NCBI GenBank assembly: GCA_019054805.1
Contig: JAHQIY010000008.1
Span: forward strand, 3,829,501-3,893,500
Length of the DNA: 64,000 bases
Origin: Brachionus manjavacas
Lineage: Eukaryota > Rotifera > Eurotatoria > Ploima > Brachionidae
Reading direction: 5' to 3'
The translations under genes and the position numbers were made by a program. Of the stretch, positions 1 to 64,000 are shown piece by piece; the first letter of the stretch is position 1; each line of letters starts with the position of its first letter. The notes beneath the pieces are model-generated. The model was not told the origin of the DNA, did not search any database, and saw only the letters and a program-made list of their open reading frames with translations.

Positions 1-454
1 AATTTTAGTTAAATTTAATATAATAGTCTAATTAGTAACTTGATAATATAAATATTTATGCGTACATAGTTTTTTTAAATTAAATCATTAGCTAAACATT
101 TACAATTAGAGATGGTTAATGTTTTTTCTTTTGCCGTACCAATGACGTCTAAATAAAGGATATTAATCGCAAAGAATAAAAATGTACATTTTTAAATGAG
201 AGAGGTTAGGATTTTAATGATGACAAAGATCTTAAAGCAAAATGCAAAATTTAAGAAAAAAATTACACTTAATTTTATTTTATTTTTAATTTATAAATCC
301 AATAACATAAGCTTTTTAAAAATAAAATACATTAAAAAATACTTTAATTTAAATAAGATTTATTTGGAATTTTATTCGAATGCTTTGTGTGACAGTCGTA
401 CAAGCTGATGATTAAAGGTTCAAAATCCGCAGTTAGAAAAAAAATCATTAGAAT

Positions 455-650
455 AATGTTTAGACCCCTTTAATCATAAAATAGGGTAACGAGTATCTAC
501 TAGGTGATAATAGATGTGTAGATTATCAACTGGATGAATTAATCTCTGTGTCTGAATGGAGTCTTTGCTCAAAAAGGTACTGGAAAAGAAGATGAGCGCC
601 TTTCCATTTTTCGATAGGATATATTTAGACAATTAAAAACCGTTAATTCT
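455..650. repeat. unclassified interspersed repeat, copy 1
   Basis: About 170-190 bp that align with 1157-1345 at roughly three-quarters identity by eye. Shared blocks include AATGTTTA at the left, a centre with GTGTAGAT..ATCAACT..GATG, then CTCTGTGTC, TTGCTCAAAA and GAGCGCCT, and AGGAT at the right. I cannot match it to a tRNA-derived SINE because no clear pol III A and B boxes are seen. It could be a SINE or a non-coding piece of a LINE. Confidence 0.5.
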
Positions 651-1064
651 ATGGAGAAAGATATTTTTGTATTTAATTGCTTAAAACCAGGGCTGTGTTC
701 CCTTCGTACTTCCCCAGCTTTTAAGTAAATTTTCAAAAAATTTAATTCAATAATTAATTTGTTTTAATTTCCTAATTTATACCTTTCTTAAATTACCAGA
801 ACCGTTTATAAATCGTTTATTTAATCTTTTTTTTCTAAAATTTGTATTTCATGTTTGATCAAAATTTATAGAACATGAATTTATTTATTTTTTTTAATGA
901 ATCCAGAGCAGACATTAGTCTTTTATGCGAAGATGCTGGACACACTCATTTATTTAAAAGAAAAAAAAATTTAATTTTAATTTAAATTTGATTTCAAAAG
1001 TTAAATAAAACACTTATAATTTAATTATAAGATTTAAAATTAAGATAAAAAATCAATTAAAATC

Positions 1065-1145
1065 AAAAGCTCCTTCAGCATAAAAATATAAAATCAAAAT
1101 AAAATAAAATAAAAAATATAGAAGAAAATTAAAAATAAGTATATT
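1065..1145 (-). repeat. possible 5'-truncated LINE 3' tail
   Basis: The block contains the GCTCCTTCAG core followed by AAAATAAAATAAA-type sequence seen at the 3' end of the LINE at 32891-37200 (reverse orientation) and near 62135. Only about 80 bp match and the sequence is AT-rich, so this is a weak call. Confidence 0.35.
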
Positions 1146-1156
1146 CAAATACGGGG

Positions 1157-1380
1157 CGAATGTTTAAACCTCTTTCATCATAAAAATAGAGGGACCAGTT
1201 TCGGCTGGGTAATAATTGCAGTGTAGATGATCAACTCGATGCAGTAGCCTCTGTGTCAGATCGGAGCCGTTGCTCAAAAGGGTACTTGAAAAGGAAATGA
1301 GCGCCTCCCCATTATCCTCTAGGATAAAATAGGGATAATTATAATTATTATTATTATTAATAAAAATTACGGCATCTTGA
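1157..1380. repeat. unclassified interspersed repeat, copy 2, with ATT tail
   Basis: This is the partner of the repeat at 455-650 in the same orientation. It is followed at once by a run of ATT units (about 1337-1360). A trinucleotide tail of this kind is typical of elements mobilised by I-like LINEs, which fits a SINE-like or truncated LINE origin; that is inference. Divergence between the two copies suggests both are old. Confidence 0.5.
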
Positions 1381-1620
1381 AGTTGATGATAAATTCAAAA
1401 TATCATCAATTTCAAAAAATCTATCCTTGGATATTAATATCAATCTTTTATTTAATTTAAACAAATTTAATGTAATACACTTTTTATTTTATGAAGATTT
1501 AAAAATAAAAAAATTTTAAAAAACCTTTTCTCAATCCATTGATAAAATTGATTTTTAATTTTGTTAACTGATTTTTGTAAAGTTTATTTTCATTTTATTT
1601 CTTATATATCTTTGAATTAA
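1370..1620. repeat. diverged relative of the intergenic myosin spacer
   Basis: This block aligns with 13255-13480 (and 22195-22410). Shared stretches include TTATTTAATTTAAACAAATT, ACTGATTTTTGTAAAGT and TTTTCATTTTATTTCTTAT, in the same order and spacing. The match is clear but far more diverged than A, B and C are from one another. It therefore predates the recent amplification and suggests the array once extended further left, or that this is the older form of the spacer. Confidence 0.6.
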
Positions 1621-1839
1621 TTAAAGGTTAATTTTAACAATTTTAATGTAACATGGGTTACATGTTATGTAGATTTGAACTTGAATAGACTCAAGTCACA
1701 GTCTGACTCTGACTTTTAGCCATAAATATATAGTCACACGAGTGCATCTCTTCTTTATACCAACCGTGGTTCAAAAACAGCTGTTAAAATAATGATCTCA
1801 ATATCAGAGATTACCTGAGCATAAACAATTGTAGAAATT

Positions 1840-3060
1840 CTAGGGGGGGTGGGCTTGGTTGCAATATTGATAAAAATAATGTTGAGTTTAGTGAATTGGT
1901 AGAACTCGATTCACTGCGTTTAGAGTCCTACCTTTACACTCTGTCCTAGACCTCTACATACTTAGTAGTAATTTAGGCTCCCATTTTAACTTTTTTCGGG
2001 CGATAGACAATGATATGCTTAGCGATCATTTTCCTATTGAGTTTGAACTTGGCTTTGAGCCACTAAAGAAAGAAAGCTGACTTGGAAAAATTCAAGCGAA
2101 GTATGTACTCATGTGTTTTTGACTTGCTGTCAGGTAATATAATTCACATTAACAGTCTAATTTTCGCTCAAATAAAAGACGCAGCTAACTCTGCAATTCC
2201 TAAATTTCAATTATAAAAATCAAAAAAATAATTCCGGCCTTTGACGTCGAGCTAATTTCCTAACGCAAAGTGTCTCTTGGGTCTAATCGAAACTCTTTCA
2301 GTCCTTATTAGAAAAAAGTTAATTCGTTTAAAAAAATCCCTCCAGCAATGTTATCCTCTACTCAAAAGAGTTTAAAACAGATCTCGAAAAAGGTACGCAA
2401 ATATGGCAACATTGGTAACATTATGAATAACTATCTATAAAAATTGTAGCTGTGGCTGCAAAAATGGAGGCTAAAGAAATCTCCAGAAAAATGGAGCTAT
2501 ATTTTTTACGGTGGGAATTCTTCAAAAAACAATAAGTTTAAATCTTTTTGGGAAGCAAATACCCTACACTGCCTCCTCAGTCTTCCTTGGAATAAAATTT
2601 GATCAAAGTCTTTGTTTTTCATCCAGGTTGAATTCATTCGTTCTAGATGTCATGATCGCGTAAATTTAATTAACATTTGTCGCACAGATCTTGGAAGTTA
2701 AGTAAAAAAAGCTTCATTGAAGTCTTTAACGCACTTGAAGGTTCCATTCTAGGCTATATTTTTTTCACTCTATTTCGTGTCTCCCTGACAAGCATTCAAA
2801 AATGCAAGTAATTCAAAATACATGTTTTAAGCCAACTTATCACTTATCATATGACACACCTTCTATTCAACTTTCTGACATTCTCGAGGACCAAAAGTGC
2901 TTAAGAATTGTTTAAAAAAATAAAATAATGGTTCTGCCCGTCGACATGCAATCTAGAACATTTATTCAAAATATTAAATTAGACGTCAAATGAAAAACAA
3001 ATTATTCGATCATTCGGAGTATAATAATAGTAATAATAATAATAATAATAATTTAAGTTA
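1840..3060 (+). mobile_element. degenerate non-LTR retrotransposon (LINE), plus strand
   Basis: Broken open frames give the end of an apurinic-type endonuclease domain near 1930-2060, with an SDHFPIEF motif (the catalytic SDH of LINE endonucleases). These join directly to a reverse transcriptase C-terminal region near 2585-2935, containing FLGIKFDQSL followed by the helical segment usual after the RT palm. The FADD and GVPQGS core between them is missing, so the element has a large internal deletion besides many stops. A TAA-rich microsatellite at about 3022-3054 may be its 3' tail. It is related to the fuller LINE at 33-37 kb. Confidence 0.65.
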
Positions 3061-3169
3061 CAGCAGGAGAACTGCGGAGCAAGGCTAGACATAAACTCGC
3101 TATGATAGCTATCTGTTTTTTTCATACCTTAATAATAAAGTTATCTTGTAGTTTTACAAAAAAAAGGTC

Positions 3170-4998
3170 TTTCTCGGTCGGTTCTCTTTTTGTCAGAAAG
3201 TTGTCTCGTTGATTTGTATCGGTGAGCTGCTTAGTTATCCTGTGCTGATGACCTCGAATGCAATCGGCTGGACTTTCGCTTCTCAGTGAGTTGCTTTTCA
3301 AAGTTTGAGTATGCCAAACTACCGAGCTAAAATCATTTGTAATCTTTAAAAGCTTTATAAGGTCGATTCTTTATCGTCTCACTTTTAAGATGATAAGTTC
3401 TAACTTGGCAAGTCTTTGTTCGAATTCAAGATGTGTGAGATCATAAACTAATTTTGTGGCTCACCGTTGTATCTTTTCTAGTATAGTTATATCTTTTTTT
3501 GTATAAAGGTTCTAAGCAGCTTTTAGTCTTTTGGTCTTTTATAAATGAGTTCTTGAGAATTGGCTCCATCAGCATGGCAAAGGCTTGTGCGCAGCTTTGG
3601 AGTACATACGAACGTACTTCAACGCTGTCTTTGCATCTTGACTCGAAACTTGGCAATTTTGCATTGTTAACGATGCTAAAAGCTTCTTGGAATTGTACGT
3701 TTAAAAAATTAGCTTTTGTTATTTAAAATTTATCTTTGATGATTTAAATGTTGAGAAGAACTTGGCAACTCCCAGATCATACACCTCAATCAGTTTTGCG
3801 TATTTTCCGTCTAAGTCAAATGTTGCTTTCGAGTCTTGACTTTCTGTTAGATCCTTACTTAGTCCTTCATAATTATCTTTTTCGAAAAATAATCGATTAT
3901 CATATTTAACAGGCAACTTGCTGTCTCAGATGTATTCTCAAGCAAAAACCGAGTGAACCTTGTTCTTATTCGACTTGGATGAGACCCAATATTCATAATG
4001 TGTATTCATTTCGGATCTTCAGTTAAATAAAGGTCGAAAACGTTATTTCCAAATGTCAGTTTAAAAACATGTTAGTTCTCAAAAATGCGAGTAGTTCCTA
4101 CCTATTCTTTTGCTTTTGTCTTCTCTAGTCCAAGTTCATTTTTCCATTTTATTAACGGGTAGTTGAAGTCTTCGGCAATCTGAAGACCTGAATAATATTT
4201 CTTGTTTACTGTTGATCAAGCACGGATAATCGCCTCGTTAACTTAATTGTTTAATTTAAAGCCTGTGCACGGTGGTCGGTAAATACAGCCTGCTAATATG
4301 GATTCACTCCCAATACATAAACTACATCATATTTGTTCAATGTTTTTGTCAAGGCCGAAATCGTTTATCTAGATGAAATCGACATCATTACGATCTATAA
4401 TCGCAGCGCCACCACCAATAAGGACTCCATTGTATTTGTTAAATAGAGAATAGTTATCTAAGCAATTAATCGACCTCGAGTTAAACCAAGTATACTTTAA
4501 CAGAACTAAATGCGAAAAACTATTTGTCTGAATAAGCTAGTAGAACGCATCCCATTTGTCAACGAAAGAAGTCGCAATAATGTAAAAACATGATAAAGAC
4601 GACTTTATTTGTTTTGATATTAGTATTGATTTTGATTGACTCTGAAATATTTATACTAGATGAAAGTTTGCCTTGTAAATTGCCGCTGATCAGGCTTGGA
4701 GCACTAAAACATTATTTTTCTGGTTGACCTGTTGTTCTTTTGAATTCTACTCGAAATGAGGCCCAAGAAGAACTCGGTACCTGCAGTTGTCATGGAATAA
4801 ACAATCCCGTAATCAAGCCTCCTTCACCATAAGGCAACTTCTCGTTTCTGTCGGAACACTCTTTTCTCCCTGATGGCTCGGTCGACTCCCATTCCATTCA
4901 GTATTAAGTCTCGGTTGATAAACACGCCCTTGTAGATATCGTTGTCTTTTAACTTTTTGCATGTTAGTATCTGACTTAGATGTTTTTTTTGTCAATAT
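3170..4998 (-). mobile_element. degenerate LINE, minus strand, CR1/Jockey-like
   Basis: Reading the minus strand, 4620-4130 encodes endonuclease pieces: a GGGAA(I) block, then GCIYRPP and DFNYPLIKW, all typical of CR1/Jockey-type endonucleases. 3920-3720 encodes the endonuclease end (FFEKDNYEGLSKDL). 3660-3240 encodes the RT C-terminus (ATKLVYDLTHLEFEQRLAKL, of the form KLI..L..LSYEERLKKL). The RT core is deleted and there are many stops. The part upstream of the endonuclease (4711-4998, a 62-codon open frame) lies inside myosin repeat unit A and recurs at 13645-13933 and 22576-22864, so the left edge of the recent duplication cuts through this LINE. Confidence 0.7.
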
Positions 4999-4999
4999 C

Positions 5000-5735
5000 A
5001 AATGTGGTTAAGAAATCGATTTTTTTTTAAAAAAAATTTTTCTTTTTATAAGATTTTTAAAACTTTAAAAACATTTAATAAATAAATTTCAATTTAATTT
5101 AATAAAAAAAAATCTTTTCTTCTTCCTTTTTGTAAATTTAAAGTTTTCGAATTGTTCATCAAATAAAATTTTTGGATTTTTTTGAGCAAAAAAATCGCTT
5201 TATCGTTTAATTTTGTATTAAGTCTTTCAACATTTTCTTATTTAGGCACAAATTTTTATGCCACACGTAATATTAAAGTTTTTTGTTCAGTCGTCTAAAA
5301 CGTGTTTCTTCTAATATTCTCGTAAAAGGTGCTCTAGTGCCACTATTTTTAATTTTTAATTGTCTCATGCTATTTTTAACTTCATTTTTGGCACTTTTAA
5401 AAATTGCCTTACTTTTTCATGATACTCATGATTTTTAGGTTAACGGGTATCACGATCAAAAAGCTTTACATTTCAATAGCTTAACATTTCATGTTTTCGT
5501 TAAAATTCTAATTGTTATTTAGGCAGGTAAAAAAACAAAATGTTTTTGAATCAGTAATTAAATTAAGATAAGTTTAAATGATTAAAAAGATAAGAATAAA
5601 TTTGGATAAAATTTAATTTATTTAAAGGGATATTTGAAACGAAGTTAAGTTAATAAAATATAGCATTATAAACTAAACTAAACTAAAAACTTTTTAATTA
5701 AAAAGTTTTACATAAGTTTATTTGTAAAAAATCTT
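5000..5735. other. 3' flank of myosin copy A
   Basis: AT-rich DNA between the LINE fragment and the myosin stop codon, repeated in units B (13935-14668) and C (22866-23599). It holds the 3' UTR and, just past the stop, an AATAAA-type signal on the minus strand (about 5718-5723). No gene is seen. Confidence 0.6.
5686..5709. repeat. 24-bp perfect palindrome in myosin 3' UTR (copies at 14619-14642, 23550-23573)
   Basis: AAAACTTTTTAATTAAAAAGTTTT reads the same on both strands and starts about 27 bp past the myosin stop codon in all three units. In RNA it would fold to a short hairpin. It could be part of a 3'-end or stability element, or chance in AT-rich DNA. The homologous place in copy D does not show it. 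Confidence 0.6.
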
Positions 5736-8700
5736 CTAATTTCGTCTGACTGAACCAGCTCTGAAAGGTATTGCACTAGCAGCACGAATCTGTTGTGGTT
5801 CTCTCTATTGAAAGAAATAAAATAATAAAGTGTTTCTAAAAAAATATCACTGATAAGTTACTTGAGGAGAGGAATTTCTAGCAGCAGAAACAGTGCTTCG
5901 ATTTTTAGCTCTCTGCTTATTTAATTGATTTTCAGCTTGGCCTGCTCTTTCTTCAGCATCTTCTAGCTCATGTTGGGCTTTGCGGAACTTGGCAAGATTG
6001 ACAGCAGCTATTTCTTCGGCTTCTTCGACTTGCCTCTTGTAGACTTTCAATTTATTTTGCAACTTCTCTACCAAATCTTGTAATCTAGCCTGGTTCTTTC
6101 TGTCTTCCTCGGCTTGGAAGGCTAATTCCTTTAGTCTTCTGTCATTCTTTCTAACTTCTTTCAAAGTTTCTTGATGGTGTCTTTGTTCAATGTCCAACTC
6201 AGATTCCAATTCATGAATCTTTTAGAAAATAAAATGATTACTGAGAGTAAATTAAATTTAAATAGAAAAAAAAACCTTTTGTTCAAGCTTTTGAATGATG
6301 CGTTTGCCTCCTTTAAGAGCATTAGCTTCTGCCTCATCCAATCGGACTTGAAGATCTTTCACTTGTTGTTCCAGGCTCTTTCTCAACTTTTCAACATTGA
6401 CACTGTGTTCCTGATAAACGAAATAAAATTTAAAAAGAAGAGATTTGACTCTATTGTTCTTTATTTACTTGCTCCAATCTTAATTCTTCTGCGAGACGAG
6501 CAGCATCAGCAGAAGCTTTCTTAACTCTTTCTTCAGAATTTTTCAATTCAGCAATAGCTTCGTCCAAATCAGCTTGCATTGTAGCAATGTCACTCTCCAA
6601 TTTACGTTTTTGGGATCCAAGAGAAGAGTTAGCAGCTCCAAGCTCACTAATTCGATCGGCAGCTTCGTGTAATTCATTTTCGGCAGCCTTTCGAGCTCTT
6701 TCTGCTTGTTCTAGGGCTACTCGAATTTCGTCTAATTCGGAAGCAAGCATATTTGCACGACGCTCAGCTTGAGCAGCAGCTTCACGAGCTTCATCTCTTT
6801 GCCTTTGCTCATCTTCAATTTGAGCTTGCATTTCACCAATGGTTTGCTGTAGTTTTTTGTTGAACTTTTGTAGATCAGCATTGGCTCTATTCGAATGATC
6901 CAAAGAAATCTCAAGTTCATTGATATCAGTTTCAAGTTTTTTCTTCTGTCTGATAGCTTCGGCTTTTCCTTTTGTTTCTGCTTCCAAACTAGCTTGCATC
7001 GATTCCAAAGCGCGTTGATGGTTGCGTCTTGTGTTTTCGAACTCTTCCTCTTTTTCATGCAGACGTCTGTCGATTTCTTGTCTCACTTGACTCAATTCCA
7101 ATTGAGCTCTCAACACTTTGGCTTCTTCTTGTTCCAAAGCACCTTCAGCTTCTTCCAAAGCGGCTTGTAGTTCGTCTTTCTCGATTTCGAGTCTCTTTCT
7201 AGATTTTTCCAATTCATGAATTGATTTTCCACCTTCGCCTAGTTGGTCCATCAAGTCTTTGATTTCATCAGCCAGGTTTTTGTTCTCACGTCTTAGAGCT
7301 TCAATTGATTCATGGCTTTCTTCGTATTGAGTTTTCAATTTAAACAGTTCGGTTGAATACTGACGAGCTTCTTTTTGTGATGCTTCTAATTCCAAAGTGA
7401 TGTCCTCACATTTTTGTTTCCATTCACCGATCAATTTGTCAAATTGCTTTTGTTTTTTTTCCATGGCAGCAGCATTTGAGTTAGCTCGTTCGACATCGAC
7501 CATTAAATCTTCAACTTCAGCTTGAAGTCTCTGCTTAGTCTTTTCGAGACTGTTGCATTTAGCCAACGCTTCTTCAACTTGCTCTTCGGCTTCTGCCAGT
7601 TTTGCAGCAAGCTTTCTCTTAGCCTCTTCGAGCTCCTCGGCTCTTGCAAGACCTTCTATTTCATATTTAGATCTCCATGAGATCATCTCGCTGTTCACTC
7701 TGGCTAATTGTTTTTGAAGATCAGCTTTTGCTTCATGCTCTTCCTCAAATTGTTCTCTTACTTGATCCAAATCTTGAGAAAGATTTCTCAGCTGTTGAGC
7801 CAAAGCGCTCTTTGCACGAGATTCTTCTTCTGCTGTGCGCTTCGCTTCTTCTATTTGAGCTTGTAATTGCTGTTTTGTCTTGTTAAAACCACCAATTTGA
7901 CTTTCTAAATCTTCTAATTGACCTAATAGGTTTATATTCTCCGATTGAAGTCTATTCTTTTGGGAACTTAACTCTTGGGCAGAGCGGGCTGATTCATCTA
8001 ATTTACCATTCAATTCTTGTAATTGTTGCTCCAATTGTTTTACCAATTTTTCAACATTAGCCTTTGCTTTATTTGCATGTTCAGTTTGCATTTTTGCCTC
8101 ATCGATTTCAGTTTTTATTAGTTGTTTTTCTTTTTCGAGACGGTTTTTGGACTTTTGCAGTTGATCGATTTGTTCACCCATTTCGTTTACTGCATCTTGA
8201 TGCTTCTTTTTCAACTGTGCTGTAGTTGCTTCGTGCTGTAGATTAGCTTCTTCTAAATCACGTCTCAATTTAGCCAATTCAGACTCTCGTTTCTTGTTCA
8301 AATCAAGCTGAGCAGTTGTAGCACCACCAGCCTCTTCTAGCCTTTCATTTAGTTCATCCAATTCACGAGACAAGTCAGCTCGTTGTTTTTCAGCTTTGCT
8401 CTTAGCTTGCCTCTCGGCTTCAATTTCTTCTAACGATTCGTCTAATCTTTGCTGTAATTCTTTAATCTTTTTATGCAAATTTGTTACTTGACCATGTTCA
8501 TCTTCAACTTTGGCGCCCAAGTTATTCAATTCAGCATCTTTGCGTTTCAAATTATCCTCTAGATCTTTTTGAGTCTCTCGACTTCTTCAATTTGAGCCTG
8601 AGAATTCTTCAAATCAGTTTCAAGTTTTCGTTTAGCCTTATCTAAATCAGCACGGCCTTTCTTTTCCCTTTCCAAATTATCCTCAGCTTCATCCAAGGTT

Positions 8701-11700
8701 TGTTCGAGTTTTGTTTTGACTTTATTCAGGTGATTCACCTTGTCTTCTTCTTGTTGCAGTTGCTCAACTGTTTTGGCATTTGTTTCTTCCAAGCGCTTCT
8801 TTTCACGAGTCAATTTGGCAATTGTCTCATCTTGATGAGCCATTTCATCTTGCAGTTTATGAATTTGGTTATCCTTTGACTTGTTATCACCATCGGATTT
8901 GCTTAATTTTGAGCGTAAATCGTCGATGTCTTTTTTCAAATCATTTATTTCTTGCTCTAGCTTTTTCTTTTTTGAATTCAAATCGCTCGATGCTTGTTCT
9001 TCGTCACCTAATCTCTCTTCTAAATCTTTTACTTGACCTTCCAAATCAGCCTTTTGCAAGACCAACTTTTGTATTCTTTCTTCTGCATTGCCGCTGTTAT
9101 CTCTTTCGGACTGCAACTGTGTATACAATTCGTTCTTTTCTTTGAGTAGTTTCAAGTTGGTCTCTTCTAGTTCTTTTCTTAGCTTCTCTTCTTTTTCCAG
9201 AGTTTCTTTGATCTTGCTAAATTCTTCTTCTTTGGCTTTGAGCTCATCTTCCTGTCTGGCAACCGACAACAATGGTTTGACTTTGGTGTACAATTTCCAC
9301 CATGGCCAATTTCTCAAAGACAAATAGGCTTTTATGTTTCGCTGCAATACACTCAATGCCAAACGTTGATCCAACATTATCTTGTAATGTTTTTTCATCA
9401 AGTACAATCTTATGTTCGATTGTAACATGGCAATAATCTTTGACAAAGCTGCATCTCTTAACTCTTCTAAATGACCCAAGACTCCAGCTTTGAAAAAAAC
9501 TTTAGTGTGGCCAAGTCTATATAATTCTTCACCAAGAGCGATTTCTTTTAAGATAGCACCAGTTGCCTTAGTTGCGTCCACAAATCCTTTGGGCACAGCA
9601 TTTGGAGCCAATATGCTGTATCTTTGCTTGAACTCAGCATAGATCATTCGATTTGGAAAACCTTTACGGCAAATACGAATGCCTTCCAACACACCATTAC
9701 AATGAAGCTGGTGCATAACCAAATGAGGATCCAATACTCCGCCAGTTTTGATTTCATTTGGGATAATGCAACGAACAAAATGAGGATGAGTCTGCTTCAA
9801 AGTATTCATCAACTTGTTCAATTGTTCTCTGTGACCAGCTGAGATAGACTGCATGCTACCACCTTTCTTGGCTTTGCCTTTTTCTTCTTCTTGTCCCATG
9901 TCTTGATACAATGTAGCCAAAACAGAATTTGTTTTACTGCCTTTGAACAATGTAGCAACAGTTGTGTTGATGGGATCCTTGTTCTTTTCTAACCAGCCAG
10001 TCACATTGTAGGAAACAGTGCCAGCATAGTGATGCAAGTCAAAGTGTGCTTCGGCTTTTCCCTTAGATGGTTTTGGTTTTCCAAAGTTTGGATGTTTGCC
10101 CAAATGTTGATTGTACAATTTTTCTTGGAAAGTCTTGTCTGAAGCTTTTGGGACAATACATTCTTCTTCAAGAATCGAGAAAATACCCATAGGTTTTTCA
10201 ATCAAATCAATGCAAGCTTGTAAATCCAGGCCAAAGTTGATCATTTCCCATTGAATGCCTTCTCTTTTGTACTCTTCTTGTTCCAATACAAACATATGAT
10301 GGTTGAAAAACTGCTGTAGTCTTTCGTTGGTGTAATTGATGCAAATTTGCTCAAATCCATTGAAATCAAAGATTTCAAAACCAGCAATATCCAAAACACC
10401 AATAAAGTATTGTCTTTTAGCTTTTACATCAAGAGTAGTATTTACTCTATCAACTAACCATTGGAAAAGACGTGAATAGATGGACTTTGACAAAGCGCCA
10501 ATTGAATTGCACACTTGATCTTTGTTCTGGCCTTTGTTTACATATTCATTGCCAACTTTGATTCTTGGTTTCAACAAGCCCTTGATCAAGTCAGCTGATT
10601 CTACGCCCAATAAATGCGCAACTTTTTCACACTCTTCGGTTCCATCAGTTTCGGCCTGTTCCTCTCTTGGTCTTTGTTTCCATTTTGAGTTACCCCAGTG
10701 CATGATAGCACCAGTGCATTTAAACAGATCAGTTTTTTCTTGTTTGCTAAAGTTCAAGATATCGAAGGCCTCATCAGTCAGTCTCATTTCTTCGGCATCA
10801 TCTACATTGTCAATAGTGACCATTCCTTGCGCTATGAAGTGATACAACTTTGGATTAGCTTCTACCAACAATTCCTCTTAAAATGAAAAAAAAAAAAAAG
10901 GTAAAATAATTTTTATTCTATTTATTTAATAAGCAATAAATTACTGTGATAATCCGGAAAAGCATCGGACAATAGCTGATAGAAAATGTGATAGTTTCTC
11001 TCAGCTGGCTGTTGAAAAGTAACTCTTGACTTTTCAAGCAAATAAGATTCAATGTCGGCACCAGCAATTTTACCACTTGGACCAAAGTGAATACGAATAA
11101 ATTTACCCTTTTAATTGTTTGCTATAATTAAAAGAATGCTATTTTTTGTCATTAGAGAACTTACAAAACGAGAAGAGTTGTTGTTACGAGTTGTTTTGGC
11201 ATTACCGTAAGCCTCTAATACTGGATTGGCAGAGACGATTTGGTCTTCCAAGTTAGCCTCTTTTTTCTTTAAATTTTTTTAATTGAACTAAAATCTTGAA
11301 ATTTTTTTCCTAAAATCTATCTTACACCATCATCCTTTTTTGGCGCACCGCTAGCAGCAACATAGGCAAAATATTGAATAACCTTCTTGGTGTTTTCAGT
11401 TTTACCAGCACCAGATTCACCACTTTTTTCAGTTTACATAATTAAATTAAAAAAAAAAAAATCTAGAACCCAAAAATTACGTGATCAACATAGATTGGTT
11501 TTCTCTGTCTCTCAACATGTTAGCGTAAGCATTATCAGCAATCGAGTACAAATGTGGTGGTACTTCATTTCTTTTTTTACCTCTGTATAAACCAACCATT
11601 TTCATGGTGTAAATTGGTAATCTTTTGTATGGATTTATTGCAACACAAAAGAGACCAGAATAAGTCTAGAGAAATTAAAATATACTTTAAAAAATTAATT

Positions 11701-12071
11701 TTTTTCTAATAAAAAATTATTACATAGATAAACCAGGCCTTGTATCTCTCACGTAAATTGTGCAATACAGAGGCGTCATTCAGATAGGTCAGATCAGCCA
11801 TATCGTCACACTTGTCGAACTTTGGTGGATTCATCTGTTGAATTTGATCCTTCTTAAAAGTCACTGCCTCGCCTTTTCCAGTCTTTACTGAAACCTCTTC
11901 ACCTTTGGTACTTTGAATTTCAGCTGCAAGAAAACCCTCTTTCTTATCAGGTATCCAGCAATTCTTTTTGCCATCAAAAGGCTGGGCCTGCATCTTGATT
12001 CTATCCGCTTGAGGTACCAATAGATATTTTAGAGATTCAACAATCTCTGGGTCGTTCATATCAGCATACAT
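5736..12071 (-). CDS. Mhc: muscle myosin heavy chain, copy A
   Basis: Class II myosin heavy chain, the ATP-driven motor and rod of the thick filament. Nine exons, 5' to 3': 12071-11724, 11665-11481, 11422-11326, 11266-11165, 11107-10945, 10876-6469, 6410-6276, 6218-5862, 5804-5736. Junctions follow GT..AG, and the exon 2/3 joint rebuilds [11 protein letters not shown]. Landmarks on the 1954-residue product: N-terminal SH3-like region, P-loop GESGAGKT at 179-186, switch I NNNSSRF ending at 244, switch [10 protein letters not shown] at 461-468, Lys/Gly-rich loop 2 near 626-640, converter, one lever-arm IQ-like stretch, then about 1100 residues of heptad coiled coil and a short non-helical tail ending SVRRN. 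The reading frame breaks once: a run of five T at 8566-8570 where B, C and D have six. The exon sum reaches a multiple of three only with the sixth. I read this as either an assembly error or a first pseudogene lesion. Confidence 0.92.
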
Positions 12072-13644
12072 CTTGTCTCCCTTCTTTAAAGTTTTGTTTA
12101 GTTCTCAATCTAAATGAATAGACTTTTAAAGAAGCCAACTCAATATATTTTATTAGAAGTTAGTTTTTGTTTACGAAAAATAGATCTTATCAAATGATAT
12201 TTTCGACTTTCGAAATCAATTCTTTTTATATTAAATAGTAAGCGTAAAGCCAAATTATCAGTTATTGATATTTTATTTGTTTTTATTAGAAGGAGAATAC
12301 TTGTTTTTATTTAACCTATCGATTCCAAATATCTATCTTTATCATTTACTAGGCACACTTTTTTTCAAATAATGAGCTTCAAGCCGAATTTCTTTGAGCT
12401 TTTCATCCTAAAAAGGATAAAACAAAATAATTACAATCGTGAGCATGCAATTCTTTTTACTTTTATTATTTTTTTAAGCAATTTAGCTTTATTTTTGCTT
12501 TAATAAAAAGAGTGATTATTTATTTTCCTTGGAGTTTTTCTTTAATCAGAATTTTTTTCTTTTTGTTTTATTTTAGTTAGATGCCAATTAATAAATAAAA
12601 ATAAAATGGTTTATAATTTACTCTCTATGTTGAATTTAACATTTAAATAAAAAAATTAAAAATTTAAAAAATAGTTTTTAAGAAAACTCCATTTATTTTT
12701 CTTTATTTTTGTTTAACTAAGTAAAAAAGATCATTTAATTTTACCTTTCTCTCCTTTATCGGTTAATTTTTTTAGAAACAACTAAAATTTAATAAAAATG
12801 CTCCCAATGAATTAATGTAAACAATTTTTTTTAAAAATCATTAAAAACATTCGATAAAATTAAAAAAAAGTTCAATTTTAATAGTTATTAAAATATCTAA
12901 ATTATCTAAATCTAAATTATGTTATATAAGTTCTACCATTAATTCTTTTCATCTTTTTAACCAATTCATCTTTTTTTAACCCTTTTGAAATATTTTTAAT
13001 TTAAATATCTCCGAAATTTTTTTTTCATAGAAAATCTTTTAATAATTTTGGAAAATTGCCTACAACATTGATAAATTTTTTTACCATTTTTGCCAATTCC
13101 TGTTGTTTGACAAATTCAATTTTTGAAAATGAATCGATTATTCAAAAGAAAAAGTGAAATTAAAATTAAATAAAATATTAAAAATAAAATTTTATTCCTT
13201 ACTAGTTATCGAATTTATAATCAAATTAGAAAAAAATTATAATAAAAATTTTTAATTCACAAGTTGATTATCAATTCAAAATATGATTTCAATTAAAAGA
13301 GTAAATCTTTGGATAATAAAACCAGTCTATTATTTAATTTAAACAAATTTATATTGTATGAACATTAAAAAAAACAAAATTTGAAAAAATTTCGATTCGA
13401 TTCGATCGATTTTTAATTTTGGTTACTGATTTTTGTAAAGTATATTTTCATTTTATTTCTTATTTAGAATTTGATATTTGAATTTTTAAGGCAAATATAG
13501 ATATTTTTGACATAACACCTTTGTTGTAAACCAACTATTAAATAATATAATTCAAAAATATTGGGAGGAAAGACCCTTTTTACATTTTATTACTTTGAAA
13601 TTTAATTCTGAATCATAGATTTAAGTTCATGTCTGGACTTACAT
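12072..13644. other. promoter and intergenic spacer between copies A and B
   Basis: The first 230 bp hold the 5' UTR and core promoter of copy A. The rest is AT-rich with many short A and T runs and no supported gene. It is repeated at 21000-22575 but is lost after copy C beyond 30296. The part at 13255-13480 has a diverged relative at 1370-1620. The join to the next unit's LINE fragment is at about 13644. Confidence 0.7.
12222..12230 (-). promoter_or_regulatory. TATA box of myosin copy A
   Basis: TATAAAAAG on the minus strand, about 150 bp before the ATG, with a TTTCGA-rich imperfect palindrome just downstream. Position and sequence suit a core promoter driving a strong muscle gene. The same element sits before copies B and C with one more A. 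Confidence 0.5.
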
Positions 13645-13935
13645 ATTATTTTTCTGGTTGACCTGTTGTTCTTTTGAATTCTACTCGAAATGAGGCCCGA
13701 GAAGAACTCGGTACCTGCAGTTGTCATGGAATAAACAATCCCGTAATCAAGCCTCCTTCACCATAAGGCAACTTCTCGTTTCTGTCGGAACACTCTTTTC
13801 TCCCTGATGGCTCGGTCGACTTCCATTCCATTCAGTATTAAGTCTCGGTTGATAAACACGCCCTTGTAGATATCGTTGTCTTTTAACTTTTTGCATGTTA
13901 GTATCTGACTTAGATGTTTTTTTTGTCAATATCAA
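13645..13935 (-). mobile_element. LINE fragment at left edge of unit B
   Basis: A copy of 4711-4998, the pre-endonuclease part of the minus-strand LINE, with a 62-codon open frame (starts MILTKKTSKSD). Here it directly follows the spacer and not the rest of the LINE, so it marks the duplication junction. Confidence 0.6.
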
Positions 13936-14668
13936 ATGTGGTTAAGAAATCGATTTTTTTTGTAAAAAAATTTTTCTTTTTATAAGATTTTTAAAACTTT
14001 AAAAACATTTAATAAATAAATTTCAATTTAATTTAATAACAAAAATCTTTTCTTCTTCCTTTTTGTAAATTTAAAGTTTTCGAATTGTTCATCAAATAAA
14101 ATTTTTGTATTTTTTTGAGCAAAAAATTCGCTTTATCGTTTAATTTTGTATTAAGTCTTTCAACATTTTCTTATTTAGGCACAAATTTTTATGCCACACG
14201 TAATATTAAAGTTTTTTGTTCAGTCGTCTAAAACGAGTTTCTTCTAATATTCTCGTAAAAGGTGCTCTAGTGCCATTATTTTTAATTTTTAATAGTCTCA
14301 TGCTATTTTTAACTTTATTTTTGTCACTTTTAAAAATTGCCTCACTTTTTCATGATACTCATGATTTTTAGGTTAACGGGTATCACGATCAAAAAGCTTT
14401 ACATTTCAATAGCTTAACATTTCATGTTTTCGTTAAAATTCTAATTGTTATTTAGGCAGGTAAAAAAACAAAATGTTTTTGAATCAGTAATTAAATTAAG
14501 ATAAGTTTAAATGATTAAAAAGATAAGAATAAATTTGGATAAAATTTAATTTATTTAAAGGGATATTTGAAACGAAGTTAAGTAAATAAAATATAGCATT
14601 ATAAACTAAACTAAACTAAAAACTTTTTAATTAAAAAGTTTTACATAAGTTTATTTGTAAAAAATCTT

Positions 14669-17600
14669 CTAATTTCGTCTGACTGAACCAGCTCTGAAAG
14701 GTATTGCACTAGCAGCACGAATCTGTTGTGGTTCTCTCTATTGAAAGGAATAAAATAATAAAGTGTTTCTAAAAAAATATCACTGATAAGTTACTTGAGG
14801 AGAGGAATTTCTAGCAGCAGAAACAGTGCTTCGATTTTTAGCTCTCTGCTTATTTAATTGATTTTCAGCTTGGCCTGCTCTTTCTTCAGCATCTTCTAGC
14901 TCATGTTGGGCTTTGCGGAACTTGGCAAGATTGACAGCAGCTATTTCTTCGGCTTCTTCGACTTGCCTCTTGTAGACTTTCAATTTATTTTGCAACTTCT
15001 CTACCAAATCTTGTAATCTAGCCTGGTTCTTTCTGTCTTCCTCGGCTTGGAAGGCTAATTCCTTTAGTCTTCTGTCATTCTTTCTAACTTCTTTCAAAGT
15101 TTCTTGATGGTGTCTTTGTTCAATGTCCAACTCAGATTCCAATTCATGAATCTTAAGAGAATAAATGTTTATTGAGTTAAAATTAAATTAAAATAGAAAA
15201 AAAAAAACCTTTTGTTCAAGCTTTTGAATGATGCGTTTGCCTCCTTTGAGAGCATTAGCTTCAGCCTCATCCAATCGGACTTGAAGATCTTTCACTTGTT
15301 GTTCCAGGCTCTTTCTCAATTTTTCAACATTGACACTGTGTTCCTGATAAACGAAATAAAATTTAAAAAGAAGAAATTTGACTCTATTGTTCTTTATTTA
15401 CTTGTTCCAATCTTAATTCTTCTGCGAGACGAGCAGCGTCAGCAGAAGCTTTCTTAACTCTTTCTTCAGAATTTTTCAATTCAGCAATAGCTTCGTCCAA
15501 ATCAGCTTGCATTGTAGCAATGTCACTCTCCAATTTACGTTTTTGGGATCCAAGAGAAGAGTTAGCAGCTCCAAGCTCACTAATTCGATCGGCAGCTTCG
15601 TGTAATTCATTTTCGGCAGCCTTTCGAGCTCTTTCTGCTTGTTCTAGGGCTACTCGAATTTCGTCTAATTCGGAAGCAAGCATATTTGCACGACGCTCAG
15701 CTTGAGCAGCAGCTTCACGAGCTTCATCTCTTTGCCTTTGCTCATCTTCAATTTGAGCTTGCATTTCACCAATGGTTTGCTGTAGTTTTTTGTTGAACTT
15801 TTGTAGATCAGCATTGGCTCTATTCGAATGATCCAAAGAAATCTCAAGTTCATTGATATCAGTTTCAAGTTTTTTCTTCTGTCTGATAGCTTCGGCTTTT
15901 CCTTTTGTTTCTGCTTCCAAACTAGCTTGCATCGATTCCAAAGCGCGTTGATGGTTGCGTCTTGTGTTTTCGAACTCTTCCTCTTTTTCATGCAGACGTC
16001 TGTCGATTTCTTGTCTCACTTGACTCAATTCCAATTGAGCTCTCAACACTTTGGCTTCTTCTTGTTCCAAAGCACCTTCAGCTTCTTCCAAAGCGGCTTG
16101 TAGTTCGTCTTTCTCGATTTCGAGTCTCTTTCTAGATTTTTCCAATTCATGAATTGATTTTCCACCTTCGCCTAGTTGGTCCATCAAGTCTTTGATTTCA
16201 TCAGCCAGGTTTTTGTTCTCACGTCTTAGAGCTTCAATTGATTCATGGCTTTCTTCGTATTGAGTTTTCAATTTAAACAGTTCGGTTGAATACTGACGAG
16301 CTTCTTTTGTGATGCTTCTAATTCCAAAGTGATGTCCTCACATTTTTGTTTCCATTCACCGATCAATTTGTCAAATTGCTTTTGTTTTTTTTCCATGGCA
16401 GCAGCATTTGAGTTAGCTCGTTCGACATCGACCATTAAATCTTCAACTTCAGCTTGAAGTCTCTGCTTAGTCTTTTCGAGACTGTTGCATTTAGCCAACG
16501 CTTCTTCAACTTGCTCTTCGGCTTCTGCCAGTTTTGCAGCAAGCTTTCTCTTAGCCTCTTCGAGCTCCTCGGCTCTTGCAAGACCTTCTATTTCATATTT
16601 AGATCTCCATGAGATCATCTCGCTGTTCACTCTGGCTAATTGTTTTTGAAGATCAGCTTTTGCTTCATGCTCTTCCTCAAATTGTTCTCTTACTTGATCC
16701 AAATCTTGAGAAAGATTTCTCAGCTGTTGAGCCAAAGCGCTCTTTGCACGAGATTCTTCTTCTGCTGTGCGCTTCGCTTCTTCTATTTGAGCTTGTAATT
16801 GCTGTTTTGTCTTGTTAAAACCACCAATTTGACTTTCTAAATCTTCTAATTGACCTAATAGGTTTATATTCTCCGATTGAAGTCTATTCTTTTGGGAACT
16901 TAACTCTTGGGCAGAGCGGGCTGATTCATCTAATTTACCATTCAATTCTTGTAATTGTTGCTCCAATTGTTTTACCAATTTTTCAACATTAGCCTTTGCT
17001 TTATTTGCATGTTCAGTTTGCATTTTTGCCTCATCGATTTCAGTTTTTATTAGTTGTTTTTCTTTTTCGAGACGGTTTTTGGACTTTTGCAGTTGATCGA
17101 TTTGTTCACCCATTTCGTTTACTGCATCTTGATGCTTCTTTTTCAACTGTGCTGTAGTTGCTTCGTGCTGTAGATTAGCTTCTTCTAAATCACGTCTCAA
17201 TTTAGCCAATTCAGACTCTCGTTTCTTGTTCAAATCAAGCTGAGCAGTTGTAGCACCACCAGCCTCTTCTAGCCTTTCATTTAGTTCATCCAATTCACGA
17301 GACAAGTCAGCTCGTTGTTTTTCAGCTTTGCTCTTAGCTTGCCTCTCGGCTTCAATTTCTTCTAACGATTCGTCTAATCTTTGCTGTAATTCTTTAATCT
17401 TTTTATGCAAATTTGTTACTTGACCATGTTCATCTTCAACTTTGGCGCCCAAGTTATTCAATTCAGCATCTTTGCGTTTCAAATTATCCTCTAGATCTTT
17501 TTTGAGTCTCTCGACTTCTTCAATTTGAGCCTGAGAATTCTTCAAATCAGTTTCAAGTTTTCGTTTAGCCTTATCTAAATCAGCACGGCCTTTCTTTTCC

Positions 17601-20600
17601 CTTTCCAAATTATCCTCAGCTTCATCCAAGGTTTGTTCGAGTTTTGTTTTGACTTTATTCAGGTGATTCACCTTGTCTTCTTCTTGTTGCAGTTGCTCAA
17701 CTGTTTTGGCATTTGTTTCTTCCAAGCGCTTCTTTTCACGAGTCAATTTGGCAATTGTCTCATCTTGATGAGCCATTTCATCTTGCAGTTTATGAATTTG
17801 GTTATCCTTTGACTTGTTATCACCATCGGATTTGCTTAATTTTGAGCGTAAATCGTCGATGTCTTTTTTCAAATCATTTATTTCTTGCTCTAGCTTTTTC
17901 TTTTTGAATTCAAATCGCTCGATGCTTGTTCTTCGTCACCTAATCTCTCTTCTAAATCTTTTACTTGACCTTCCAAATCAGCCTTTTGCAAGACCAACTT
18001 TTGTATTCTTTCTTCTGCATTGCCGCTGTTATCTCTTTCGGACTGCAACTGTGTATACAATTCGTTCTTTTCTTTGAGTAGTTTCAAGTTGGTCTCTTCT
18101 AGTTCTTTTCTTAGCTTCTCTTCTTTTTCCAGAGTTTCTTTGATCTTGCTAAATTCTTCTTCTTTGGCTTTGAGCTCATCTTCCTGTCTGGCAACCGACA
18201 ACAATGGTTTGACTTTGGTGTACAATTTCCACCATGGCCAATTTCTCAAAGACAAATAGGCTTTTATGTTTCGCTGCAATACACTCAATGCCAAACGTTG
18301 ATCCAACATTATCTTGTAATGTTTTTTCATCAAGTACAATCTTATGTTCGATTGTAACATGGCAATAATCTTTGACAAAGCTGCATCTCTTAACTCTTCT
18401 AAATGACCCAAGACTCCAGCTTTGAAAAAAACTTTAGTGTGGCCAAGTCTATATAATTCTTCACCAAGAGCGATTTCTTTTAAGATAGCACCAGTTGCCT
18501 TAGTTGCGTCCACAAATCCTTTGGGCACAGCATTTGGAGCCAATATGCTGTATCTTTGCTTGAACTCAGCATAGATCATTCGATTTGGAAAACCTTTACG
18601 GCAAATACGAATGCCTTCCAACACACCATTACAATGAAGCTGGTGCATAACCAAATGAGGATCCAATACTCCGCCAGTTTTGATTTCATTTGGGATAATG
18701 CAACGAACAAAATGAGGATGAGTCTGCTTCAAAGTATTCATCAACTTGTTCAATTGTTCTCTGTGACCAGCTGAGATAGACTGCATGCTACCACCTTTCT
18801 TGGCTTTGCCTTTTTCTTCTTCTTGTCCCATGTCTTGATACAATGTAGCCAAAACAGAATTTGTTTTACTGCCTTTGAACAATGTAGCAACAGTTGTGTT
18901 GATGGGATCCTTGTTCTTTTCTAACCAGCCAGTCACATTGTAGGAAACAGTGCCAGCATAGTGATGCAAGTCAAAGTGTGCTTCGGCTTTTCCCTTAGAT
19001 GGTTTTGGTTTTCCAAAGTTTGGATGTTTGCCCAAATGTTGATTGTACAATTTTTCTTGGAAAGTCTTGTCTGAAGCTTTTGGGACAATACATTCTTCTT
19101 CAAGAATCGAGAAAATACCCATAGGTTTTTCAATCAAATCAATGCAAGCTTGTAAATCCAGGCCAAAGTTGATCATTTCCCATTGAATGCCTTCTCTTTT
19201 GTACTCTTCTTGTTCCAATACAAACATATGATGGTTGAAAAACTGCTGTAGTCTTTCGTTGGTGTAATTGATGCAAATTTGCTCAAATCCATTGAAATCA
19301 AAGATTTCAAAACCAGCAATATCCAAAACACCAATAAAGTATTGTCTTTTAGCTTTTACATCAAGAGTAGTATTTACTCTATCAACTAACCATTGGAAAA
19401 GACGTGAATAGATGGACTTTGACAAAGCGCCAATTGAATTGCACACTTGATCTTTGTTCTGGCCTTTGTTTACATATTCATTGCCAACTTTGATTCTTGG
19501 TTTCAACAAGCCCTTGATCAAGTCAGCTGATTCTACGCCCAATAAATGCGCAACTTTTTCACACTCTTCGGTTCCATCAGTTTCGGCCTGTTCCTCTCTT
19601 GGTCTTTGTTTCCATTTTGAGTTACCCCAGTGCATGATAGCACCAGTGCATTTAAACAGATCAGTTTTTTCTTGTTTGCTAAAGTTCAAGATATCGAAGG
19701 CCTCATCAGTCAGTCTCATTTCTTCGGCATCATCTACATTGTCAATAGTGACCATTCCTTGCGCTATGAAGTGATACAACTTTGGATTAGCTTCTACCAA
19801 CAATTCCTCTTAAAATGAAAAAAAAAAAAGGTAAAATAATTTTTATTCTATTTATTTAATAAGCAATAAATTACTGTGATAATCCGGAAAAGCATCGGAC
19901 AATAGCTGATAGAAAATGTGATAGTTTCTCTCAGCTGGCTGTTGAAAAGTAACTCTTGACTTTTCAAGCAAATAAGATTCAATGTCGGCACCAGCAATTT
20001 TACCACTTGGACCAAAGTGAATACGAATAAATTTACCCTTTTAATTGTTTGCTATAATTAAAAGAATGCTATTTTTTTGTCATTAGAGAACTTACAAAAC
20101 GAGAAGAGTTGTTGTTACGAGTTGTTTTGGCATTACCGTAAGCCTCTAATACTGGATTGGCAGAGACGATTTGGTCTTCCAAGTTAGCCTCTTTTTTCTT
20201 TAAATTTTTTTAATTGAACTAAAATCTTGAAATTTTTTTCCTAAAATCTATCTTACACCATCATCCTTTTTTGGCGCACCGCTAGCAGCAACATAGGCAA
20301 AATATTGAATAACCTTCTTGGTGTTTTCAGTTTTACCAGCACCAGATTCACCACTTTTTTCAGTTTACATAATTAAATTAAAAAAAAAATCTAGAACCCA
20401 AAAATTACGTGATCAACATAGATTGGTTTTCTCTGTCTCTCAACATGTTAGCGTAAGCATTATCAGCAATCGAGTACAAATGTGGTGGTACTTCATTTCT
20501 TTTTTTACCTCTGTATAAACCAACCATTTTCATGGTGTAAATTGGTAATCTTTTGTATGGATTTATTGCAACACAAAAGAGACCAGAATAAGTCTAGAGA

Positions 20601-20999
20601 AATTAAAATATACTTTAAAAAATTAATTTTTTTCTAATAAAAAATTATTACATAGATAAACCAGGCCTTGTATCTCTCACGTAAATTGTGCAATACAGAG
20701 GCGTCATTCAGATAGGTCAGATCAGCCATATCGTCACACTTGTCGAACTTTGGTGGATTCATCTGTTGAATTTGATCCTTCTTAAAAGTCACTGCCTCGC
20801 CTTTTCCAGTCTTTACTGAAACCTCTTCACCTTTGGTACTTTGAATTTCAGCTGCAAGAAAACCCTCTTTCTTATCAGGTATCCAGCAATTCTTTTTGCC
20901 ATCAAAAGGCTGGGCCTGCATCTTGATTCTATCCGCTTGAGGTACCAATAGATATTTTAGAGATTCAACAATCTCTGGGTCGTTCATATCAGCATACAT
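14669..20999 (-). CDS. Mhc: muscle myosin heavy chain, copy B
   Basis: Same gene and exon plan as copy A: 20999-20652, 20593-20409, 20353-20257, 20197-20096, 20037-19875, 19808-15402, 15343-15209, 15151-14795, 14737-14669. The predicted residues are the same as A wherever compared, including [16 protein letters not shown] and the tail SVRRN. Exon 6 is 4407 bp against 4409 in intact copy D, and the two missing bases are in homopolymers: four T at 16305-16308 (five elsewhere) and five T at 17901-17905 (six elsewhere). Both fall in the rod, so as written the protein would end early in the coiled coil. Near-identical copies are hard to polish in assemblies, so artefact is likely; real decay cannot be excluded from sequence alone. 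Confidence 0.9.
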
Positions 21000-22575
21000 C
21001 TTGTCTCCCTTCTTTAAAGTTTTGTTTAGTTCTCAATCTAAATGAATAGACTTTTAAAGAAGCCAACTCAATATATTTTATTAGAAGTTAGTTTTTGTTT
21101 ACGAAAAATAGATCTTATCAAATGATATTTTCGACTTTCGAAATCAATTCTTTTTTATATTAAATAGTAAGCGTAAAGCCAAATTATCAGTTATTGATAT
21201 TTTATTTGTTTTTATTAGAAGGAGAATACTTGTTTTTATTTAACCTATCGATTCCAAATATCTATCTTTATCATTTACTAGGCACACTTTTTCAAATAAT
21301 GAGCTTCAAGCCGAATTTCTTTGAGCTTTTCATCCTAAAAAGGATAAAACAAAATAATTACAATCGTGAGCATGCAATTCTTTTTACTTTTATTATTTTT
21401 TTAAGCAATTTAGCTTTATTTTTGCTTTAATAAAAAGAGTGATTATTTATTTTCCTTGGAGTTTTTCTTTAATCAGAATTTTTTTCTTTTTGTTTTATTT
21501 TAGTTAGATGCCAATTAATAAATAAAAATAAAATGGTTTATAATTTACTCTCTATGTTGAATTTAACATTTAAATAAAAAAATTAAAAATTTAAAAAATA
21601 GTTTTTAAGAAAACTCCATTTATTTTTCTTTATTTTTGTTTAACTAAGTAAAAAAAAATCATTTAATTTTACCTTTCTCTCCTTTATCGGTTAATTTTTT
21701 TAGAAACAACTAAAATTTAATAAAAATGCTCCCAATGCATTAATGTAAACAATTTTTTTTAAAAATCATTAAAAACATTCGATAAAATTAAAAAAAAGTT
21801 CAATTTTAATAGTTATTAAAATATCTAAATTATCTAAATCTAAATTATGTTATATAAGTTCTACCATTAATTCTTTTCATCTTTTTAACCAATTCATCTT
21901 TTTTTAACCCTTTTGAAATATTTTTAATTTAAATATCTCCGAAATTTTTTTTTCATAGAAAATCTTTTAATAATTTTGGAAAATTGCCTACAACATTGAT
22001 AAATTTTTTTACCATTTTTGCCAATTCCTGTTGTTTGACAAATTCAATTTTTGAAAATGAATCGATTATTCAAAAGAAAAAGTGAAATTAAAATTAAATA
22101 AAATATTAAAAATAAAATTTTATTCCTTACTAGTTATCGAATTTATAATCAAATTAGAAAAAAATTATAATAAAAATTTTTAATTCACAAGTTGATTATC
22201 AATTCAAAATATGATTTCAATTAAAAGAGTAAATCTTTGGATAATAAAACCAGTCTATTATTTAATTTAAACAAATTTATATTGTATGAACATTAAAAAA
22301 AAAACAAAATTTGAAAAAATTTCGATTCGATTCGATCGATTTTTAATTTTGGTTACTGATTTTTGTAAAGTATATTTTCATTTTATTTCTTATTTAGAAT
22401 TTGATATTTGAATTTTTAAGGCAAATATAGATATTTTTGACATAACACCTTTGTTGTAAACCAACTATTAAATAATATAATTCAAAAATATTGGGAGGAA
22501 AGACCCTTTTTTACATTTTATTACTTTGAAATTTAATTCTGAATCATAGATTTAAGTTCATGTCTGGACTTACAT
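21000..22575. other. promoter and intergenic spacer between copies B and C
   Basis: Near-identical to 12072-13644. It contains the copy B core promoter (TATA at 21150-21159) and AT-rich spacer, with no supported gene. The 78-codon plus-strand open frame at 21194-21430 exists only because a run of T is shorter here than in A and C, so I treat it as chance. Confidence 0.7.
21150..21159 (-). promoter_or_regulatory. TATA box of myosin copy B
   Basis: TATAAAAAAG on the minus strand about 150 bp before the copy B ATG, homologous to the copy A element. Confidence 0.5.
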
Positions 22576-22866
22576 ATTATTTTTCTGGTTGACCTGTTGT
22601 TCTTTTGAATTCTACTCGAAATGAGGCCCGAGAAGAACTCGGTACCTGCAGTTGTCATGGAATAAACAATCCCGTAATCAAGCCTCCTTCACCATAAGGC
22701 AACTTCTCGTTTCTGTCGGAACACTCTTTTCTCCCTGATGGCTCGGTCGACTTCCATTCCATTCAGTATTAAGTCTCGGTTGATAAACACGCCCTTGTAG
22801 ATATCGTTGTCTTTTAACTTTTTGCATGTTAGTATCTGACTTAGATGTTTTTTTTGTCAATATCAA
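22576..22866 (-). mobile_element. LINE fragment at left edge of unit C
   Basis: Third copy of the 4711-4998 LINE piece, joined to spacer on its left exactly as in unit B. B and C share the variant CCCGAGAAG where A has CCCAAGAAG. Confidence 0.6.
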
Positions 22867-23599
22867 ATGTGGTTAAGAAATCGATTTTTTTTGTAAAAAA
22901 ATTTTTCTTTTTATAAGATTTTTAAAACTTTAAAAACATTTAATAAATAAATTTCAATTTAATTTAATAACAAAAATCTTTTCTTCTTCCTTTTTGTAAA
23001 TTTAAAGTTTTCGAATTGTTCATCAAATAAAATTTTTGTATTTTTTTGAGCAAAAAATTCGCTTTATCGTTTAATTTTGTATTAAGTCTTTCAACATTTT
23101 CTTATTTAGGCACAAATTTTTATGCCACACGTAATATTAAAGTTTTTTGTTCAGTCGTCTAAAACGAGTTTCTTCTAATATTCTCGTAAAAGGTGCTCTA
23201 GTGCCATTATTTTTAATTTTTAATAGTCTCATGCTATTTTTAACTTTATTTTTGTCACTTTTAAAAATTGCCTCACTTTTTCATGATACTCATGATTTTT
23301 AGGTTAACGGGTATCACGATCAAAAAGCTTTACATTTCAATAGCTTAACATTTCATGTTTTCGTTAAAATTCTAATTGTTATTTAGGCAGGTAAAAAAAC
23401 AAAATGTTTTTGAATCAGTAATTAAATTAAGATAAGTTTAAATGATTAAAAAGATAAGAATAAATTTGGATAAAATTTAATTTATTTAAAGGGATATTTG
23501 AAACGAAGTTAAGTAAATAAAATATAGCATTATAAACTAAACTAAACTAAAAACTTTTTAATTAAAAAGTTTTACATAAGTTTATTTGTAAAAAATCTT

Positions 23600-26500
23600 C
23601 TAATTTCGTCTGACTGAACCAGCTCTGAAAGGTATTGCACTAGCAGCACGAATCTGTTGTGGTTCTCTCTATTGAAAGGAATAAAATAATAAAGTGTTTC
23701 TAAAAAAATATCACTGATAAGTTACTTGAGGAGAGGAATTTCTAGCAGCAGAAACAGTGCTTCGATTTTTAGCTCTCTGCTTATTTAATTGATTTTCAGC
23801 TTGGCCTGCTCTTTCTTCAGCATCTTCTAGCTCATGTTGGGCTTTGCGGAACTTGGCAAGATTGACAGCAGCTATTTCTTCGGCTTCTTCGACTTGCCTC
23901 TTGTAGACTTTCAATTTATTTTGCAACTTCTCTACCAAATCTTGTAATCTAGCCTGGTTCTTTCTGTCTTCCTCGGCTTGGAAGGCTAATTCCTTTAGTC
24001 TTCTGTCATTCTTTCTAACTTCTTTCAAAGTTTCTTGATGGTGTCTTTGTTCAATGTCCAACTCAGATTCCAATTCATGAATCTTAAGAGAATAAATGTT
24101 TATTGAGTTAAAATTAAATTAAAATAGAAAAAAAAAAACCTTTTGTTCAAGCTTTTGAATGATGCGTTTGCCTCCTTTGAGAGCATTAGCTTCAGCCTCA
24201 TCCAATCGGACTTGAAGATCTTTCACTTGTTGTTCCAGGCTCTTTCTCAATTTTTCAACATTGACACTGTGTTCCTGATAAACGAAATAAAATTTAAAAA
24301 GAAGAAATTTGACTCTATTGTTCTTTATTTACTTGTTCCAATCTTAATTCTTCTGCGAGACGAGCAGCGTCAGCAGAAGCTTTCTTAACTCTTTCTTCAG
24401 AATTTTTCAATTCAGCAATAGCTTCGTCCAAATCAGCTTGCATTGTAGCAATGTCACTCTCCAATTTACGTTTTTGGGATCCAAGAGAAGAGTTAGCAGC
24501 TCCAAGCTCACTAATTCGATCGGCAGCTTCGTGTAATTCATTTTCGGCAGCCTTTCGAGCTCTTTCTGCTTGTTCTAGGGCTACTCGAATTTCGTCTAAT
24601 TCGGAAGCAAGCATATTTGCACGACGCTCAGCTTGAGCAGCAGCTTCACGAGCTTCATCTCTTTGCCTTTGCTCATCTTCAATTTGAGCTTGCATTTCAC
24701 CAATGGTTTGCTGTAGTTTTTTGTTGAACTTTTGTAGATCAGCATTGGCTCTATTCGAATGATCCAAAGAAATCTCAAGTTCATTGATATCAGTTTCAAG
24801 TTTTTTCTTCTGTCTGATAGCTTCGGCTTTTCCTTTTGTTTCTGCTTCCAAACTAGCTTGCATCGATTCCAAAGCGCGTTGATGGTTGCGTCTTGTGTTT
24901 TCGAACTCTTCCTCTTTTTCATGCAGACGTCTGTCGATTTCTTGTCTCACTTGACTCAATTCCAATTGAGCTCTCAACACTTTGGCTTCTTCTTGTTCCA
25001 AAGCACCTTCAGCTTCTTCCAAAGCGGCTTGTAGTTCGTCTTTCTCGATTTCGAGTCTCTTTCTAGATTTTTCCAATTCATGAATTGATTTTCCACCTTC
25101 GCCTAGTTGGTCCATCAAGTCTTTGATTTCATCAGCCAGGTTTTTGTTCTCACGTCTTAGAGCTTCAATTGATTCATGGCTTTCTTCGTATTGAGTTTTC
25201 AATTTAAACAGTTCGGTTGAATACTGACGAGCTTCTTTTTGTGATGCTTCTAATTCCAAAGTGATGTCCTCACATTTTTGTTTCCATTCACCGATCAATT
25301 TGTCAAATTGCTTTTGTTTTTACCATGGCAGCAGCATTTGAGTTAGCTCGTTCGACATCGACCATTAAATCTTCAACTTCAGCTTGAAGTCTCTGCTTAG
25401 TCTTTTCGAGACTGTTGCATTTAGCCAACGCTTCTTCAACTTGCTCTTCGGCTTCTGCCAGTTTTGCAGCAAGCTTTCTCTTAGCCTCTTCGAGCTCCTC
25501 GGCTCTTGCAAGACCTTCTATTTCATATTTAGATCTCCATGAGATCATCTCGCTGTTCACTCTGGCTAATTGTTTTTGAAGATCAGCTTTTGCTTCATGC
25601 TCTTCCTCAAATTGTTCTCTTACTTGATCCAAATCTTGAGAAAGATTTCTCAGCTGTTGAGCCAAAGCGCTCTTTGCACGAGATTCTTCTTCTGCTGTGC
25701 GCTTCGCTTCTTCTATTTGAGCTTGTAATTGCTGTTTTGTCTTGTTAAAACCACCAATTTGACTTTCTAAATCTTCTAATTGACCTAATAGGTTTATATT
25801 CTCCGATTGAAGTCTATTCTTTTGGGAACTTAACTCTTGGGCAGAGCGGGCTGATTCATCTAATTTACCATTCAATTCTTGTAATTGTTGCTCCAATTGT
25901 TTTACCAATTTTTCAACATTAGCCTTTGCTTTATTTGCATGTTCAGTTTGCATTTTTGCCTCATCGATTTCAGTTTTTATTAGTTGTTTTTCTTTTTCGA
26001 GACGGTTTTTGGACTTTTGCAGTTGATCGATTTGTTCACCCATTTCGTTTACTGCATCTTGATGCTTCTTTTTCAACTGTGCTGTAGTTGCTTCGTGCTG
26101 TAGATTAGCTTCTTCTAAATCACGTCTCAATTTAGCCAATTCAGACTCTCGTTTCTTGTTCAAATCAAGCTGAGCAGTTGTAGCACCACCAGCCTCTTCT
26201 AGCCTTTCATTTAGTTCATCCAATTCACGAGACAAGTCAGCTCGTTGTTTTTCAGCTTTGCTCTTAGCTTGCCTCTCGGCTTCAATTTCTTCTAACGATT
26301 CGTCTAATCTTTGCTGTAATTCTTTAATCTTTTTATGCAAATTTGTTACTTGACCATGTTCATCTTCAACTTTGGCGCCCAAGTTATTCAATTCAGCATC
26401 TTTGCGTTTCAAATTATCCTCTAGATCTTTTTTGAGTCTCTCGACTTCTTCAATTTGAGCCTGAGAATTCTTCAAATCAGTTTCAAGTTTTCGTTTAGCC

Positions 26501-29500
26501 TTATCTAAATCAGCACGGCCTTTCTTTTCCCTTTCCAAATTATCCTCAGCTTCATCCAAGGTTTGTTCGAGTTTTGTTTTGACTTTATTCAGGTGATTCA
26601 CCTTGTCTTCTTCTTGTTGCAGTTGCTCAACTGTTTTGGCATTTGTTTCTTCCAAGCGCTTCTTTTCACGAGTCAATTTGGCAATTGTCTCATCTTGATG
26701 AGCCATTTCATCTTGCAGTTTATGAATTTGGTTATCCTTTGACTTGTTATCACCATCGGATTTGCTTAATTTTGAGCGTAAATCGTCGATGTCTTTTTCA
26801 AATCATTTATTTCTTGCTCTAGCTTTTTCTTTTTTGAATTCAAATCGCTCGATGCTTGTTCTTCGTCACCTAATCTCTCTTCTAAATCTTTTACTTGACC
26901 TTCCAAATCAGCCTTTTGCAAGACCAACTTTTGTATTCTTTCTTCTGCATTGCCGCTGTTATCTCTTTCGGACTGCAACTGTGTATACAATTCGTTCTTT
27001 TCTTTGAGTAGTTTCAAGTTGGTCTCTTCTAGTTCTTTTCTTAGCTTCTCTTCTTTTTCCAGAGTTTCTTTGATCTTGCTAAATTCTTCTTCTTTGGCTT
27101 TGAGCTCATCTTCCTGTCTGGCAACCGACAACAATGGTTTGACTTTGGTGTACAATTTCCACCATGGCCAATTTCTCAAAGACAAATAGGCTTTTATGTT
27201 TCGCTGCAATACACTCAATGCCAAACGTTGATCCAACATTATCTTGTAATGTTTTTTCATCAAGTACAATCTTATGTTCGATTGTAACATGGCAATAATC
27301 TTTGACAAAGCTGCATCTCTTAACTCTTCTAAATGACCCAAGACTCCAGCTTTGAAAAAAACTTTAGTGTGGCCAAGTCTATATAATTCTTCACCAAGAG
27401 CGATTTCTTTTAAGATAGCACCAGTTGCCTTAGTTGCGTCCACAAATCCTTTGGGCACAGCATTTGGAGCCAATATGCTGTATCTTTGCTTGAACTCAGC
27501 ATAGATCATTCGATTTGGAAAACCTTTACGGCAAATACGAATGCCTTCCAACACACCATTACAATGAAGCTGGTGCATAACCAAATGAGGATCCAATACT
27601 CCGCCAGTTTTGATTTCATTTGGGATAATGCAACGAACAAAATGAGGATGAGTCTGCTTCAAAGTATTCATCAACTTGTTCAATTGTTCTCTGTGACCAG
27701 CTGAGATAGACTGCATGCTACCACCTTTCTTGGCTTTGCCTTTTTCTTCTTCTTGTCCCATGTCTTGATACAATGTAGCCAAAACAGAATTTGTTTTACT
27801 GCCTTTGAACAATGTAGCAACAGTTGTGTTGATGGGATCCTTGTTCTTTTCTAACCAGCCAGTCACATTGTAGGAAACAGTGCCAGCATAGTGATGCAAG
27901 TCAAAGTGTGCTTCGGCTTTTCCCTTAGATGGTTTTGGTTTTCCAAAGTTTGGATGTTTGCCCAAATGTTGATTGTACAATTTTTCTTGGAAAGTCTTGT
28001 CTGAAGCTTTTGGGACAATACATTCTTCTTCAAGAATCGAGAAAATACCCATAGGTTTTTCAATCAAATCAATGCAAGCTTGTAAATCCAGGCCAAAGTT
28101 GATCATTTCCCATTGAATGCCTTCTCTTTTGTACTCTTCTTGTTCCAATACAAACATATGATGGTTGAAAAACTGCTGTAGTCTTTCGTTGGTGTAATTG
28201 ATGCAAATTTGCTCAAATCCATTGAAATCAAAGATTTCAAAACCAGCAATATCCAAAACACCAATAAAGTATTGTCTTTTAGCTTTTACATCAAGAGTAG
28301 TATTTACTCTATCAACTAACCATTGGAAAAGACGTGAATAGATGGACTTTGACAAAGCGCCAATTGAATTGCACACTTGATCTTTGTTCTGGCCTTTGTT
28401 TACATATTCATTGCCAACTTTGATTCTTGGTTTCAACAAGCCCTTGATCAAGTCAGCTGATTCTACGCCCAATAAATGCGCAACTTTTTCACACTCTTCG
28501 GTTCCATCAGTTTCGGCCTGTTCCTCTCTTGGTCTTTGTTTCCATTTTGAGTTACCCCAGTGCATGATAGCACCAGTGCATTTAAACAGATCAGTTTTTT
28601 CTTGTTTGCTAAAGTTCAAGATATCGAAGGCCTCATCAGTCAGTCTCATTTCTTCGGCATCATCTACATTGTCAATAGTGACCATTCCTTGCGCTATGAA
28701 GTGATACAACTTTGGATTAGCTTCTACCAACAATTCCTCTTAAAATGAAAAAAAAAAAAAAAGGTAAAATAATTTTTATTCTATTTATTTAATAAGCAAT
28801 AAATTACTGTGATAATCCGGAAAAGCATCGGACAATAGCTGATAGAAAATGTGATAGTTTCTCTCAGCTGGCTGTTGAAAAGTAACTCTTGACTTTTCAA
28901 GCAAATAAGATTCAATGTCGGCACCAGCAATTTTACCACTTGGACCAAAGTGAATACGAATAAATTTACCCTTTTAATTGTTTGCTATAATTAAAAGAAT
29001 GCTATTTTTTTGTCATTAGAGAACTTACAAAACGAGAAGAGTTGTTGTTACGAGTTGTTTTGGCATTACCGTAAGCCTCTAATACTGGATTGGCAGAGAC
29101 GATTTGGTCTTCCAAGTTAGCCTCTTTTTTCTTTAAATTTTTTTAATTGAACTAAAATCTTGAAATTTTTTTCCTAAAATCTATCTTACACCATCATCCT
29201 TTTTTGGCGCACCGCTAGCAGCAACATAGGCAAAATATTGAATAACCTTCTTGGTGTTTTCAGTTTTACCAGCACCAGATTCACCACTTTTTTCAGTTTA
29301 CATAATTAAATTAAAAAAAAAAAAAATCTAGAACCCAAAAATTACGTGATCAACATAGATTGGTTTTCTCTGTCTCTCAACATGTTAGCGTAAGCATTAT
29401 CAGCAATCGAGTACAAATGTGGTGGTACTTCATTTCTTTTTTTACCTCTGTATAAACCAACCATTTTCATGGTGTAAATTGGTAATCTTTTGTATGGATT

Positions 29501-29936
29501 TATTGCAACACAAAAGAGACCAGAATAAGTCTAGAGAAATTAAAATATACTTTAAAAAATTAATTTTTTTCTAATAAAAAATTATTACATAGATAAACCA
29601 GGCCTTGTATCTCTCACGTAAATTGTGCAATACAGAGGCGTCATTCAGATAGGTCAGATCAGCCATATCGTCACACTTGTCGAACTTTGGTGGATTCATC
29701 TGTTGAATTTGATCCTTCTTAAAAGTCACTGCCTCGCCTTTTCCAGTCTTTACTGAAACCTCTTCACCTTTGGTACTTTGAATTTCAGCTGCAAGAAAAC
29801 CCTCTTTCTTATCAGGTATCCAGCAATTCTTTTTGCCATCAAAAGGCTGGGCCTGCATCTTGATTCTATCCGCTTGAGGTACCAATAGATATTTTAGAGA
29901 TTCAACAATCTCTGGGTCGTTCATATCAGCATACAT
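23600..29936 (-). CDS. Mhc: muscle myosin heavy chain, copy C
   Basis: Same gene again: 29936-29589, 29530-29346, 29286-29190, 29130-29029, 28970-28808, 28738-24333, 24274-24140, 24082-23726, 23668-23600. Motor landmarks and tail match A and B. Exon 6 is 4406 bp, three short of copy D, from two lesions: a changed and shortened T run at 25316-25322 (two bases fewer plus a T-to-A) and five T at 26794-26798 where others have six. The net loss is in frame, but about 1.5 kb between the lesions is read in the wrong frame. The stretch around exons 5-6 is identical to copy D, intron included. Promoter DNA matches A and B only to about 30296, so C has roughly 350 bp of shared upstream sequence. Confidence 0.9.
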
Positions 29937-31072
29937 CTTGTCTCCCTTCTTTAAAGTTTTGTTTAGTTCTCAATCTAAATGAATAGACTTTTAAAGAAGC
30001 CAACTCAATATATTTTATTAGAAGTTAGTTTTTGTTTACGAAAAATAGATCTTATCAAATGATATTTTCGACTTTCGAAATCAATTCTTTTTTATATTAA
30101 ATAGTAAGCGTAAAGCCAAATTATCAGTTATTGATATTTTATTTGTTTTTATTAGAAGGAGAATACTTGTTTTTATTTAACCTATCGATTCCAAATATCT
30201 ATCTTTATCATTTACTAGGCACACTTTTTTTCAAATAATGAGCTTCAAGCCGAATTTCTTTGAGCTTTTCATCCTAAAAAGGATAAAACAAAATAATAAC
30301 AATCATAAATATATACTTTTGATTGGAAATGCTACTATTCCACGCATCTTGATATTTTTATTTGACTTTTAGTTTTGTTAATTTACTTAAATCTTTTGAT
30401 TATCCTTGCTTTTTTTTTCTATTTTTTTTTCTTTCGATCTTCTTTGTTATGATTTTGTTACATCAATCGAACTCTTTATTTCAAAATTTTTGATACATTA
30501 ATTTTAGCCAGTTCAATTTTTTTTATTAAACAAAAATTGTTCTCAAAAATATTTTTTGTTTTATTAAAAATTTCAAAGTATGTCTGAATATTATTAGAAA
30601 ATTAATTATATGTTTACTCTTAATATTCCTGAGATTTACAAAAAATAAATTCTTGTTTTGTTTTTTTTATAAATCAAGTCAAAAAAATAACGACAATAAT
30701 TTTCAAATCATTTTTAAACTAATTTTACTTTTTTTTAAATTAAAGATTAAAATTTTTATGAATTAAATAAAATTTATGGCCTTGCTGAAGTTTATTTCTG
30801 GAATTATTTCATTTTCCAATGCTAATCATAAATTAGAATTAGACAAAATACGGTCATTTTTCTTAATTTAACCTAATGTGTCGAAATTTAGAGAGATTTA
30901 TTTTATTTTTCTTTAATCCTCACTTTTTTCTATTTTGTTTACTTTTTTTAAATGAAAATTTTACTTATAACTTCATATCATATTTCATCCTGGTAATTTA
31001 CATAAATCAGTTCAGTATGTTCAGTAATAAGTTATTTTTTGAAGTTTTTATCAGTTAAAATTTATTTATTTA
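29937..31072. other. copy C promoter, then unique AT-rich DNA
   Basis: To about 30296 this matches the promoters of A and B, with the TATA box at 30087-30096. Past 30296 the similarity ends abruptly and the sequence is unique and AT-rich. The 60-codon open frame at 30876-31058 is Phe/Asn-rich and unsupported. Confidence 0.6.
30087..30096 (-). promoter_or_regulatory. TATA box of myosin copy C
   Basis: TATAAAAAAG on the minus strand, about 150 bp before the copy C ATG, equal to the copy B form. Confidence 0.5.
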
Positions 31073-31140
31073 TTGGGTGGTTAAAAATTTTGAGACTTTA
31101 TTTATTCAAAAAAAATAAAATATAATTAGTCACTAAAATA

Positions 31141-31180
31141 ATTTTATTCGCTTGAAATACACGTTTCAAGCGAATAAAAT
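31141..31180. repeat. perfect hairpin, 17-bp arms
   Basis: Arm ATTTTATTCGCTTGAAA at 31141-31157, spacer TACACG, reverse complement at 31164-31180. It lies just inside the left end of the mariner remnant, with no mismatch despite the decay around it. Confidence 0.9.
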
Positions 31181-31930
31181 CTTTCTCCCATCCAAATCTC
31201 CCATCTTTCTGGCAGCATTTTGATCTCTGGCTCGTAGAAGTTAACTAATTTTGGGATCAAATAATAACTGATGTCTTTTTTTTGGTTTCCTTATATCTGA
31301 GTAGCTTAAATCTGGGGAAGTGCTGCATGGATCGGAATAAAAGGCAATCTGAAGGAACTAAGTCTAGTTAATAAGCTGGTTGAGTCTTGTAAAGAATCAT
31401 TTTTTGCTCTCATTTAGCTCTGTGTGGCCGTTTTGTTTCCATAGCATGGCTCAAATGAATCAATTGTTGTGAATAAATGTCTGTGATTATCGTTTTCTTG
31501 GGTTAAAGTGTCTCATAATAAATGATACTACACAAAACAAAAATAATGATTTTTTTTCCATGAATTTGGTGTTTCGGAGTAGTTAATCGCACTTGATCAG
31601 GGTCGAATCATTATTTTGTTGACCCGGTAAATAGATCCTTTTTTCTTCTCCAGTTACGATTTTCCATAAATAACTTTTTTTCTGCCAAGAAAAAATTGCT
31701 CCGGCAAATTATTTGAATAAATTTTAGTGTTTATTCATTTTTTAAAATTTTTAGTTTTTCAGATTTTAGGAAATTCGGCAAATTGAAGTTCTTGATCAAA
31801 AGCTTAAGTTTTGCCTTTGTTTCACTATATTTATTTATTTATTTTTCGCTGAGGCCAGATTTGACCATTAAATAATCTTTCCCGTCAAATAAGTTATATT
31901 ATGTGCATTTTAGTATCTTAACTTAGAAAA

Positions 31931-31970
31931 TTTTTCGTTTCTAAGTGATTGTTAACTTAGAAACGAAAAA
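31931..31970. repeat. perfect hairpin, 16-bp arms
   Basis: Arm TTTTTCGTTTCTAAGT at 31931-31946, spacer GATTGTTA, exact reverse complement at 31955-31970. It sits near the other end of the mariner remnant and is not the same sequence as the hairpin at 31141. Confidence 0.9.
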
Positions 31971-32048
31971 TAAGATTTTTAAAATTTTAACCATGACAGA
32001 ATTTAAATATTTAGATAAAATAAATTTATAAAATGCAAAAAAAAAATC

Positions 32049-32117
32049 TGATTTGAAAAGATTATAGAGACAAGAAATAAATAAATTCCAAAATACTGAT
32101 ATTTTGTTTTATGATTA
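32049..32117. repeat. direct repeat flanking the MULE-like element, left copy
   Basis: About 69 bp that recur at 37911-37979 at nearly 90% identity by eye; the shared core includes AATAAATTCCAAAATA.TGAT and ATTTTGTTTTAT. The two copies lie outside the MULE ends on either side, so they are not its terminal repeats. They may be pieces of one older repeat or a local duplication. Confidence 0.7.
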
Positions 32118-32349
32118 TTTTTTTAATAGTTTATTTAATATTTAAAATAAATGGCGAAAAAAAACTCCTTTCGCCATGGCTACAAATTATTTTCGTAGTA
32201 AAAATAATTAAATTCGTAGCAAAAAAAAAAAATAAAAGCAAAAATTCATTAGTAAAAGTAGCAAAATAAATTTATCAGGAGTAAAAAAAATAAAAAAAAT
32301 AGTTAATTATTATATCAAATATTTATTAATAAAAAAATTCACACATTAC

Positions 32350-32850
32350 TTAGAACTGAACTGAGTCAACTCCCACGTATCCATTTTCTGTATTTGATCG
32401 CAACCATCTTATAATTTCTTTTGGCTTGTTGTTTTCTTCGAAGTATTTTTGAATTATGATTTGCTTGGTTTGTTCAGGAACACCTTTTGTTTTTGGTATG
32501 TGAACGTGTTCTTCTTCTTCAACAAAAATAGATGCACTTGAATTTGTATTCGGTTTGAATATATAAAGTCTTTTATCACAACTTGAACATTTGAAAAATT
32601 CTTTATCTCCTATTGTCGATTTTTGTTTTTCTTTTGCTGCCCAAGAATAACCTTTATTCATATAAAATTTATTTTTAATCATATCAAGGGCTTGATTGTA
32701 AGTTTCAAAGTCAGCATGATGATTATAAACTCTGCTTGCTTTTCTTGCTTTTTTAACGGGAATTTCTTCTATTTCGGTATCATTTTCGGTGTCCTCTTCA
32801 TTTCTTTGGGTCACGAGAATTGATGTAGATGAAGATTCGGTATTGCTCAT
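32350..32850 (-). CDS. FLYWCH/WRKY-GCM1-like zinc-finger protein, MULE N-domain only
   Basis: 166 residues starting MSNTESSSTS. Residues 1-45 are acidic and Ser/Thr-rich with a basic patch KKARKASR. Residues 48-130 form a domain with KCSSC (about residues 87-91) and a later HVHI (about 115-118), the C2..HxH arrangement of the FLYWCH/WRKY-GCM1 fingers that begin MULE transposases. Next comes GVPEQTKQIIIQKYFEENNK plus KEIIRWLRSN, the helix that normally follows before the DDE domain. The frame then stops. The catalytic core and SWIM finger are absent. It is the only gene in the host element, and its start lies about 40 bp from the LINE insertion. It could be a decayed transposase or a retained DNA-binding fragment; assignment by pattern only. 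Confidence 0.6.
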   Translation of the reverse strand: MSNTESSSTSILVTQRNEEDTENDTEIEEIPVKKARKASRVYNHHADFETYNQALDMIKNKFYMNKGYSWAAKEKQKSTIGDKEFFKCSSCDKRLYIFKPNTNSSASIFVEEEEHVHIPKTKGVPEQTKQIIIQKYFEENNKPKEIIRWLRSNTENGYVGVDSVQF

Positions 32851-32920
32851 TTTTAGTTTTTAAATTTTCAGATTTTTATATTTAAATTCATTATTTATTT
32901 ATTTATTTGTTAACTGAACC

Positions 32921-32932
32921 GAGCTAAAGCTC
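32921..32932. repeat. LINE 3'-end mini-hairpin GAGCT-AA-AGCTC
   Basis: A short inverted repeat next to the (AAAT)n tail, kept unchanged at 38052-38063 in a truncated copy. LINE reverse transcriptases often recognise a 3' stem-loop, so this is a candidate; inference. Confidence 0.5.
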
Positions 32933-33096
32933 CTTCAGAAGAAATTAAAAATAAAATAAAAAAAATAAAATAAAATTAAAGTAAATAAAATTAGATAAAA
33001 AAAAGAATCAAAATAGAGTAAATAAGCTAAAAAAAATTAAAGTTGAAAAGACATAAATTGGAAAAGATTGCTTCATGTGGCACATGTTTAAATAGT

Positions 33097-35912
33097 TCAA
33101 GTTTCAGGAAAAATAGAAGAAATAGTAAGGTAGCAATTACACAATGGAGTTGGGTATTCAATATATCTTGATTCGAAACCTTCTTTGTATTCTTTCACCA
33201 GTCTTTCAACCAATGGAATAGAATGACTCAGTCCTGTCCCAACATATTTCTCGCTCAACTCAAAAAGACGATTCGAGACTGTTAGTAATTTTAGTTTATT
33301 AAAAGCTTCATGTTGCACGATGTTGGAGGGAGTATCATATTTTAACTTAAGGATAGATCTTACTGCTGTATTCTGAATTGCTTGTAGTTTTTTGATATTA
33401 TTTTCTGAAAATGAATTTAAGCAAGGAAAAGAATAGTCTAAAATCGATCCGACTAAAGATTTATATAAATTTCCTAGTGTGTTTTGATTGAGACCCCATT
33501 TTTTGTTTGACAAAATCTTAACAATATTTAGCCTTTTGTTGCAGCGTTCTTTAATTTCGTCTACTAGTGTATTAAAGTTTAACTTAGAATCAAATTTAAT
33601 ACCAAGAAACTTTATTTCTTTTTGGCTCACTATTCTGTTTCCATAGATTTTTAAGTTAAGATTATCACTTTCTTTCTTGTACTTAGAGAATACTACTGAA
33701 CACGACTTTTCAACTGACATCTTCATTTTCCACTTAATTAGCCATTGTTCTAGCTCGTTGGTGTATTTATTTATCTTATTTTCTAGGTTCCCTTTCTTGT
33801 TATAAATGAAGAATGTAACTAGATCATCTGCGAAAAGCAGAGAGTATTCATTATTTGTTTTGTTTCTTTTTGGGATGTCATTAATATAAATACTAAATAA
33901 AAGAGGACTTATTACTGAGCCTTGAGGAACACCTGCAGTTATTTGATATTCGTCGCTCAATTGGTCATTCACATATACCTTAAATGTCCTACTATCTGAA
34001 AACGATCTAATCCAGTTAGTCAAGTAATGAGGTAGATTTATTTTAATCAATTTAAAAAGTAGACCTTCATGCCAAACCCTATCAAAGGCTTTAGAAATAT
34101 CAAAAAAAAGGCCACAAACTCTTTTTTTTCTATTAAATGATTCCACAATTTTTTGAATTAAAAAGAAAAGATTATCTGATGTTCTCCGGTGTTTCCTAAA
34201 TCCAGATTGCTCCTGGATAAGGAGTGAATTTTGTTCCAAATAATTGTATAATCTTGAAAATACTATGCGTTCCAGGAGCTTTCCTAAACAACTCGTTATA
34301 ATAATTGGTCTATAATTTAAAGGATCTTGTAAAGAAGAGGCTTTTTTTTGAATCATTGTAATGTTCGATGTTTTCCATGCTTTAGGGACTCTACCTTCTC
34401 GAAGAGATAAATTAAAAAGTTCTATAATTTCTATTAATGAATTTCTAGGTAAGTTTTTTAACATTAGATTATGAATTTGGTCAGGTCCTGATGCCGCTTC
34501 ATTTTTCAATCTTTTTAGAGCCATAATTAATTCATTTAAGCAAATTGGATCATTAAAATTAGACTGATCATAATTTCTAAAGAATTCAGAGTTAGAATTA
34601 AGTATTTCGAAATCTTTATCACGATCTATTAAATCAGAATTAGGACTAAATATTGAAGATAGGAGTTCTCCAAAGCATTTTCCCTTTTCTTCATTAGTTT
34701 TGAATTCCTTGTCATTTAAAAACAAATTTGGGATTAAATTTGATCCTTTTTTTGATCTAAATTTATTTATTTTTTTCCAGAATGGTCTACTTGTTAGTGG
34801 GTTTTTTCCCATTTTCTCAATAAAATCAAACCAATTTTGATTCCAGAATTTTTTTAAAGAGGCCTTAAACTCGAATGTAAGTTGATTAAATTTTTTCTTG
34901 AGATTTTGGCAGCGAGTTTTTTGAAAGTTTCTTCTTACTCTCCTACTTTCTTTTATCAGAATAACAATGTTCGGGGGAAGACTGGTTTTGTAAATTTTCT
35001 GCGAATGATAAGGAATGCTTTTATGTGAAGTAGAAATAATTTTTTCTGTAATTTTATCATTTAGTTGATCTATTGTGAGGGAACTTCAGTGATATTCACT
35101 ATTTGAGAATTTAAAATCTCGCTGAATAATTGCCAGTTTGCTTTCTTATAGTTAAACTTTTTAGCTGCTGATTTATTTTCTAATTGATAGCCCATAGAAA
35201 TCGATGCTTCGATTGGGAAATGGTCACTAGTCATGTCTTGACTATTTTGGACACAAAAGTCGGTAATTTTGTCAATTAATGAAGATGAAACTAAGAAAAG
35301 ATCAAGAATTTCAAAGTAATTCCTATTAAAAATATTGAAAGTAGGACGCTTATCATTAATTACTGAGAAGTCTAACTCATTGATTATTCTTTCCAACATT
35401 ATGCCGTTTTCATTTTCCCCTACGCAGCCTATTTGCTTTGTTCTGGCGTTAAGATCACCACCTAAAATGTAGTTTCTACATTTTTTATTAACAGTTTTAA
35501 AAAACTCAAAGTTCAGAAGCATATTGGGTGGATTATAAAGACTGAATATAAACAATTCATTATTCTTTCCCAAGTTCATTTTTATACAAAGGAGTTCGGA
35601 ATTGAATTCCTCATAAGAGAAATCTTGTATAAATAACTTTCCTTCTTTAATTAAAATTGCTACTCCTCCTCCATACTTGTTGCGTGGTTTCGTTATGAAT
35701 TGATAATTGTGAAAATCAAGATAAATATTTGCCTCACTTAAATCTATCTTTAGTTCATTGAGCAAAACAATGTCTGGACATTTTTGAGCTAAAAAATTGG
35801 CTAAGAGATGAACCCTACTAGGTAAATGAAGACAATTCCAGTGTGTAATTAATAACCTTGTTTTATTAAGAGGTTTTGTTCTTAAAGTTGATTTATTTAT
35901 CTTCTTGTTCAT
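33097..35912 (-). CDS. LINE ORF2: endonuclease and reverse transcriptase
   Basis: The endonuclease part, 35912-35070, has 280 residues starting MNKKINKS. It carries ITHWNCLHL at the N-terminus, LNELKIDL, YGGGVAILI, FSLYNPPNM, GGDLNAR and the catalytic SDHFPI, so all main APE-type motifs are present. The reverse transcriptase part continues to 33097: SGFRKHRRTSDNL, FDISKAFDRVWH, GVPQGSVISPLLFSIYIND, then the catalytic YSLLFADD, and KFLGIKFD, followed by the usual helical C-terminus. The two parts are in different frames: the first ends at PSQ-stop near 35070, and the RT frame is open from about 35085 upstream of its first Met (34812). That is one small frameshift. Otherwise the chain is uninterrupted for over 900 codons. 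Confidence 0.9.
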
Positions 35913-37120
35913 TCTAAATTTTCTTCAATGCTGTTTTGACCGGCAGTTTGCTGACCAATTTCGTTAGATGATTGATCTACTTGAATTGAACATTCAGTTG
36001 TTGAACTGTTTGATTCAGACTTGAAGGTACTGTCGTTTTGATTTTCTAAGACAACTAATGGTTTCTTTGATTCATTTTCGGTGAGCTCTTTTTCATTTGG
36101 ATCAGATTCGGGAAATCTCTTGGTTTGATTTTTGGTTTGGAAAAAATTCTCAGTCTCATTCTGATCATTTGAGCGTACATTGACAGGTGACTGGCATAGT
36201 GGTAGAAAATCGTTTAAACGACTTACCAAAGCTTCTTCTAAAACTGGAGTTTTAAGGTATTTTGGGCTAATTTGGGATATTACGTCATTGAAATTTGTTG
36301 GCTGATATCCAGGTGTTTTTGGCATCACATTTCATCATTATCTTTTTGGTCAGCTTCAAATAATGATTGCGTTTCTTCTTGGTCAATGTAAAGATCATTG
36401 TAGTCAATCTTTTTCCTTTCAAGCGACTTAAGCTTTTCGGCAATGGAGCATTTTTTTGTCAAATGTCCTTTCTGATGACAATTTTCGCATAGTGTTTCAT
36501 GACAGGGCATTTAGCAATGTTGTGTCCTTCATCATCACAAAAATAGCATTTCTGCTTTTGTCCAACAATTGACACAAGACACTTTAAACCATACATTATT
36601 GTGGGGCCTGACAAGCTTCCAATAATATTCTCAACTTCTTTGGAAATGATATTCTCACCCTTCTGACACCATTTTTCCTCTCGGGTCTATCTTTATATTT
36701 TTCTTCGGTAATGTGTTCAATGAGTCCATCAATTCGAACAGCATTAAAGAAGGTTTCAAGTCTATGATTCTCGAAATCAGAGGGCAAGAAGTGAAATCGA
36801 AAAGTACAATACCTTCTGAGATCCGGGACTTTATTTGCATCTTCAAGTCTGAAAATGGTTCCATTGATATTGATGTCACGATCGAAAACTTTGGCAACAT
36901 TAAAAGCAGCATCAAACTCTTTTATCCAAACTTTGTTTGAAGAGAAATTGTAGATACTTGTGATAGCATCATTTTCCACTTGGTTCAGGACGACATCAAG
37001 TGCACTAAATAAGACTTTATGGCTAATCGGTTTATCTAACCTCTTCAAGTTTAGCTTGACCGAATTTTTAAATATCCACCGTCGGTTTTGGTTTGTTTTG
37101 TTGAGCGACATTGCCAACAC
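35909..37120 (-). CDS. LINE ORF1: nucleic-acid-binding protein with zinc knuckles, frameshifted
   Basis: Read in three frame segments. 37120-36596 gives 174 residues (starts MLAMSLNKTNQ) with a fold suggestive of the RRM-like domain of LINE ORF1 proteins. About 36598-36500 in the next frame gives a first knuckle CYFCDDEGHNIAKC. 36510-36325 gives a second knuckle CENCHQKGHLTKKC; both fit CX2CX4HX4C. The chain continues past the knuckles with an acidic, Ser/Asn-rich tail in 36328-35909 whose last codons overlap the ORF2 start as ATGA. The frame steps near 36598 and 36505 would disrupt translation unless they are sequence errors. Confidence 0.75.
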
Positions 37121-37239
37121 ACAACTTTCAACGGTTTTTAAAACACGTGATGACGCTATTAATTAAATTTTGGTTTTTCAAATTTGCTAAGCCAAACGAC
37201 AAATTTTTAAGATTTTCAAATATCCAAATTTTCAATTAA

Positions 37240-37543
37240 AGAAATTTTTTTACATTATATACATTAATAAGTGATAATTGAGTAGTGTTATTAATAAGTG
37301 ATATATCAATTATATTGAGTAATTGATAATTGAGTAGTTATCAATCAAAAATTAAATTAATTTATATTTACTATTGAAAAAATACTTTTGCTACTAATTA
37401 ATTTATTTTACTATTAATAACCTTTTTTTTACTATTTTTTTTTTAATTTACTACGTGTAATATTTGCTACGATTTTTTATTAAAATTGCTACTAGTTTAA
37501 TTATTTTTGCTACTGGATTAAATAGTAGCCCTTTCGCCATTGG
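37240..37543. repeat. right terminal region of the MULE-like element
   Basis: Reading the minus strand from 37543, motifs AGTAGCAAA, GTAGCAA, GTAGCAAA, GTAGTAAA, AGTAAAA and GTAGCAAAA follow one another over about 200 bp. The left terminal region (32149-32310) carries the same motif at least four times. Clustered short motifs at both ends are typical transposase-binding sites. Confidence 0.65.
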
Positions 37544-37619
37544 TATTTAAAATTTTATAAAAAGTGTCCATAAAAAAGTTATATTAAATTAATTAGATTA
37601 ATTAGAAATTGAAAGAGAA

Positions 37620-37910
37620 ATTGGAAATGTAACATTCCATTGGAATAGCTCATTTGAGACTTTACAAAGGAGGGTTTTAAGTTCAGAACTTCTTGAGCTT
37701 TCAACAAAAACATCAATATAATCCTGTATGAGTGAAGTAATAAGTGTGTTTTTATATATTAAACTTTTTTTAAGTACTTTTCAAGAAGAATTCTTAAGTC
37801 TTGACTCTATTCTATCGGCAAATAACAAGGGATATGACTGTTTTTTTGTTCCTGCTTGAGGATATCTGTTTTAAAAGTTTTAAAGAGTAGAGGACTAATT
37901 CTGAAAAGTT
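37620..37910 (-). mobile_element. decayed LINE reverse transcriptase fragment
   Basis: On the minus strand 37905-37850 gives FRISPLLFKTF.TDI, matching the SVISPLLFSIYINDI motif of the neighbouring LINE. Downstream frames are broken but keep a leucine-rich pattern with NELFQWN where LINEs have L..W. Old and heavily mutated. Confidence 0.45.
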
Positions 37911-37979
37911 ATGATTTGAATAGATTATAGAGAAAAGAAACGAATAAATTCCAAAATATTGATATTTTGTTTTATCATT
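37911..37979. repeat. direct repeat flanking the MULE-like element, right copy
   Basis: Partner of 32049-32117 in the same orientation; see that entry for the comparison. Confidence 0.7.
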
Positions 37980-38017
37980 AATATTTTTCCTGTTATTTTT
38001 GTAATTTTGGGAAGTTT

Positions 38018-38115
38018 GTATTTATTTATTTATTTATTTGTTTTCTGTACCGAGCTAAAGCTCTTTCAGAATAAATTAAAAATAAAATAAAAAAAATAAA
38101 ATAAAAATAAAACGG
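38018..38115 (-). mobile_element. 5'-truncated LINE 3' end
   Basis: (TTTA)n tail, then CCGAGCTAAAGCTCTTTCAG and an AAATAAAAT-rich stretch, almost the same as 32891-32990. Only about 100 bp remain, as expected from LINE 5' truncation. Confidence 0.75.
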
Positions 38116-38503
38116 AATCACTTATCAACGCATGTATCATTTGGGCATTGGTCATTAAAGCAGGTATCATAAAACGAAATAAATCAATTAGCAAAATTAT
38201 TACAGCATTTTTTATTTTAGCTAATTGAAAAATGGCAGTTTTATTTTAGCAAAATAAAAAGCAAATTTAGTTCACAAAAAAAAAAATTAATATTTCAATA
38301 GAATAGATAATTCTTTTACAAAATCAGCTTTTTTACATCAATCATATTCATCTAATAGACATTTTATTTGTTCATTCAATGCATCATATTTATTTTTTCT
38401 TCTTGTTTTAACGCCTAAACGAAGCTTTGTCAGCTTTAACAAAGATATCTTATGCTTTTTTCTTATTGAATCTATTATAAAATAAATAACTGTTTGATGT
38501 TTT

Positions 38504-38737
38504 TTAAGCGTTTGTTAGACACTGCCAAGCGATTCTTTGACCATCCTTCTGCTTCTCAACAGACTGAGTCAGCCAAAAGTAAAAGCCCACATGGTAAAGC
38601 TGTGGTTTATCTCTAACTGAGGATGCTTTTTTTCCTTTTTCTTGTCTTAGCTCAAAATCAAGCTGACTTGGTTTAGCTAATTGAGGTTCAGATACACTAA
38701 GCTGATCAAAGTCAATAGATAATTCATTATTTTCCAT
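38504..38737 (-). pseudogene. FLYWCH-like zinc-finger fragment
   Basis: 77 residues starting MENNELSIDFD. The end, YHVGFYFWLTQSVEKQKDG then W-Q-C, resembles the start of an FLYWCH finger (F.Y.......DG..YW.C). The second Cys and the HxH are not found before the stop, and the sequence after it is broken. It may be the first exon or a relic of another MULE transposase. Confidence is low because only about 35 residues carry the signal. Confidence 0.35.
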
Positions 38738-38863
38738 CTTAAAATTAAAAATAAAGATATTATTTACAATTTAATGATTAATCTTAAAAAAACAGATGCT
38801 CATACATTTATGCTATAATTCATAATATGCCCAAATAAAATTGTGAATATAATATAGTAATTT

Positions 38864-39259
38864 GATAGAAGGATCCATGGTAAATTTACGTAATTTTACG
38901 CAAAAATACGCAAATTTACGTAAAAAATAGAAAAATAAACAAGAAATGTAAAAAATGGTAACTAAATCGTATTTAAAATCGTATTACAATTATCAAAATC
39001 GTAAAAAATCAGTAATCAAAATCGTATTTTTTAAAAAAATTTTATCAATAAGAGAAAAATTTGAGATTTTTTTGGCATATTTGGATTTTACATAATTTAA
39101 CGTAAAAATTGGTAATTTTCCTTCTATTTACTTAAAATTTAGTTAACTTACCATTTTTTACAATTCTTGTTTTACGTAAAAAATATAAAAATAACCATTT
39201 TTTACATAAATTTACGTATTTTTGCGTAAAATAACGTAAATTTACCATGGACCCTATCT
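38864..39259. mobile_element. foldback MITE with about 100-bp inverted ends
   Basis: The left end GATAGAAGGATCCATGG is followed by TAAATTTACGTAATTTTACG. The right end, read on the minus strand, is GATAGGGTCCATGG followed by TAAATTTACGTTATTTTACG. Inverted similarity runs on for about 100 bp with further TTACGTAAA and GTAAAAAATGG blocks. The middle is AT-rich with no open frame. The length of about 395 bp and lack of coding make it a non-autonomous foldback element. I see no certain target duplication, and the superfamily is open. Confidence 0.8.
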
Positions 39260-39413
39260 GAAGGAAGTAAAATCCATCACTTGGTTTTTAAAGAAATTTT
39301 TCATTTTTATTCTGACATCCTTTTGCTAAATTTAATTTTATAATAGAAGAATTTATTAAAGATCAACTAGAATATTATTTTTTTGTACAAAGAAATAAAA
39401 TAAAAACATTTAA

Positions 39414-40617
39414 ACATTTGAAAACGTTTATTCTCACTCAAGTTATCTGAGAATAACTAAAAAAATGTACACTCAAGATAACTTTGACTTTTGTAAAAAA
39501 ATTTATTTATTTATACTCAAAAAAAAAAAAAATAAAAATAAAAAAAAGGATTAACACATTATTAAGAGATTAATTATTTAGAACAATTGTTACATTTCCA
39601 GACTTTCTTAATAGGAATATAAGTTCTATTAACACATTTTAAGTGGAAATTATTTTTACAATCACCGCATGTAATCCATTTATTTTCACAAGAAAGATTG
39701 CAAATTTTACAAGATTTCAAAGACTTCAAAAAATGGCCTAATACATTTTCTAACATAATAAATCCATCAGATGTAAAAAACTCTATTATTTGATCTTTTA
39801 TAATACCATTTGTGCAAATAAACCCAGTATTTAATATTTGTGCCGATATTGCTTTTGGATCTACGATAATATTTACTTCATCGATTAATTGCTTTTTGTC
39901 GATAACTGAACTAATAAAATCTTTTGAGTTATCGATAAGAATGAAGCTGATTAAATCGTATAACTGAGTATTGGATTCAATGATTTTGATAGACTTTGAC
40001 TTTTGCTTGTTATTGCTTGACATTTTGTTTTTATTTTTTTTCGGCTTTAGTTGGAGCCCCTCTCTTTGGAACGTCTTTTGCAAATGCTTTTTCGGATAAG
40101 TCAACTCTTGAATGTATTATTAATAAAGGAGCTGTAGATGTAGTTGCTTCAATCGATTCAGTTGATTCATTTAATTCAGTTGATTCAGTTGTCCAAAGGA
40201 CAAAACTATCATTAGAATATTCATTAAAAACTTGTAAAAATTCATCAAAACTAATGAATGTTTTTCCAAGAAAAATTTGTGGATTCATTGTTGTATTATA
40301 GGTTTTTAGGATTAAAGTATAGCTTTTAGAGTAAAGCATCAATTTATTATATAGAAAATCAAATATATGGGACATCAATTAGAAGTAAAGGCAAGGGTAA
40401 AGTTAGTGTAAAGGGCTTCAATCGGAATTATGATTGATAAACTTCTTTTTATTTTTATTTTTTGATGGATTTCTATTTTTTTTTTAAATTGACATTTGAG
40501 TGAGAATAAATAGCAATAACAAACAGTTAAAGGTAAAAAAAATATTTATTCACACTCAATTTGAGTTAATTAATATTGTTTATTCTCACTCATATTGAGT
40601 GATAATATATGCATTCT
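39414..40617 (-). mobile_element. small DNA element coding for a PHD-finger protein
   Basis: AAACATTTAA stands directly outside both sides (39404-39413 and 40618-40627), a possible 10-bp target duplication. Near both ends the motif TTTATTCTCACTCA and its reverse recur: left at 39429-39443 with GAGAATAA just after, right at 40498-40511, 40546-40560 and 40580-40593. The extreme termini do not match well, so the boundaries are provisional. The interior is filled by one minus-strand gene. Architecture (motif-rich ends, 10-bp duplication, one zinc-finger gene) parallels the MULE-like element at 32149-37543. Confidence 0.5.
39574..40288 (-). CDS. PHD-finger protein with MULE-like N-terminus, one frame step
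   Basis: The first part, from ATG at 40288 (MNPQIFLGKTF), has the pattern FLGKTFISFDEFLQVFNEYS, as in N-termini of ZSWIM/MULE proteins (G.tF.S.eef...f..Y). A Ser/Thr/Glu linker and a basic PKRGAPTKAEKK stretch follow. Near 40030-40045 the frame moves by one in an A-rich run. The second part then goes on to 39574 and ends in a PHD finger CKIC..C..C..C..H..C..CNNC (C4HC3), closing with CSK. PHD fingers bind histone tails. A MULE-type N-domain with a PHD and no catalytic core is unusual. A short unseen intron at the step is also possible. Confidence 0.5.
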
Positions 40618-40627
40618 AAACATTTAA

Positions 40628-42548
40628 TGAAGGAATAAAATAAAATAAAATAAAAAACTTATTTAATTTAAATTTTAAAAAGAATATTGCTACATTTGAG
40701 TCTAAGAAAACATTGTTCAATTAAAAGTTTTTAAACTAGAAAACAAAAAACAAAAATCTTAAATTTGAATAACTTAAGTTTAGTCTAAAACTCGTTCTGC
40801 AAAATGTATCAAATGATACAAATTTATAATCTTTAAAGTTTGTATCATTTGAAGTTTGTATGATGTTGGTATCACCCAAATTTTGGATTAGCACAAACTC
40901 GGTAATTTAATTTTGATTTAATTTTATTATACATCATTTCTTGATTAAAAATCCCTTAAATTTAAAAAGACACTTAAGTTATTCAAGTTATTCAATTTAA
41001 GTAGGTGTTCTTCATAAGTATAATGCTTCTAGTCCCGCTCAATTTAAACATGAAGCATGTCTCATTATATATTTCAATTTAACTATCGTAATTTTTTTGT
41101 TTTCTATCAAAATTGTCCTCTCATATCTAAATATCCTATATCAAAAAAATTTATTGTAAAATTTTAGTAAAACAAGGTGTAGGACTGGTAAACCCGTTCA
41201 TAGTTTCAAACCGAATTCCTTTATCAAGTTCATCGGATCCTAAATAAAGAAAAATAAATATTTCGTAGGAAAGTTAACATTTTTGATAAGATCACCGAAA
41301 TATATTAATTAATTTTAAAAAACGATCACATTTTTTCTTATTTTAGGATTATGATAAGAGATGTGCATTTTCAGGTTTCTTCATTTCATACTAGCTCTAC
41401 TTTAATCTTATATTGAAAAAAAAGGTATTTAATAAATATGAACATAGAAAAATTTTTTTAAAATAAATATTTCATTACAATAGAAAATGGCATTAAAATA
41501 TTTTTATAAATATTATAACAAATAATTAATAGTGTGTTGAATGAAAGCATTACGAATTGATTTAAAAAGTTTTAAACAATTTCAAAAAGAAAGTAGCCAT
41601 TTTTAAAATGTTTGAAAGTGATTTACAGATTTTAAGAAATAATGCAAAATTATTTGTTTAATATCATTTCATTGACAAAATTAATTATTCAATTAAGTAG
41701 AAGATTTTTATTTTTTTCGGCTATTTTGTTACTCAATTTCAAAATCGTAAATTTAATACATAACTATTGGAAACCTTTTTTTTAATTTATTTTGAATAAA
41801 AACTAAGATTTTTATATTTGTTTTTTAATTAGTTTTTTATAAAAAGCTCAAATATTAAATTCTATGTATGCTTTTTTAACCTCATATTTTTTTTTCAAAT
41901 TAAATATTTTATGAGAAGCCAATCATTCTAATTTGAAAAAAAAAGAGATGAAACATTAACAAAAGTATCAAAATGTAGTTTGTTATGGGAGAATTTGTAT
42001 TAAGGTGAATATGAATAAAAAAAAGTTAAATAAGAAAATACAGTGCCGGATTTCAGTTTTGTTTGCTTTATTTTAAATTGGTTTCGCTTTAAATTATTTT
42101 CATATTAATTGATTTCTTCTTAGATAACTCTTAATAAAAAAAATTTCCAATGAGTCATTTATAATTTTTTTTCAAAATTTCAATTAACGATTTTATCTAG
42201 TTATTAGAAATTTTAAATAAAAAATATTGAAACAATAGTTCGTGATTATTGTGATTTTAATATAAAAATAAAGTTTAATTTAATCTTTATTCTTAATATG
42301 CTTTTTCTGTAATATTCAAACAAAGTTTCATATGCTTTAAAAATTTAATTTATTGAAGCAAAAATAAACATAGAAATTAATATAATCAGTTTATTTAAAA
42401 AAAAATCACTAAAAAATTATTCCATTAAATTTAAATGATTCAGAGAGAGAGATAGTTGAATAATTTTTACTACAAATAAATAAACTATATCTAATTATTA
42501 AAATAAATAAATCAAACATCTAAATAAACGATGCAGATTTATTAAAAT
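40628..42548. other. AT-rich intergenic DNA 3' of myosin D
   Basis: No gene is seen. At 41010-41230 a plus-strand frame with KYNASSPAQFKHEACLIIYF and later RCRTGKPVHSF hints at the C-terminal part of a LINE reverse transcriptase (compare KYDTPS..VQHEAF in the LINE at 33-37 kb). The remainder is low-complexity A/T sequence, with the 3' UTR of myosin D at its right end. Confidence 0.5.
41010..41250 (+). mobile_element. possible LINE RT C-terminal relic
   Basis: The frame beginning KYNASSPAQFKHEA resembles the region after the RT palm in the neighbouring LINE, then decays into stops. Only one motif supports it. Confidence 0.3.
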
Positions 42549-45500
42549 TTAGTTTCTTCTGATCGAGCTGGCCCTAAATGGTGCAGCGCTAGCAGCTCGA
42601 ATGGGCTGAGGTTCTCTCTAAAGAAAATTTAAAAAATTTTAAAGTTTTAAAATTTTAATCAAAAAATACCTGAGGAGAACTAATTCTAGCAACTGAAACA
42701 GTACTTCGGTTTTTGGCTCTTTGCTTATTTAATTGATTTTCTGCCTGATCTGCTCTTTCAGATGCATCTTCTAATTCTAATTGAACCTTTCGGAACTTGG
42801 CAAGATTTAAAGCAGCTATTTCTTCAGCTTCTTCAACTTGTCTTTTGTAGACTTTCAATTTATTTTGCAACTTCTCTACCAAATCTTGTAATCTAGCCTG
42901 GTTCTTTCGGTCTTCCTCGGCTTGGAAGGCTAATTCTTTTAGTCTTCTGTCATTCTTTCTAACTTCTTTCAAAGTTTCTTGATGGTGTCTTTGTTCAATG
43001 TCCAATTCCGATTCCAATTCATGGATCTTAAGACAAAATAAGTTATTAAAAAAAAAATTAAAAAAATTACTCTTTGTTCAAGTTTTTGAATGATGCGTTT
43101 GCCTCCTTTAAGAGCATTAGCTTCAGCCTCATCCAATCGGACTTGAAGATCTTTAACTTGTTGTTCCAAGCTCTTTCTTAATTTCTCGATATTTAATGCA
43201 TGTTCCTATATTTAAATTAAGAATTTTGTGAAAAATAAAATAAATTAACTAATACTTGTTCCTGTCTCAACTCTTCTGCAAGTCTGGATGCATCAGCAGA
43301 GGCTTTTTTTACTCTTTCCTCAGAATTCTTTAACTCAGAAATAGCTTCATCTAAATCAGCTTGAATAGCTACGAAATCACTTTCTAATTTTCGTTTGAGT
43401 GCTCCCAAATTAGCGTTTGCTGAAGAAAGTTCACTTATTCGATCGGCAGCTTCATGTAAATCATTCTCGGCAGCCTTTCGAGCTCTTTCTGCTTGTTCAA
43501 GAGCTGCTCTAATTTCTTCCAATTCGGAAGCAAGCATATTTGCACGACGCTCAGCTTGAGCAGCAGCTTCACGAGCTTCATCTCTTTGCCTTTGCTCATC
43601 TTCAATTTGAGCTGTTAATTCTTCGATGGTTTGCTGTAGTTTTTTGTTGAATTTTTGTAGATCAGCATTGGCTCTATTCGAATGATCCAAAGAAATTTCA
43701 AGTTCATTGATATCAGTTTCAAGTTTTTTCTTCTGTCTGATAGCTTCGGCTTTTCCTTTTGTTTCTGCTTCCAAACTAGCTTGCATCGATTCCAAAGCGC
43801 GTTGATGGTTGCGTCTTGTGTTTTCGAACTCTTCCTCTTTTTCATGCAGACGTCTGTCGATTTCTTGTCTCACTTGACTCAATTCCAATTGAGCTCTCAA
43901 CACTTTGGCTTCTTCTTGTTCCAAAGCACCTTCAGCTTCTTCCAAAGCGGCTTGTAGTTCGTCTTTCTCGATTTCGAGTCTCTTTCTAGATTTTTCCAAT
44001 TCATGAATTGATTTTCCACCTTCGCCTAGTTGGTCCATCAAGTCTTTGATTTCATCAGCCAGGTTTTTGTTCTCACGTCTTAGAGCTTCAATTGATTCAT
44101 GGCTTTCTTCGTATTGAGTTTTCAATTTAAACAGTTCGGTTGAATACTGACGAGCTTCTTTTTGTGATGCTTCTAATTCCAAAGTGATGTCCTCACATTT
44201 TTGTTTCCATTCACCGATCAATTTGTCAAATTGCTTTTGTTTTTTTTCCATGGCAGCAGCATTTGAGTTAGCTCGTTCGACATCGACCATTAAATCTTCA
44301 ACTTCAGCTTGAAGTCTCTGCTTAGTCTTTTCTAGACTGTTGCATTTAGCCAACGCTTCTTCAACTTGCTCTTCGGCTTCTGCCAGTTTTGCAGCAAGCT
44401 TTCTCTTAGCCTCTTCGAGCTCCTCGGCTCTTGCAAGACCTTCTATTTCATATTTAGATCTCCATGAGATCATCTCGCTATTCACTCTGGCTAATTGTTT
44501 TTGAAGATCAGCTCTTGCTTCATGTTCTTCTTCAATTTGTTCACGAGCTTGGTCTAAGTCGGCTGTTACATTTCTTAACTGTTGGGCTAAACCATTCTTT
44601 GCTCTTGCTTCCTCATCTGCATTTCTTCTTGCTTCTTCGATTTGTGATTGAAGAAGTTGTCTTGTTTTATTAAATCCGCTAATTTGACTTTCGAAATCTT
44701 CAACCTGAGCTGACAAATTACTATTTTCAGATTGCAGTTTATTGTTGCGAGAGTTTAGTTCTTGTATTGATCTATTTGAGTCGTCCAATTTAATATTCAA
44801 TTCTTGTAATTGCTGTTCTAGTTGTTTTGCCAATTTTTCAATATTTGCCTTAAAAGAAAAGTATTACATTTTGAATTTTGTTATTTTTTAAAAAAGCTTA
44901 CTCTGGCCTTATTTGCATGATCAGTTTGTAATCTTGCTTCATCAACCTCCGATTTTATTATTTGCTTTTCTTTTTCCAGTTTATTTCTTGATTTCTGTAA
45001 TTGATCTATTTGTTCACCCATCTCGTTTACTGCATCTTGATGCTTCTTTCTTAACTGAGCGGTAGTTGCTTCGTGCTGTAGATTAGCTTCTTCTAAATCA
45101 CGTCTCAATTTAGCCAATTCAGACTCTCGTTTTTTATTCAATTCAAGTTGAGCAGTTGTAGCTCCACCAGCCTCTTCTAGCCTTTCATTTAGCTCATCCA
45201 ACTCACGAGACAAATCAGCTCTTTGTTTTTCAGCTTTATTTTTGGATTGTCGCTCCGATTCAATTTCTTCTTGCGATTCATCTAATCTTTGCTGTAATTC
45301 TTTAATCTTTTTATGCAAATTTGCTACTTGACCATGTTCATCTTCAACTTTGGCGCCCAGGTTATTCAATTCAGCATCTTTGCGTTTCAAATTATCCTCT
45401 AGATCTTTTTTGAGTCTCTCGACTTCTTCTATTTGGGCTTGAGCATTCTTTAAATCTGCCTCCAATTTTCGTTTAGCCTTATCTAAATCAGCACGGCCTT

Positions 45501-48500
45501 TCTTTTCCCTTTCTAAATTATCCTCAGCTTCATCCAAGGTTTGTTCGAGTTTTGTTTTGACTTTATTCAGGTGATTCACCTTGTCTTCTTCTTGTTGCAG
45601 TTGCTCAACTGTTTTGGCATTTGTTTCTTCCAAGCGCTTCTTTTCACGAGTCAATTTGGCAATTGTCTCATCTTGATGAGCCATTTCATCTTGCAGTTTA
45701 TGAATTTGGTTATCCTTGCTTTTATTTTCAGAATCAGATTTATTTAGCTTTAGATTCATCTCATCTATGTCTTTTTTTAAATCATTTATTTCGTGTTCGA
45801 GTTTCTTTTTTTTTGCGTTTAACTCTCCGGCCATTTCTTCTTCCTCTCCCAACTTATCTTCTAGATCTTTTACCTGCCCTTCAAGATCAGCTTTTTGTAA
45901 GACAAGTTTTTGGATTTTTTCTTCAGCTATTCCATAACCATCCCTTTCTGACTGCAATTGGGTGAATAATTCATTCTTATCCTTTAGAAGTTTCAAATTT
46001 GAATCCTCAAATTCTTTTCTCAATTTTTCTTCCTTTTCGAAAGCTTCTTTAAGTTTAATGAGCTCTTCTTCTTTGGCTTTGAGCTCATCTTCCTGTCTGG
46101 CAACCGACAACAATGGTTTGACTTTGGTGTACAATTTCCACCATGGCCAATTTCTCAAAGACAAATAGGCTTTTATGTTGCGTTGCAATACACTCAATGC
46201 CAAACGCTGATCTAACATTCTCTTAAATTGTTTTTTCATTAGATACATTCTGATGTTTGATTGCAACATGGCAATAATCTTGGACAAAGCAGCATCTCTT
46301 AACTCTTCAAGTTGACCTAATACGCCTGCTTTGAAGAAAACTTTTGTGTGACCTAGTCGATATAAATCTTCGCTTAAAGCAATATCTTTCAAAATGGATC
46401 CAGTTGCCTTAGTTGCGTCCACAAATCCTTTGGGCACAGCATTTGGAGCCAATATGCTGTATCTTTGCTTGAACTCAGCATAGATCATTCGATTTGGAAA
46501 ACCTTTACGGCAAATACGAATGCCTTCCAACACACCATTACAATGAAGCTGGTGCATAACCAAATGAGGATCCAATACTCCGCCAGTTTTGATTTCATTT
46601 GGAATAATGCAACGAACAAAATGAGGATGAGTCTGCTTCAAAGTATTCATCAACTTGTTCAATTGTTCTCTGTGACCAGATGAGATAGACTGCATGCTAC
46701 CACCTTTCTTGGCTTTGCCTTTTTCTTCTTCTTGACCCATATCTTTATACAGTTTAGCCAAAACAGAATTATTTTTGCTAGTTTTGAACAATGTGGCAAC
46801 AGTTGTGTTGATGGGATCCTTGTTCTTTTCTAACCAGCCAGTCACATTGTAGGAAACAGTGCCAGCATAGTGATGCAAGTCAAAGTGTGCTTCGGCTTTT
46901 CCTTTGGATGGTCTTGGCTTTCCAAAGTTAGGATGCTTTCCCAAATGTTGATTGTAAAGTTTTTCTTGAAAGGTTTTGTCGCTAGCTTTTGGAACAATGC
47001 ATTCTTCTTCAAGAATCGAGAAAATACCCATAGGTTTTTCAATCAAATCAATGCAAGCTTGTAAATCCAAGCCAAAGTTGATCATTTCCCATTGAATTCC
47101 TTCTTTTCTGTACTCTTCCTGTTCCAATACAAACATATGATGGTTGAAAAACTGCTGTAGTCTTTCGTTAGTGTAATTGATGCAAATTTGCTCAAATCCA
47201 TTGAAATCAAAGATTTCAAAACCAGCAATATCCAAAACACCAATAAAGTATTGTCTTTTAGCTTTTACATCAAGAGTTTCATTGACTCTGTCAACTAACC
47301 ATTGGAAAAGACGTGAATAGATGGACTTTGACAAAGCGCCAATTGAATTGCACACTTGATCTTTGTTCTGGCCTTTGTTTACATATTCATTGCCAACTTT
47401 GATTCTTGGTTTCAACAAGCCCTTGATCAAGTCAGCTGATTGAACTCCTAGTAAGTGAGCCACTTTTTCACACTCTTCGGTTCCATCAGTTTCGGCCTGT
47501 TCCTCTCTTGGTCTTTGTTTCCATTTTGAGTTACCCCAGTGCATGATAGCACCAGTGCATTTAAACAGATCAGTTTTTTCTTGTTTGCTAAAGTTCAAGA
47601 TATCGAAGGCCTCATCAGTCAGTCTCATTTCTTCGGCATCATCTACATTGTCAATAGTGACCATTCCTTGCGCTATGAAGTGATACAACTTTGGATTAGC
47701 TTCTACCAACAATTCCTCTTAAAATGAAAAAAAAAAAAAAAGGTAAAATAATTTTTATTCTATTTATTTAATAAGCAATAAATTACTGTGATAATCCGGA
47801 AAAGCATCGGACAATAGCTGATAGAAAATGTGATAGTTTCTCTCAGCTGGCTGTTGAAAAGTAACTCTTGACTTTTCAAGCAAATAAGATTCAATGTCGG
47901 CACCAGCAATTTTACCACTTGGACCAAAGTGAATACGAATAAATTTACCCTTTTAAATTTAGCATTTTACTTGTTGTTGTCAAATAATACTGCCAAAATT
48001 TTCATGCTCTGTTAAAAGAATAACCATGCATATTTTAGGGTAACTACTTACAAATCTAGAGGAGTTATTATTACGGGTTGTTTTAGCATTACCAAAAGCC
48101 TCTAAAACAGGGTTAGATTGTACTATTTGATCTTCCAAATTGGCTTGTTTTGTCTGATTACACACAAAAAGGTTAATTTTAGGATAATAGGTGTTAAACA
48201 AAATAGGGTATTTAGGACAGGTTTTTTCTAGCGCAATTCTTGATTCAACTTTTGAATTTTTTACTTACAAATCGAGAAGAATTATTATTTCTGGTTGTCT
48301 TAGCATTACCATATGCCTCTAATACTGGATTAGCAGAGACAATCTGATCTTCTAGATTAGCCTCTTTTTTCTAAAAATTTTATTTAATTACGATGTAATT
48401 ATTACATTTTGAAGACGTTCCTATTTTTTTTTAATTTAAAATAAAATTCTTACTCCGTCCTCTCTTTTCGGTGCACCACTTGCAGCCACAAATGCAAAGT

Positions 48501-49194
48501 ATTGAATAACCTTTTTAGTATTCTCAGTTTTGCCAGCCCCAGACTCTCCACTTTAGCATACAAATTAGTCCAAAATCTAATTTAATTCATTCGAATACTC
48601 ACGTGATCAACATAGATTGATTCTCTCTGTCTCTCAACATGTTAGCGTAAGCATTGTCAGCAATCGAGTACAAATGTGGTGGTACTTCAGTTCTTTTTTT
48701 ACCTCGGTACAAATCAACCATTTTCATGGTGTAAATTGGTAATCTTTTGTAAGGATTTATTGCAACACAAAAGAGCCCAGAATAAGTCTAGAAAAAATTA
48801 AAATTTACTTTAAAAAATTAATTTTTTTTTTATAAAAAATTATTACATAGATAAACCAGGCCTTGTATCTCTCACGTAAATTGTGCAATACAGAGGCGTC
48901 ATTCAGATAGGTCAGATCAGCCATATCGTCACACTTGTCGAACTTTGGTGGATTCATCTGTTGTATGTCGTCTTTTTTGACCGTGACTTGTTCTCCCTTG
49001 CCAGTCTTGACTGTCACTTCTTCGCCTTTGGTGCTTTGGATCTCAGCAGCAAGGAAACCCTCAGTTTTGTCAGGTATCCAGCAATTCTTTTTGCCATCGA
49101 AAGCCCTAGCCTGCATCTTAATTCTCTCAGATTGGGGTACCAATAAGTACTTAAGAGATTCAACAATCTCTGGATCATTCATATCAGCGTACAT
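42549..49194 (-). CDS. Mhc: muscle myosin heavy chain, copy D (intact)
   Basis: Full-length class II muscle myosin with every frame open. Exons: 49194-48847, 48787-48603, 48550-48454, 48370-48269 (4a) or 48153-48052 (4b), 47949-47787, 47717-44902, 44848-43256, 43205-43071, 43026-42670, 42617-42549. With one version of exon 4 the sum is 1954 codons. P-loop, switch I and II, actin-binding loop 2, converter and rod are all as in A-C. The tail ends SSIRRN. Two features are only here: the duplicated exon 4 and the 53-bp intron at 44849-44901. Divergence from A-C is patchy: exons 1-3, 4b and 7-9 and parts of 6 differ, while others are identical, which suggests conversion. Because it is intact and can make two isoforms, it is the best candidate for the ancestral working gene. 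Confidence 0.95.
44849..44901 (-). other. 53-bp intron present only in myosin D
   Basis: GTAAGC at the 5' side, TTTTAAG at the 3' side, phase 0, between HANKAR and ANIEKLA in the rod. Copies A-C have the two halves joined ([13 protein letters not shown]) with no gap. The flanking coding sequence is among the diverged parts of D. Confidence 0.9.
48052..48153 (-). other. myosin D exon 4b, alternative switch I exon
   Basis: 102 bp, 34 codons, phase 0 on both sides, with acceptor GTAATCAG and donor GTAAGTAG. It encodes [20 protein letters not shown] followed by the switch I end NNNSSRF. It differs from exon 4a at TKQ/KKE, QS/SA and F/Y. Joining both 4a and 4b would duplicate switch I, so they should be used one at a time. 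Copies A-C have only a 57-bp intron here. Confidence 0.88.
48269..48370 (-). other. myosin D exon 4a, switch I exon of the A-C type
   Basis: 102 bp, phase 0, encoding [20 protein letters not shown] and the same NNNSSRF end. Its protein sequence equals exon 4 of copies A-C. It lies 115 bp upstream of exon 4b in gene order, with good splice sites of its own. Confidence 0.9.
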
Positions 49195-52100
49195 TTTTCG
49201 CTTGGTAGTTTAAGTATTCTCTCTCTTCTAAACCAAAGCAAGTGAAATTTAAAACACGCAAATAAGATTAATAAGAAAAAACTTGAGTTTTAAAGTATCT
49301 AATGGATTTTGGTTTTCAGTTCACCTCCTTTTATATCTATTCAACTAGAATCTTTTTTGCAGAGCCTATCAGTCTAGAAATCAACGAATAGGAAAAAAAG
49401 AAATAATTACTAAGGAAGCTAACCCAATTTTATCTTTGTTTAAAATAACTAAAAAAGGAATTCGAGATAAATCAATTGAATAATTTATTTTCTGTGATTA
49501 CACATGAAGAAACGGTGCGCTAGAAAAATCGCATCAAGCTCGACCTATTTCTGACTATGCCAGCCAACATCCTTCTCCTCAGCGAATTTCAGTTGTTTAA
49601 ATTCTTGGAAATTGGCTTGAAATGCGTCGGTTTTTATAGGCTTGTATTCTTGTTGAGATCGAATGCTTATCAGCAGTTTTTTGTTATCAAAAACTCGGCA
49701 GCCAGTTAGCTAGCACAAGCAGAAGTTGTTTGATGGAAAAAATCATCATCAGTATCAAGATAGTTTTTATAAATAAATTAAACTTAATAAAATAAATTAT
49801 ATTCGACTAACTCACAATCGGAACGGAGGGAATCAATGAGAACCAAGTTTGATTGATTTATCTATCTGCGATATTTAGATTATGCTTTACCTATCGTAAA
49901 GTTGAAGAGATAATCCGATTCGAATGAGATATTCGGCAAATAATTTATGATCCGAAGTGAAGGAACCCGTGCAATTAAGTTCAATAGGAAGGTGGAATAA
50001 AATATGTTGTTCAGTTTTAATTGCCTTAAAAAGCAATTTTTGGAGAATGTTAAATTTTTTTAAATTTGTTCAGTGTTTAGCTAGGGAGCACATTTTGGAT
50101 ATGAAGGAATCCATTTTGTTTAAAAACGAGCTATGCTTCAATCTTTTGCAAAATGCTCTTTACTTTTATTTTGATTGATTAGTGGCTGGATAAAAAATAA
50201 TTAAAAATCAGAGCAAAAAAACTTTGAGTCGATTGAAATAATTCACAAAAATTTTGATTCTATCTTTTATTTTGAATAATCATTTTTTGATTAATTAAGC
50301 AAGTCTTAAAAAAAGATTTATTATTTGAATGGTTTTGTAAAAGAAAATTGATAAATATGTTCAGCTTTTATTAAATATTTAACAAAATTATTTTAAAAAT
50401 GAAAATTATCCACTTGAATCTAGATTAATGTGAAGTGTAAATTTAGATTTATTCTGTTCTGGATTTAACAAGTCGAAAATTGATTTTCTTCTTAAATAAA
50501 TGCATCTGTTTTTTTTCTGTTTTGATTTAAAACTTAATTTGAAATCTCCATGAAGAAAATCAGCATTCATTTGATTATTCATTGACTTAAAAAAATCAAA
50601 AATACTTAAATATGATCAAAGAAATAAAAAATATTTTTTCATCAAAAAAAATTGTCAACTAATGTCAAATACTTGATAAATCAAATACAAAAAAAATTAT
50701 CAGAATAGTTTATGAATTGTTCTTTTTTCAGGAGTAGTAAAATTAAAAGCTGGGTTCAGCACAAACTTTTTAAAATAATTGTCAATAATTGATAAAAAAA
50801 AATTTTCTGTAGTTTTGCTCCAAACTTCACCCCCGCAAATATTAAGTGCTGCTCAAAGTTGTTCAAAAGTCAAAAGTCATTAGGATTGAATTAAAATTGA
50901 CTTTGGCTTAAAATCAAGTCAAAATTAATATTTGAATTTTACCATGCAGTGATGATCGTGGCCTTCTTGAGTCAAAGTCTTTAAAGTGGCCTTTTTTCTG
51001 ACTTTTGCACAAGTCTGAAAATTTCTCTATGTCGATGCTTCGTTGTTTCTTTGAAAATGTAATGTTTTATTTATTATTGATAATTTCAAAACGATTTCCT
51101 TTTTTATATATTCATTTTCAGAAAAAAATAATTGATCAAAATATATAAATCGATTTTAAATTATTTGATAAATAGTTTTGTTTTTAAACGATGTCAAATC
51201 TTTAGTTAAAATTCTGAGTAAAAAATATTTATGAAATTTTTAGTGTTCAGTGTTACTTTATTTTTAATTTTTCTATTATTTCAAATAGTAAATTAAGTTA
51301 ATGAATAAATTTTAAAATTAATTCAATTTTTGTTCAACTATTATTCAAAGTGAGTTGAGCTTAATTTTAACAAAAACCTTTGACTTTTGTGCCTAGTTGA
51401 GAACTAATTATCTAGCTAGATCAAAACAAAGAGCCATTGTTGATGTCTTTTCTTCGAGTAGATGAACCTACTGAGTTAGCTCTTTAAGGCAAACTGCAAG
51501 TTGGGATACTAGAAAATTTAATTTATTTTATCCTCTTAGAAATTCTTATCCTAAAAAAAGGATCAGTGACTATGAGTCCATAAAAAAGCATGATATAAAG
51601 CGACTAAAAATAAAGCTATCAAGCTTGTATCATGAATAAAGCTTTCAAATGACTAGACAGTTGGGCCAGAAGTGATTTAATAAATTTTTTAAAAACTTGA
51701 AAAGAAACTCTAATACGATCAAATGATTCCATCTGATTGCTTTATTTCCAAGCTCATTAGCCATATGCCCTGCAGGTTCAACAACAATTCAGGATACCTT
51801 ACACAAACAAGTTGTTTAGACATGTACATGAAAGAATAAATTTGTGAAAATCGGGCGATCTCTTACTGGATCATACTATCAGCTAAATTGAAAATTAAGT
51901 CCAATATGAATGGATTTAAAAAATTTATAATTTAATTTTTAAAATAAACTATGCATTAGTTAATTTCAATGATATTTAGTTTTCCTGTAAAACAGCTCTC
52001 AGATAATTTAATAGTAATCATTTCACTGAAATAAAGCTTATCCTTGAGGCTGTGTTAAAGAGAAAAATTTAAGTATAATTGAAAATAGCTTTTAATGACA

Positions 52101-53613
52101 ATTATCAAGCACTTTTGTAATCAAGAAAAAAAGAAAATTTTAAAATGAAAAAAGTTTTTTTTTAAAATACAGAAAAATAAAAAAAAACATCAAAAAATTG
52201 AGAAATTAATTAATTAATTTTAATTTTAATAACTTTTAATAAAGTTCGAGCTTGAAAAACTACAGAACTGTCTGAATTTCCAAAACCTGACTCAAAAATA
52301 TTAATCCGCATTCTTGAATTCCGAAAAAAACTGTTTTTTTAGGTTTGATGAAAATTTTTTTTTTCCCTCCTCTTTAAAGAATAAGAAAAAAATTAAAAGT
52401 TGGCTATCTTTAAGCTAAATATCTCATGTTATAATAAGTATAACTTAATCAATATGAATATATTCTGAAAGGGCATAGTCTCATCTTCAAAATATTATTT
52501 ATTATTTTAGATTAACAAATAAAATTTCTTTGAAAACAAAAATCGCCAAAATCTTCTTATGAGTTTCACATTTATTTTTTTTATTGAAGTTACAGTTTTT
52601 ATTCGATTCTCAAATGACTTTAATTTGGGCCTCTTAAATAACTCTGTACTTAATTTTATATTTTCATGAAGATCAAAAATAAAGTAATTAGAAAATTTAT
52701 TATTTAGCAAAAATTTAATAAGAAAACTATAATAAAAAATTTGACAAATTTGACAATCATTAAATGATATAAGTAGGAAAAAATTCCTTTTTAATAATTT
52801 CAATAATTGTCTTCACTACTTCATGACAGGTGATTGAACCGATATTTAATTAAAACTTAAAAAAATACTAAAAATATTTTAGCATAACCGAATTTCAATC
52901 ATAAAACTATGATCTGAATAAAAAAATATAAAGGTTTTGATATATGATTTAAGACAGCAAGAACCTTGTTGAAAATAAACGACTAAAATAATCTAAGATT
53001 ATTTACATGAATGTAAATTTAATTCAGTCTAAAATTTCAAAAAGATTTTTTTGTAATTTATTTTCAGCAGGTTGAAAATTATTTTCTTTTTCTTTCAAAA
53101 AGACTGTGTCGTCATTTCTAATTATTTTTTCACAAACTAAACCAAATGCCGTCAGCTTGAAATATTTTACTTTTAAACTAATGCTACACTATCAACATCT
53201 AGTATGAAATTACTTTGAATTTTGTTTGTCCATCTAAAATAACAAACAATTTTCTTAAGTAATGCTTAGATTAGGTTAAAATATAAGGGAGTCTGACTAT
53301 CACTTAAAAATTATGTTGAGTCAAGTAACTTGCATATTTTAAATTTAACAAATACGTGTCTTTTAATTGAATCTAAAATTTCAAATTTTGCAATATAATA
53401 AAGTTGAGAAAAATAAAATTTAATCTTTAAATTAAGGGAAAAGAGCAAAAAATAAAATTTTTATCTCTAAAAAAACAAATTTAAATTATACAAGCTTTTT
53501 ATGCAACAAAAAAACTTTAAAGCTTTCTCGAATGAAAAAACCCAATTACGTGGTTTTTACCTTCACACTACAAAATTTTATAATTTGACTTTTTTTGTTG
53601 GTCCGATTTAGAA
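49195..53613. other. intergenic region between myosin D and SAR1
   Basis: The first 200 bp are the 5' UTR and core promoter of myosin D. 49500-49960 is less AT-rich than its surroundings and could hold regulatory DNA, but I recognise no motif set. Open frames at 49957-50178 and 52507-52803 are short, Lys/Phe/Asn-rich and without domain signal. Nothing else supportable is seen. Confidence 0.5.
49327..49335 (-). promoter_or_regulatory. TATA box of myosin D
   Basis: TATAAAAGG on the minus strand about 135 bp before the ATG, a close match to the consensus. The surrounding promoter has no visible similarity to those of A-C, so D may be controlled differently. Confidence 0.6.
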
Positions 53614-54246
53614 ATGTTTCTCTGGGACTGGTTCAGCGGAATTCTGAACTTTTTGGGTTTGTACAAAAAATCCGGCAAACTGGTCTTTCTGGGTCTAGAC
53701 AATGCGGGCAAAACAACACTACTTCACATGCTAAAGGACGACAAACTAGCTCAGCACGTCCCGACTCTTCATCCAACATCTGAAGAGCTTACATTGGGAA
53801 GCATTCGATTCACTACATTCGATCTAGGTGGCCATGCACAGGTGCGTAAAGTTTGGAAAGATTATTTTCCCGCAGTGGACGCAATCGTGTTCCTAATTGA
53901 CGCATGGGACCGTCAGCGATTCGGTGAATCAATTGCCGAGCTAGATTCTTTATTGTCAGACGAGCAGCTAGCTGAATGCCCAATTTTATTACTGGGAAAC
54001 AAAATAGACAAGCAAGGTGCTGCTGGTGAGCAAGAGCTAAGACAAGTCTTCAAGCTTTATGGTCGCACTACAGGTCAAGTAAGAAATTTTCTTCAGATTG
54101 ATTACCAAAGAAATTAACGAGTTATTTGGAAGGGAAAAATCCCAAGAGAAAAATTAGGCGCTAGACCGATGGAGCTATTTATGTGCAGTGTTAAACAGCG
54201 AGAGGGCTATGGTGAAGCTTTTAGATGGTTATCTCAATATTTGTAA
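53614..54246 (+). CDS. SAR1: SAR1 small GTPase
   Basis: SAR1 is the Arf-family GTPase that starts COPII coat assembly at the ER. Exon 1 is 53614-54078 and exon 2 is 54133-54246, joined by a 54-bp intron (GTAAGA...TTTGGAAG); product 192 residues, the family's usual size. It starts MFLWDWFSG, the amphipathic N-terminal helix, then [21 protein letters not shown]1 is GLDNAGKT (27-34), the switch I Thr lies in [10 protein letters not shown]3 is DLGGH (70-74), and NKID is at 129-132. The C-terminal end [21 protein letters not shown] is diagnostic of SAR1. The start agrees with known SAR1 proteins. An AATAAA lies about 35 bp after the stop. Confidence 0.96.
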
Positions 54247-54299
54247 AGAAAATTTATTAAAAAATTTATTTTTAGTTTGAATAAAATTAGAAAAAATTA

Positions 54300-55332
54300 T
54301 TATTTTGAATTTTGAGCAGTTCGTCTTTTGGTTTGGCTTGCTGATATATTCATTAGTGGTGAGATAATAAGTTCACAACAAAACGAATAGTAAATATTTG
54401 GATTGAACGAAATTAATGAAAAATAGGATAAAAACCACGGAATTCTCATTATTGAAAAAATACCTAAAATCTAATTGAAAAAATGAAACAATTATTAATA
54501 TTTTATTTTATAAACAAACCAAGTTATTTTTTACTTTTATAAATGTTTTGGTAATTTCCCAATGCTTTGAGCTCCTGAAAATTTTGCTTCTGATTTTTGA
54601 CGCGCTTTGCTGATTTAAAATTTTAAATTCAGTTCTCCTTTTTTTTGCTGATTGTAGGCTAAAGTTATATGACTTTCCGATGATGGTTTTTTTGTACACA
54701 TACCGAATGAGTATTAGATACAAAAATGTGGTCAAAAACCAGTTGACACTGATCACTAGTAAAATAAAATAATTGTAGAAGTAGATTACATATTCTCTGA
54801 AACAAAAAAAGGCTTCTTGATCAGCGTATCTGGAACAATTTGGCACAAAGTTGTCTAGTATAATTTCATAGCAATCGTTCATCAAGAGTCGTGCCAGACT
54901 CGAGGACGAAATGATTATTGTTATGGTGTAAAAAATGCGAAAGAACCGCTTCAGGTCCAGACGAATATTGGTGCAAATGAATAAAAAACGATCTATGGCC
55001 ATTAGAATTAGAAGATTGTTGTAAACAAACATTATAAAATCGGTGACCGAATACAAAAATTTGCAGAGAAAATTTGATTTTAGATGCCTAGTTTCCCTCA
55101 GAATGTAGTGGGGCATTGCTATTAGGGTGAATAAAATGTTGATTAAGAATATTTGTGTTTTTATGTAATCAGCTGAGATTTTCTTGCGAATTTTGTGAGT
55201 TAGATAGATTGACCAAGTGTTCAAGGACAGTGATAAAAATATTGTAAAACTCATGAAAATTTGGAAGATAACAAGTTTGGCTGAATGGTTTAGTTCGTAC
55301 AATTTATTTTCAATTCCTAAGCTGAAGTTCAT
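54300..55332 (-). CDS. rhodopsin-like G-protein-coupled receptor, orphan, frame break in last exon
   Basis: Exon 1, 55332-54535, codes for about 266 residues with five hydrophobic helices. TM1 has SLNTW, TM2 is FLINILFTLIAM, TM3 starts after a Cys (CKFLYSVTDF) and ends MAIDRFLFIC (DRF for DRY). TM4 is followed by a loop with Cys residues (NCSRYADQ..FFCF), then TM5 and a basic loop KKRRTEF. A donor at ATAAAA|GTAAAA and an acceptor CAATTAG at 54472 lead to a second segment with a TM6-like ILGIFSIMRIPWF. The frame then runs into a stop; a TM7-like CELIISPLMNIS lies one base out of frame, across six A at 54419-54424. The usual TM2 Asp and NPxxY are not clear, so this is a fast-evolving receptor or a decaying one. 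Confidence 0.65.
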
Positions 55333-58300
55333 TGCTTTTTTTCATGCTAAATTAAATCAAAAAATCAAACTGCATAAATTTCTATCTTTTAAATTTTATC
55401 TTGATTGATTCCAATTTTTCAACTCATTTGACAAAAAAAATAACAAAATGTATCGTGACTTGAGAACATTTTTGAGAGCCTAATTAAAATATTTAAACCA
55501 AAATTTTTAATTGATTTTTCCACTTTTCATTAATGAATAAATGTGAATTGAAGTCTACTGCTCTTCAGTAAATTATTGAAATTTGTTCCACAAATTCAAT
55601 AGTCAAATAATGCTGATTTAAAACCGATTTTTTTGTCTAATTTATTTTTAAAGCATTAGGTAACTAGCCTAATTACAGGTAAGAGTTATATCTAAAATTC
55701 AAAGCACATTTTTATTAATTTAAACATTGATCATTAATTAATTTTAACTACTAATTTCAGCGGTTTTAAATTTGAACATTGTATAACAAAATCTTAGATG
55801 GATTTAAACACAAATATTTTATTTTCAAAATCAAAAATATTCGAGGTATTTATATTGAAATTTGCTAAGGGATATGATCTGGTGGCCTTTGGTTAAATTA
55901 ATCGGATATTTTAAATAATCCTTTTTATTTCAGATTTGGTCACGATTTTCTCTAATGCCATTATTTCAACAAAATCTGACATTTTTGATAAATTAATAAT
56001 CACAAATATCAAAAAACTAATTATTTTTAAATTTTTTGTTAATCAGATTGCTCTCTGTTAATTAGTTCCTCATTCGATAAAATTATTTAACCATGACATG
56101 GTTTTTAAATATTCTAAAACCTTTAATGACCGACTATCATGAAGTATTAATAGGGCTTTGCAATTAAACTAATTATTTTTTGATGATCAATAAATTTTAA
56201 AATCTTAATCTTTATTTTCTATCTCGATTCAAAAGTTAATAGCTTAATAATCCTTGAATTCATACTTAAAGTTTTAGATTGCTACTTAGAAGACTAAATT
56301 TATAGAATATTTTTTTTTTTGTATTCTCTATTCGGGCAAATTTAGGAAATTTATCACTAGATTAAAAACAAATATATTTAAAAAAATACTTTGAAATCAA
56401 TTTAATAATTGAAACCTCTCTTGAATGGAATCTGAACTTCAGTTTTTTTCAAATTAATTTTATTTAAAAGAAACCTTGAAAAATTTCCTAGCGAATTACA
56501 TTTTGAATTAATTCCAATTAAGAAAATTAGCCTATTCTAAAAAATGATTGATAAACGGTTGTTGAGTTTTTCATTTTTTAATTAGAGTATTTTTAATATT
56601 GAAAAAAAAATCAATACTTTTAGAGAATTTTAATTAAAAAAAAAACAAGAACAAATTTGTGAATTTTTTTCTATTTTTTTATTTAGTATTCTCGAAATTT
56701 AAAACTTTGAAGAACATTATTTTTTGATAAAAAAGATATCAAGAATAAATAAAAAATATTGTATCAAAAAATCTGTGAATATTACGAAATTTTGGTTTCG
56801 TAATATTCAACTGTCCCTATGTCCTCCTTCTTACTTTTTTAAGGGTTTATGATTGATACTACGCTTTGAAAAAGAAAACTTCGTAATTATTATTTCCTTA
56901 AATCAAAACTTTTGTTGAATTTTAAATAAAAAATACTATAATATCCGTTTTTTAATTCAAATCCTTAGAAATATAGTTTTCACTAATTAATTATTTAGTT
57001 TTTCAAGGGTCAATTAAGAAAATCGAGATGAACCATCCGGAAAATTTATGATTTTATCTTGAGAAAAAAAAAATTTCGCCTTTAAAATTGTTGCTTTTGA
57101 CAATAATGCATTGAATAAAATTCTCATTCAGAGGATGATATTTAAAAATAATGGTTTTCCTATTTTTAATAAAATTTTATATAAGTTTAAGCTTTCAATG
57201 GTAAAGTGAACGTGAGAAAATTGATTTAGAACAGAAAAAAATTAAGAAAATTTTACTAAATTCTCTTAAAAAATAATTAAAAATCATTTTTTTCTATTTT
57301 TATTTGAATTTTTTCTCCAAAGTACTGGATTCATTGATAATTAAATCTTTAACTTCTCTTCAATCATAAAATTGACTTGTATTACTAAAATTTTTTCCGT
57401 AAACTAATATTTTTTTTCTACTGTTTATTTAATAAATTTTAAAGTTTTGAAATTTTAACTAATGGAAATTTAAGTAGAAGATATTACCTCATATTTCGAA
57501 AGAATAGAAAGCAATTTACTACTTATTTATTATTTTATCAGTGAATTTAAATTTTTCTCAGAATCAATAATCTAAAAGGAAAATTTATTTGCCTAAATGT
57601 ACAAAGATCAAGAAAATCGAGAAAAATAATAAAAAATAAAAAAAGAGATAAATGAAAAATTAATTTTTTTGAAAAGAAAATAAATCATACATTTTTTGTT
57701 AAAAAATTTTAATATAAAAACTGCAATTTAAAATTTTTAAATTTTTAAAGTCATCAATTAGATAATTGAATATTTTCATTAACTAAATTAAAAAGAAAGC
57801 AGTGTTTTTTGGAATAAATAAAATTTAGTCTTTAAAAATTTTCAAAGAGCTGTTTTTTTAATTAATATTCAATTATCTCGATAATTTATTTATGTTTTTT
57901 TATTTATCCATTATTTTATTATTTATTCTATTTATTTTAAAATTTTTATTTTAGACCCAAAAATTAACTTTCAGACATGCTTTGATGAAGGCTTATTAAA
58001 TCATGGAGATTTTAAAACATTCGTTGAAATAATTTTAAACTTCAAAAACAGAGTCTTTTAATGATTTATAAAAAATTATAATCTTATCAGTATTAAATGA
58101 ATTTTCAAAATTTTAAACTAAGTTTAAATTCTTTCATTTATTTTTTATTTTATTTTCGGTTTTAACTTAAATTTTTTTTCAAAAGTATAATCATATAGAT
58201 GAAAGGAAGGGATAAGTCTCAATTCCAACTGATCATGGCCTTACCTTAATTGTGTTTCATTTCTATTTAAAATTCAAATTTTGATATTTTAAATTGAATT

Positions 58301-58642
58301 TTATTAATAATAAAATTGAAATCTTTTTTGAATAAAATTCTGAAATTATTGTATAGCGTCTTGATGCACAAAATCCATCTATAAGCAATACTTTTATTAA
58401 ATTCTGAGCATATTTTTTATAATTTCGACTGCAATTTTTGCGCATTTTAAATTCTGCTTAAAATTTATAATTTAAAGCATTTATATATGTGTTTATTAAT
58501 AAACAAACCAACAAATTTACAGAGCTTTATGCGTTAGGACCCTAAACTAATTTTTTCACAAAATTTTTTCTATTAAAGATACCATAGGTACTTTTTTGTC
58601 ACTTTTTAAATGAACTTTTATCTTTAAATAGAGGGCTTCATA
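55333..58642. other. AT-rich intergenic DNA
   Basis: Between the receptor gene and NDUFS1, which are divergently transcribed, so both promoters should lie here. I see no gene, RNA or repeat that I can support; the small open frame at 58263-58445 is low-complexity. Confidence 0.5.
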
Positions 58643-61600
58643 ATGAATAAACTATTATTGAACGGCTCAAAAAAACTCTTGAGCTCGTCACTAAACAAAA
58701 ACGTCTTAAAAAATAGTTCAGGTATAACTTGCTCAATCAATCAAACTAAAGTTTAACGCAAACAATTATTTTAGCTTTATTGTCAACAAATGTTCCGCAA
58801 AACCCTCCTGATAATCGAGTGGAAGTCTTTGTTGACGATAAACCAATACTTGTCCAACCCGGTGTCACTGTCTTACAAGTACTTTAAGGAAAAATACTTT
58901 AAAAAAAATTAAGCATTTAAATAAAAAAGGCTTGTGCAGAAGCTGGTGTTGAGATACCGAGATTTTGCTATCACGAACGTCTGGCAATAGCTGGTAACTG
59001 CCGAATGTGTTTGGTTGAAGTTGAGCGAACACCAAAGGTAAATTAAAAAGAAAAAGAAAATTATTTATAATTATTTGTAATTTTTTTTAAATAGCCTGTA
59101 GCCTCTTGTGCCATGCCAGTAATGAAAGGTATGAGGATAAAGACCGACTCGCCAGCTACAAAAAAAGCCCGTGAAGGTGTCATGGAATTTTTGCTTGTCA
59201 ATCATCCATTAGACTGTCCAGTTTGTGATCAAGGAGGTGAATGCGACTTGCAAGACCAGGCCATGGCTTTTGGCAGTGATAGATCTCGTTTTACGGATAT
59301 TTTTTTCTCGGGTAAAAGAGCTGTGGAGGACAAAAATTTGGGACCTTTGGTAAAAACCAGCATGAACAGATGTATTCATTGTACTCGTTGTGTCCGTTTT
59401 GCCAGTGAAGTAGCTGGCGTTGACGATTTGGGAACTACTGGTAGAGGTGGTGATATGCAAATTGGAACATATGTTGAAAAACTATTGGCATCTGAAGTAA
59501 GTGGTAATGTTATTGATTTATGTCCAGTAGGTGCCCTTACATCCAAACCATATGCTTTTACGGCAAGACCGTGGGAATTAAGGTAATAAAATAAATAATT
59601 AAAAAATATGGTAAATTTTTTTTAGAAAAATAAGTTCAATTGATGTTTTGGATGCTGTTGGTTCAAACATTGTTGTCCAACACAGAGCTGGTGATGTAAT
59701 GCGAGTTTTACCAAGACTAAATGAAGACATAAACGAAGAATGGCTCGATGACAAAGCCAGATTTTCGTATGATGGTCTTCGTCGCCAAAGATTGGTGACA
59801 CCTATGGTCCGCGGATACGACGGTTTGCTAAAACCATGTGATTGGGAAGATGCATTCTACGCTGTAGCAGACAGGCTCAGCCAAGCTACCGGCTCTCAAG
59901 TAGCTGCATTGGCTGGAAGCTTGGTAGACGCAGAGTCGTTGGTCGCCTTGAAGGATTTGATGAACAAGCTCGGAAGCGAAAATGTCTTTGTCGAGGAATC
60001 TTTTCCAAGTCAAGGAGCCAGCACTGATCTAAGAACAAATTATGTTTCCAATGCGAGTATCAATTCTCTAGAACAAGCCGATTTGGTTCTTCTGATCGGA
60101 ACAAATCCGCGATACGAAGCTCCAATGTACAACACTCGTATTAGAAAAGGTCTTGTTCATAATGAACTAAGAGTAGCACTTCTGGGTTCTAAAGTCAATT
60201 TGTCTTACGAATACGACTATCTTGGTGATTCTGCTCAAGCTTTAGAAGAACTTCTCAATGGTAAACATGAATACAGCAAATTTTTGGCAAAGGCTAAACG
60301 ACCTTTGATCGTTCTTGGCTCTAGTGCTTTACAACGCAAAGATGCCGATTCTCTATTTAACCTGGCTACTAGGTTATCAGAGAAATTAAGAATTCAAAAT
60401 GGATGTCCAAGCGATTGGAAAGTGTTCAATGTCCTTCAAAGAGTAAGTTTAATATTTTTTTTTACAAAAAGAAAAGGGTGAAAAAAAATTACTTAACTAT
60501 AAACCATAACACTTTAAGAAATGGCAATATTTTTTCAATTCTTTGTACTTTTAAATTTTTTACGAAAAAAATTTAAATTTGTTGTTGACACTGACAGAAT
60601 ATCGATTTTATTATAGACTTTTAAAATTTCTAAAAAAGGTAAATAATTCAAAATCAGAATTATTTTCCTTGAATAAATTTTATTCACTTAAAAAATAATA
60701 AAATCACTGAAATGCAGTATTTTTGCATGCAGATTTCCTCAAAAAAAATTTGAAGCTTCATAGTAGTGTACCACCAACTATCAAATTTTGTTAGTTGAAT
60801 TTTTTCCGATTCTGAATTGACAATTTGTTCTAGAAGTTAATTTCTCTCTTTGCAGCATCGTTCAATTTTCTAGTGCAAGGTATCCAGTTCTAAATTGTTT
60901 TACACAAAAAATACAGAAATATTATAGAAAAATATTTTTGAAGGAATCTTTGTGCTTTGTTTAGATTAAATTTTATCGAAATAAATCTACAATTAGATAG
61001 GAAAAGCTTAAGAATGAAGAGTCTAAAAACATTCAAAAAATGAAATCAAAAAATTAATCTATTAATATTATTTAATTAATTTTAAAATCGAAAATGAGCA
61101 TTATTTTCTTATCCATTTTTAAATGAATTTGGGCCTAAGCCCCTTAAACTATCAATAAAATTTTCTTAAATAATATTTGAACAATATTTGGATTTTTGAA
61201 AGTTTTATAATCATTTTTCTTCAAAAAATACTATCCAAAACAATTTTCTCTAAAATAATAGTCTCTTCCTTGATTCCACTAATCTGATTTAATATATTTT
61301 TTGACGAAATCAATTTATATAATTTATATTAAAAATATTTGTGGTTTTTCATTTTACCTTTCAAAAAATTTGATGTCTTTAAAGAGTATTTGAATAAAAC
61401 TTAATTCGAAATTCCAGTAGGAAGTCAAAGATTTCTGAGTCCTAATATAACAATTGAACTACTTGGCTGGTTCATGGTTTTCTTTTGAAAAAATGAGCCT
61501 CAAGGTAACATGCATTATCACTGATATTTTCCTTCTGGAAAAGTAATCAATTTGGTAAGGATTTTGATGTAATTGGCATACACTTGAATTGATTAACAAT

Positions 61601-63944
61601 GATTTGGACATGATCATTAAAATAAAGACAACCATCACTGAACCAAAGACTGATCCTTAAGTAACACTACTTTTTACCTCAGCATAATTTTATTAAAATT
61701 TTAAACTCTCGTCTAGCAGAAAGATTTAAATGAAAAGCTCTGATTAGATTTTTTTTCCTTTGATTCCGTAGATTAGTTGAGTTTTATTTTTTTAGTAGAA
61801 ATCGTGTAAAAGATCTTCAAATTTTGTTTTGGCGAATTCAAGGTAGCTTTGGGTTAAAGGTTTAAATCTGATGATTTTATAAATGGTTTTTAAAAGGCTC
61901 ATCAAAATCATGTACACAATTTTTAAATTAGCAATCAAAATTTTTAAGTTTCATACCACAAATTTATTAAAAAAGCAACAAATATTAAAAATAAGCAATA
62001 AAAAATATGATTATTACAGCATCTTCTATTGTGTCATCAAAATTATTTTCTAAAATACTCGCACTAGACATTTTAATTTTGTAGTCATAAAATGAGAGCT
62101 TTTTTTTTATTTATTTGTTTATAAGTATCAAGTTAATGCTCCTTCAGAGTAAAACATAAATTAAAAAAATAAATAAATAAAAAAATAAAAAGAAAACAAC
62201 ATAAAATAAGTTTAAATAGATTATAAATAAAATTTCAAACAATGGATTGGGATAGCTAGATTAAAGACATGTTTAAAAATTTTATAGTTCAGGAAATTAT
62301 ATGCTAGCAATAACACATTGGATATTATATATCCGACCCATAGCTTATTGTCTAACTCAAGGTTTTTTATTGATTATTATTATAAGTAATTGTAAAAATT
62401 GTCAAAAATTAAAATATAAGGTATTTTTAATTATTTTTTGGTTTTCTTAATCTATAAATTGTCAATTATAAATAAAAAGCGATTCTTAAGTTTAGTGAAT
62501 TTTTTTCAAATAAATGTACAGTTATTTAATATTTGTGATACCCATCAATTTCTTCTTTTTTTTTGCTTAATTATCAAATATTTAAACATGTCTAACCTCT
62601 AAACATTTCAATATATCGTTACTTTTATTACTTAGACTTATTTATCTTTTTTTCCTATTACTTATTTGCCATTTTATCTTATTTAATTCAATTTTTAATT
62701 TTTATTTTTTTTAACAGATAAAAAACTGAAAAAATAATATTTGTAGTATCTATTAAAAAATGTGAATTTTATTAAAATATGGTGGTATCAAAACTAAATT
62801 CGCGCTTTAAAAATATTAGATTTATTAAATTAAAAAGAAATTTCGCTGGTTAAAGTGGCATGACTTGACTTTGATTTTGAAATTCAACTCAGTTTTAAGT
62901 CATTATTAATATTGCAGTTTTTTTACCGAGGCGTTCACCGGAAATACCGTTTTATGCAGTCATTCTCGCGGCCACATGATTTTTTTAATTCAGAAAGAGA
63001 AAGGAAAAATAAAATTGAGAGTTTACTTGACTTGAATTAAGGCCTGTGACTTAAAAACAACTCTGGTAATGATGTAAGCTGTGGTGGCCATAAAGTCAGA
63101 GAGTGTGATTTTTGGTACTTTTTGGAAGTCATTTGTTTGAATATTGCTCATCCAACAATCAAGAATTGCTTCAAAAATGTCTTACAAGTATTTGTACTTT
63201 CTTCTATTGTAAAAAATAAATCTAAATTTGAATTTCATTTGAACATGCTTAATTCTTGTTTTATTTATTTAGATGAAAATTTTTTTTAGTGATAGACTTT
63301 AAAAAATTTGTATGTTTTGAATTTATAATATTTTGAAATATTATTTTCATAGTTTTCAATTGAAAGACCGAGAAAATTCTAAATATTTAAGTAAATAAAT
63401 TGAAAAAAATTATTTAGATTTTCACCCTATTTACCTTTCTTACTTGTCTTAAATTACTAAATAATAATTTTTAATTCAGTGGGCATCTCAAGTCGCTGCT
63501 TTGGACATTGGCTACAAGTCCGGAGTAGAGCAATTAAAAGCAACAAAACCCAAGATTGTGTTCCTAATGGGTGCTGATGAGGATTTGATATCTCGAAGTG
63601 ATTTGAACGAAGACACATTTATTATTTATCAAGGTCATCATGGTGATCATGGTGCTGAAATAGCTGATGTTGTGTTGCCAGGGGCTGCCTACACCGAAAA
63701 ATCTGGAACTTATGTTAACACAGAAGGCAGAGCTCAAAAAGCGGCGTTTGTTGTTGCACCACCTGGTAAAGCAAGAGAGGACTGGCAAATATTGAGAGCT
63801 TTGTCGGAAATCTTAGGCAATCCACTGCCATACGATGATCTAGATAGTTTACGAAAAAGAATGGCTGAAGTCAGTCCCACTCTGACTAGCTATGATCGAA
63901 TTGAGCCGGCAAATTTCATGCCGTTGAGTGTCGAGCTGAACCAA
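58643..63944 (+). CDS. NDUFS1: NDUFS1, 75 kDa iron-sulfur subunit of complex I (3' end outside window)
   Basis: First electron-carrying subunit on the matrix side of NADH dehydrogenase. Exons: 58643-58721, 58775-58878, 58930-59037, 59095-59582, 59626-60442, 63480-63944; about 687 residues, against roughly 700-730 for the family, so a little of the C-terminus is missing. Residues 1-35 ([16 protein letters not shown]) are a Ser/Lys-rich mitochondrial presequence. [2Fe-2S] ligands are C74, C85, C88, C102. The first [4Fe-4S] is H134, C138, C141, C147 ([12 protein letters not shown]). The second is C190, C193, C196, C240 (CIHCTRC and CPVGALT). The molybdopterin-oxidoreductase-like fold follows. 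All cluster ligands are present and all frames are open. The chain runs to NQ|GTATTG at 63944, a likely donor. Confidence 0.95.
61430..61900 (-). mobile_element. decayed LINE reverse transcriptase in NDUFS1 intron
   Basis: The minus strand reads SSVT-stop-GSVFGSV near 61665, then [11 protein letters not shown], corresponding to SGVPQGSVLGP and the YADD box of LINE reverse transcriptases. Before it lies a broken stretch with QLIYGIK and LF like the thumb-side motif. The second catalytic Asp is replaced (YAN), and several stops are present. Confidence 0.6.
62105..62345 (-). mobile_element. 5'-truncated LINE 3' end in NDUFS1 intron
   Basis: It aligns with 32895-33140, the 3' part of the MULE-nested LINE: TTTATTTATTTG tail, ATGCTCCTTCAG, an AAATAAA-rich stretch, GACATGTTTAAA..TT.ATAGTTCAGGAAA, and AGCAATAACACA.TGGA. 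The coding end is only just reached. More diverged than the copy at 38018. Confidence 0.7.
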
Positions 63945-64000
63945 GTATTGTTCAAATTTTTAGTTATTTTTCTCAATAATTAAAAAAATTTAATTTTAAT

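Follow-up and report, generated by a model that had tools for sequence, protein, structure and literature searches.

Does a muscle myosin heavy chain (Mhc) gene of the rotifer Brachionus manjavacas choose between two versions of one motor exon, and how old would such a choice be? The question arises from a 64,000-nt stretch of DNA, hereafter the window (C8:3829501-3893500 of a 114 Mb assembly in 61 contigs; GC 26-38% in 4-kb steps), in which one Mhc gene, gene D, carries two successive exons for the same segment of the motor. From the sequence, we conclude that these exons, 4a and 4b, very probably form a mutually exclusive pair, located where muscle Mhc genes of other animals have cluster-3, in a monogonont rotifer.

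Exons 4a and 4b of gene D

Gene D, with all its exons and introns, lies on the minus strand. Exon 1 contains the start codon (48847-49194) and is followed by exon 2 (48603-48787) and a single exon 3 (48454-48550), which encodes the P-loop and the first part of loop 1. After an 83-nt intron (48371-48453), exon 4a (48269-48370), a 115-nt intron (48154-48268), exon 4b (48052-48153) and a 102-nt intron (47950-48051) succeed one another. Exon 5 (47787-47949) leads to exon 6 (44902-47720), which is open throughout and encodes the rest of the motor, the neck and the start of the tail, with the tail exons downstream. A genome search with Pfam Myosin_head, together with PDB matches, qualified D as a class II muscle myosin heavy chain. 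The best PDB matches of its motor were muscle myosins, with 3i5f first, joined by scallop chains; tarantula, vertebrate and insect muscle chains ranked behind these, as did non-muscle myosins. We take 3i5f to be squid and 1dfk and 2ec6 to be scallop, and the organisms of most PDB chains are assumed in the same way. The squid and scallop chains as best relatives agree with a spiralian lineage.

Both exons reported in the initial annotation were present, each 102 nt (34 codons) long, in phase 0, open and bounded by canonical splice sites, with AG before and GTAAGT after. The donor TTT/GTAAGT is common to 4a, 4b and exon 4 of five further copies of the gene (A, B, C, E and F). The two exons share 78 of 102 nucleotides and 29 of 34 residues. 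The five residue differences, given as 4a/4b in human β-cardiac numbering, are K/T at 211, E/Q at 213, S/Q at 222, A/S at 223 and Y/F at 230, the last of which makes 4a the Tyr type and 4b the Phe type. This numbering was counted back from switch I and anchored on R243 and F244 in the variant list of PMC5469618, which places residues 204 and 214 in loop 1. K/T and E/Q fall at the C-terminal end of loop 1, while S/Q, A/S and Y/F lie in the helix leading into switch I. Each exon begins in the last part of loop 1 and closes with switch I, the latter as in the initial annotation; the proposal that the gene swaps switch I itself did not hold, as all seven residues of this motif (NNNSSRF) are the same in 4a and 4b.

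Selection and homogenisation among ten muscle-type genes

Comparison of 4a with 4b showed changes at about 16.5 of 22.5 synonymous sites versus about 7.5 of 79.5 nonsynonymous sites. Under neutrality, eight or fewer nonsynonymous changes among 24 would be expected with P ~4e-6, and chance is excluded as the source of the likeness between the exons. Because 24 of 102 nucleotides differ but only five of 34 residues, both 4a and 4b are long-lived coding exons under purifying selection.

When the 4b peptide was compared with the assembly translated in six frames (E up to 1), at least 23 matches were obtained: one at 100%, which is 4b itself, at least 10 at 88%, and at least 12 more distant myosin-like places. 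Ten matches at 88% correspond to 4a and to exon 4 of nine other Mhc genes, termed muscle-type by sequence similarity: A, B and C in the window, E and F elsewhere on the same contig (C8), G on C7, and H, I and J on C22. The matches listed in this genome-wide search include 4b only once, in D. The pair had initially been described as absent from three sister copies, which is correct but too narrow a comparison, since all nine other genes have a single exon where D has the alternative pair. The 4a peptide was identical in eight of these nine, with F off by one residue; it is therefore the same in nine of the ten genes, despite heavy change at synonymous sites among several of them. Given this constancy, the five differences of 4b are not the product of loose drift. 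The widespread type is probably 4a, which occurs in ten genes, with 4b as a specialised form.

Copies A, B and C each have a single exon 4 of the 4a type (11165-11266, 20096-20197 and 29029-29130, respectively, minus strand). The intron that follows measures 57 nt in A and 58 nt in B and C, where 57 nt had been annotated for all three, and no 4b remnant was seen in these introns. The three genes are tandem copies spaced about 8.93 kb apart (window 6451-29969) and are identical over the compared 1560 nt of exon 6, in which each carries one 1-nt deletion that breaks the frame, always in a different homopolymer run. The suggestion that the amplified copies are locked into one isoform stands by exon content, although with these frame breaks they may make no full-length protein. 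Small frame breaks also occur in H, I and J (G000:C22:271001-304000), where I and J are oppositely oriented and exons 1 and 2 appear fused in all three genes. In all six genes, the breaks represent either consensus errors or recent pseudogenes. Between C and D, at 33097-35924 of the window, inspection by eye revealed the remains of a non-LTR retrotransposon, with reverse-transcriptase-like and endonuclease-like open frames. No relatives of the D exon 6 peptide were found in genome_contigs or viral_contigs.

We compared D with A exon by exon. Synonymous sites had changed at 35/67 in exon 1, 7/37 in exon 2, 18/22 in exon 3 (which is saturated against A-C), 17/23 in exon 4a, 0/34 in exon 5 and 64/311 in the first 520 codons of exon 6. 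Over the 162 in-frame nucleotides of exon 5, D showed neither synonymous nor nonsynonymous differences from A-C. Across tenths of exon 6, the changed synonymous share ranged from 0.00 to 0.47 and was highest in the last two. Exons 3-4a together differed sharply from exons 2, 5 and 6 (35/44 vs. 71/382, Fisher P ~6e-16, treating sites as independent and leaving out exon 1, which is also raised). The figures against D are identical for A, B and C, which therefore amount to a single comparison rather than three. Comparison of D with F gave 18/23 vs. 133/382 (P ~6e-5; exon 3 was left out, being not comparable without gaps). A tree of exon 6 for eight of the ten genes, with I and J omitted for their frame breaks, placed D as sister to A-C, with support of 100/100 for DNA (unrooted) and 82/88 for protein (rooted on squid and scallop). 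Copies A, B, C and E have near-identical sequences for exon 4 and intron 4, and those of F are close, although A, E and F differ more in other exons.

These comparisons indicate that the exon 3-4 block of D is an old block within a homogenised array. The simplest account would be gene conversion along the array, which would have carried an exon 4 without 4b into A, B, C, E and F and left the D exon 3-4 block unoverwritten; selection may have protected that block from conversion. The ten genes form a natural experiment on the loss or protection of alternative exons in an array undergoing homogenisation.

Proposed splicing switch

In the arrangement we propose, exon 3 would be spliced to one member of the pair, 4a or 4b, and that member to exon 5, so that gene D would yield two motors differing at five residues. 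The equal length, phase and donor sequence of 4a and 4b argue for exclusivity, and use of one exon at a time is suggested by the anatomy of the product, as it is the sole arrangement that would give a normal motor: inclusion of both exons would insert another 34-residue copy, switch I included, into the motor core, whereas skipping both would delete switch I. Since the switch I residues are unchanged, the likely effect of the choice is on loop 1 and the helix behind the pocket, through which nucleotide exchange and the ATPase rate would be tuned. The choice may be specific to tissue or stage.

No intrinsic barrier to double inclusion was found in intron lengths, frame or RNA pairing, and regulated choice of 4a or 4b would therefore be most likely. 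Both double inclusion and double skipping keep the frame, so decay would not remove a double-inclusion transcript. Steric exclusion of 4a by 4b was considered and is unlikely, since the flanking introns are longer than usual for these genes: the introns of 115 and 102 nt exceed the others tabulated for seven of the ten genes (45-83 nt, with one of 128 nt). RNA pairing as a selector was assessed in this one genome by 11 duplex tests and two folds against shuffles, none of them convincing; in the best intron-exon pairing test, 28 of 300 shuffles were as low. A UGUGUG run stands just upstream of the 4b acceptor, in the 4a-4b intron. Runs of this type can serve as sites for CELF/Bruno-type factors, making this one a possible candidate site; over the whole window, TGTGTG is present at four places on the plus strand and at three on the minus strand. 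Separately, the intron after 4a (48154-48268) and the intron after 4b (47950-48051) each contain a single copy of the 7-mer TACCCTA, which may be chance.

Three other explanations of the exon pair were weighed. Exon 4b could be the relic of a once-used alternative exon that is now rarely or never spliced in. Nine of the ten genes lack 4b, having lost it or never had it, and its acceptor is unusual for these genes, scoring lowest of 35 in a crude profile in which eight boundaries are slightly misplaced. A relic of that age should have decayed, however, and 4b retains an open frame, the same donor as 4a and the excess of synonymous over nonsynonymous change described above, which makes this explanation quite improbable. 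The possibility that 4a and 4b are ordinary cassettes, open to joint inclusion or joint skipping, draws on the permissive phases and lengths and on no exclusion mechanism having been found. We consider it very improbable, given that its products would contain either two switch I segments or none, and that known cluster-3 pairs are described as mutually exclusive in the available text of Kollmar and Hatje (2014, PMC3912159). It is barely credible that 4b was put into D from another locus or haplotype during assembly: near-identical tandem copies such as A, B and C are hard to assemble, but 4b occurs nowhere else among the assembly matches listed, and the introns flanking it in D are its own, unlike those of A-C.

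Cluster-3, the age of the pair and the source genome

A mutually exclusive exon cluster at this position, MXE cluster-3, is known from Argopecten, Placopecten, Crassostrea, Aplysia, Biomphalaria, Lottia, squid and Capitella (PMC3912159). The region was initially taken to be unusual, and its occurrence in molluscs and Capitella speaks against this. As in D, the molluscan and annelid cluster-3 consists of two tandem copies of the exon that begins in the last part of loop 1 and closes with switch I; the boundaries of the D pair fit the description in the available part of PMC3912159, and its neighbouring exons (102/102 nt, phase 0, 29/34 residues) have the expected form. Between two scallop sequences, cluster-3 shows Tyr/Phe at the same position as 4a/4b, whereas the remaining differing residues are another set. 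ADP release is influenced by loop 1, where most differences within the scallop pair lie, and 3a is the form of striated muscle, 3b that of catch muscle (PMC3912159); in D, two of the five changes lie at the end of loop 1. Cluster-3 was the only alternative pair found in the motor part of D (to exon 6), as the other introns up to exon 6, at 52-83 nt, are too short to hold a second exon.

Other known systems resemble D in part. The tandem Mhc array of Lottia gigantea has alternative exons in two genes only, of which Mhc5 has cluster-3 only (PMC3912159), and thus shares with the Brachionus array the restriction of alternative exons to some of its muscle Mhc genes. The Brachionus array is also strongly homogenised outside the exon 3-4 block; for Lottia, the available text of PMC3912159 reports nothing of the kind. 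Cluster-0 of Mnemiopsis Mhc2 likewise spans loop 1 and switch I, but with other exon boundaries, and according to the same authors it matches no other known cluster. Drosophila Mhc shares with D the general principle of one motor tuned by exclusive exons. That its switch I region has no alternative exons, as had been stated initially, agrees with the part of PMC3912159 consulted, in which none of Drosophila clusters 1, 5, 7, 10 and 11 covers the cluster-3 exon of D.

The words rotifer, Adineta and Brachionus are absent from PMC3912159, and our search of open-licence PubMed Central literature, by title and abstract start, found no earlier report of rotifer or Brachionus muscle myosin splicing. 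A myosin survey (PMC5583752) includes rotifer class-36 myosins and, in the part available, retains the 5' exon alone where exons are mutually exclusive; unpublished annotation of such pairs in rotifers may therefore exist. The D pair is very probably a kind of switch already known from molluscs and annelids, and its occurrence in a rotifer appears to be new, as far as this search extends. The known range of this muscle-tuning splice switch would thereby widen to a phylum of microscopic animals. A single genome shows both known routes to differing muscle myosins, namely multiplication of the gene and alternative exons within one of the copies.

We compared the residues of the pair across the PDB chains. 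In the region of position 230, Tyr is found in scallop chains 1dfk and 2ec6 and in squid isoform A (3i5f), and Phe in vertebrate skeletal chains such as 2mys and 7nep. The chains 2ec6 and 2os8, presumably both Placopecten, are two forms of the cluster-3 exon, Tyr versus Phe, of which 2os8 would be the catch form. At position 222, Gln is found in 4b, 2ec6, 1dfk and squid, and Ser in 4a and vertebrate skeletal chains; scallop 2os8 has Glu, a fact against a common origin. With 3a assigned to striated and 3b to catch muscle, and 2os8 taken as the catch form, the order of Tyr exon first and Phe exon second in D probably matches that in scallop.

Two origins of the pair were considered, both compatible with mutual exclusivity. 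That the rotifer pair arose by an independent local duplication, and is merely analogous to the molluscan cluster-3, is nearly an even prospect. D does not show the T/V difference that accompanies Tyr/Phe in scallop, position 222 is Ser/Gln in D versus Gln/Glu in scallop, and parsimony over the Tyr/Phe and T/V columns favours one ancient origin by three steps versus four, which is weak either way. Against an independent origin stand the Tyr/Phe at 230 common to both pairs, the saturated synonymous divergence, which points to an old duplication, and the common order with the Tyr exon first, itself dependent on the 3a/3b statement and the presumed catch form of 2os8. Tentatively, the pair may instead descend from one duplication predating the split between Gnathifera and the mollusc/annelid lineage, with the Tyr-first, Phe-second order as its hallmark, and selection may have held the D exon 3-4 block while conversion homogenised the array and spread the 4b-less exon 4. 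By elimination from the available text of PMC3912159, cluster-3 was gained at the annelid-mollusc ancestor; a single ancient duplication would be older than this ancestor. A handful of additional genomes from Gnathifera would suffice to date the switch.

The source of the genome was examined with published rotifer markers. The MMR-B forward primer of B. manjavacas (PMC2746195) matched at 26/26 positions, with two further sites at one mismatch, and its reversed control had no match in the genome. The locus encodes a short leader followed by three near-identical repeats, of which the final one is truncated, with a reverse primer site at one mismatch, and this layout agrees with MMR-B3 as given in the available part of PMC2746195. 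Because of the primer match and the repeat layout, the genome is that of Brachionus, either B. manjavacas or a very near relative, which places it in Monogononta within Rotifera, Gnathifera and Spiralia. MMR-B type genes lie at G000:C7:5.02-5.12 Mb, with repeats of about 87 codons. The rotifer spliced leader (PMC3795323) had no match in the genome at two or fewer mismatches, and a bdelloid origin was rejected on its absence; the leader is also absent from B. plicatilis transcripts in the available text of PMC1925144. A COX1 search gave a single match, on contig C21, within what is by eye a bacterial-type terminal oxidase gene cluster, probably from a bacterial associate or contaminant. A 5S search gave 47 matches. 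Several contig ends carry sequence that is similar by eye, perhaps a satellite or subtelomeric repeat.
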